36,800 nucleotides of DNA from Acidobacteriaceae bacterium. Lineage in GTDB: Bacteria > Acidobacteriota > Terriglobia > Terriglobales > Acidobacteriaceae. The DNA lies in assembly GCA_027452245.1 (NCBI GenBank), contig DAIDGW010000003.1, positions 1-36,800 on the forward strand. Direction: 5' to 3'. The number at the start of each line of letters is the position of its first letter. Within the stretch, counting starts at the first letter, position 1. The position numbers and the translations under genes were made by a program. Of this stretch, positions 1 through 36,800 are shown in pieces. The notes beneath the pieces were generated by a model. The model did not search any database. It was not told the origin of the DNA and saw nothing but the letters and a program-made list of their open reading frames with translations.

Positions 1-45
1 GCGCGTAAATTTAATTGTGGGTTCGTCCCGGCTGGGGGATTTCCA

Positions 46-504
46 ATGTCATCACAGAACAAGACTTATCTCAAATTTGGCGCGGCGACGGCGATGATCA
101 TCGTGCTGCTGGGATACCTGGCTTACACCGGTGTGCAGGACAGCAAGAGCTACTACGTGACCATCTCGGAGTTGCACAAGATGGGTAACGGAGCCTACAC
201 GAAGCGGTTACGTGTGGCCGGCAACGTCGAGCCGGGATCCATCAAGCGCAGCGGGACGCACGTGCAGTTTGTTCTGGTCGAGCAGGATCAGCACCTCTCG
301 GTGGATTACACCGGAACCGAAGCGCCCCCGGATACCTTCAAGGACAATTCCCAGGCCCTGGCCGATGGCAGCTTCGGCCGCGACGGCGTCTTCCACGCCA
401 AGGCGCTGCAAGCCAAGTGCGCGTCGAAATACGCTCCGCAGCAAGGCGCTCCGGGCGGAAATCAGATGCAGGCCGAGCCGGCCGTGCAGAAGAGCACGAC
501 GTAA
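46..504 (+). CDS. ccmE: Cytochrome c maturation haem chaperone CcmE, CxxxY variant
   Basis: Membrane-anchored periplasmic haem chaperone that takes haem from CcmABCD and passes it to the CcmF apocytochrome ligation step. The 152 aa protein has one N-terminal membrane segment (about residues 12-29) followed by an OB-fold (VAGNVEPGSI at 58-67 is the typical strand). The haem-attachment motif reads C125-A-S-K-Y129, so Cys replaces the His of the classical HxxxY motif. CxxxY CcmE proteins are known from Desulfovibrio and archaea. The ATG follows a GGGGGA Shine-Dalgarno, though the frame is open to the window edge. The gene is first in the visible ccmE-A-B-C-D run; ccmF, ccmG and ccmH are not in the window. 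The tail after residue 130 is Gln/Pro/Ala-rich and probably disordered. Confidence 0.93.
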   Translation: MSSQNKTYLKFGAATAMIIVLLGYLAYTGVQDSKSYYVTISELHKMGNGAYTKRLRVAGNVEPGSIKRSGTHVQFVLVEQDQHLSVDYTGTEAPPDTFKDNSQALADGSFGRDGVFHAKALQAKCASKYAPQQGAPGGNQMQAEPAVQKSTT

Positions 505-623
505 GCGGAGCCTGTCGGGCAAAACCTCATTTGCCAGTTTGGAAGACGCGACGGAAAAGCGGCTCCGCTCGACTTCGCCCGTGCGCTTCGCTAATCTCTT
601 GTTTTCGACCAAACTCCTAACCT

Positions 624-1340
624 GTGTCTGCCTCTGCCATTCCGGCTGCGCCTGCGATCGTCACGGTATCGAATGTGGTCAAGCAGTTCGGACGCTTCGC
701 CGCGCTGCGCGGCGTGACCGCCGAATTTGACGCCGGACGTTTCCACGTCATCCTCGGCGACAACGGAGCGGGGAAGACCACGCTGCTGCGCGCTATCGCC
801 GGATTGGCGCGTCCCACGCGAGGCGAGATTTCCATTGCGGGCAAGGCTCCGCACGATGCCTGCCGCGAGCTGGGATACATGGCGCATCCGTCGCTGCTGT
901 ATGACGAAATGAGCGCGATGGAGAACCTGCGCTACTTCGCGCGGCTCTACGGAATCCGCGGCCGAGTTGATGGCGGACTTGCTGAAGATGACCTCTGCCG
1001 CGAGGTGATTCGCGCCGTGGGACTTGATCCCGAGCTGGCGCGTCCGGTGGGGCAGTATTCGCAGGGCATGCGGCAGCGCATATCGCTGGCGCGGGCCATC
1101 CTGCATGATCCGCAGATCCTGCTGCTCGATGAGCCGTTTTCGAACGTCGATGTGCATTCCGCGCGCGAAATGGTCGCGCTGCTCAGCTCCATGCGCGATC
1201 AGGGACGGACGATTTTCGTGGTGACGCATCAGCCGTCGCTGCTTGAGGGCGTGGCCGATGAGTTTATCTGGATGGAGGCCGGGCAGATTGTCGATCGCAC
1301 GGCCAGTTGTGCGAACCGGGGGACTCGTGGCCGAGAATAA
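624..1340 (+). CDS. ccmA: Haem exporter ATP-binding protein CcmA
   Basis: Cytoplasmic ABC ATPase of the CcmABCD complex, which uses ATP to release holo-CcmE. The 238 aa sequence shows Walker A GDNGAGKT (45-52), ABC signature YSQGMRQR (145-152), Walker B ILLLDE (165-170) and the H-loop His202, so the ATPase looks intact. The start is a GTG with a poor ribosome binding site; conserved homology begins only near residue 15, so the exact start is uncertain. It lies 119 bases after ccmE, and its 3' end abuts or slightly overlaps ccmB depending on the ccmB start, as expected for a co-translated ABC transporter. Confidence 0.93.
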   Translation: MSASAIPAAPAIVTVSNVVKQFGRFAALRGVTAEFDAGRFHVILGDNGAGKTTLLRAIAGLARPTRGEISIAGKAPHDACRELGYMAHPSLLYDEMSAMENLRYFARLYGIRGRVDGGLAEDDLCREVIRAVGLDPELARPVGQYSQGMRQRISLARAILHDPQILLLDEPFSNVDVHSAREMVALLSSMRDQGRTIFVVTHQPSLLEGVADEFIWMEAGQIVDRTASCANRGTRGRE

Positions 1341-1347
1341 GGAAGCG

Positions 1348-2064
1348 ATGAATCCCTCGCTTTCGCAAACAGCGCGAAAGGAGGGGGCACCCTCGTTCTG
1401 GTCGCTGACATGGTCGACGCTGGCGAAAGATATCCGTCTGGAGTGGCGCTCGAAAGACGCGCTGAACGCGATGATCTTTTTTTCGCTGCTGGTGGTGGTG
1501 ATCTTCAGCTTCTCGTTCGATCCCAATGCGGAGGAATCGCGGGCGATCGCGGGAGGGCTGATCTGGGTCGCGTTCCTGTTTGCCTCGATCGTGGCGCTGA
1601 ATCAGACCTGGGCGCGCGAGTTGCGCAATCAGGTTCTGGACGCCTACCGGGTGTCGCCTGCTCCGCCGACGTCGCTCTTTCTGGCGAAAGCCCTGGGAAA
1701 TTTCATCCTGGTCACCGTGCTGGAAGCGGTGATGGCGCCGCTGTTCATCGCGTTCTACAACCTGCGCGCGCTCGGTCCGGCGTGGCAGTTGATTCCGGTC
1801 GCGGTGCTGGCGACCTGGGCGTTAGTGGTCAACGGAACTTTTTTTGCGGCCATGTCGTTGCGCACGCGCAGCCGCGAAATCATGCTGCCCTTGCTATTGT
1901 TCCCGATTTCGATTCCGGCGGTGCAATCCATGGTGGAAGCCACGCGCATCATCCTGATGGGGGACGGCTCGGCGCGCTTCGACATCGTGTTGCTTCTGAC
2001 CTATGATGTGGTGTTTACTACTGCTAGCCTGGGTTTATTCGAGACTGTCCTCCACGCAGAATGA
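1348..2064 (+). CDS. ccmB: Haem exporter permease CcmB
   Basis: Integral membrane subunit of the CcmABCD haem-handling ABC complex. The 238 aa product has about six hydrophobic segments, beginning after the cytoplasmic stretch TLAKDIRLEWRSKD, which matches the usual CcmB N-terminus. The ATG at 1348 is preceded by AAGGA four bases upstream. An in-frame GTG at 1327, overlapping ccmA by 14 bases, is an alternative. A longer in-frame ATG at 1243 would overlap ccmA by about 100 bases and is unlikely. The stop overlaps the ccmC start as ATGA, indicating translational coupling. Confidence 0.88.
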   Translation: MNPSLSQTARKEGAPSFWSLTWSTLAKDIRLEWRSKDALNAMIFFSLLVVVIFSFSFDPNAEESRAIAGGLIWVAFLFASIVALNQTWARELRNQVLDAYRVSPAPPTSLFLAKALGNFILVTVLEAVMAPLFIAFYNLRALGPAWQLIPVAVLATWALVVNGTFFAAMSLRTRSREIMLPLLLFPISIPAVQSMVEATRIILMGDGSARFDIVLLLTYDVVFTTASLGLFETVLHAE

Positions 2065-2972
2065 AACGCCTCTTCCCCATCTTTTCGATTCTGACCGCAG
2101 GGCTTCTGGTGTTCGCCTTTTATCAAGCGATCTGGGTGGCCCCCACCGAGCGGACGATGGGCGAGGTGCAGCGCATTTTTTATTATCACGTGCCCTCGGC
2201 CTGGACGGCGTTTCTGCTGTTCTTCATCAACTTTCTGGCGTCTTTGCAATTTCTGGCGAACGCCAAGCCTTCGACGCAGCGGGCGGCGCGCTGGACGGTG
2301 ATTGCCATCGGCGTTCTCGGAGCGATTGCTCCGTATGTACCAGCCGTGCAAAGCCAGCTTCCGGCCGGGCTGTATCCGAGTTCGGTGGCCACGACCGCCT
2401 TGCTGATTCCCGCGATTTATCTGCTGATCGGCAAATTCTTTAGCGATCAGGCGCTGGATATGCTCGCGCTGACCGCCGCGGAAGTGGGCGTGATTTTCTG
2501 CAGCGTCGTGCTGGTGACCGGGCCGATCTGGGCGCGTCCCGTGTGGGGCATCTGGTGGACGTGGGATTTGCGCCTGACCACCACGCTGGTGCTGTGGCTG
2601 ATCTATGTGAGCTACCTGGTGCTGCGGCGCTTTTCCGACAGCGCCCAGACGCCGAAGCTGGCGGCCGTGCTGGCCGTGTTCGGCGCGCTGGATATTCCGC
2701 TGGTTTATTTCTCGATCTGGTTTTTCCGCACGCAGCATCCGCAGCCCGTGATCGGCGGCGGAGGCTCGATTGATCCTCGCATGATGCGGGTTTTGCTGAT
2801 CAACTGGCTGGCGTTCTCCTGCCTGGCGGCGCTGGTCTGTTCGGCTCGATTCCGATTGGAAAAGCTGAAGCGGCAGGTCGAAGAAGCGCAGGCGCTGGAA
2901 TCGCTGCTGGGGTCGGGAGAATCGGCGACGCAGAGCAAGGCGCAACTCCCGCTGAGCCGAGGACAACAATGA
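2061..2972 (+). CDS. ccmC: Haem handling protein CcmC with an extra membrane insertion
   Basis: Membrane protein that presents haem to CcmE through its tryptophan-rich WWD domain. The WWD motif runs W162-G-I-W-W-T-W-D169, and the likely haem-ligand histidines are H43 (in YYHVP) and H226 (in TQHPQP). At 303 aa it is longer than the roughly 245 aa Escherichia coli protein. By eye, the extra length is mostly a block at about 71-128 between the second helix and the helix preceding the WWD loop, containing two added hydrophobic stretches, plus a charged C-terminal tail. The ATG overlaps the ccmB stop, and the stop overlaps ccmD, both as ATGA. Confidence 0.92.
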   Translation: MKRLFPIFSILTAGLLVFAFYQAIWVAPTERTMGEVQRIFYYHVPSAWTAFLLFFINFLASLQFLANAKPSTQRAARWTVIAIGVLGAIAPYVPAVQSQLPAGLYPSSVATTALLIPAIYLLIGKFFSDQALDMLALTAAEVGVIFCSVVLVTGPIWARPVWGIWWTWDLRLTTTLVLWLIYVSYLVLRRFSDSAQTPKLAAVLAVFGALDIPLVYFSIWFFRTQHPQPVIGGGGSIDPRMMRVLLINWLAFSCLAALVCSARFRLEKLKRQVEEAQALESLLGSGESATQSKAQLPLSRGQQ

Positions 2973-3097
2973 ACTCCGTCAAATTTCTGATCGCCGCTTA
3001 TGTTGCCACCTGGCTGATCCACGGAACCTATATCGGATCGCTGGCCCGCCATTACGCCAAGTTCAAACAGCAAATGAAAGAAATGGGGAAGAAGTAA
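2969..3097 (+). CDS. ccmD: Small membrane protein CcmD
   Basis: A 42 aa reading frame that starts in an ATGA overlap with ccmC. It has one N-terminal hydrophobic helix (KFLIAAYVATWLIHGTYIG) followed by a basic, amphipathic tail (residues 27-42). Size, topology, the AAYxxTWL pattern and position directly behind ccmC fit the CcmD family, which helps holo-CcmE leave the CcmABC complex. The gene is short enough to be missed by automated calling. Identity rests on synteny plus the short motif rather than on extended similarity. Confidence 0.85.
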   Translation: MNSVKFLIAAYVATWLIHGTYIGSLARHYAKFKQQMKEMGKK

Positions 3098-3119
3098 AAC
3101 TGCCAGCGGCAGCCGACTC

Positions 3120-3494
3120 TCAGTGTTTTGCCTTCCACTGCCTCTGCAATGCGGTGAAAAAGTCGGAAGTTCCATCGGAGCGGAGGAATTCGTAGTCCTC
3201 GATCATGGCAGCAGTTCCGATGCGGGCGGAGGGCGAAGGTGTTTCGGTGCGGATGACGCGGGCGGTGAAGCGCACGCGGACCGAGTCGGTGAGGGTCACG
3301 TGCGGTGGAAAGGTGAGAATGACGTCAACGCGGGTTCCGGGGGCGAGGGGACGATCGACGTAGAAGAAAACTCCGCGCGCGCTGACATTTTGGGTTTCGG
3401 TCTGGAATTCATCGGCCGTGCCCAGACGAATGGTGGCGGGCAGACGCATGTCAAATCGCCGCATGGTCCGCCGTTCTTCCGGGAAGGGGTTCAT
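3120..3494 (-). CDS. PilZ domain protein
   Basis: A single-domain 124 aa PilZ protein, a probable cyclic-di-GMP receptor. The binding signature is complete: R12-R-F-D-M-R17 followed by N36-V-S-A-R-G41. The ATG at 3494 has an AGGA four bases upstream and gives a natural length. An in-frame GTG at 3554 would add 20 unconserved residues and has no ribosome binding site. The gene converges on the ccm operon with a 22-base gap, so it is not part of it. No output domain is attached, so the target process cannot be read from sequence. Confidence 0.8.
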   Translation of the reverse strand: MNPFPEERRTMRRFDMRLPATIRLGTADEFQTETQNVSARGVFFYVDRPLAPGTRVDVILTFPPHVTLTDSVRVRFTARVIRTETPSPSARIGTAAMIEDYEFLRSDGTSDFFTALQRQWKAKH

Positions 3495-4077
3495 GACGTC
3501 CTGGAGTGGGTTCGTGCAGAGGCGCCGCCGACACGCATCCGTGGCGCTGCCCACAATCTACGCGAATGGCGATAGTTTGCAAGAGCAAAAGTTGGCAGTG
3601 GAGGGGCACTTTTGTGCCATCTCCGGCATCTTTCAACAACATACGACGCATCTGAGGCATTTATCGCCGGTCGTGGAGGATGTCAGAAGCCCGGTTAAAC
3701 TCATTGCGTGAGTCAGGACGGGGCTTTGTGTTTCAGTTTTCGCTGGAACTCGTGTCGGCAGAGAGGAAAATTCGACCCTGAGTCAGATCCTCACTCTGTC
3801 CACGCAAAAAAGCACGGAAGGAACTGTCAGATAACCCGGATGCCGCGGCAAAAAGTGAAGAGACTATGGGGTGGAAGGCGGCCGGGCTGTCGCGGTAGAG
3901 GGCGTCTCAACTTGACAGTGTATCCGGTAGGTGTTTAAGTAGTTATTTATTTTTTCCGCCAGTTCCAGTGACCACAAACCTCGGCTGATCGTTGGCACGG
4001 GGTTCGCCGGAGTTGTGCGCCAGGTTCTTTTCTCCACTAATGCTGAAGTCGAGTCGGTACCGAATCGGAGGAAACGC
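3495..4077. other. Long intergenic region upstream of the SBBP surface protein
   Basis: About 580 bases between the divergent PilZ and SBBP genes. Short open frames here have no recognisable motifs or good starts. I see a promoter-like TTGACA at 3912-3917, listed separately, and no convincing riboswitch or RNA gene. The length suggests a long leader or regulatory region for the surface protein. Confidence 0.5.
3912..3939 (+). promoter_or_regulatory. Putative sigma-70 type promoter for the SBBP protein
   Basis: A perfect -35 hexamer TTGACA (3912-3917), then 16 bases, then a weak -10 TTTAAG (3934-3939). It lies about 140 bases before the GTG start at 4078. This is pattern matching only, and acidobacterial promoter rules are poorly defined. 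Confidence 0.35.
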
Positions 4078-7000
4078 GTGAACGTAGATTTTCGTGGGTG
4101 GGGCAGAAAAGCAGTTTCCGTTCGCCTGTTCTGGGCGGCCGTGGTGCTTCTGGCCGTTGCGGCAACAGTGCTGGGATTAGGCCCTCGTCCAGACTCCACC
4201 AAGTCTCAGCGCGTGAGCGCGGTTTCGTCTGCGGTTCCCAAAGCGACTCAGTCCGAGGTCTACAAGGCTCGTCCGCTGGCATCGAGCCCGGAGGTGTTGT
4301 CGCGGTTATCTGCGTTGCCGCTGCGATTCGAACCGAATCAGGGCCAAACAGATGAACGCGTGAGATTTCTCGCTCACGGCACCGGCTATGGCCTCTTTCT
4401 GAATGCCGAGGGCGCGACGATCGCGTTGAATGGCAGGGGAGAGGATGGCAAAGCTGCGACGGACGTGATCGCCATGAAGATCGCAGGGGGCAATCCGGCC
4501 GCGAAACTGGCGGGGACGGATTCCCTTCCGGGAAGCACGAGTTATTTTCTGGGAAATGATCCCAGCCAGTGGCGCCGTGACATTCCGCAGTTTGCGCGCG
4601 TGAAGTATGAGCAGGTGTATCCAGGAATCGATCTGGTGTTCTACGGCAAGCAGGGACACCTGGAATATGACTTCCGTGTGGCGCCCGGGGCAGATCCGGC
4701 GAAAGCGGAGTTGCAGTTCGACGGAACCACGCAAATCAGGATGCAGGGAGGAAACCTGCAGCTGAAGGGACGATATGCGGAGGTGCAGTTGCAGGCTCCG
4801 CACATCTACCAGGAAGTTGATGGCCGCGAACAGGCTATCGCGGGCCGCTTCGTGAAGCGGGCAGCAAACCGGGTGGGTTTTGAGGTCGGGGACTACGACC
4901 ACAGCCGTGAACTGGTAATCGACCCGATTCTTTCGTACGCGACCTACTTTGGCGGAACCGGAGACGAGACATCCGTCACGGTAGCGGTGGATGGCGCCGG
5001 GAACATCTACATGGCGGGATCGACCAGCTCTACCCCCAGCACGTTTCCTGCGAGTGGAGTCAGCAACACGTACCCATCGCCGTTTCCTTCAGGGACACAC
5101 ACTTTCGTGACGAAAATTACGCCCTCAGTCACGACCGCGGCGGTGTACGAAGTGTTCCTGGGAGGTTCGGGGACAGAGACGAACGTTGGCGTGGCGGTAG
5201 ACGGCGCCGGCAATGCTTACATTGCGGGTACGACGACCTCATCGAATTATCCGACGACGATCAACTCCTACCAGACCACGCCGTATGCGGGCAGCACGGG
5301 AAGTTCGCACGTGTATGTGACGGCGCTCGGATTCAACTCGCAAACTGCAGCAGTCACGCTGAACTACTCTTCGTACTTGTCGGGAAATGGAACAGACATC
5401 GCCAGCGGCATGGCAATTGATTACGCGGGCAATATGTTCGTCACGGGGACGACAACCTCGACGAATGCGGGAACGTCGACGATTGAATTTCCTGCCAGCG
5501 CACCACCGCAGGCCGAGCCCTATCAGATTGTTTCCCGGAACGCCGGCGGCCTGCAATTCTTCGTGACCGAAGTAAATACGCTTTCCCTGGGACCGGGGAG
5601 CATCCCGTACTCGACATATTTTGGAGGGGGAGCCAGTTCCGGTGCGGCGGTGGCGATTGGCGGCGGGATAGCGGTAGACGGGCAGGACATCGTTTACTTC
5701 AGCGGAACGACTAACTACCTGTACACCGGCACGGACGCAAACACAGATTTCCCGATCATTAATGCATATCAGCCTTGCCTCGACCAGACGCCTCCGTTGA
5801 TCATCCAGAATGTGCCGACGTGCTCGAACACGAGTTCGACCAGCGCGCCGGATGCATTCGTGGCGAAACTAAACCCGAACCCTAACCATGCGGGCCTCAG
5901 CCAGTTGATCTGGTCAACCTACTTCGGAGGTTCTGCGACGGATTCGGGGAATGCGGTGGCGATCGATCCTGGCGCGACGAATGTCTATCTGGCGGGAACC
6001 ACCAATTCAAGCGATGTTCTGCTGCCGACCAACAATATCGGCCTGTTCCAGAACTGCCTGAATAATCAATTTACGGCGGGCGCTCCGACGACCTGCACGG
6101 CCCAGACAGCGAATCCCGCGCCGAACGACGCATTCGTGGCGCGCTTCCCGAATATCAGCTCAGGATTCATGACGCTGGCCTACTTCTCGTACCTCGGCGG
6201 GAGCGGAAACGAAGCCGGTCTGGCGCTGACGGTAGATACGACAACCGACGCCCTGCTGACTGGCTGGACGCAGTCCACGCCGTCGACCTATCCCACGACG
6301 CCGGCTCCTGGGGGATTTCCGCTGACGCCGGGGGCGATTCAAAGCTCGTTGTATGGAGCGCAAGACGCGTTCTATGCCCGGATCAATACCTCAGCGTCTG
6401 TGGGAACCAATCCCGTGGGTTCGTATCTGACCTATTACGGCGGCAGCACAGCATCGACGGCAGCGTCGGTGACCAGCGGAACCGGCATTGCGATCGACCC
6501 CAACCTGAACACGTATTTTACCGGCAACACGAACACGGCGATCCAGCTGGCGGGTCCTTTGCAAGGAACTGAGGCGGGCGGGTATGACGCCTATGCCGTC
6601 AGGCTGGGTCCGGCTGCGGCTTTGACAGTTTCGGGCCAGCTTTCCCTGGGAGCCGGACAACAATACATCAGCGCGGGGAACCCGGCCACTTTCACTTATA
6701 CGATTACCAACAACGGACCCGACGTTGCGACCAACATCAGCCTTGTAGATACGATCAGCCCTCTGGTTACGCTGGTTCCGGTCACGTTCGTCTCGGCGAC
6801 CACGACGCCCGGGATATGCAGCCAGTCGGCAACCGCAACCTCAGCGGTGGTCTGCACCATTCCCTATCTGCAATCGGGTTCGACAGCCAATGTGGTCATC
6901 GTGCTGACGCCGACGACGAGCGGGAATTTTAACGGTGGCGCGGTGCAGGTCACCGGATCGAATTCCATCGTCCCGGCATCGTCGCAGGTGCCGGCGCAAG

Positions 7001-7515
7001 CATCTGACTTCTCGGTAACGGTCAGCCCAAGCGGACAGAGTGTATCCGCCGGTCAGACCATCCGATACTCGGTACTGCTGACACCGACGTTTGTCTACAA
7101 CAGCACGATCTCACTCAGCGTGACGGGATTGCCCAGTGGGGCGAATGGCAATTTCTCGCCAGCTTCAGTGACGTTGCTGGGTCCGCAAGCGCCTAGCCTT
7201 ACGATCTCGACCACCGCCCGCAACATCAATATTGTGCAGTCACGTTGGCGAGCGATAATGTACGCGGTGTTCATGGGAATACCAGGAGTCGGCTTCGTCG
7301 GGATAGGATTCAGCCGAGACCGGCGAAAGCGCAAACTCTATCAGGTGTTGACGCTGTGCTTCCTGCTGGCATTATTCGTGGTGGGGCCGGCTTGCAACTC
7401 GCCGATTCAGGTCACGCCGCCGATCGGAACTCCGGCTGGAACGTACACGCTGACTGTGACCGCGACATCGGGAACCCTCACGCACAGCCAGACCTTCACG
7501 ATGACAGTCCTATAA
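4078..7515 (+). CDS. Large SBBP-repeat / DUF11 cell-surface protein
   Basis: A 1145 aa exported surface protein of a type common in Acidobacteriota. An N-terminal hydrophobic segment (about 17-35) is followed by the conserved N-domain containing FEPNQGQ (84-90), found in front of SBBP repeats. At least six beta-propeller-like SBBP repeats follow, with the pattern GG(S/T)GxE...AVDxAGNxYxAGxT. A DUF11-type Ig-like repeat (YTITNNGPDVATN) comes next. A last Ig-like region is split by two hydrophobic helices (about 1058-1078 and 1088-1104) flanking SRDRRKRK and ending at the lipobox-like VVGPAC (Cys1106). The start is GTG behind GGAGGAAAC; an upstream GTG at 4015 lacks such a site. The function is probably adhesive or structural but is unknown. 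Confidence 0.85.
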   Translation: MNVDFRGWGRKAVSVRLFWAAVVLLAVAATVLGLGPRPDSTKSQRVSAVSSAVPKATQSEVYKARPLASSPEVLSRLSALPLRFEPNQGQTDERVRFLAHGTGYGLFLNAEGATIALNGRGEDGKAATDVIAMKIAGGNPAAKLAGTDSLPGSTSYFLGNDPSQWRRDIPQFARVKYEQVYPGIDLVFYGKQGHLEYDFRVAPGADPAKAELQFDGTTQIRMQGGNLQLKGRYAEVQLQAPHIYQEVDGREQAIAGRFVKRAANRVGFEVGDYDHSRELVIDPILSYATYFGGTGDETSVTVAVDGAGNIYMAGSTSSTPSTFPASGVSNTYPSPFPSGTHTFVTKITPSVTTAAVYEVFLGGSGTETNVGVAVDGAGNAYIAGTTTSSNYPTTINSYQTTPYAGSTGSSHVYVTALGFNSQTAAVTLNYSSYLSGNGTDIASGMAIDYAGNMFVTGTTTSTNAGTSTIEFPASAPPQAEPYQIVSRNAGGLQFFVTEVNTLSLGPGSIPYSTYFGGGASSGAAVAIGGGIAVDGQDIVYFSGTTNYLYTGTDANTDFPIINAYQPCLDQTPPLIIQNVPTCSNTSSTSAPDAFVAKLNPNPNHAGLSQLIWSTYFGGSATDSGNAVAIDPGATNVYLAGTTNSSDVLLPTNNIGLFQNCLNNQFTAGAPTTCTAQTANPAPNDAFVARFPNISSGFMTLAYFSYLGGSGNEAGLALTVDTTTDALLTGWTQSTPSTYPTTPAPGGFPLTPGAIQSSLYGAQDAFYARINTSASVGTNPVGSYLTYYGGSTASTAASVTSGTGIAIDPNLNTYFTGNTNTAIQLAGPLQGTEAGGYDAYAVRLGPAAALTVSGQLSLGAGQQYISAGNPATFTYTITNNGPDVATNISLVDTISPLVTLVPVTFVSATTTPGICSQSATATSAVVCTIPYLQSGSTANVVIVLTPTTSGNFNGGAVQVTGSNSIVPASSQVPAQASDFSVTVSPSGQSVSAGQTIRYSVLLTPTFVYNSTISLSVTGLPSGANGNFSPASVTLLGPQAPSLTISTTARNINIVQSRWRAIMYAVFMGIPGVGFVGIGFSRDRRKRKLYQVLTLCFLLALFVVGPACNSPIQVTPPIGTPAGTYTLTVTATSGTLTHSQTFTMTVL

Positions 7516-7555
7516 CGCTGGCTGTGCACGGGCAAGGGAAGAAAAGCGTGCGGAA

Positions 7556-8965
7556 TTACGCTCCGGCCGAGAGTTTGTGATGACTCTTGTTGGCGGCGAT
7601 CCCGTACTGGCGGATCTTGTAAAGCAGGGCTTTGTAGCTGATCTGCAAAAGTCCCGCGGCCTGCTTGCGATTCCAGTTGGTCTGTTCGAGAGCCTGACGG
7701 ATGGCTTGCGCCTCGGCTTCATCTTTGGCGCTGCGCGCCAGCGACTTCAATCCGCCCGCCGCATCTCCGCTATGTACCGAGCCATCTTCCGCGACCGCGC
7801 CGGTTCCATCGTGTTTGGGCTGTAGCTCCGCCAGGGCGAGATTTTCATCTCCGAGAATGATGTAGCGCTTCAGGAAATTATTGAGTTCGCGGAGATTTCC
7901 CGGCCAGTTGTGATCCTGGCACGCCTGCAGCAATGCCGGAGAGAGCGAAAGCGGAGGGCGAGCATAGCGTTCTGCCATGCGCGTCATGGAATGCTTGAGC
8001 AGCACGGGAATCTCTTCCTTGCGGTCGCGCAGCGGAGGCAATTGGAGCGTGAAGGCATTCAGGCGGTAATAGAGATCTTCACGCAGGCGTTTGGTCGCGA
8101 GGGCCTCGGGAATATTGATATTCGTGGCGGCCAGAATGCGGACGTCGACCTTGATCACGGAGCGGCTGCCGAGCCGGGAAAACTGCTGGTCCTGCAAGAC
8201 GTGCAATAGCTTGGCCTGGAGCAGCGGAGGCATCTCGCCGATTTCGTCGAGCAGGATCGTTCCCTTGTTGCACAATTCGAATTTTCCGGGCTTGGCATGA
8301 GTGGCGCCGGTAAATGCGCCGGGCTCGTATCCGAATAACTCGCTTTCCAGAAGATCGGCAGGAACGGCGGCGCAATTGACTTTGAGGAAGGTGCGATGGG
8401 CGCGCGGAGAAAGCTTGTGGATCAGCCGCGCCAGGACTTCCTTGCCGGTGCCGCTTTCGCCGAGAAGCAGAACCGGGATATCGACATTCGCGACGAGCGC
8501 GGCCTGGGAACGGATCTTGCGCATGGCGGGACTGGCAGCGATGAAAAACACGTCGTCGGCAAGTTCTTCCACTTCACCGCTGACCGTCTGCTTGCCCTGG
8601 CCGAGGCACAGGTCGATTACGGCGTCGAGTTCCGCTTTCTGAAATGGCTTGGTGAGATAGTCCTGCGCGCCCAGTTTCATCGCCTGAACGACTTTGCGCG
8701 TGTCGCTGACGCAAGAGAGCATGACAACCTTGGCCGCGGGGCGCAATTGCCGAATCTGTTCCAGCGTTTGCAGTCCGTCAATGCCGGGCATGAGCACGTC
8801 GAGCAGGATGAGGTCGGGCTGCAGGCCTTTCTTCAGGCGGTCGAGAGCTTCTTCTCCCGTGGTCGCCGTTTCCACTTTGTAATCGTCCACTTCAAGAAGC
8901 GTGCGGATGTAGCGGAGCATCCCCGGTTCGTCGTCGACCAGCAGGACTTTTGGCATATTGCTCAT
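7556..8965 (-). CDS. NtrC-family sigma-54 response regulator
   Basis: A 469 aa three-domain enhancer-binding protein. The receiver (1-120) has acidic residues D11/D12, phospho-acceptor D56, S84 and K106. The AAA+ domain has Walker A GESGTGKE (169-176), the sigma-54 contact loop GAFTGA (216-221) and Walker B ILLLDEIGE. A Fis-type helix-turn-helix follows at the C-terminus (NWNRKQAAGLLQISYKALLY region). When phosphorylated it should activate sigma-54 promoters. The ATG overlaps the stop of the kinase gene as ATGA, with an AGGA ribosome binding site, so the two form a cognate pair. No target promoter is evident in the window. The gene converges on the SBBP gene. Confidence 0.92.
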   Translation of the reverse strand: MSNMPKVLLVDDEPGMLRYIRTLLEVDDYKVETATTGEEALDRLKKGLQPDLILLDVLMPGIDGLQTLEQIRQLRPAAKVVMLSCVSDTRKVVQAMKLGAQDYLTKPFQKAELDAVIDLCLGQGKQTVSGEVEELADDVFFIAASPAMRKIRSQAALVANVDIPVLLLGESGTGKEVLARLIHKLSPRAHRTFLKVNCAAVPADLLESELFGYEPGAFTGATHAKPGKFELCNKGTILLDEIGEMPPLLQAKLLHVLQDQQFSRLGSRSVIKVDVRILAATNINIPEALATKRLREDLYYRLNAFTLQLPPLRDRKEEIPVLLKHSMTRMAERYARPPLSLSPALLQACQDHNWPGNLRELNNFLKRYIILGDENLALAELQPKHDGTGAVAEDGSVHSGDAAGGLKSLARSAKDEAEAQAIRQALEQTNWNRKQAAGLLQISYKALLYKIRQYGIAANKSHHKLSAGA

Positions 8966-9897
8966 TGGCTATTTCCTTTGCTGGAAGCCACGACCGGCGG
9001 CTTGTAAGGAATGAGAAACGAAAATTTGCATCCCGCACCGGGATCGCTTTCAACCCAGATTTTTCCACCCATGGAGTGAATCAGCCTGCGCGCAATCGCC
9101 AATCCCAGACCCATCCCTTCCTGGCTCGTGTTGGACGGCAAACGGAAAAAATCATCGAAAACTTCCAGGTGAAACTCTGCGGGAATTCCCGGGCCGGTAT
9201 CGGAGACGCTGATCTTGACTGCGTTCGGCGAGGTGACTTCCTTGCGGCGGCGTTCGACATTCTGCCCGGGCAAATTGGCGGCGCGCCGTTCCCACATGTG
9301 GGGCTCGGCGTGGATCCAGACCGTTCCCCCCTGCGGCGTGAACTTGAAAGCGTTTTCCAGCAGGTTGGAAATCACGCGCTCGAGCTTGGGTAAGTCGAAA
9401 GGAAAAACCGGCAGCTTGTCGTTGGGCAGGAAATACAACGCCAAGGCCTTGCCCTGAAAGCGGTTCGACCAAAGATGGCAGACGTCGGAAAGGCATTGAT
9501 TGATGTCGCCCCGGACGAACTGCATTTTCAGGCCACCGGTCTCGATGGCGCTGAAGGTCAGGAAATCCTGAATGAATTGCTGCAGGCGTTTGCCGCTGGC
9601 CTGCATGTCGACGAGAACGTTACGCTGGCGTTCATTCAGGGAACCAAGTTTTTCATTCTGAAGCAGCTCAACATATCCGTTCATGATCGCCAACGGCGTC
9701 TTCAGATCATGGGCAGCGGAAGCGAGCGCGTTCGTGGTGCGCTGGTACCGTTCCTGCAATTCGGTATATCTCTGAGCCAAATCGGCGCTGTCCGGCAGGT
9801 CAGCCGCGTGATCCACAGTCGACGCGGTCACAGAATTTTGCGCCTTCACGGCGGCAGAACCAGCGGAAGCACACGTATTCTTCTGGGCAATCGTCAT
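8962..9897 (-). CDS. Soluble sensor histidine kinase
   Basis: A 311 aa cytoplasmic histidine kinase with no membrane segment. It has a short N-terminal region ending in a probable coiled coil (about 38-60), a HisKA domain with phospho-acceptor H63 in SAAHDLKTPLA, and a HATPase_c domain with N-box ISNLLENAFKF (176-186), G1 DTGPG (233-237) and G2 GMGLGLA (261-267). No PAS, GAF or other sensory domain is visible, so the signal probably comes through a partner protein. It is the first gene of the two-component operon and overlaps its response regulator by four bases. Confidence 0.9.
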   Translation of the reverse strand: MTIAQKNTCASAGSAAVKAQNSVTASTVDHAADLPDSADLAQRYTELQERYQRTTNALASAAHDLKTPLAIMNGYVELLQNEKLGSLNERQRNVLVDMQASGKRLQQFIQDFLTFSAIETGGLKMQFVRGDINQCLSDVCHLWSNRFQGKALALYFLPNDKLPVFPFDLPKLERVISNLLENAFKFTPQGGTVWIHAEPHMWERRAANLPGQNVERRRKEVTSPNAVKISVSDTGPGIPAEFHLEVFDDFFRLPSNTSQEGMGLGLAIARRLIHSMGGKIWVESDPGAGCKFSFLIPYKPPVVASSKGNSQ

Positions 9898-10172
9898 TGA
9901 GGAACCGACGGTTCAGCGGGGAGGGAGGACCGCTGCATTCTCTTTGCGGAAGAATAGGCGGTCAAAAAAATCGTAGAACTCCCGGCAAAACCTTGTCAAT
10001 CAAAAATGAGATCGGATTACCCAAGTGTAGCAAAACTCTGCACTTCCGCAGTTCACGGGAGTCGCAGCACCTTCAGGTAACAGGCGAATGGAAGACGAAG
10101 ATTTCAGTGGAAAATACCTGGTTTGTTACCGGTATTGTGCTGCTGCTTCCGTGATTTGCGAGGAGTTCACAG

Positions 10173-10625
10173 GTGGGTGGACAGTTTTACGACCCAATTG
10201 GCAGCCAGGATGCTTTCCCTTCCGCGAAAGATGCAGGGGATTGCGTGAAGCCACGGAAGCAGGCCAGCGAACGACGGAAGTGGTCCCGGTTGCCGCTGGC
10301 GATCCCGGTTTTTGTCCGCAGCCATGACCCGGGTGGCAAAGAGATTCTGGAGTTTGCCACGGCATTGAATGTGAGCGCGGGAGGAATGTTGCTGGCGGTA
10401 CGCCGCGCTATGCCGGCGTCGTCTGCCCTGAGGCTGGAGATTCCCAGCGCGCCGCTAGCCAGCGCAGCCGGATTGCCTGCCATGTCGCGCATGCTGCGCG
10501 CCAGGGCGCTGCGTACGACACACGCGGCGGGGTATCACCTGGTCGGGTTGAAGTTCTCGCGTCCGTTGCTGAATGGCCGTCATCGGGGGGCGGTCTCGAA
10601 ACGGAAGCCGGCTTCCGCAAAGTGA
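10173..10625 (+). CDS. PilZ domain protein
   Basis: A 150 aa standalone PilZ protein with the cyclic-di-GMP signature R34-R-K-W-S-R39 and N66-V-S-A-G-G71. The start is GTG with AGGAG seven bases upstream. Its roughly 30-residue N-terminal extension is not recognised. It is the second PilZ protein in the window, differs clearly from the one at 3120-3494, and lies between two sigma-54 activator genes. The C-terminus is basic. Probable role: a cyclic-di-GMP effector for motility or surface behaviour; the partner is unknown. Confidence 0.78.
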   Translation: MGGQFYDPIGSQDAFPSAKDAGDCVKPRKQASERRKWSRLPLAIPVFVRSHDPGGKEILEFATALNVSAGGMLLAVRRAMPASSALRLEIPSAPLASAAGLPAMSRMLRARALRTTHAAGYHLVGLKFSRPLLNGRHRGAVSKRKPASAK

Positions 10626-10833
10626 GAAATGTTTTCCCACGGAATGGAGCCGGGTAATAGGGAAGACTGGCCGGAAGGTTACCTTTAGTGCCGGTTTGCA
10701 ATCTATCGTAAGTTTCCCCACTAGAAGCAGATAGGCTACGATTGCCAAGCTTGGAGGAGGTGTTCCCGAGTTTGGCTGTCGGGGTGCACCCATCCATTTG
10801 CCCCCTCTCCTGCGATTGCGACCAATTACTACC

Positions 10834-11898
10834 ATGAACACCACAAGCAGCGTCAGTTCGCTGGTACAGCCTCTGGGAGATTTTCCGCCGGAGAACATCA
10901 TTTTCGGGCGCACGGAAGCCATGCAGACGGTGCGCGATCGCCTGAGCCGCCTGGCGGGGGCGAACGTGCCGGTTTTAATCCACGGCGAAAGCGGAACGGG
11001 CAAAGACATCATTGCGCGCATGATTCACGCGGCATCGCCGTGGCGCAATGGACCGTGGGTGAAGGTGAACTGCCCGGCTATTCCGGGCACGCTGCTGGAG
11101 AGTGAGCTTTTCGGCTACGAAAAAGGAGCGTTCACCGGCGCGTTCGGAGCGAAGCCGGGCCGGGTCGAACTGGCGCATCGCGGCACGCTGTTTCTCGATG
11201 AAATTTCGGAACTCGATCTCGGGCTGCAATCGAAGCTGTTGCAGCTTTTGCAGGATGGGCAATTCTGCCGGATCGGAGCGCAGGAAGATAAGAAAGTCGA
11301 AGTGCGCGTAGTATGCGCGACCAACCGGAAACTGGAGCAGGAGATCGAGAACGGCACGTTCCGCTCGGACCTGTTCTATCGCATCAACGTCGTGAACGTA
11401 TATTTGCCTCCGCTGCGCGAGAGAGCCGAAGACATTCCCGAGCTGGTGAATTATTTCCTTGAACATTACAACCGCAAGTACAACTGCCGGGCGAGAGCGC
11501 TTTCATTGCAACTGATGTCGGTTCTGCGCAAGTATCATTGGCCGGGCAACGTGCGCGAGCTGGAGAACCTGATCAAGCGCTACGTCATTCTGGGAAATGA
11601 AGAGGTGATTTCTTCAGACTTGAAGCCGCGCGAGACGGATTTGTTCAACGCCGACATTCCGATGGACGGGCAGATTTCCCTGAAGAAGCTGACGCGGCAG
11701 GCGGTGCGGGAACTGGAACGGAAGGTTATCCTGAAGGTGCTGCAGAGCAATCATTGGAACCGGAAAATGACGGCTAAGACGCTGGGCATCAGCTATCGCG
11801 CGCTGCTGTATAAGATCCGGGATGCGGGCCTGCCATCGAACCGCATGAAGCGGATCGCCGAGCCGCCGGTGGAAGTAAAAGAGGTCGCCGCCGACTAA
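10834..11898 (+). CDS. Sigma-54 activator lacking a receiver domain (PspF-like layout)
   Basis: A 354 aa enhancer-binding protein consisting of an AAA+ domain and a Fis-type helix-turn-helix. Visible motifs are Walker A GESGTGKD (51-58), GAFTGA (98-103), Walker B LFLDEIS (119-125) and a C-terminal helix-turn-helix (HWNRKMTAKTLGISYRALLY). There is no receiver, GAF or V4R domain, only about 20 residues before the AAA+ core, so it is either constitutive or controlled by a partner. The ATG at 10834 is preferred; an in-frame TTG at 10798 would add 12 residues. Neither start has a strong ribosome binding site. Its AAA+ core and helix-turn-helix resemble those of the nearby NtrC-type regulator, which suggests a related regulatory circuit. 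Confidence 0.88.
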   Translation: MNTTSSVSSLVQPLGDFPPENIIFGRTEAMQTVRDRLSRLAGANVPVLIHGESGTGKDIIARMIHAASPWRNGPWVKVNCPAIPGTLLESELFGYEKGAFTGAFGAKPGRVELAHRGTLFLDEISELDLGLQSKLLQLLQDGQFCRIGAQEDKKVEVRVVCATNRKLEQEIENGTFRSDLFYRINVVNVYLPPLRERAEDIPELVNYFLEHYNRKYNCRARALSLQLMSVLRKYHWPGNVRELENLIKRYVILGNEEVISSDLKPRETDLFNADIPMDGQISLKKLTRQAVRELERKVILKVLQSNHWNRKMTAKTLGISYRALLYKIRDAGLPSNRMKRIAEPPVEVKEVAAD

Positions 11899-11926
11899 CG
11901 AAGAGCGTTGCGCCAGCCGCCCCGCG

Positions 11927-12541
11927 CTATTTCAGGTACTTGCCGGGCAGCATCAGCCCTGGCCGCTCATCATCGAAGAGGATGCTTGCAATCCAGAAGC
12001 GTCCCCGGGCCTGCACAATCTGGAAGGAATTGATGCCTCGCGAAAATGGCTGGGCGTCTTCCTTCGCATTCCGGCTCTCATACGTGCTCCACACCGCAAC
12101 GAGATTGCCGAACTCTTCGACGCGGTTCGCCATGCTGCGCTCGAAGAAACCGTGCGCTTTGAAATAGGAATCATCGCGTTGGGCGTACCTATCGGGAGTC
12201 AAGAAGATGGCATCGCCCTTGCGCGCGGGTGCTGTTTTCGTGGGCGGAGATTCGGGGACGACCACGCCAATGCGCCCGTCGGGCAGAAATAGCGAGTGAA
12301 AGCGGACCCAGTCGCGGTTGCCGGCAGGTCCGGAGATCACATCATAGAGCGCAGCGACGAGGTGATCGACCGTATCCGCATCCTGTGGATTCTTCAGCGC
12401 GGGCCAATCGGGATGCGCCGCCAGCGTTCCGACCAGTGGAGGCGGCGCGGGAGCGGTGGCGGGAGCAGACTGCTGCGCGAGCGCATTCAGCGCCAGGCCT
12501 ATAAGAAGAAAATGCGGTATGAGGCGGCAGGTACGGGTCAT
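11927..12541 (-). CDS. Exported NTF2/SnoaL-like protein of unknown function
   Basis: A 204 aa protein with a signal peptide (about residues 1-22, cleavage near ALAQQ), a Pro/Ala-rich linker and then a region resembling the NTF2-like fold. That region has a helix with LVAALYDVISGPAGNRDW, then FLPDGRI, and a late strand pair FQIVQARGRFWIASILFD. Such domains bind small molecules or act as simple enzymes; no catalytic residues can be assigned. It is transcribed alone and converges on the sigma-54 activator gene. The product should be periplasmic. Confidence 0.7.
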   Translation of the reverse strand: MTRTCRLIPHFLLIGLALNALAQQSAPATAPAPPPLVGTLAAHPDWPALKNPQDADTVDHLVAALYDVISGPAGNRDWVRFHSLFLPDGRIGVVVPESPPTKTAPARKGDAIFLTPDRYAQRDDSYFKAHGFFERSMANRVEEFGNLVAVWSTYESRNAKEDAQPFSRGINSFQIVQARGRFWIASILFDDERPGLMLPGKYLK

Positions 12542-12881
12542 CGGGGCAATCTCCTTTGGTGCCTGAGTCTAACAAACTGCCGCGGGACCCGGTTGCGCAA
12601 CTGAGGCTCACTTCAGTTATCTAAGGTTTGAAAAGGCGCGCTCCGGCACCGGGTTTTTCTCCCGATCCAACGAGCCGCAAGGAAAAGTCCTCGCCTTACG
12701 GATTGCGATGCAGGCCGCGCAGCTTCTCGAGTTTTTTCCGATCATCTGCGTTTTGCTTCGGTCCACTGGAAAATCACACGAACGTGGCTATATCTCAAAT
12801 TGACAGGATCTGATATAGTACGTTGCATACGACGTGTCGTATACGACACGTCGTGTACAACACTATGAAGGGGGGGGGAGT
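12542..12881. other. Regulatory intergenic region before the methyltransferase-MarR operon
   Basis: A 340-base region with no convincing gene. The right half is rich in symmetry: an inverted repeat CTATATC (12788-12794) / GATATAG (12812-12818), a TTGACA (12800-12805) between those arms, and a 26 bp perfect palindrome at 12829-12854. Just before the ATG there is a run of nine G that forms part of the ribosome binding region. Confidence 0.6.
12822..12861. promoter_or_regulatory. Large palindromic operator, probably for MarR
   Basis: The core 12829-12854 is a perfect 26 bp palindrome. It can also be read as two adjacent 14 bp near-palindromes with TACGAC and GTCGT arms. Symmetry extends to 20+20 bases (12822-12861) with two mismatched pairs. 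It lies about 20 bases before the start codon of the methyltransferase gene and downstream of a TTGACA, so a bound repressor would block the promoter. MarR-family proteins typically bind such sites in their own operons. A transcript hairpin is an alternative role. Confidence 0.6.
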
Positions 12882-13460
12882 ATGCAGCACACAATCGATT
12901 TGAGGATGGCCGCCGATCGGCTCTGGTTCGTTCTGATGGTGGTATGGCTGATTGCTGCGATCGGCAGACGCAAGACTGTGCGAAGACAATCACACGGAAC
13001 CCGGCTATGGCAGAGCGGGATCCTGTTGCTTGGCGGGTGGTTACTCTTCTGGCGGAATACAGGGGTTGCATGGCTGGATTTCACCGTCATGCCACGCACG
13101 AACATCGTGCAGTGGACTGGATTTGCGATTACTCTCGCAGGAATCGCATTTGCCCTCTGGGCGCGCTTGACACTGGGGACCAACTGGAGTGGGGTGGTAG
13201 CACTGAAGGAAGGCCAGAATCTTGTGCGACGCGGACCCTACAGAGTTCTTCGGCATCCGATCTACACCGGAATTCTCGCCGGGCTGGCAGGCACCGCGGT
13301 TACTCGCGGTTCGGTGCACGCTTTGATGGCCCTTCCAGTTTGTGCATTTGCGTTCTGGCTGAAATCGCTGACTGAGGAACAATTCATGGTCGACCAATTT
13401 GGAGAAGAATATCTGCAATACCGCCGCCACGTGCGAGCGCTGGTACCATTCATTTTGTAG
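12882..13460 (+). CDS. Isoprenylcysteine carboxyl methyltransferase (ICMT)-family membrane protein
   Basis: A 192 aa membrane protein with about five hydrophobic segments. The C-terminal ICMT/PEMT signature is present: GPYRVLRHPIYTG (118-130), which binds S-adenosylmethionine, and EEQFM...FGEEYLQYRRHV (165-184). Bacterial members methylate small molecules or lipids, and the substrate here is unknown. The ATG at 12882 follows a G-rich ribosome binding site; an upstream in-frame start at 12834 falls inside the palindrome and is rejected. The marR-type gene starts eight bases after the stop, so the two form an operon that the MarR protein probably regulates. Confidence 0.82.
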   Translation: MQHTIDLRMAADRLWFVLMVVWLIAAIGRRKTVRRQSHGTRLWQSGILLLGGWLLFWRNTGVAWLDFTVMPRTNIVQWTGFAITLAGIAFALWARLTLGTNWSGVVALKEGQNLVRRGPYRVLRHPIYTGILAGLAGTAVTRGSVHALMALPVCAFAFWLKSLTEEQFMVDQFGEEYLQYRRHVRALVPFIL

Positions 13461-13468
13461 AGGAGCCG

Positions 13469-13921
13469 ATGGCCAGAAACCAGAATAAGCATGAAAAGCT
13501 TCGCGAACTTGCGCAGCACATCGAGGCGCAATTGCATGGCATCCGGCGGAAGCTGCGGTATCAGCTTGAAGCGGAATATGCTGCCGGGCGGTTAACCGGG
13601 CCGCAGCGGATGGTCATGCAGTTGCTGGTCCGAACCGAAACGATGAGCCTGAAGGATTTGAGCAGAACGGTAGGCCTTGCGCACAGCACAGTTTCAGGAA
13701 TTGTCGATCGCCTGGAAGCCCGTGGCATGGTAGAGCGTCGTCCCGGAACGAGTGACCGGCGTGTAACGCAGATCAGCGTAACAAAACCAGTGCGCGATTT
13801 TCTGCAGCGGCAAGCGCCGGAGCTTACGCTTCATCCGCTAGTCACGGCGCTCAAGCGTGCAACCCTGGCGGAGCGGGAGACGGTTCAGGAGGGATTGAAC
13901 ATCCTGGAAAGACTGCTCTGA
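13469..13921 (+). CDS. MarR-family transcriptional regulator
   Basis: A 150 aa winged-helix repressor. The recognition helix region is LSRTVGLAHSTVSGIVDRLEA, and the wing contains GTSDRRVTQISVT, the typical MarR D-x-R-x(5)-L-T-like pattern. A charged N-terminal helix and a C-terminal helix would form the dimer interface. The ATG has a GAGGAG ribosome binding site. It lies directly behind the ICMT-family gene, and the palindrome at 12822-12861 is the obvious candidate operator, giving autoregulation. Ligand unknown. Confidence 0.87.
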   Translation: MARNQNKHEKLRELAQHIEAQLHGIRRKLRYQLEAEYAAGRLTGPQRMVMQLLVRTETMSLKDLSRTVGLAHSTVSGIVDRLEARGMVERRPGTSDRRVTQISVTKPVRDFLQRQAPELTLHPLVTALKRATLAERETVQEGLNILERLL

Positions 13922-14311
13922 AGAGCATTCCACCCTGTTTGTCCGGTTCTTTAGCACGCTATCGGCGTATGCGGAGTCCACGACGTTCCGCGACTCGGGC
14001 TCTTCTTCTGATCTGGCAGCAAATAGACCGTCTTTCATCGATGCGCACAGGCCAGCCAATCCTCACCGGGCCGCCGGTGTGGCTTTTGTCGGCTTTGTTT
14101 ATTTGGCCTTATCTGTCATGACGATATCGTCTACCCGCTGCTGTCATGACGTTGTGTTCCTGCAGGAATGTTTGGTTTCCATCCGCCCAGGCACTCCTCA
14201 GCCCGCCCCGCGCAGCAATTCTCAGGGAGAGCGAAATTATGGTATGAAGTAACAAATGTACAAATTTCCTATGATGATGCGCAGCGCGACGTTGGTTTCG
14301 GAGAATCGCGG
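13922..14311. other. Intergenic region with a cluster of short palindromes
   Basis: A 390-base region between the marR-type gene and the histidine phosphatase gene, with no supported gene. An 11-base direct repeat (CTGTCATGACG at 14113-14123 and 14141-14151) contains the palindrome GTCATGAC, and between the copies lies the 10 bp perfect palindrome ACGATATCGT (14121-14130). This resembles a regulatory site for the downstream gene. The start region of that gene also has possible starts at 14168 and 14312. Confidence 0.45.
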
Positions 14312-15028
14312 GTGAGTGACATTTACCTCATCCGGCACGGTCAGGCCGGAACGCGCGAAGCCTACGATTCACTTTCCGAGTTGGGGCGGCGGCAATCGCG
14401 GTTATTGGGCGAGTGGCTCGCCTCGCAAGAAATCAAATTCACGGCGGCTTATTCGGGCGAGATGTCCCGGCAGAAAGAGACGGCACGCGAGGTCAGCGCC
14501 GGCTATGGAGATAAGTTCCCAAGTCTCATGGTGGACCGGCGTTGGAATGAGTTTGACCTGGAGCGCCTGTATCGGGAGATTGCTCCGCAACTGTGCGCCG
14601 AAAGCGACGATTTTCGGCGCGAATTTGAAGCCATGAACCTGCAGGCTCGCGCCAGCAGTGGGGAAGAGCAGGGCAGCGTGCATCGCCGCTGGCTGCCGTG
14701 CGATTCAGCGATGGTGGCGGCATGGATCCACGGCACACACCAGTTCGGAGGCGAGAGCTGGCCTGACTTTCACCGGCGTATCAGCGCGTGCGGCGATCGA
14801 TTGCGCGCGATGAACGCGCACGAAAGCGTCGCCGTCTTCACTTCGGCGACTCCGATTTCTATCCTGACGGGATTAACTCTCGATGTGCGGGACGGGCGCG
14901 TGATGCGACTCGCGGGAGCGATGCACAATGCCTCGTTCACCATCCTCGAAGCGCGCGGCGAAGAGTTGCGGCTGATGAGTTTCAACGCGACGCCGCATCT
15001 GGACGCGGACCAGCGCACATTCCGCTGA
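14312..15028 (+). CDS. Histidine phosphatase (phosphoglycerate mutase) superfamily protein
   Basis: A 238 aa protein with the superfamily's N-terminal L-I-R-H-G motif (catalytic His9). The GTG start at 14312 puts this motif at residue 6, as is usual for the family, and has GGAG eight bases upstream; the upstream ATG at 14168 would add 48 unconserved residues. Members act as phosphatases or mutases through a phospho-His intermediate. In the strand where a second catalytic His normally lies (consensus V-x-H-G), this protein reads VFTSATPIS, so that His appears to be missing. It may be a divergent enzyme or a non-catalytic binding protein. It converges on the RND operon. Confidence 0.8.
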   Translation: MSDIYLIRHGQAGTREAYDSLSELGRRQSRLLGEWLASQEIKFTAAYSGEMSRQKETAREVSAGYGDKFPSLMVDRRWNEFDLERLYREIAPQLCAESDDFRREFEAMNLQARASSGEEQGSVHRRWLPCDSAMVAAWIHGTHQFGGESWPDFHRRISACGDRLRAMNAHESVAVFTSATPISILTGLTLDVRDGRVMRLAGAMHNASFTILEARGEELRLMSFNATPHLDADQRTFR

Positions 15029-15050
15029 GAGTGTGCGATCCGCGTGAAAT

Positions 15051-16526
15051 CTATTGCTGGATGATCTGCCCGGGCTTGGGATGGACCTGCTCGTTCTGAA
15101 TCTGGCTGGCATTCCAGCCGCCGCCCAGAGCTTTCACCAGGTACACAGAGCTGACCATCTGCTGGCCGAGCAACTGCGTCTGCAGGCGCTGGTTGCTGAG
15201 GAGCGTGGTTTGCGCGGTGATGACGTCGAGATAGTTCGTCACGCCGCCCACGTAGCGGTTGTTGGCGATGACGAGCGCACGTTTGGCATCTTCGACGGCC
15301 GCGGCCTGGGTGGAGAGCGCTTGCGCAATCGTGCTCAGGTTGCTGATTCCGTCCTCGACTTCCTGAAATGCAGTGAGCACGGAGGCGCGATAGTTGGCGA
15401 CCGACTGATCATAGGCGGCGCGAGCGGCAGCGAGGTTGGCGCGATTCCTGCCGCCCTCGATGACGGGTTCGAGGGCGTCGGCTCCCAGAGACCAGAAGAG
15501 GCTGGGAGCATTGAGGAGAGCCGTAATGTCGGAACTTTCCCATCCGCCAGTTCCGTTGAGCGTGATGTGAGGATAGAAAGCGGTGTAAGCGATGCCGACC
15601 TGAGCATTCTCGTAAGCCATTTGCCGCTCCTGATAGGCGATATCGGGACGGCGTTCGAGGAGGTCCGAAGGCAGCCCGAGCGGCACAGGCGGCGGGGTCG
15701 CGCGCAGGGGTTCGACCGGAACACTGAAAGTGGATGCGGGCTTGCCGACGAGAACCGCGATGGCGTGTTCGTACTGATCGCGGGATTCCTGCACCAAGGC
15801 GGCCTGCGAGATGGTGGAGTCGAGTACGGTTGCCTGCTGGGCGACTTCCAATCCGCTGGCAATGCCTCCGGCGTGCCGACGGTTGACCAGGTCCATACCC
15901 TGCTGCTGGTAACCGACAGATTCCTCGACCACCCTGTATTCGGCATCGAGTTCGCGAAGGCTGAAGTAATCGGCGGCGAGTTCGGCGGTCAGCACGAGTT
16001 GCACATTGGCGAGGTTGGCGGCGGTGGACTGGAGCGAGGTGTTGGCGGCTTCGAGGGTGCGGCGGACGCGTCCAAATAGATCGGCTTCGTAGCTGAGCGA
16101 AAACGGAAGCGTGAAGACATTTTGCGTGTAGGCGGGAAACTTCTGCGGGAAGCCATTCAGGGGACGGTTTCCCGAGGCGCGTTCGCGCACTCCGTTGGGA
16201 TCGACAGCTACCTGGGGGAAATACGCGGCGGTGGCAACGCGCGCCAAGGAACGCGCCTGATTCAAATTTGCCTGGGCGGCGATCAGCGACTGATTGGCCT
16301 GCAGCAATTGCAGTTCGTAGGTGTTGAGTTCAGGGTCGTGATAAACGTCCCACCAGTTGCCCTTTGGAATCTGGTCTTTGGGAGCGGCTTGCTCCCAGGG
16401 AGGCTGTGTCTTCCAGGCATTGGGGGCTGGTGCGGGAGCGGGTGGACGGCGATAGCGCGGGCCTACGGTGCACCCCGCCGCGAGAAGAAGCAGGCCAAAG
16501 ACGGGGAGAAAAGGAACTCTCCTCAC
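15051..16526 (-). CDS. RND efflux outer-membrane lipoprotein, NodT/OprM family
   Basis: A 491 aa TolC-like outer-membrane channel of a tripartite pump. The signal peptide ends in a lipobox LLLAAGC with acylated Cys19, followed by VGPRYRRP, the standard start of this family. Two repeats of long alpha-helical segments follow, with the typical DYFSLRELDAEY and RRPDIAYQERQM stretches (family consensus RPDIxxAE). Its ATG overlaps the stop of the adaptor gene by four bases, making it the last gene of the permease-adaptor-channel operon. Confidence 0.9.
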   Translation of the reverse strand: MRRVPFLPVFGLLLLAAGCTVGPRYRRPPAPAPAPNAWKTQPPWEQAAPKDQIPKGNWWDVYHDPELNTYELQLLQANQSLIAAQANLNQARSLARVATAAYFPQVAVDPNGVRERASGNRPLNGFPQKFPAYTQNVFTLPFSLSYEADLFGRVRRTLEAANTSLQSTAANLANVQLVLTAELAADYFSLRELDAEYRVVEESVGYQQQGMDLVNRRHAGGIASGLEVAQQATVLDSTISQAALVQESRDQYEHAIAVLVGKPASTFSVPVEPLRATPPPVPLGLPSDLLERRPDIAYQERQMAYENAQVGIAYTAFYPHITLNGTGGWESSDITALLNAPSLFWSLGADALEPVIEGGRNRANLAAARAAYDQSVANYRASVLTAFQEVEDGISNLSTIAQALSTQAAAVEDAKRALVIANNRYVGGVTNYLDVITAQTTLLSNQRLQTQLLGQQMVSSVYLVKALGGGWNASQIQNEQVHPKPGQIIQQ

Positions 16527-17923
16527 TGGCCGCTGCTTCCTTTCTGCTGATTCTGGGAAGCCGATTGCGCCTGGACAGGCTGGGTCTGTCCTTCTCCCGG
16601 AGGCGCAGCTTCAACATTGACCAACTGACCGGCCTCAAGAGAATCGGGAGGGTTGATGACGACGCGATCGTTGACGGAGACCCCGCCCAGGATTTCCAGG
16701 CTGGTGCCGTAGTCCCTTCCGATGTTGATGTGGCGAAGCTCGATTTTGTTATCGGGACCGACGACGGCGACCTGCGCTCCGGGCGAGCGGAAGAGCATGG
16801 AGTTCACTGGAACGGTGACCTTGTCAACGTTCGAACCGACGGCAAAGTGGACTTCACCGAAGGAACCGGAAAGCAGGCGTCCATCTTTGTTCGGGACATC
16901 GACTTCGGTCAGCAACGTCAGCGATGTCTGATCGATGGCCTCGGCGGTGCGGGCGATTCGCGCTTTGAATTTCTGCCCGGGAAGTTCCTGCAATGTGATG
17001 TAGGTTTCGGCGCCGACCTTGATGAAAGGAGAGTAAGCCTGGGGAACACTGGTGAACACGCGCAGAGGGTCGACGCGAGACATGTCAAACAACTCATGCC
17101 CGGCAGCGCCGGTGCCGACGGTGATTAAGGCGCCGGGATCTACATTGCGCTTGGTGAGAACGCCGGTAAACGGAGCATAGACTTTCTTGAAACCTTCGAG
17201 CTGTTCAAGGCGGCGGACGTTGGCATCGGCGGCGGCCAAATTAGCGATGGCCTGTTTGTAGCCGCTGGTTTGCGTGTCGGCTTCCTGTGCTGAAACCGAA
17301 TCGGTCTTCCGTAGATTTTCCCAGCGGTCCGAGCTGATTTTTGCCAGTTCCAGCTGGGCAACGGCTTGCTGGCGGGCAGCGCGGGCCTGGTTGAGCTCCT
17401 GGTCGACTTCGGGAGTATCGATATCCGCCAGCAGCTCGCCCTCCTTCACGTGACTTCCAATGTCGTGATACCAGCGGAGGAGATAACCGCTGGTGCGGGC
17501 GTAGATGGGAGACTCTTCGAAAGCCTGCAGGGAGCCGGGTAGAACGAGTTCTTGATCGGGCTTCTCCGCCAGCGGATGAACGATGGCTACGGTAGGGACG
17601 GTATCGATGGCTGTTTCTTTTGCCAATTCGCGATCGTGGGTGACGTGCTGGAGCAAAGTGGCTCCGCCGGCGATTCCTAAAATCACCAGCACAGTCACGA
17701 CGATCATGACCGCTTTACGAGGCGATGCAGGCGGAATTTCGGGCGGACGCTGGATGGTCGGAGGCTGGTGGCGCGAGTGCTCCTCCATAAGCGCGATCTC
17801 TTCGTCGCGCTCGACTTGCGTGACATGGTGCGCTCCGGAACCGTGGAGCGAAGCTCCATTGCCGCCATGCTCGACCGGCTGTTCGTCTATCGTTGCCCGA
17901 GTTCGTTCTTTATTTCCACTCAT
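16523..17923 (-). CDS. RND efflux periplasmic adaptor (membrane fusion protein)
   Basis: A 466 aa adaptor linking the inner-membrane permease to the outer-membrane channel. It has an unusually long, His/Glu-rich cytoplasmic leader of about 70 residues, a membrane anchor (71-91), lipoyl halves (SGYLLRWYHDIGSHVKEGEL and the matching VYAPFTGVLTKRNVDPG), an alpha-helical hairpin and a beta-barrel domain (GQKFKARIARTAEAID). The ATG at 17923 has GGAG five bases upstream; an internal in-frame ATG at 17788 would shorten the leader. It lies 55 bases downstream of the permease gene and overlaps the channel gene. Confidence 0.9.
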   Translation of the reverse strand: MSGNKERTRATIDEQPVEHGGNGASLHGSGAHHVTQVERDEEIALMEEHSRHQPPTIQRPPEIPPASPRKAVMIVVTVLVILGIAGGATLLQHVTHDRELAKETAIDTVPTVAIVHPLAEKPDQELVLPGSLQAFEESPIYARTSGYLLRWYHDIGSHVKEGELLADIDTPEVDQELNQARAARQQAVAQLELAKISSDRWENLRKTDSVSAQEADTQTSGYKQAIANLAAADANVRRLEQLEGFKKVYAPFTGVLTKRNVDPGALITVGTGAAGHELFDMSRVDPLRVFTSVPQAYSPFIKVGAETYITLQELPGQKFKARIARTAEAIDQTSLTLLTEVDVPNKDGRLLSGSFGEVHFAVGSNVDKVTVPVNSMLFRSPGAQVAVVGPDNKIELRHINIGRDYGTSLEILGGVSVNDRVVINPPDSLEAGQLVNVEAAPPGEGQTQPVQAQSASQNQQKGSSGQ

Positions 17924-17978
17924 CCTTACTCCGATTATCGCGAAGGAGCCCGATTAAACCTACCTTTTTTACGTCTTT

Positions 17979-20900
17979 TTACGTTTCTTGCCCGCGGCGG
18001 CGCGCTCTTGCTTCCAGCATTCCATGGAAGATCGCGAAGACGCTGGGTACAAAGAAGAGCGTCGCGATAGTAGCGAAGAGCAAGCCACCGATGACTGCTC
18101 TGCCCAGGGGAGCGTTTTGCTCACCGCCTTCGCCGAGGCCGAGAGCCATAGGCACCATGCCGATGATCATGGCGAGAGCGGTCATCAATACGGGGCGCAC
18201 ACGGGTATAGCCGGCAGCCACCGCGGCGCGAACGGCGGAGACGCCTTCATCCATCTGTTCGCGGGCGAAGCTGACCATCAGAATAGAATTGGCAGTCGCC
18301 ACGCCCATGCACATCACTGCACCGGTAAGCGAGGGGACACTCAAGGTCGTATGGGTCAGCAGCAGGAACCAGCAAATCCCAGCCAAGGCGCCGGGCAGAG
18401 CCGCAATGATGATAAATGGGTCGAGCCAGGACTGAAAGTTGATGACGATCAGCAGGTAGACCAGAACGATGGCGCCGATCAAGCCGAGGCCGAGTCCGAT
18501 GAAGGAAGAGCGCATGGTTGCGACCTGCCCCCGTACCACGAGGCGAGTGCCGCGCGGGAGATGCTCCTGGAACGTCTGCAAGACTTTGTTGGTAGCGGTC
18601 GCAACTGCGCCAAGATCGCGATCCTGGGTGCTGGCGTAGACGTCAATGACAGGCTGTACGTTGTAATGGTTGACGGTTGCAGGCCGAACTGTAGGACTTA
18701 GCTGTACGAGATTCCCCATGACCTGGGGGCCCTGCTGAGACATCATCGGGATGTTCATCAGGTCCTGAAGATTGGTCATGCGGTATTGGGGCGCCTGCAC
18801 AGCTATTTGATAGGTAACTTCGTTGTGAGGGTTCAACCAAAAATTGGGAGCCGTCTGAAAGCTTCCGCTCAAGGAAATAAGGGCATTTTGGGCGACCTGG
18901 CCGGCCGTGAGGCCGACCTGGGCGGCGCGGGTCCGCTGGATGTCCATGTAGAGCGTAGGCAGAGACATTAACTGTTGCACGTGCACGTCAGCCGTTCCCG
19001 GGATTTCCCGCATCTTGTTGGCGATCCGCTGGGCGATGTTGTAGTTGCTCTGCATGTCCATACCGACAACCTGAACGTCGATGGGCGCAGGCAGACCGAA
19101 ATTGAGGATCTGAGTGACGATATCAGCGGGCTGAAAGAAAAATTCCACTCCGGGGAAGTGCTGGGGCAGATATTCCCGCAGATGGCGCATAAGATCGGCG
19201 GTCGGGGGATGATGCTGGGGATCGAGCGCGATCAGGATCTCGGCATCGCTGGAACCGATGGTTCCATTGGAACTGTAGGACTGATTCAAACCGGAATTTG
19301 GGAGACCGATGTTATCCAATAAGGTTTGCAGTTGGCCGGGAGGGATCTGGGAGCGCAAAGCCCCTTCGATCTGATCGCAAAGACGGGCGGTCTCTTCGAC
19401 GCGGAGTCCGGGGCGGGCGCGGACATGCAGGCGCAGCAAGCCAGCGTCGACCTGGGGGAAGAAGTCCTGGCCGAGAAAGCTGTAAAGGCCGAGCGAGAGT
19501 ATGCAGAAGATGAGGAAGCCGATGATGAAGAGGCCCTTATGTTCGAGCGTAGTCTCCAGGAGGGCTTCATATCCGCGGCGGAAGTCTTCGAATCTGCGTT
19601 CAAAACCACGCTGGAAACGGCCAAGAAAAGATTTTGGCGCAGCGGCGCGATGCTCGTGACCACGCATGATGTACATCACGAGGGTCGGAATCAGAGTTCG
19701 CGAGAGCAGGTAACTGGCCAGCATGGCAAAGCTGACCGCTTCAGCGAGCGGCACGAAAAGAAACTTGGCGACACCGGTCAGAAAGAACATGGGCACGAAC
19801 ACAATGCAGATGCTGAGAGTGGAAACGAAGGCGGGGACGGCAATCTGCTGTGCGCCATCGAGAATGGCCTGCCGCATCTCCTTTCCCATGGCGAGATTGC
19901 GCTCGATGTTTTCGATTTCTACGGTGGCGTCGTCAACGAGAATGCCGACGGCCAGCGCCAATCCACCCAGGGTCATGATGTTGATCGTTTCTCCAATGGC
20001 GCCGAGCAGGATGATGGAGACGAAGATGGATAGCGGGATCGAGATGGAGATGACGATGGTGGGACGCCAATCGCCAAGAAAGATGAGGATCATCACGGCG
20101 GTGAGAGCGGCGGCGATCAGGGCTTCACGGATCACGCCTTGGATCGAGGCGCGCACGAAGAGGGATTGATCGAAGAGCGAAGTGATTTTGAGTTGCGGGG
20201 GCAGGGACTGGGCCGCCTGCTTGATGATTTCCTTGACGCCGGCAACGATCTGCAGGGTGGACGCTTTTCCGTTCTTGTAGATCGACATGAGGGCGCCGCG
20301 GTTACCGTCCTGGCGGACGATATTGGTTTGCGGCGCGAAGCCATCGCGGATGTGCGCTACGTCGCGCATATAGAGCGTGGCTCCGTTGACGGTTTTTACG
20401 GGGAGGTCATTCAACTCCGCGATGGTCTGGGGTGTTCCATTCATTTCCACGTCATATTCGAGCGAGCCCATTTTCATTGTGCCGGTGGGCAGAATGATGT
20501 TCTGGGCATTGACCGCGCCTACAACTTCGTTGGGGGAGAGCCCATACTGCTGCAGTTTGGGTATGTCGAGATCTACCTGGACCTGGCGAATCTTGCCGCC
20601 GTAGGGGTAAGGAGTGGCTGCGCCCTGGACAGTAGCGAGATAAGTCCGCAGAAAATTCTGGCCTAAGTCGAAGAGTTGCTGCTCGGGCAGCGTTTTGCTG
20701 CTAAGCCCGAGCTGGATGATGGGCGTAGTGGACGCGCTGTAAGAAATGACCAGTGGCGGCGTTGTTCCAGGGGGAAGGCCGCGCACCGTGGTCTGGCAGA
20801 TGGCGGTAATTTGCGAGATGGCGGTGGAGAGGTTCGTCCCAGGGCGGAAGAACACCTTGATAATTCCCAGCCCGTAGACGGATTGGGATTCCATATGCTC

Positions 20901-21134
20901 GATATTGTTGACGGTGGTGGTGATGCTGCGCTCGGAGTTGGCGACGATGCGGTCCGCCATATCCTGCGGCGACATGCCGGTGTAAAACCAGATGACGGAA
21001 ACGACGGGAATATCAATATCGGGGAAGATATCAACAGGGGTGCGTACGACTGTGACGCCGAACAAGATAATGATGACGAGCGCCATCACGACGAAGGTAT
21101 AGGGCCGTCTTAGAGCTAAGGCAACAATCCACAT
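17979..21134 (-). CDS. RND efflux permease (AcrB/HAE-like)
   Basis: A 1051 aa inner-membrane proton/drug antiporter with twelve predicted helices in two repeats and two large periplasmic loops. The fourth helix carries the paired acidic residues D401-D402 (GILVDDATVEIENIER), as in AcrB-type pumps rather than metal pumps. In the tenth helix the position of AcrB Lys940 reads Ala (GVATANSILMV), so the proton relay differs from the textbook one; the later TRVRPVLMT stretch is kept. It is the first gene of the permease-adaptor-channel operon and divergent from a TetR-family gene. Substrate unknown. Confidence 0.92.
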   Translation of the reverse strand: MWIVALALRRPYTFVVMALVIIILFGVTVVRTPVDIFPDIDIPVVSVIWFYTGMSPQDMADRIVANSERSITTTVNNIEHMESQSVYGLGIIKVFFRPGTNLSTAISQITAICQTTVRGLPPGTTPPLVISYSASTTPIIQLGLSSKTLPEQQLFDLGQNFLRTYLATVQGAATPYPYGGKIRQVQVDLDIPKLQQYGLSPNEVVGAVNAQNIILPTGTMKMGSLEYDVEMNGTPQTIAELNDLPVKTVNGATLYMRDVAHIRDGFAPQTNIVRQDGNRGALMSIYKNGKASTLQIVAGVKEIIKQAAQSLPPQLKITSLFDQSLFVRASIQGVIREALIAAALTAVMILIFLGDWRPTIVISISIPLSIFVSIILLGAIGETINIMTLGGLALAVGILVDDATVEIENIERNLAMGKEMRQAILDGAQQIAVPAFVSTLSICIVFVPMFFLTGVAKFLFVPLAEAVSFAMLASYLLSRTLIPTLVMYIMRGHEHRAAAPKSFLGRFQRGFERRFEDFRRGYEALLETTLEHKGLFIIGFLIFCILSLGLYSFLGQDFFPQVDAGLLRLHVRARPGLRVEETARLCDQIEGALRSQIPPGQLQTLLDNIGLPNSGLNQSYSSNGTIGSSDAEILIALDPQHHPPTADLMRHLREYLPQHFPGVEFFFQPADIVTQILNFGLPAPIDVQVVGMDMQSNYNIAQRIANKMREIPGTADVHVQQLMSLPTLYMDIQRTRAAQVGLTAGQVAQNALISLSGSFQTAPNFWLNPHNEVTYQIAVQAPQYRMTNLQDLMNIPMMSQQGPQVMGNLVQLSPTVRPATVNHYNVQPVIDVYASTQDRDLGAVATATNKVLQTFQEHLPRGTRLVVRGQVATMRSSFIGLGLGLIGAIVLVYLLIVINFQSWLDPFIIIAALPGALAGICWFLLLTHTTLSVPSLTGAVMCMGVATANSILMVSFAREQMDEGVSAVRAAVAAGYTRVRPVLMTALAMIIGMVPMALGLGEGGEQNAPLGRAVIGGLLFATIATLFFVPSVFAIFHGMLEARARRRGQET

Positions 21135-21200
21135 TTGTTACGAGCGCTCCAGTTCTGAACAAAGGGCGCCTGGGTGAAAAATCGCCCTCGCAGTCAAACT

Positions 21201-21230
21201 TAGATTCGATACTATTCGTATCGGATTCTA
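21201..21230. promoter_or_regulatory. Inverted-repeat operator between the RND operon and tetR
   Basis: An inverted repeat with core arms CGATAC (21207-21212) and GTATCG (21218-21223) around five bases. With a one-base gap, symmetry extends to TAGATTCGATAC / GTATCGGATTCTA. It lies in the 131-base gap between divergent genes, where a TetR-family repressor could control both. Assignment to the TetR protein is by position. Confidence 0.6.
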
Positions 21231-21265
21231 AATACCTGACGTCGATTATATGGTAAGGTTGCAGC

Positions 21266-21922
21266 ATGCGGCAAAGACCTTCGGTCACCGGGCATGCGGC
21301 GAACGGCAATAGCAAACGGCCCCCCGGGCGCCCGCGCAGTGAGCATGCGCGCGTGGCGATTCTGCGGAGCACGCTCAAGATGCTTTCGGAAAATGGCTTC
21401 TCCGACCTGACGATTGAAGGCGTAGCCGACCAGGCGGCCGTGGGCAAGGCAACAGTGTATCGATGGTGGCCGAACAAGGGAGCGCTGATTGCAGATGCTT
21501 TTGCAAGCAGTACAGTGATGAAACTGCGGTTTCCTAACACAGGTTCGGTAGTTCGCGACATCAGCCAGCAAATGCGCCAACTGGTGAAGGTGCTGGGCAG
21601 TCCGCAGGGACGGATCGTGTCGGCAATTCTCGCCGCCGGGCAGAGCGATGAGGATTCCATTGTGGCGTTTCGAGAACGTTTCCTGAAACCACGGCGCCAG
21701 GAAGCCTACGTTACTTTGCGGCGAGGAGTTCGGCGGGGAGAATTGCGGAAAGATATAGATTCGGACCTGCTTCTGGATTCGCTGTATGGTCCGATTTATA
21801 TGCGTTTTTTAATCCGGCATGATCGGCTCACGCCGGAGTTCGTCGATAGCCTTTGTGCACTTGTGTTGCGAGGAGCTCGTTGCCGCCGCAAAGTTCGCCC
21901 CAGCGGTGGGTCTGCGAACTGA
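21266..21922 (+). CDS. TetR-family transcriptional regulator
   Basis: A 218 aa regulator. After a basic leader containing PPGRPRSEHAR comes a classical TetR helix-turn-helix: ILRSTLKMLSENGFSDLTI then VADQAAVGKATVYRWWPNKG, with the conserved Tyr-Arg-x-x-x-x-Lys end. The C-terminal ligand domain (PRRQEAYVTLRRGVRRGEL) resembles the TetR_C group often found next to RND pumps. The gene is divergent from the efflux operon and the shared spacer holds an inverted repeat, so it is very probably the local efflux repressor. The ATG has AAGG upstream. Confidence 0.9.
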   Translation: MRQRPSVTGHAANGNSKRPPGRPRSEHARVAILRSTLKMLSENGFSDLTIEGVADQAAVGKATVYRWWPNKGALIADAFASSTVMKLRFPNTGSVVRDISQQMRQLVKVLGSPQGRIVSAILAAGQSDEDSIVAFRERFLKPRRQEAYVTLRRGVRRGELRKDIDSDLLLDSLYGPIYMRFLIRHDRLTPEFVDSLCALVLRGARCRRKVRPSGGSAN

Positions 21923-22193
21923 AGTTGATCCTCGAATCACTTTTGTAGTGCGGAGGATCGGAGCGTGAAAACTTCGAAACCCATCGAACGCCTGCATCTG
22001 TTGAAAAAGGCAGCAGTTTTTTTCCTTTCCTAAGATCAAGCTGGAGTACTACACTTCAGGAAACCAGCCACTGTACTTCCGAAATCTAGCCCCAAGGATA
22101 TTCCGAGAAGAAACTTGGACCGACAGTTGTGATGTCGGAGGAATCTGTTATTTGCCCAAGCGGGTTTTAATCCCGAATGGGCATGGTGCACGA
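21923..22193. other. Intergenic leader with two hairpins
   Basis: About 270 bases between the tetR-type gene and the next lipoprotein gene. I see a hairpin CCGACA/TGTCGG with a seven-base loop at about 22120-22138. A second structure, between about 22153 and 22182, pairs GCCCA with TGGGC outside and CGGG with CCCG inside. The second lies just before the start codon and could affect translation. I could not match either to a known riboswitch class. Confidence 0.35.
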
Positions 22194-23213
22194 ATGAAAG
22201 AGAACTGGGTTCCAGGGTTTGTGAAGGCCATCGCGGTCGGAGCAGCGGCGGGACTAGCGCTATTCCTGACTGGTTGTCAGGGCGTCAGTAATGGTGGAGG
22301 GAGTTCCTCGGGTGGGACGCAGGCAGGTGCTCTTACCGCGGCAGCCTCCAGCCTCGACTTTGGCAATGTTCCGGTCAATGGCAGTAAGACACTCACAGTG
22401 TCGGCGACGAATTCTGGAAGCACAACCCTGACGGTTTCGAAGATATCGATTGCCGGGCCAGGATTCAGCCTTAGCGGCGCAACGACACCAACGACATTGA
22501 CGGCGGGGCAGAGCGCAACCGTGACGGTGAAGTTCGCACCGACGGCTGCTGGGGCAGTAAGCGGCAGCATCACCATTGCTTCCACGGCGTCGGATCCGAG
22601 CGTGACCGTGGCTTTATCAGGGACGGGAACCAGCACGAGCGCGCAGTTGGCGGCATCCCCGGGTTCGCTCGATGTGGGCAGCGTAGTGGTTGGAACGAGT
22701 GGAAGCGCCTCCGGAAGCCTGAGTGCCACCGGCGGAACGGTGACGGTCACAGCCGCAGCTGCGAATAACTCGCAGTTTACGATCAGCGGGTTATCGCTGC
22801 CGGCGACGATTGCCTCGGGCCAAACCGTTCCTTACACGGTGACATTCAGTCCGCAGGCGAGCGGCGCGGTGACGGGAACCCTCAGTTTTACGAGCGATGC
22901 ACAAAATCCCACTGCGACTGAAGGGCTGAGCGGGACGGGAACGCCAGCACCGAGCCACAGTGTCGCACTCTCGTGGAACGCGAGCACGTCATCGAGCATT
23001 TCGGGCTACAACATTTATCGCGCGGCATATGCAACGTCGGCGTGCGGAGCGTTTGCGAAGATCAATGCCACGCTGAACACGACGACTCTGTATAGTGATG
23101 CGTCGGTCATCGACGGCACCGCCTACTGCTACGCCACGACCGCCGTGAATACCAGCAACGAAGAGAGCAGCTATTCAAATATTGTGTCGAACGTGCAGAT
23201 TCCCGCACCATAG
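22194..23213 (+). CDS. Choice-of-anchor D lipoprotein with ASH and Fn3 domains
   Basis: A 339 aa lipoprotein: signal peptide with lipobox FLTGC (Cys28), a Gly/Ser-rich linker, two ASPM-SPD-2-Hydin-like 'choice-of-anchor D' beta domains (each SSLDFGNVPVNGS...TVKFAPTAAGAVSG-type), and a C-terminal fibronectin-III-like domain (SVALSWNAS...SGYNIYRA...YCYATTAVNTSNEESSYS). The ATG at 22194 gives a proper signal peptide; an upstream TTG at 22152 would add 14 residues. It is a paralogue of the next gene, with the same domain order. It is probably an outer-surface structural or binding protein; no catalytic motif is visible. Confidence 0.83.
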   Translation: MKENWVPGFVKAIAVGAAAGLALFLTGCQGVSNGGGSSSGGTQAGALTAAASSLDFGNVPVNGSKTLTVSATNSGSTTLTVSKISIAGPGFSLSGATTPTTLTAGQSATVTVKFAPTAAGAVSGSITIASTASDPSVTVALSGTGTSTSAQLAASPGSLDVGSVVVGTSGSASGSLSATGGTVTVTAAAANNSQFTISGLSLPATIASGQTVPYTVTFSPQASGAVTGTLSFTSDAQNPTATEGLSGTGTPAPSHSVALSWNASTSSSISGYNIYRAAYATSACGAFAKINATLNTTTLYSDASVIDGTAYCYATTAVNTSNEESSYSNIVSNVQIPAP

Positions 23214-23236
23214 GTTCTAAGACAACGAGATATATT

Positions 23237-23266
23237 ACGGGCCTGAGAATGTTCAGGCCCGTTTTG
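23237..23266 (+). terminator. Rho-independent terminator
   Basis: A perfect 10 bp GC-rich stem ACGGGCCTGA / TCAGGCCCGT (23237-23246 and 23253-23262) with a six-base loop, followed by a short T run, 24 bases after the stop of the lipoprotein gene. It separates the two paralogues into distinct transcripts. Confidence 0.85.
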
Positions 23267-23406
23267 GCATTTTGGCTCTAGAGCATTGCTGGTGAGGCGT
23301 TTAGGACGGATCAGAATCGGGACAAGGGCTGCATGGGCCATCCGGCTTGGTTCCTATGTCCCATCGATATCTATTCGATTCCAGATAATTCCTGAAGACT
23401 ATCGTC

Positions 23407-24672
23407 ATGACACTCCCCCATGTCATTCGCAGTCGTTTTCTGTCTATTGGCATCGTTGTTCTTCTCGCGCTGACAGGAATGGAGCCCCCGAAGGCTCATG
23501 CCAGCGCACCACTGGTGGCATCTCCATCAAGCCTCCGTTTTGGGCAGATCATTGTGGGTCAGTCGGAGACGGAGGTTGTCGATTTCACGAACGCCACGAC
23601 AAGCAGCATTACGATTTCCGGTGTAAGCGCGAGCGAGCCGCAATTCAGCGTGTCCGGGCTGAGTTTTCCCATCACCCTGGCGGCGGGGCAAACGATCTCC
23701 GCGGAAATCACATTCAGGCCGAGCGCGGACCAGTGGATCGGAGGGACGCTGACGTTCAATGCCACTCCTTCCAACGACACTCTGAAATTGTCTGTAGCCG
23801 GCAGCGGAGTGTCGAGCGTGCCCGTGACGCCTTCCCCCAGCAGCGTTAATTTTGGCCAGGTCAAGCTCGGAAGCAGTACGAGTACATCGGTCGTGCTCAC
23901 CAATGACCGTTCCTGGAACATTACGATCAAGGGAATGCAGGTGCTGGGAAGTGGTTTTTCCGCCAGCGGACTCGGCTTTCCGGCAACGTTGTCTCCGGGG
24001 CAGAGCGTTACGCTGACCGTAAGTTTTTCACCGAAATCGGCAGGGCTTACTGGAGGCAGCGTGTTTCTGCAAGATGGGATCGATATTCCCCTAAGCGGAA
24101 CGGGAACGTCGAGCAGTTCGGGACAACTGACGCTTTCTCCAGCCGCGTTGAATTTTGGCAACGTGGATGTGGGTTCGACGGGTACGCAGGCTATTGTTTT
24201 GAGTGCGACGGGATCGAGCGTGACGGTATCGTCGGGGAACAGTTCGAATGCTGAGTTTGCGATTGCCGGGGGATCGTTTCCGTTCACGATCAACGCGGGA
24301 CAGAGCGTCTCGGTGAACGTGAATTTTGCACCGACGGCAGGCGGGAGTGCTTCCGGCACGCTGAGCTTTTTGAGCAATGCGTCGGATTCGACGGCCACAG
24401 AAGGGACCTCAGGCACCGGTGTTCTTCCTTCGTACAGCGTAAGTCTGACCTGGAACGCCAGCAACTCCGTGGTATCGGGATACAACGTTTATCGAGGAGC
24501 AACAGCGGGCGGTCCGTTTGCAAAGATTAACTCGGTGCTGGATCCGAATACGGCCTACACGGACAGCACCGTGGTGGCGGGAAGCACCTACTATTACGTA
24601 GCCACGGCAGTGAATTCCAGCGGGCAGGAGAGTTCTTATTCATCGCCGGCAGTTCAGGCGATTATCCCGTAG
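23407..24672 (+). CDS. Secreted choice-of-anchor D protein with three ASH domains and Fn3
   Basis: A 421 aa exported protein. The signal peptide is at about 1-33, with cleavage near AHASA and no lipobox Cys, so unlike its upstream paralogue it should be released or periplasmic. Three ASH-type beta domains follow (SSLRFGQIIVGQSE, SSVNFGQVKLGSST, AALNFGNVDVGSTG), each closing with an SGTG-type turn. An Fn3-like domain ends the protein (SVSLTWNAS, SGYNVYRGA, YYYVATAVNSSGQESSYS). The domain order matches the 22194 gene with one more ASH unit, indicating tandem duplication and divergence. Function unknown, probably binding or structural. Confidence 0.83.
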   Translation: MTLPHVIRSRFLSIGIVVLLALTGMEPPKAHASAPLVASPSSLRFGQIIVGQSETEVVDFTNATTSSITISGVSASEPQFSVSGLSFPITLAAGQTISAEITFRPSADQWIGGTLTFNATPSNDTLKLSVAGSGVSSVPVTPSPSSVNFGQVKLGSSTSTSVVLTNDRSWNITIKGMQVLGSGFSASGLGFPATLSPGQSVTLTVSFSPKSAGLTGGSVFLQDGIDIPLSGTGTSSSSGQLTLSPAALNFGNVDVGSTGTQAIVLSATGSSVTVSSGNSSNAEFAIAGGSFPFTINAGQSVSVNVNFAPTAGGSASGTLSFLSNASDSTATEGTSGTGVLPSYSVSLTWNASNSVVSGYNVYRGATAGGPFAKINSVLDPNTAYTDSTVVAGSTYYYVATAVNSSGQESSYSSPAVQAIIP

Positions 24673-24708
24673 CAGGCATGTGGAATCGTGTAACAGGCAA
24701 GCCTTCCG

Positions 24709-25212
24709 TCATCGTTTCAGCCGCTCGTCGATATTTCGGGCCAGAGACATGAGCGCCGGTGGAACTTCGGCAGACTGCTGGAAGGCGACAAGGCGCACGA
24801 GGTAAGGTCCTCGACGGAAAACCACACTTTGCGAATACTGCCTGGCCTCATCTCCCAGTTGGACCGGCTTGGCACCGCTCATGGGCTCTGATGCGAGGAG
24901 CTTGGTTGCTCCTTCTGAATCTGGCATGGCGTACACGTCAGCGGCTGCTTCCACTGCATTCTGGAACTTGTAGTCGGCGGTCTGCACCCTCTGCACGCCA
25001 AGCTTCAAGTAACGTTCCGCATCGCCATCGATGTATTTCCACAGATCTGCCGCCTCAAAGGTGCGCACCTCGCTGACCCGTGCCCAACCTGCAACCTCGT
25101 TGGAGGGTAGAAGTGCCTGGCCATTCGCGCGGGTTTCGCGGTTGCAAGCGGGAACGACTGCTGTGAGTAATGAGACAGTCACAAGGACGGGCAGAACCAG
25201 GCTTTTCCTCAC
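24709..25212 (-). CDS. DUF6599-like lipoprotein
   Basis: A 167 aa exported protein with a hydrophobic signal segment and lipobox-like VVPAC (Cys23). The mature part contains LLPSNEVAGWARVSEVRTF and LWKYIDGDAERYLKLGV, which resemble the DUF6599 family of uncharacterised exported proteins. The GTG at 25212 has AGGAG shortly upstream and starts at the signal peptide; an in-frame upstream start at 25275 would place 21 extra residues before it. It is divergent from the metabolic operon. Biochemical function unknown. Confidence 0.7.
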   Translation of the reverse strand: MRKSLVLPVLVTVSLLTAVVPACNRETRANGQALLPSNEVAGWARVSEVRTFEAADLWKYIDGDAERYLKLGVQRVQTADYKFQNAVEAAADVYAMPDSEGATKLLASEPMSGAKPVQLGDEARQYSQSVVFRRGPYLVRLVAFQQSAEVPPALMSLARNIDERLKR

Positions 25213-25396
25213 GTTCTCTCCTGGGCGACAAGTCAATGAGAAGAAAGGTGCTTGTGGCCGCTTTTCGAGCAACAAGGAATTCTGATCGGTTTCGCCCTTG
25301 ACCGGGAAACCTTCGAATCACAGACCCGTGTGATCCTAATCGCAGTTTGCCCACGCACCGCGCAGCTAGCCTAAAACGTTCGTCGGTGGAGCCCGC

Positions 25397-25957
25397 ATGC
25401 GTGATGCCGTCGCTCGGCTGTGGCCGGAAATCGAGTGGATTCAGAACCTTGACTTGCGGGAGAGAGTCACACAGACCTGGATCAAGGCGCTGGAGCGCAG
25501 TCCGCTGACGGCGGATGACCTCAACAGTATCCCATTCACATTGCTAGTTCCGAATTGCCCTATCACCTTCATGGAACACAAGCGATGCGTGGTGCACATC
25601 GCCCGTGAAAGCGCGCTGGCGATGCAGAGTTTCATGGGACGCGCGCTGCCCGTCGACGTTGATACAGTGATCGCCGGGGCGATTCTTGCCGATGTGGGCA
25701 AGCTTCTGGAGTACGAACTCGGCCCCGACGGGAAGAGCCGGCAGAGCGAGCGCGGAGAGGCGCTGCGGCATCCTTTTACGGGAGTTGCGCTAGCCCTCGA
25801 ATGCGGAGTTCCCGACACCGTGTGTCACATCATCGCGGCCCACGCCGCGGAGGGCGATCTGGTCAAACGAACGACCGAAGCATTCATTGTGCACCACGCT
25901 GATTTCATGGCGTTCCTGCCGTTCAAGAATCCGAAAAATATCAAACTCAAATCTTAA
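25397..25957 (+). CDS. HD-domain-like protein with degenerate metal site
   Basis: A 186 aa protein that follows the HD phosphohydrolase layout: EHKRCVVHIAR (H61/H67), then AILADVGK (97-102), RHPFTG (H125), IIAAH (H149) and VHHAD (H166, H167, D169). The His of the defining His-Asp pair is Ala98 here, with Asp99 kept, so metal binding and hydrolase activity may be altered. It is the first gene of a six-gene operon; the next start is 11 bases after its stop. Proposed roles are regulation or thioester/phosphate hydrolysis linked to the tricarboxylate enzymes downstream. This is inference, as no published function is recognised. Confidence 0.68.
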   Translation: MRDAVARLWPEIEWIQNLDLRERVTQTWIKALERSPLTADDLNSIPFTLLVPNCPITFMEHKRCVVHIARESALAMQSFMGRALPVDVDTVIAGAILADVGKLLEYELGPDGKSRQSERGEALRHPFTGVALALECGVPDTVCHIIAAHAAEGDLVKRTTEAFIVHHADFMAFLPFKNPKNIKLKS

Positions 25958-25968
25958 GGAGCTCCAAC

Positions 25969-27441
25969 TTGCCGGCCACAAATCCCATTGCTTCCGCCAA
26001 ACTGACCGTGAGCGCGACGATGTCTCGCTGGGCGGCGAGCCTGCAATACCAGGACATCTCTGAAGAAGCGGTCTATCAGGCCAAACGGTTTCTGCTTGAT
26101 TCTCTCGGTTGTGCGCTGGGGGGATTTCAGCAGCACGATGTAAGCATTGCCCTCGAAGTCCTGGACGAAGTTGCCGGCCCGGGACGCGCCACGGTAATTG
26201 GGACGGGCAAGCGCATGGACCCAGTGTCAGCGGCATTGGCTAACGCGCTCATGATCCGCTGCATGGATTACAACGACATCTACTGGAAACAGGACCCGTC
26301 GCATCCTTCCGACATTTTCCCCGCGGCGATCGCCTGCTGCGAACGTAGTGAGAGCGATGGCAAGGAGTTGATTGTCGGGCTGGTGCTGGGCCACGAATTC
26401 GAGATGCGCTTGTGTGAAGCGGCGTTTCCCGGAATCCGCGAGCGCGGCTGGCATCATGCGACCCTGACGGCTTTTGTCTCGCCGATTGTTGCCGGCCGGG
26501 CGCTGCGTTTGCCGTGGGAGCAGATTCAGCATGCCATTGGCATCTCCGCGAGCCGCCATTGCACGTTGGGTGCAGTGACAGCCGGCAAGTTGACGATGAT
26601 GAAGAACACCGTCGATCCCCTGGCGACGCAGAGCGGAGTGCTGGCGGCATTGCTGGCACAAAAAGGCTACACGGGACCGGAACATGTGATCGACGGAAAA
26701 GAGGGGCTGACGCACGTGTTCGGCCCGGACTGGAAGCTTGGTTTGCTGACCGAAGGTCTGGGCTCTTCGTGGCGCATTACCCAGTGCGGCATGAAAGCGT
26801 TTCCGACCGAGGCGTTGACGCACACGCCGATTTCCGCGGTTCTCGACCTGGTGAAAGAGAATGATCTTCATCCCGAGCAGGTGCAGAAAATTCAGATTCG
26901 CTCGCTGGCGCGGGCTGCCGACATCCTGTCGGATCCCAGCAAATACGATCCTCACACCAAAGAGACTGCGGACCATTCGCTTCCGTATGTGATTGCCGCG
27001 GCGTTGGTGGACCGGCAGGTGACTCCAGTGCAGTTCACGATGGAGAAGATTCGAGATCCGCAGATTCGTGCGCAGCTTAAAAAAGTGGAAGTAGTGGCTG
27101 ATCCAGAGATCGAAAAGGTATTTCCGGCATTACAGAGGGTAATCGTGCATATCGATACTACGGATGGACGTTCCTTCAACAAACAACTGGATTTCCCGAA
27201 AGGCGATCCGCGTAATCCCTTAACCGATCAGGAACTGCAAGAGAAATTTGCGGCGTTGGCGGACGGTGTTCTTTCCAAGCCGGCGCAGCAGCGGGTGAAG
27301 GATGCAGTCTGGAAATTGGAGCGTGTCGGCTCGGTGACGGAACTGATGGTGTTGATGGAGTCCGATCTCCGCCATGCGGCTACGAGAAAAAGGAACGCGG
27401 AGTTGTCCAAGCCAAAGCGCCGGAAAACAGCGCGCGCCTGA
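25969..27441 (+). CDS. MmgE/PrpD-family dehydratase
   Basis: A 490 aa member of the MmgE/PrpD superfamily, which includes 2-methylcitrate dehydratase and cis-aconitate decarboxylase. Residues expected at the active site are present: D100/D103 (CMDYNDIYW), H112 (HPSD), H162 (GWHH), K212 (MMKNTVDP) and K276 with T284-H285 (CGMKAFPTEALTH). The start is TTG with an excellent AAGGAG seven bases upstream; the next in-frame ATG is at 26020. Next to the homoaconitase-like gene it probably dehydrates a citrate-type acid to the unsaturated intermediate, as PrpD does in the methylcitrate cycle. Decarboxylase activity is an alternative. Confidence 0.87.
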   Translation: MPATNPIASAKLTVSATMSRWAASLQYQDISEEAVYQAKRFLLDSLGCALGGFQQHDVSIALEVLDEVAGPGRATVIGTGKRMDPVSAALANALMIRCMDYNDIYWKQDPSHPSDIFPAAIACCERSESDGKELIVGLVLGHEFEMRLCEAAFPGIRERGWHHATLTAFVSPIVAGRALRLPWEQIQHAIGISASRHCTLGAVTAGKLTMMKNTVDPLATQSGVLAALLAQKGYTGPEHVIDGKEGLTHVFGPDWKLGLLTEGLGSSWRITQCGMKAFPTEALTHTPISAVLDLVKENDLHPEQVQKIQIRSLARAADILSDPSKYDPHTKETADHSLPYVIAAALVDRQVTPVQFTMEKIRDPQIRAQLKKVEVVADPEIEKVFPALQRVIVHIDTTDGRSFNKQLDFPKGDPRNPLTDQELQEKFAALADGVLSKPAQQRVKDAVWKLERVGSVTELMVLMESDLRHAATRKRNAELSKPKRRKTARA

Positions 27442-27488
27442 GCGGTGTGCGCCGGGGCCAAAAGCGTAAGTCAGATTTGGAGTTTTAT

Positions 27489-29465
27489 ATGGCACAAACG
27501 ATCGTCGAAAAGATTGCGCAGGCTCATATAGCGGCAGGCCCGCATCGCCCTTTGCGCGCCGGGGACTTTGTTTCCATTCGTCCGCTTCACGCTATGACCC
27601 ACGACAATACGTCGGCGGTCATGAGCAAGTTCAAGGGGATCGGAGCAACCCGGATTCAAGATCCCCGACAACTGGTTTTTGCGCTCGATCACGACATTCA
27701 GAATCAGGATGAAGTGAATCTGAAGAAATACCGCGCCATTGAAGCATTCGCGCGGCAGCATGGGGTTGATTTCCATCCCGCCGGTTCGGGCATCGGGCAT
27801 CAGATCATGATCGAGCGGGGCTATGTTCTGCCGGGATCGTTCGTAGTCGCATCCGACTCGCACTCCAATATGTATGGTGCGCTGGGAGCGACCGGGACGC
27901 CGATCGTACGCACCGATGCCGCCGCGGTTTGGGCCACCGGAGAATTCTGGTGGCAGGTGCCGCGCACGATCCAGGTCGTACTCGAAGGCCGGCTCCCGGA
28001 TGGAGTGAGCGGCAAAGACGTCATCATCACACTTTGTGGGCTGTACAACCACGACGAGGCGCTCAATGCGGCCATCGAGTTTTCCGGTCCCGGAGTGGAG
28101 AGCCTGTCCATGGACGACCGCTTCTCGATTGCCAACATGAGCACGGAGTGGGGACCGATCGCCGCCTGGTTTCCGGTGGATGACGTCACGATCGGCTACC
28201 TGCGGGCCGTTTACAAGAGGCTGAAGGAACAAGGAATCCAGCGCTTTACGGAAAATGATCTTCACCTCTGGAGGAGCTATCCGCTTCTTCCTGATCGCGA
28301 CGCAACCTACGCGGCGCGGATAACGCTGGATCTGAGTCATGTCGTTCCGCATGTGTCGGGACCGGATACCGTGCAGACGATGCAGTCTCTAGCTGAAATG
28401 GAACACAAGAGAATCCGAATTCAGAAGGCGTATCTGGTCTCGTGCGTCAACTCACGATTGTCAGATTTGCAGGCGGCAGCATCGGTGCTGCGCGGGAACA
28501 TGGTTGCACCTGGAGTGAAATTCTATATCGGAGCAGCGAGCGCCTGGGTGCAGAAACAGGCAGAGGAGAAGGGCATCTGGGCAGTTCTGCTGGAAGCGGG
28601 AGCGATTCCTCTTCCGCCCAGCTGTGGCCCGTGCATCGGCCTTGGCACCGGGCTGCTGGAAAAGGGAGAGGTCGGCATTTCAGCCACCAACCGCAATTTC
28701 AAAGGGCGTATGGGCTCGCGGGAGGCGCAATGCTATCTAGCCAGCCCGGAGGTGGTCGCGGCCTCAGCGGTGGCCGGGTATATCACAGGGCGGCGAATTT
28801 TTGATGCGCGTCTACTGGAGCGGAACTACGAGGTGTACCCGATTCAATCCCAGACCAGCGAACGGGTGGACATCCTTCCCGGTTTTCCCGGAAAAATCGC
28901 GGGCCGACTGGTCTTCCTCCCGCCGGACAACATCAACACCGATGCGATTTATGGCAAGGACTACACCTATCGCGATGATATGACGCCGGAGATGATGGCG
29001 CGCGTGATCATGCAGAACTACGATCCGCAGTTCGCGAGCCGCACGCAAGCCGGAGATGTGGTCGTCGCCGGCTTCAATTTCGGAACGGGGTCGAGCCGCG
29101 AACAAGCGGTCACCTGTTTGAAGGCGAAGGGCATACCCCTGATTGTTGCCGGCAGCTTTTCGCAGACCTATCTCCGGAATGCGTACAACAACGGATTTCT
29201 CTGCATTGAAGTGCCGGAATTGCTGCCGCGGCTGCGGGACGAGTTTGCCGGGGCCATCGCGTCCCCGGAAAAGACCATCATCTCGGAGGATAAGGTTGCG
29301 ATTGATTTCACTTCCGGGACACTCACCTGGCGGGAAGAGAAATTCTCATTTCCGCCGCTGGGCAACGTGCCGCAATCACTGGTAGTTGCCGGAGGAGTGG
29401 AGAACGTAATCGCAAAGAAACTCGGGCTCGGCCAGAAGGAATCGGCTCTGGTTTCAGGAGACTAG
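27489..29465 (+). CDS. Fused homoaconitase-like hydro-lyase (fungal Lys4 type)
   Basis: A 658 aa aconitase-superfamily protein with the large (LeuC-like) and small swivelling (LeuD-like) domains in one chain. Cluster ligands are C319 (VSCVNSR), C379 and C382 (SCGPCIG). Other conserved elements are DSHSNMYGALG (123-133), RTDAAAVWATG (141-151), SNRNFKGRMGS-like (400-410) and GSSREQA (534-540). The stretches around RTDAAAVWATG, IANMSTEWG and GKDYTYRDDM match, from memory, fungal homoaconitase Lys4 better than bacterial aconitase or isopropylmalate isomerase. The ATG has GGAG eight bases upstream. It should hydrate the PrpD product to an isocitrate-type acid; the true substrate is unknown. Confidence 0.85.
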   Translation: MAQTIVEKIAQAHIAAGPHRPLRAGDFVSIRPLHAMTHDNTSAVMSKFKGIGATRIQDPRQLVFALDHDIQNQDEVNLKKYRAIEAFARQHGVDFHPAGSGIGHQIMIERGYVLPGSFVVASDSHSNMYGALGATGTPIVRTDAAAVWATGEFWWQVPRTIQVVLEGRLPDGVSGKDVIITLCGLYNHDEALNAAIEFSGPGVESLSMDDRFSIANMSTEWGPIAAWFPVDDVTIGYLRAVYKRLKEQGIQRFTENDLHLWRSYPLLPDRDATYAARITLDLSHVVPHVSGPDTVQTMQSLAEMEHKRIRIQKAYLVSCVNSRLSDLQAAASVLRGNMVAPGVKFYIGAASAWVQKQAEEKGIWAVLLEAGAIPLPPSCGPCIGLGTGLLEKGEVGISATNRNFKGRMGSREAQCYLASPEVVAASAVAGYITGRRIFDARLLERNYEVYPIQSQTSERVDILPGFPGKIAGRLVFLPPDNINTDAIYGKDYTYRDDMTPEMMARVIMQNYDPQFASRTQAGDVVVAGFNFGTGSSREQAVTCLKAKGIPLIVAGSFSQTYLRNAYNNGFLCIEVPELLPRLRDEFAGAIASPEKTIISEDKVAIDFTSGTLTWREEKFSFPPLGNVPQSLVVAGGVENVIAKKLGLGQKESALVSGD

Positions 29466-29472
29466 TCAATTT

Positions 29473-30723
29473 ATGGCGAAACATACTGTAGTCACTATGC
29501 CGGGAGACGGAATCGGCAATCAGGTTTTACCAGAGGCTATCCGTCTGCTGAAGGCAGTTCAATTCGATGCGGAGTACATCCACGCCGATATTGGCTGGGA
29601 TTGCTGGTGCCGCGAAGGCAACGCGCTGCCGGACCGCACGGTGGAACTGCTGGCCAAGCACAAGCTGGGGTTGTTTGGAGCCATCACGTCAAAGCCGAAG
29701 AAACAAGCCGATGCCGAACTGCGGCCGGAACTCAGAGGCAAGGGATACTCCTACTTCAGCCCAATCGTGACCATGCGGCAGCGGTTCCATCTGGATACGT
29801 GTATTCGCCCATGTATCTCGTTTCCCGGGAATCCGCTGAATTTCATCCGCAAGAAACCCGACGGAGGTTTCGAAGAGCCGCTGGTAAACGTGGTTGTCTT
29901 CCGGCAAAACACCGAAGGACTGTATGCCGGGGTGGAGTGGACAAACCCGCCGGAGCTGGTGCGTGCCGCCCTCGCAACGCACTCGAAGTTCAAGCCGTTC
30001 GCCGGTATTGCGGGGCCGGACCTCGCGATCTCTGTCCGTATCATCACACGCAATGCGGCGCGCAAGATCTGCCGCGGAGCATTCGAGTGGGCCAAGAAGT
30101 ACGGCTACAAGTCAGTGACCATCTGCGAGAAGCCGAATGTGCTTCGCGAAACGTCAGGAATGATGGAGGAAGAAGCGAAGAATGTTGCCCGCGAATTCCC
30201 GGGCATCGCGTTATGGTCGACGAACATCGATGCGCAGACCATGTGGCTGACAAAGAATCCGGAAGAGTACGGCGTGGTTGTTGCGTCCAACCTCTTCGGA
30301 GACGTTATTTCCGACGCTTTCGCGGGCCTGGTCGGTGGGCTGGGATTCGCCGCTTCCGGCAATATCGGAGATGAAGTTGCAGTCTTCGAGCCGACGCATG
30401 GATCCGCGCCCAAGTACGCGGAACTTGATCCTCCCATAGTGAATCCGATCGCGATGTTTCTTTCGGCAGTGATGATGCTGGAGCATGTGGGCGAGATCGA
30501 GAAGGCCGGCCGCATACGCCAGGCCATTTCTGCTGTTGTTAAGCAGGGGACAGTAAGGACGTATGACATGATGCGCCTTCCCGGCGGCCCGAAAGCGATT
30601 GCGCAGGGAGCCGCGAGCACCGTCCAGATGACGGACGCTGTGATCGCGGAGTTCGAGCGGCAAGCCGGTTCGCATGGGTTGGATCGGGAGCTGGTGGCGG
30701 CTGGCAATTCCAGGCAACGGTGA
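29473..30723 (+). CDS. Isocitrate/isopropylmalate dehydrogenase-family enzyme
   Basis: A 416 aa beta-decarboxylating dehydrogenase. It starts with MPGDGIGNQV and contains NTEGLYAGVEW, EKPNVLRETSG, NLFGDVISDAFAGLVGG and EPTHGSAPKYA. The Lys-Tyr after GSAP matches the NADP-selecting pair of Escherichia coli Icd rather than Asp-Ile of NAD enzymes. The substrate-binding helix reads FSPIVTMRQRF, differing from both the LeuB and Icd motifs, so the acid's side chain is probably not that of isocitrate or isopropylmalate. It would convert the hydrated product of the Lys4-like enzyme to a 2-oxoacid plus CO2. The start lies eight bases after the previous stop. Confidence 0.87.
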   Translation: MAKHTVVTMPGDGIGNQVLPEAIRLLKAVQFDAEYIHADIGWDCWCREGNALPDRTVELLAKHKLGLFGAITSKPKKQADAELRPELRGKGYSYFSPIVTMRQRFHLDTCIRPCISFPGNPLNFIRKKPDGGFEEPLVNVVVFRQNTEGLYAGVEWTNPPELVRAALATHSKFKPFAGIAGPDLAISVRIITRNAARKICRGAFEWAKKYGYKSVTICEKPNVLRETSGMMEEEAKNVAREFPGIALWSTNIDAQTMWLTKNPEEYGVVVASNLFGDVISDAFAGLVGGLGFAASGNIGDEVAVFEPTHGSAPKYAELDPPIVNPIAMFLSAVMMLEHVGEIEKAGRIRQAISAVVKQGTVRTYDMMRLPGGPKAIAQGAASTVQMTDAVIAEFERQAGSHGLDRELVAAGNSRQR

Positions 30724-30728
30724 CGACC

Positions 30729-31934
30729 ATGAGTGTGGCGACGACACTTCAGGCGGGAGAAGCGGGACATTGCGGAGCCGATATCCGTTCCGATCTGCAG
30801 GTACGAATTGAGGTTCGCGATGGCGGAGGGCTGAGGATTGAACTCGAATCGCGGGTTGGCAGTTTCTACGGGGATTCGATCCGGAGGCAAGCGGAGGAAG
30901 TTCTCGAAGCACTCGGGGTTCGCCATGCCCTGGTTGAGATTCGGGACGAAGGCGCCCTGCCGTATGTGATTGCTGCGCGTATCGAAGCGGCGGCGCGGCG
31001 CGCGGGACGAGGCATGGGAACAAGAGTGCTCCCCGACCGGATTGCGCTTCCGGAGCCGTCGGGGCGGGACCGTCTGCGGCGTTCGCGCTTGTACCTGCCG
31101 GGGAGCGAGCCTAAGTACATGATCAACGCGGCGCTGCACGGCCCCGATGCGATCATTCTCGATCTTGAGGACTCGGTTCATCCCAGAGAAAAAGATGCTG
31201 CGCGCTTGCTGGTTCGGAACGCCTTGCGGGCGGTCGATTTTCTATCGTGCGAGCGGATGGTGCGCATCAACCAGCTTCCTCTTGGCCTGGAAGATCTCAG
31301 CGAGATCGTGCCTGAATATCCGGACCTGATTCTTATTCCCAAGGTCGAGAGTGCGGCTCAGGTCGTTGAAGTCAGCCAGCACGTGGAAAAGATTAAAGCC
31401 GATTACGGCATCACGCGTCCGGTCTGGCTCATGCCGATCCTGGAATCTGCCGTGGGGATTGAGAACGCCTTCGCGATCGCAAAGGCCAGCGAGCAGATCG
31501 TTGCCTTGACGATTGGCCTGGAAGACTACACCGCGGACCTGGGCGTACCGAAAACTTCCACGGGAGCCGAGACGCTTTACGCGCGGCAACACCTGGTCAA
31601 TGCGGCGCGCGCTGCCGGGTTGCAGGCGATCGACTCTGTATTCGGCGATGTCGGCGACATGCAAGGATTGCACGCCTGGGCACTCAACTCCCGCGCGCTT
31701 GGCTTCGAAGGCATGGGCTGCGTTCATCCCTCGCAGATCCCGATTCTTCACGAGGCATTCGCTCCCACTAAAGCCGAAATGGACAAAGCAAGAAAGATTG
31801 TTGCGGCGTTTAAAGAAGCACAGGATCAAGGGCTCGGAGTTGTGAGCCTGGGTTCCAAAATGATCGATCCTCCTGTTGTGCAACGAGCGCTCAAGTTAAT
31901 GGCGCGGGCGGAAGCGATGGGGTTAACGCAGTGA
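30729..31934 (+). CDS. CitD-CitE fusion: acyl-carrier domain plus lyase beta subunit
   Basis: A 401 aa fusion. Residues 1-95 resemble the citrate lyase acyl-carrier subunit (SDLQVRIE...ELESRV...FGDSIRRQ-like...DEGALPYVIAARIEAA). Residues from about 110 onward form a CitE/HpcH TIM-barrel lyase (RSRLYLPGSEPKYM, IILDLEDSV, GLEDYTADLG, GCVHPSQI). CitE cleaves or forms citryl-type thioesters. In Klebsiella CitD the prosthetic group sits on Ser14 (ESSD); here the aligned residues are R20-S21-D22, so Ser is shifted by one. No citC, citG or citX gene lies in the window. An alternative GTG start at 30720 overlaps the previous stop. citF follows. Confidence 0.85.
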   Translation: MSVATTLQAGEAGHCGADIRSDLQVRIEVRDGGGLRIELESRVGSFYGDSIRRQAEEVLEALGVRHALVEIRDEGALPYVIAARIEAAARRAGRGMGTRVLPDRIALPEPSGRDRLRRSRLYLPGSEPKYMINAALHGPDAIILDLEDSVHPREKDAARLLVRNALRAVDFLSCERMVRINQLPLGLEDLSEIVPEYPDLILIPKVESAAQVVEVSQHVEKIKADYGITRPVWLMPILESAVGIENAFAIAKASEQIVALTIGLEDYTADLGVPKTSTGAETLYARQHLVNAARAAGLQAIDSVFGDVGDMQGLHAWALNSRALGFEGMGCVHPSQIPILHEAFAPTKAEMDKARKIVAAFKEAQDQGLGVVSLGSKMIDPPVVQRALKLMARAEAMGLTQ

Positions 31935-31952
31935 GGGTAACAGGGAGAGTTC

Positions 31953-33521
31953 ATGCCCACCGTTGAAAAAACCGGATTGGCGGCAAACGCCGCAGGCCGC
32001 ATGGTTCCTGAATCAGTGAACGGGCGCCGGCAGGTGCCTTACCTCGGCGCGGGGAAATACTGGCCGGCTGGGCTCAAGGCTTCGGCGCCAATTCGCACGG
32101 CTGCTAATTATCCCGCCAACGGCGATAAACGCGTGTCCGACCTGGAGACTGCCTTGCGGAAATGCGGACTTCGCGACGGCATGGTGATTTCGTCTCATCA
32201 TCATCTGCGGGATGGCGACCGCGTTGCGCTCATGGCGCTGAAAGCTGCGGCCAGACTCGGTGTCAAGGACCTCATGTGGTTTCCCAGCGCTTCATTTCCT
32301 TCGCAGAAAGATGCGATCGAGCTTATGGAAGCTGGAGTGATCGATCACATTGAGGGCAGCATGAACGGTCCTCTGGGAGATTACTGCACGCAGGGGAAGA
32401 TGCGCGGCATGGGAGTGCTGCGCTCGCACGGAGGCCGCTGGCAAGCGATACAGGATGGTGAAGTGCATATCGACGTGGCAATCATCGCCGCTCCCGCCGC
32501 CGACGCTTTCGGCAACTGCGACGGATCGCACGGCAAGTCGGCGTGTGGTTCCCTCGGTTTTGCTCTGGCCGATTCGATTTACGCCGATTACGTCATCGTT
32601 GTTACCGATAACCTGGTGCCGTTTCCCTGTGTGCCGTGGCAGATACAGGGCAACAACGTGGATTTCGTGGTGGAAGTGGATTCGATCGGCGACCCCGCGA
32701 AAATCGTTTCGGGTACAACCCAGATCACGCGATCTCCAGACCGGTTGCGGATCGCCGAGTTCGTCGCGCGTTTTCTTCAGGATGCCGGAATTATGCGCAA
32801 TGGCTTCTCGTTTCAGGCCGGTTCGGGAGGAATCTCCCTGGCATTCGTCAGCTACCTCAAGGAGATGATGAAGCAAGCGGGAGTGAAGGCGAGGTTTGTG
32901 CGTGGAGGCTCAACGAAATACCTCGTCGAACTGCTCGAAGAGGGGCTGACCGATTACATTCTCGATGGGCAGACGTTCGATCTCGACGGTGTGCGCTCGC
33001 TGGCGAATAATTCCCGGCACCTGGCCACATCTCCGTTCACTTCCTATAACTACCACGGCAAAGGAAGCTTCGCGTCGATGGTGGATGCGGTTGTGCTGGG
33101 CGCCACCGAGGTCGATACAGACTTCAACGCCAACGTCGTCACCCATTCCGACGGCAGGCTTTTACACGGAATTGGGGGCTGGCAAAACTGTCTGGCAGCG
33201 GGATGCACGATCCTGGCGCTGCCGTCGTTTCGCGACCGCATTCCTGTCATCGTTGACGATGTAACCACGCTGTGCGGCCCGGGAGAACTGATCGACGTTG
33301 TCGTCACCGAGCGCGGTATTGCCATCAATCCGTTACGGCAAGATCTCATTGACGCCGTAAAAGGTTCAAAATTGCCGATTCGACCTCTAGAGGACATTAA
33401 GAACGAAGTGCAGCGAATCTGTGGAGGAAAGCCCCAGCCACGGAAACACAGCGACCGGGCGGTGGCCATTGTGAAATGGGTAGACGGAACGGTTCTCGAC
33501 ACGGTCTGGCAAACCGCATGA
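31953..33521 (+). CDS. Citrate lyase alpha-subunit (CitF)-like transferase
   Basis: A 522 aa CoA-transferase-superfamily protein, similar from end to end to the citrate lyase alpha subunit. Matching stretches include GLRDGMVISSHHHLRDGD, SHGGRWQAIQDGE, CGSLGFALADSIYADYVI, VSGTTQI, GSGGISLAFVSYLKE, TDFNANVVTHSDG and GIAINPLRQDLIDAVK. CitF exchanges acetyl for the tricarboxylate on the carrier thioester. It follows citDE by 18 bases with a GGGAGAG ribosome binding site and ends the operon. The acid bound may be citrate or a homologue such as homocitrate. Normal operons also carry citC, citX and citG, which are not here. Confidence 0.87.
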   Translation: MPTVEKTGLAANAAGRMVPESVNGRRQVPYLGAGKYWPAGLKASAPIRTAANYPANGDKRVSDLETALRKCGLRDGMVISSHHHLRDGDRVALMALKAAARLGVKDLMWFPSASFPSQKDAIELMEAGVIDHIEGSMNGPLGDYCTQGKMRGMGVLRSHGGRWQAIQDGEVHIDVAIIAAPAADAFGNCDGSHGKSACGSLGFALADSIYADYVIVVTDNLVPFPCVPWQIQGNNVDFVVEVDSIGDPAKIVSGTTQITRSPDRLRIAEFVARFLQDAGIMRNGFSFQAGSGGISLAFVSYLKEMMKQAGVKARFVRGGSTKYLVELLEEGLTDYILDGQTFDLDGVRSLANNSRHLATSPFTSYNYHGKGSFASMVDAVVLGATEVDTDFNANVVTHSDGRLLHGIGGWQNCLAAGCTILALPSFRDRIPVIVDDVTTLCGPGELIDVVVTERGIAINPLRQDLIDAVKGSKLPIRPLEDIKNEVQRICGGKPQPRKHSDRAVAIVKWVDGTVLDTVWQTA

Positions 33522-33553
33522 GGTAATTCGCCGCCGGTTAGACCTGATGACGG

Positions 33554-34006
33554 TTAGACCGTTACGAGTTCTTCCGCGGCGACCTTGCTATCTGGTTTCT
33601 GATGAGCTTGTGCCATCAAGCTCTCAAATTGTGCCTTCTCCAGGCACATGGCATGCTGGCCAAATCTGGCATCTTTTCCAGTGACGTGCCAATAGGGCAT
33701 CCAGCAGAATTGCCGGTGATCGCTCTGGCGTTGCAGGACGACCAGAAATGGGTAGAGCGTCACTTGCTCTTCATTTTCACCGAGCCACGAATCAAGCCTG
33801 TCCGGAAGGAATGCGGACACAACTTTGAACTCTGTATCACCGCTGCCCAGTTGAAAATCAAGGGTTATGTGTAAGTTGCGCGCTCCGCCGCAGGCAGGAC
33901 AGTGCTCCGCCCCTGCTTTGTGAAAGTTGTAAAGAGCGTCGAACAGTTTTTGATGAGTTGGATACTTATGATGGCAATGCTCGCAAAAAAAGTGTTGTGT
34001 GGACAT
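33554..34006 (-). CDS. CpXC-like zinc-ribbon protein of unknown function
   Basis: A 150 aa cytoplasmic protein with two CxxC knuckles: C8-E-H-C11 near the N-terminus and C36-P-A-C39 after a helix, forming a probable zinc ribbon. The rest (YPFLVVLQRQSDHRQFCWMP, WHVTGKDARFGQHAMCLE) is not recognised. The ATG has GGAAGG at suitable spacing. It converges on citF, and a 10-base direct repeat (CGGTTAGACC) spans the junction and the stop codon. Function unknown; the assignment to a CpXC-type fold is tentative. Confidence 0.62.
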   Translation of the reverse strand: MSTQHFFCEHCHHKYPTHQKLFDALYNFHKAGAEHCPACGGARNLHITLDFQLGSGDTEFKVVSAFLPDRLDSWLGENEEQVTLYPFLVVLQRQSDHRQFCWMPYWHVTGKDARFGQHAMCLEKAQFESLMAQAHQKPDSKVAAEELVTV

Positions 34007-34233
34007 AACGCGCCTTCCCTGGAATGGCCGCCTTGCTGGATGACGACTCCATCGGGCTCAATTTGCATGGATTCTAGATGAGGTCCGGTCCCCAGGCTGT
34101 GACGGGACTCACAAGGGTTGTGCTCGAGCGTTGGTGGGCCGAATGCGTTAAACGAGAGCTATCGTACTCATGCGTGTCTACCTGCAGCCGACTGCTTTTT
34201 ATCTGGAATGCGCAGTTTGCGGTTGCATTGTCG

Positions 34234-35190
34234 TCAAGCCGTTTGTTGCACGTGTTCTATCAGCCGCCGCACACTTTTCGCTAGCTCGACAATCTCACCT
34301 TGGCCGCGAAGTTCAAAATCGATGAGGTAATTTCCGGCAATAGCGTCATCGACGGCTTGCCTAAGTTCGACCAGCGGTTTCACGACCTGGCGTGGTAGTA
34401 CGAAGCTGATCCAGATGCTCAGCAGAAGCGTCAATCCGGAGACAATGCTGAGCACCCATTCGGCGCTGTAAAGCAGGTGCCGGGCTTCGGCGTGGTCATA
34501 TTGGACACGCTCCCAGCTGCGAGCTTCCAGTTCCGAAGCCCCTTGCAATACCTGCTCACTCGAGTTTTGCAATGCCGGTGCGGCCTGACGCAAGGTGGGA
34601 TCTCCTGCTTCCATCGTCCGGGTGATTTCGGTGTCGAAAGAACCGACCTGATTGCGGAGGCTGTCGATGAGCTGAGCACGAGTTTTGTGGTGTGCTGCCT
34701 TCAGAAGGTCATTCAGATTCTCTTCGTAAGCGCGCACGACTTGTTGAGCACGTTCAATGGCCGAGCCTCCAGGCTCTCGCGCCAGTGCAACGGCGTCACC
34801 GAATTCTTGCTCGTACAACCGCACGTTTTGCAGAATCAACATCGTGCGGGGCCGCTCCTGAGAGGAGAGATCCGCAACTTTATCAGCCAGTTGCTTCAAT
34901 CGTTGGAGTGCCTGTTGATTGGCTTTCAGGTACTCCGCGTCGCGGAGCAAGAAATAACTGCGCTCGGCGCGGCGGGCATCCAACATCTCGACTGAGATCT
35001 GCTCCGCGAGGTTGGTGACCGGAGCATCAACATTAACGATACGATCGACAATGAGGCCCATCGTGAAAAGGTAGTACACGGCCAGCAAGATGACGGGGAC
35101 CAGCACGAGCCGAACAAGGGCCAGGCTATAGCCGACTCTGCGCCGCAGAGAGTTGCCCGGGGCCAAAATCTTGAAAGACTTGAGTTCCAC
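34234..35190 (-). CDS. Membrane sensor ending at a HAMP domain, no output domain
   Basis: A 318 aa protein with an N-terminal membrane helix (about 23-46) and a mostly helical periplasmic sensor (50-245) like 4HB/CHASE3 domains, with DARRAERSYFLLRD as in many receptors. A second helix follows (about 245-268), then a HAMP domain (VVKPLVELRQAVDDAIAGNY...GEIVELAKSVRRL). It stops just after HAMP, where a kinase, cyclase or methyl-accepting domain usually follows. The 228 bases beyond the stop hold no recognisable output domain. The start is GTG with GGAGG seven bases upstream. It may signal through a partner or be a truncated receptor. Confidence 0.78.
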   Translation of the reverse strand: MELKSFKILAPGNSLRRRVGYSLALVRLVLVPVILLAVYYLFTMGLIVDRIVNVDAPVTNLAEQISVEMLDARRAERSYFLLRDAEYLKANQQALQRLKQLADKVADLSSQERPRTMLILQNVRLYEQEFGDAVALAREPGGSAIERAQQVVRAYEENLNDLLKAAHHKTRAQLIDSLRNQVGSFDTEITRTMEAGDPTLRQAAPALQNSSEQVLQGASELEARSWERVQYDHAEARHLLYSAEWVLSIVSGLTLLLSIWISFVLPRQVVKPLVELRQAVDDAIAGNYLIDFELRGQGEIVELAKSVRRLIEHVQQTA

Positions 35191-35470
35191 AACCCACCTC
35201 CGCGGATTCGGTCAGGTGCTCTTCCTCCCGCATGGTATTCCAGAAAGCATTCCTTTTTATAGTCGTCTGATGGATCGGCCGGGGTGTGCGTGGAGCTTGC
35301 AGTACGTCTTCTCCACTGGCCGTGCTCGATCCCTTTCAAGATGGGCGCGATTTCCTCACTGTATGCACCGTCACTTGGTGGCGTGGTATCTGTCACTGAC
35401 GGTCACGCGAATGGAAAGTATCGTACTGCAATTGTCGAATTGTCAGGGCGAGTCCGCAGCGAGGTTAATC
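35191..35470. other. Divergent promoter region
   Basis: A 280-base spacer between the HAMP protein (minus strand) and the aldo/keto reductase (plus strand). No gene is supported here. Open frames through it lack ribosome binding sites and recognisable motifs. Both genes' promoters presumably lie here, but I cannot place them. Confidence 0.4.
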
Positions 35471-36444
35471 ATGAGGCGTCGCGAATTTTTGAAGAACGGA
35501 GCGGCAGCAGGATTCCTCGGCTCCGCCGGTATGCTGGAGGGGCCTCTCGCCAGGGCAGAGCAGACAATCAGCAACGCAAGGCCAATACCGAGGCGCACCC
35601 TCGGCAAGACGGGCGAACAGCTTTCGATCATTGGCTTTGCCGGGATCGTTGTTATGGAGAACAGTCCGTCATTCGCCAGCAACATGGTGGCGGAAGCTGT
35701 CGATCGAGGTATCAACTACTTCGACGTTGCTCCTACTTATGGCAATGCCCAAGAACGGCTGGGGTCGGCACTTCACCCGTATCGTAATAAAGTGTTTCTG
35801 GCTTGCAAAGAAGAAGATTGGACCAAAGACGGTTCATCCAGACTACTTGACGAGTCGCTGCGATTATTGCGGACTGATCGTGTGGACCTCTACCAGTTCC
35901 ATGCGTTGTCGAAAATGCCGGATCTCGATCAGATCTTCGGGCCTAATGGCGCGATGGAAACCTTTGAGTCTGCAAGAAAAGAGGGGAAAGTGCGATTCAT
36001 CGGGTTCTCGGCGCACTCAGTGGAAGTCGCCCTAGCGGCGATAGAACGCTATGATTTCGACACAATATTGTTCCCGATCAATTGTGTTCTCTTCTCGCAG
36101 GCAAAGTTTGGGCCGCAGGTGATAGAAAAGGCGCGACAGAAGCAGATGGGAATTGTGGCGCTGAAAGGAATGGCGAAGACAACCTGGCCTGATTCCACAA
36201 AAAAGATCACCCGCATCCCAAATGCTGGTACGAACCAGCAGCGTTTCCGGAGGAAGCTACGCTGAGCCTGCGCTGGACGCTGACACAGCCAATCACGGCA
36301 GCTATTCCCCCTGGGGATGAACGCTACTTTCGCTTGGGAATGGATGTCGGCCAGAATTTTGAGCCGGTGACGGAAGACGAAATCCGGTGGCTGATCGCGG
36401 CGGCCCGTGGAGTGAATCCGATCTTCCGACTAGAGAGCGCATAG
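35471..36444 (+). CDS. Tat-exported aldo/keto reductase split by a -1 frameshift
   Basis: The protein starts MRRREF and has a twin-arginine signal (cleavage near LARA, about residue 29), then an aldo/keto reductase barrel with the catalytic set D85, Y90 (FDVAPTYG), K113 and H144 (YQFHAL). The starting frame ends at 36265 (264 aa) with an unrelated tail. A -1 shift at 36199-36205 restores family-like sequence (PKCWYEP, IPPGDERYFRLGMD, LTxDE-like) to the stop at 36444, giving about 324 aa. The shift point is an A AAA AAG heptamer in the correct phase. It is therefore a homopolymer indel (sequencing error or real pseudogenisation) or programmed frameshifting. The substrate is unknown. Confidence 0.82.
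36199..36240 (+). other. A AAA AAG slippery heptamer with downstream hairpin
   Basis: The heptamer A AAA AAG (36199-36205) is in phase with the aldo/keto reductase frame and identical to the dnaX-type -1 slip site. A 7 bp perfect hairpin, TGCTGGT/ACCAGCA with loop ACGA (36223-36240), begins 17 bases downstream, farther than usual for a stimulator. No clear Shine-Dalgarno stimulator is seen at the usual distance upstream. Confidence 0.5.
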
Positions 36445-36695
36445 ATAGGATGACTTTGCGCTAATCTTTTTGAGTTCCGGCGTGGGTCTGCTCCTCGAAG
36501 GAAAGGCCTATCTCAAACTGCTGGAAATCGCGAGAACCTAAAGAGACCGGCTTGCGAAAGGACTGGAATTGGCGAAGCGGCTCGGCGGGGCCAGCGAAAG
36601 TCAATGTGCAATATGGTGCACGAGAGCCCGGCAGATGCCGGGAGAGACGTTTCGGAACGAGGCAGCGAATCAATCATAGATAGCTTTTGCCGAAA
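36445..36695. other. Unassigned region between converging genes
   Basis: About 250 bases between the aldo/keto reductase and the acyl-CoA synthetase 3' end. A 70-codon frame on the minus strand (36461-36673) and a short plus-strand stretch ending EIART look gene-like, but neither is recognisable or has a clear start. The region may be a degraded gene remnant. Confidence 0.3.
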
Positions 36696-36800
36696 TTAGC
36701 TATCCGCCAAACGTTCGAGTTCGCTCTTGGTGACTTTTCCGGAACTGTTTCGGGGAAGGTGATCGACGGCTATGGTTTGCTTGGGGTGATATTCGCGGGG
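36696..36800 (-). CDS. C-terminal end of an AMP-binding acyl-CoA synthetase (partial)
   Basis: The last 34 codons of a gene running off the right edge, with the stop TAA at 36696-36698. The end reads PREYHPKQTIAVDHLPRNSSG followed by KVTKSELERL, the A10 motif and tail of the AMP-binding enzyme C-terminal domain; the Lys in the S-G-K-V-T-K stretch is the usual catalytic lysine. The family activates carboxylic acids as acyl-adenylates and CoA thioesters. The substrate cannot be read from this fragment. It is on the opposite strand to the metabolic operon. Confidence 0.8.
   Translation of the reverse strand, partial: PREYHPKQTIAVDHLPRNSSGKVTKSELERLADS

Follow-up and report, generated by a model that had tools for sequence, protein, structure and literature searches.

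Six genes packed on one strand in the window (the whole 36,800-nucleotide stretch of an Acidobacteriaceae genome that was analyzed) appear to encode a chain-shortening module for a C6 2-oxoacid, converting 2-oxoadipate to 2-oxoglutarate and acetate, a reading of the gene families and their neighbors that we hold with modest confidence. Some relatives encode it in one operon with lysine-ketoglutarate reductase (LKR), saccharopine dehydrogenase (SDH), and aminoadipate-semialdehyde dehydrogenase (AASADH), and there it would supply the later steps of lysine degradation; the alpha-aminoadipate pathway would then operate backward and replenish the 2-oxoglutarate that serves as amino acceptor. The broader proposal is more tentative, and we place it just short of even: that several phyla degrade lysine by a reversed alpha-aminoadipate pathway, in which CO2 is added to 2-oxoadipate and homocitrate is split by a cofactor-free descendant of citrate lyase acting on free CoA esters. 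No description of such an operon, of a homocitrate lyase, or of lysine catabolism via homocitrate was found in the open-access literature.

The original prediction had described tightly packed genes for HD, PrpD-family, Lys4-like, IDH/IPMDH-type, CitD-CitE fusion, and CitF proteins. The six open reading frames spanned 25397..33521 (Table 1) with intergenic gaps of 11, 5, 7, -4, and 18 bp, and profile scores bore out each of the family names. Chance clustering of the six genes was ruled out by their conservation across phyla.

Table 1. Genes of the operon, with supporting models and putative roles
Feature	Coordinates	Strand	Model or domain	Putative role
HD-domain protein, 186 aa	25397..25957	+	TIGR00277 HDIG	
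MmgE/PrpD-family enzyme	25969..27441	+	PF03972+PF19305	putative homoaconitate <-> homocitrate hydro-lyase
Fused Lys4-type homoaconitase	27447..29465	+	TIGR00139	putative homoisocitrate <-> homoaconitate step
IDH/IPMDH-family dehydrogenase	29473..30723	+	PF00180	putative reductive carboxylation of 2-oxoadipate
CitD-like/CitE fusion	30720..31934	+	PF06857+PF03328	putative CoA-ester lyase
CitF-like alpha subunit	31953..33521	+	PF04223	putative acetyl-CoA:homocitrate CoA-transferase

In the proposed pathway, the IDH-family enzyme would reductively carboxylate 2-oxoadipate with CO2 and NAD(P)H to homoisocitrate, the Lys4-type homoaconitase would dehydrate homoisocitrate to homoaconitate, and the PrpD-family enzyme (an aconitase-family enzyme elsewhere) would hydrate homoaconitate to homocitrate. 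CitF would then transfer CoA, presumably as free CoA, from acetyl-CoA to homocitrate, and CitDE, acting as a CoA-ester lyase, would cleave the resulting homocitryl-CoA to acetyl-CoA and 2-oxoglutarate. The net reaction would be 2-oxoadipate + CO2 + NAD(P)H -> 2-oxoglutarate + acetate. The chemistry predicted originally, interconversion of an oxoacid plus an acetyl group with the next longer 2-oxoacid plus CO2, fits the gene families found, but the suggestion that a citrate-lyase-type enzyme replaces homocitrate or isopropylmalate synthase for elongation was not supported. Shortening is the favored direction because the module sits in lysine-degradation operons of some relatives, and homocitrate/2-oxoadipate is the favored series because of the lysine-gene neighbors and the Lys4-type homoaconitase. 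Reductive carboxylation is energetically unfavorable except at high CO2 and NAD(P)H, a point against the proposed reading.

Lysine-degradation genes were found beside the module in several genomes. In a locus labeled Carboxylicivirga (L204), a genus with cultured members, and in one from the Bacteroidales (L203), there was a nine-gene single-strand run, CitDE-CitF-IDH-HD-vAcn-HacAB-AASADH-LKR-SDH, with intergenic distances of -8 to 147 bp in L204. Among the Cloacimonadota, LKR directly preceded CitDE-CitF-IDH-HD-vAcn-HacAB in L112, and the order in L108 and L141 was SDH-LKR-CitDE-CitF; the L112 LKR gave a full-length match (260 bits) to mitochondrial alpha-aminoadipic semialdehyde synthase (8e8u), and the L141 SDH was assigned by PF16653 and PF03435. 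AASADH was linked to the module in L123, the AASADH of L155 scored 801 bits against a cut-off of 730, and in one genome (G161) LKR was encoded about 17 kb from CitF. Of 80 loci, 5 contained LKR; a gene present once per 3-4 Mb genome would be expected in 0.3-0.4 of them (Poisson P 2e-5 to 7e-5, with kinship not taken into account). Clustering had initially grouped two further ALDHs, encoded close to CitDE in L126 and L142, with AASADH, but at 25-26% identity they were dropped; that of L142 matched the methylmalonate-semialdehyde dehydrogenase model instead.

These relatives have the upper steps of saccharopine lysine degradation (LKR/SDH and AASADH) beside the module. The lower part of that pathway consists of 2-oxoadipate dehydrogenase and then glutaryl-CoA dehydrogenase, whereas the module would add CO2 to 2-oxoadipate and split the product into 2-oxoglutarate and acetate, with no decarboxylation to glutaryl-CoA. 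If true, lysine carbon would bypass glutaryl-CoA and the electron acceptor that its oxidation demands, acetate would be formed, and 2-oxoglutarate regenerated, an arrangement well suited to Bacteroidota and Cloacimonadota that live by fermentation or syntrophy.

The module was found in many phyla, consisting of the HD protein, the IDH-type dehydrogenase, the CitD-CitE fusion, and CitF, plus one of two alternative hydro-lyase pairs. These pairs, PrpD with the Lys4-type homoaconitase or two LeuCD/HacAB-type enzymes (vAcn and HacAB), were never mixed across 110 loci. The original prediction treated the six genes as a unit, and neighbor searches upheld this in part. At least one further part was encoded beside CitDE-CitF in 59 of the 110 loci, and in 22 the full set was encoded together, in no more than about 21 kb (8 kb in the window), but CitDE with or without CitF stood alone in the other 51. 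The same held for 20 of the 45 loci flanked on each side by at least 8 kb, which counts against the proposed reading. At loci with only CitDE-CitF, the neighbors scanned (ten around L054-L056 and L058, plus a single gene at L054 and another at L060) showed no tie to the proposed pathway.

The PrpD-family protein matched the MmgE/PrpD N and C domains (PF03972 and PF19305) at 245 and 162 bits but fell far under every PrpD equivalog cut-off (101.7 against 950, 93.6 against 575, and 68.7 against 458), so that the predicted PrpD assignment holds for the family and not for 2-methylcitrate dehydratase itself. Its nearest solved relatives were IDS-epimerase and IRG1. We read it as a putative homoaconitate hydratase because its place is filled by an aconitase-family enzyme in other lineages. 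The methylcitrate cycle pairs PrpD with AcnB or AcnD, and the operon likewise pairs a PrpD-family with an aconitase-family enzyme; a true methylcitrate cycle is nevertheless disfavored by the PrpD scores, and the operon also differs in that its homoaconitase is not of the AcnB/AcnD model and that its six genes include neither PrpB nor PrpC.

The homoaconitase, which contains aconitase and aconitase_C domains, scored 743 bits on TIGR00139 (cut-off 529.9), in agreement with its earlier description as Lys4-like, and its Fe-S cysteines (Cys333, Cys393, and Cys396) and the motif GSSREQA were invariant in 20 of 20 aligned rows. In fungi, homoaconitase is unable to dehydrate homocitrate, and the isomerization needs two enzymes (PMC3556520). 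Alpha-aminoadipate lysine biosynthesis (fungal LYS4/LYS12/LYS9/LYS1; Thermus AAA-LysW) has in common with the module the Lys4-model homoaconitase, an IDH-family enzyme, and the two-enzyme isomerization, and with L203 and L204 also the saccharopine enzymes. The module differs in having a citrate-lyase-type enzyme and no homocitrate synthase, an ALDH-family semialdehyde dehydrogenase in relatives, and probably the reverse direction.

The dehydrogenase (Iso_dh PF00180, 246 bits) was 59-64% identical to the IDH of the L204 and L203 lysine operons. It reached no homoisocitrate dehydrogenase equivalog: the best score was 268.7 against 540 for AksF2_Meth, and none of the 16 listed models was over its cut-off. 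Its closest solved relatives were an NAD-IDH and homoisocitrate dehydrogenases, which it matched almost equally, and this counts against the homo-acid reading. It would fit a pathway one carbon shorter, in which 2-oxoglutarate and CO2 give isocitrate, aconitate, citrate, and finally oxaloacetate and acetate, as an ATP-free branch of the reductive TCA cycle or a citrate-utilization operon. The citrate-lyase ancestry of CitDE and CitF and the lack of a visible 2-oxoadipate source in the window's genome point the same way. We consider this unlikely, though it is the alternative that survives best: the homoaconitase is well over the Lys4 model cut-off, lysine genes share the operon in relatives, and a two-enzyme isomerase dedicated to citrate would be unexpected in the window's genome, which encodes aconitase-type and LeuC/LeuD-like enzymes (names inferred) separately.

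Cleavage of homocitrate would fall to CitDE and CitF. The fusion protein carries an ACP (MdcD/CitD) domain at 17-95 and an HpcH_HpaI (CitE) domain at 121-337 (PF03328, 182 bits), and CitF matched PF04223 at 441 bits. The families are thus as predicted, but the lyase departs from an ordinary citrate lyase. Both NCBIfam citrate-lyase equivalogs were missed, TIGR01584 narrowly by CitF (492.6 against 501.45) and TIGR01588 with 277 against 443.4. The prosthetic-group serine (Ser14 in Klebsiella CitD) was replaced by arginine (Arg23 in the window) in 96 of 101 distinct CitDE proteins, the others having K, K, S, H, and N; the following residue was Ser in 97, Ala in 3, and Asn in 1. Two canonical citrate-lyase controls (L061 and L062) retained SSD. 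Neither CitX nor CitG was found in any of 30 acidobacterial CitDE genomes, the window's included; both were detected in the positive controls, two genomes from this phylum with a canonical citrate lyase. Partial matches to the CitC model (20-25.6 bits, model positions 9 to 70-107 of 182) occurred in 8 of the 30, and in 6, including the window's genome at 25.6 bits, exceeded Pfam's low cut-off of 20.9 bits. Those over the cut-off count against the proposed reading, although the matches read as other nucleotidyltransferases. The canonical genomes scored 212-217 bits over positions 2-182, and no full-length CitC was found among the 30.

Because the prosthetic serine is lost, CitX and CitG are absent, and there is no full-length CitC, the lyase likely works with free CoA and not with a protein-bound cofactor. 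Classical citrate fermentation is disfavored by the loss of the prosthetic site and of CitX and CitG. In common with citrate/citramalate lyase (CitDEF) the module has CitF and CitE homology, a CitD-like domain, and, we infer, acyl exchange and cleavage; its CitD differs in being fused to CitE. If the proposed reading is true, it would show how a citrate lyase can do without its prosthetic group, and would assign roles to large gene families that currently carry citrate lyase, homoaconitase, and PrpD annotations.

The acid cleaved might instead be a different tricarboxylate (2-methylcitrate, for instance, or a longer alkyl- or homologous citrate), which would make the lysine-linked loci a special case. 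The PrpD family name, the frequent occurrence of CitDE-CitF alone, and a methylmalonyl-CoA-decarboxylase-like gene set upstream of CitDE in seven Bacteroidota loci are consistent with this, but the decarboxylase genes would equally fit downstream conversion of 2-oxoglutarate via succinyl-CoA to propionyl-CoA, the model scores do not make the PrpD-family enzyme a true 2-methylcitrate dehydratase, and the window's IDH, HD, CitDE, and CitF shared 51-65% identity with their counterparts in the lysine operons. We regard this alternative as improbable.

The genome content bears on the source of 2-oxoadipate. In the window's genome no LKR was found, and the best AASADH match, 389 bits against a cut-off of 730, reads better as a ketoglutarate-semialdehyde type; this lack of a visible 2-oxoadipate source there counts against the proposed reading. 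An ALDH and an aminotransferase on contig C10 were considered as AASADH and aminoadipate aminotransferase and rejected, the ALDH matching ketoglutarate-semialdehyde dehydrogenase best. Neither LKR nor AASADH was found in any of the four CitDE genomes of the window's family or of six vAcn-type acidobacterial genomes; both were present in 6 of 11 PrpD-type acidobacterial genomes. The presence/absence statistics for the module and lysine genes were weak. Across the Acidobacteriota, LKR occurred in 10 of 31 CitDE genomes versus 37 of 216 others (one-sided Fisher 0.044, uncorrected for kinship), and AASADH over the cut-off was hardly enriched (11 of 31 versus 61 of 216). Co-occurrence in the Bacteroidia is uninformative because 214 of 295 genomes have LKR.

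DapB was found in the window's genome (DapB_C, 114 bits) and in five others (G275, G272, G290, G293, and G296), and LysX was over its cut-off in none of the six (at most 35.5 bits against 275.6 in the window's), so these genomes can probably make lysine without the module; for the window's genome this disfavors lysine biosynthesis as the module's role and is a further difference from the alpha-aminoadipate route. DapB was undetected in 21 of 30 acidobacterial CitDE genomes, where a biosynthetic role may apply. Every step is formally reversible, and CitDEF could in principle condense an oxoacid with acetyl-CoA into homocitrate or a different 2-alkylmalate, replacing homocitrate synthase for lysine or a longer 2-oxoacid, but this is the least probable of the alternatives: an ALDH-family AASADH in the relatives' operon favors oxidation, a lyase working by CoA transfer lacks a hydrolysis step that would drive synthesis, and the LysW/LysX cluster of G002, one of two genomes with LysX, holds its own homocitrate-synthase-like gene.

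The HD protein would be a conserved accessory of the shortening module. It scored 32.8 bits on TIGR00277 (cut-off 27.6), and in an alignment of 37 relatives and the window sequence its HD-motif His was replaced by Ala (LADVGK), so that the earlier term "degenerate" is right for the window's clade; the H...HD...D motif was whole in the L045-type sister clade. One relative (P0130, 285 aa) also carried a PrpD N-terminal domain.

All six ORFs of the operon, and the families assigned to them in the original prediction, were confirmed with Pfam and NCBIfam models, and the assignment of the third gene as a Lys4-like fused homoaconitase was borne out by a score above the model cut-off (table below). 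The intergenic gaps are 11, 5, 7, -4, and 18 bp. No published description of this operon was found in the open-access literature. The assembly of the window genome (G000; 6.2 Mb, 274 contigs, 97.6% complete) does contain separate aconitase-type genes, on contigs C220 and C17, as well as paired LeuC/LeuD-like genes on C108, all named by match and length. The housekeeping role therefore probably falls to an enzyme other than the operon's homoaconitase.

Coordinates of the operon, its neighbors, and features at two related loci
Feature	Location	Strand	Family or remark
Operon, six ORFs	window 25397-33521	+	
Operon gene 1		+	HDIG (Pfam/NCBIfam)
Operon gene 2		+	MmgE/PrpD (Pfam/NCBIfam)
Operon gene 3		+	fused aconitase; TIGR00139 homoaconitase, 743 bits (cut-off 530)
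Operon gene 4		+	Iso_dh (Pfam/NCBIfam)
Operon gene 5		+	CitD-like ACP domain fused to CitE (Pfam/NCBIfam)
Operon gene 6		+	CitF (Pfam/NCBIfam)
DUF6599 protein	window 24709-25275	-	directly upstream of operon, divergent
RND-type efflux transporter	window 17979-21134	-	upstream of operon; from ORF reading
TetR-like regulator	window 21266-21922	+	divergent from the transporter; from ORF reading
IDH, shorter tandem copy	L106 9877-10740		287 aa; Bacteroidales module
IDH, tandem copy	L106 10908-12104		398 aa; Bacteroidales module
CitDE	L139 848-2005		Desulfuromusa MAG; SSD at ACP site

When 247 genomes from the phylum of the window, G000 among them, were searched with the CitD-CitE fusion (CitDE), 75 had a match. 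Thirty-one of these contained close fused-type relatives (E < 1e-70), as far as contigs allow, including G091, in which CitDE is split over two contigs. The few named close relatives were from Candidatus Sulfotelmatobacter and other Acidobacteriota, and the phylum of the window is assigned on this basis; in G193 and G097 the citrate lyase is canonical and CitD is a separate protein. An alignment of ten CitDE sequences was used to scan GTDB contigs, and of at least 507 stretches encoding a relative the best 80 were kept. These were mostly from MAGs, and their titles named Bacteroidota, Ignavibacteria, Cloacimonadota, Planctomycetota, Chloroflexi, Gemmatimonadota, WOR-3, Marinimicrobia, Krumholzibacteriota, and others. 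With the window and 29 acidobacterial loci (31 retrieved, less the two canonical ones), this gave 110 loci, one contig being counted twice (L047 = L151), in which presence meant at least 44% identity to queries from the window or from locus L053.

CitF was present at 100 of the 110 loci, the IDH-type dehydrogenase (IDH) at 43, and the HD protein at 41. The expectation that the genes stay together in relatives held in part: the full set was found at 22 loci, 15 with the hydro-lyases of the window (window included) and 7 with an alternative pair, but CitDE stood alone or with CitF, with no HD protein, IDH, or hydro-lyases, at 51 loci, many of them short contigs, and at 20 of the 45 loci in which CitDE is flanked by 8 kb or more in both directions. 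Examples of these well-flanked loci are L097, L103, L111, L127, and L156. One Bacteroidales module, L106, has tandem IDH copies.

The hydro-lyases came as two pairs that were never mixed (0 of 110 loci). PrpD was found at 24 loci and the Lys4-type homoaconitase at 22, both together at 21; the LeuCD-type fused aconitase vAcn was found at 16 and the HacAB-type enzyme at 19, both together at 15. The two pairs are interchangeable within the module. When tested, the vAcn and HacA/HacB proteins of L053, L045, and L057 matched LeuC/HacA and LeuD/HacB subfamily models, several of them under cut-off. Since an aconitase-family protein occupies the place of PrpD, the exchange argues that PrpD is a hydro-lyase, neither a decarboxylase nor an epimerase, despite IDS-epimerase and IRG1 being the nearest solved relatives of the window protein. 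In fungi, too, this isomerization takes two enzymes: Fazius et al. 2012 (PMC3556520) report that homoaconitases are confined to the interconversion of homoaconitate with homoisocitrate and that the homocitrate step falls to aconitases.

The ACP-like domain of CitDE aligns with CitD, and the position two residues ahead of the conserved Asp corresponds to the prosthetic-group Ser of CitD (Ser14 in Klebsiella). This position was Arg in all 27 fused proteins of a first set and in 96 of the 101 distinct proteins of a larger set (the others being K, K, S, H, and N), in which the next residue was Ser in 97, Ala in 3, and Asn in 1. Neither CitX nor CitG was detected in the 30 fused-type acidobacterial genomes other than G091, and both canonical genomes were positive for each. 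The prosthetic-group site, in nearly all of the proteins, and CitX/CitG, in these genomes, have been lost. The CitC model gave partial matches of 20-25.6 bits in 8 of the 30 genomes, 6 of them, including G000, over the Pfam cut-off of 20.9 bits; these are read as other nucleotidyltransferases. In the canonical genomes the matches spanned the full model and scored 212-217 bits. In the module, CitF would be a CoA-transferase and CitE a CoA-ester lyase working with free CoA; isolated subunits of citrate lyase are able to act on CoA esters. The single Ser case, the CitDE of L139, may be a holo-type fusion.

IDH resembled an NAD-IDH as closely as it did homoisocitrate dehydrogenases, so its substrate is not fixed by sequence alone. 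In L155/L204 (titled Carboxylicivirga) and L146/L203 (Bacteroidales), a single strand encodes CitDE-CitF-IDH-HD-vAcn-HacAB followed by aminoadipate-semialdehyde dehydrogenase (AASADH), lysine-ketoglutarate reductase (LKR), and saccharopine dehydrogenase (SDH), and in L146 LysA (374 bits, cut-off 298) lies just upstream of CitDE. The AASADH of L155 scored 801 bits on the L-piperidine-6-carboxylate dehydrogenase model (cut-off 730), and that of L203 is 71% identical to it. In L112 (Cloacimonadota), LKR, a full-length match to mitochondrial alpha-aminoadipic semialdehyde synthase (260 bits), precedes the whole module; the LKRs of the two Bacteroidota loci share about 32% identity with it. L108 and L141 have the order SDH-LKR-CitDE-CitF, and the L141 SDH, to which those of the same two Bacteroidota loci are 36-37% identical, has both saccharopine dehydrogenase domains. 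In L123, AASADH is convergent to CitF. Lysine genes share an operon with the module in some relatives. Among the best 80 of at least 507 GTDB loci (the 80 spanning 1.25 Mb), LKR was found at five (three Cloacimonadota, two Bacteroidota) and AASADH at three, against 0.3-0.4 expected if a genome of 3-4 Mb carries the gene once (Poisson P, ignoring kinship, 2e-5 to 7e-5 and 0.004 to 0.009). The acidobacterial genomes G185 and G161 have LKR downstream of CitF, at distances of about 7 kb and about 17 kb, respectively. Six of the 11 acidobacterial genomes with PrpD beside CitDE had both LKR and AASADH over cut-off, all from families f5 and f65 (G231, G046, G239, G082, G161, G185; the LKR of G082 is a fragment at a contig end).

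We lean towards the reading that the module shortens 2-oxoadipate to 2-oxoglutarate and acetate. A lysine degradation by a reversed alpha-aminoadipate pathway with a free-CoA homocitrate lyase, in bacteria of several phyla, is put forward tentatively, at close to even chances. Confidence in both was lowered slightly by the CitDE-CitF-only loci and by the six vAcn-type acidobacterial genomes (G032, G002, G058, G045, G070, G081), which had neither LKR nor AASADH over cut-off; three less likely rivals, namely the same chemistry one carbon shorter, the biosynthetic direction, and cleavage of a different tricarboxylate, each gained marginally. The same was true of 5 of the 11 PrpD-type genomes (G000, G121, G073, G092, G069) and of the three other CitDE genomes of the window genome's family; with LKR and AASADH looked for, G000 yielded no source of 2-oxoadipate. 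Across Acidobacteriota, AASADH over cut-off was hardly enriched (11 of 31 CitDE genomes versus 61 of 216 others), and LKR was found in 10 of 31 versus 37 of 216 (p 0.044). LKR occurred in 33 of 50 genomes examined from the best 80 of at least 507 GTDB loci, which is uninformative because LKR is so common in Bacteroidia (214 of 295 genomes; CitDE in only four, all with LKR). Among 30 CitDE genomes from Acidobacteriota, 21 showed no DapB. LysX was over cut-off in 2 of 40 genomes (G002, G032), and the G002 cluster includes a gene with homocitrate synthase as its best model (310 bits, below the cut-off of 414). That cluster (L200, contig C56), with a small LysW-like protein (by reading), LysX, and ArgC/LysY-like, LysJ/ArgD-like, and homocitrate-synthase-like genes, is read as a route to lysine (or arginine) of the AAA-LysW type, present in addition to the module.

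Seven Bacteroidota loci (L101, L104, L114, L115, L121, L132, L133) share a gene set upstream of CitDE, annotated in L114 and grouped by clustering in the other six. L114 encodes an MmdA-like carboxyltransferase (778 bits, below the cut-off of 998.8), a glyoxalase-fold protein read as methylmalonyl-CoA epimerase, and the beta subunit of a sodium-pump decarboxylase, which exceeded its cut-off with 470 bits. This sodium-pumping, methylmalonyl-CoA-type decarboxylase set suggests a propionate-forming continuation and would fit a conversion of 2-oxoglutarate through succinyl-CoA to propionyl-CoA.

The HD motif is intact in one clade of HD proteins (L045, L046, L048, L052, L053, L083, L088), and its His is replaced by A, I, or C in the others aligned, so this accessory protein may have changed its role or metal between clades. 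One 285-aa relative, P0130, matches the PrpD N-terminal domain and is apparently a fusion.
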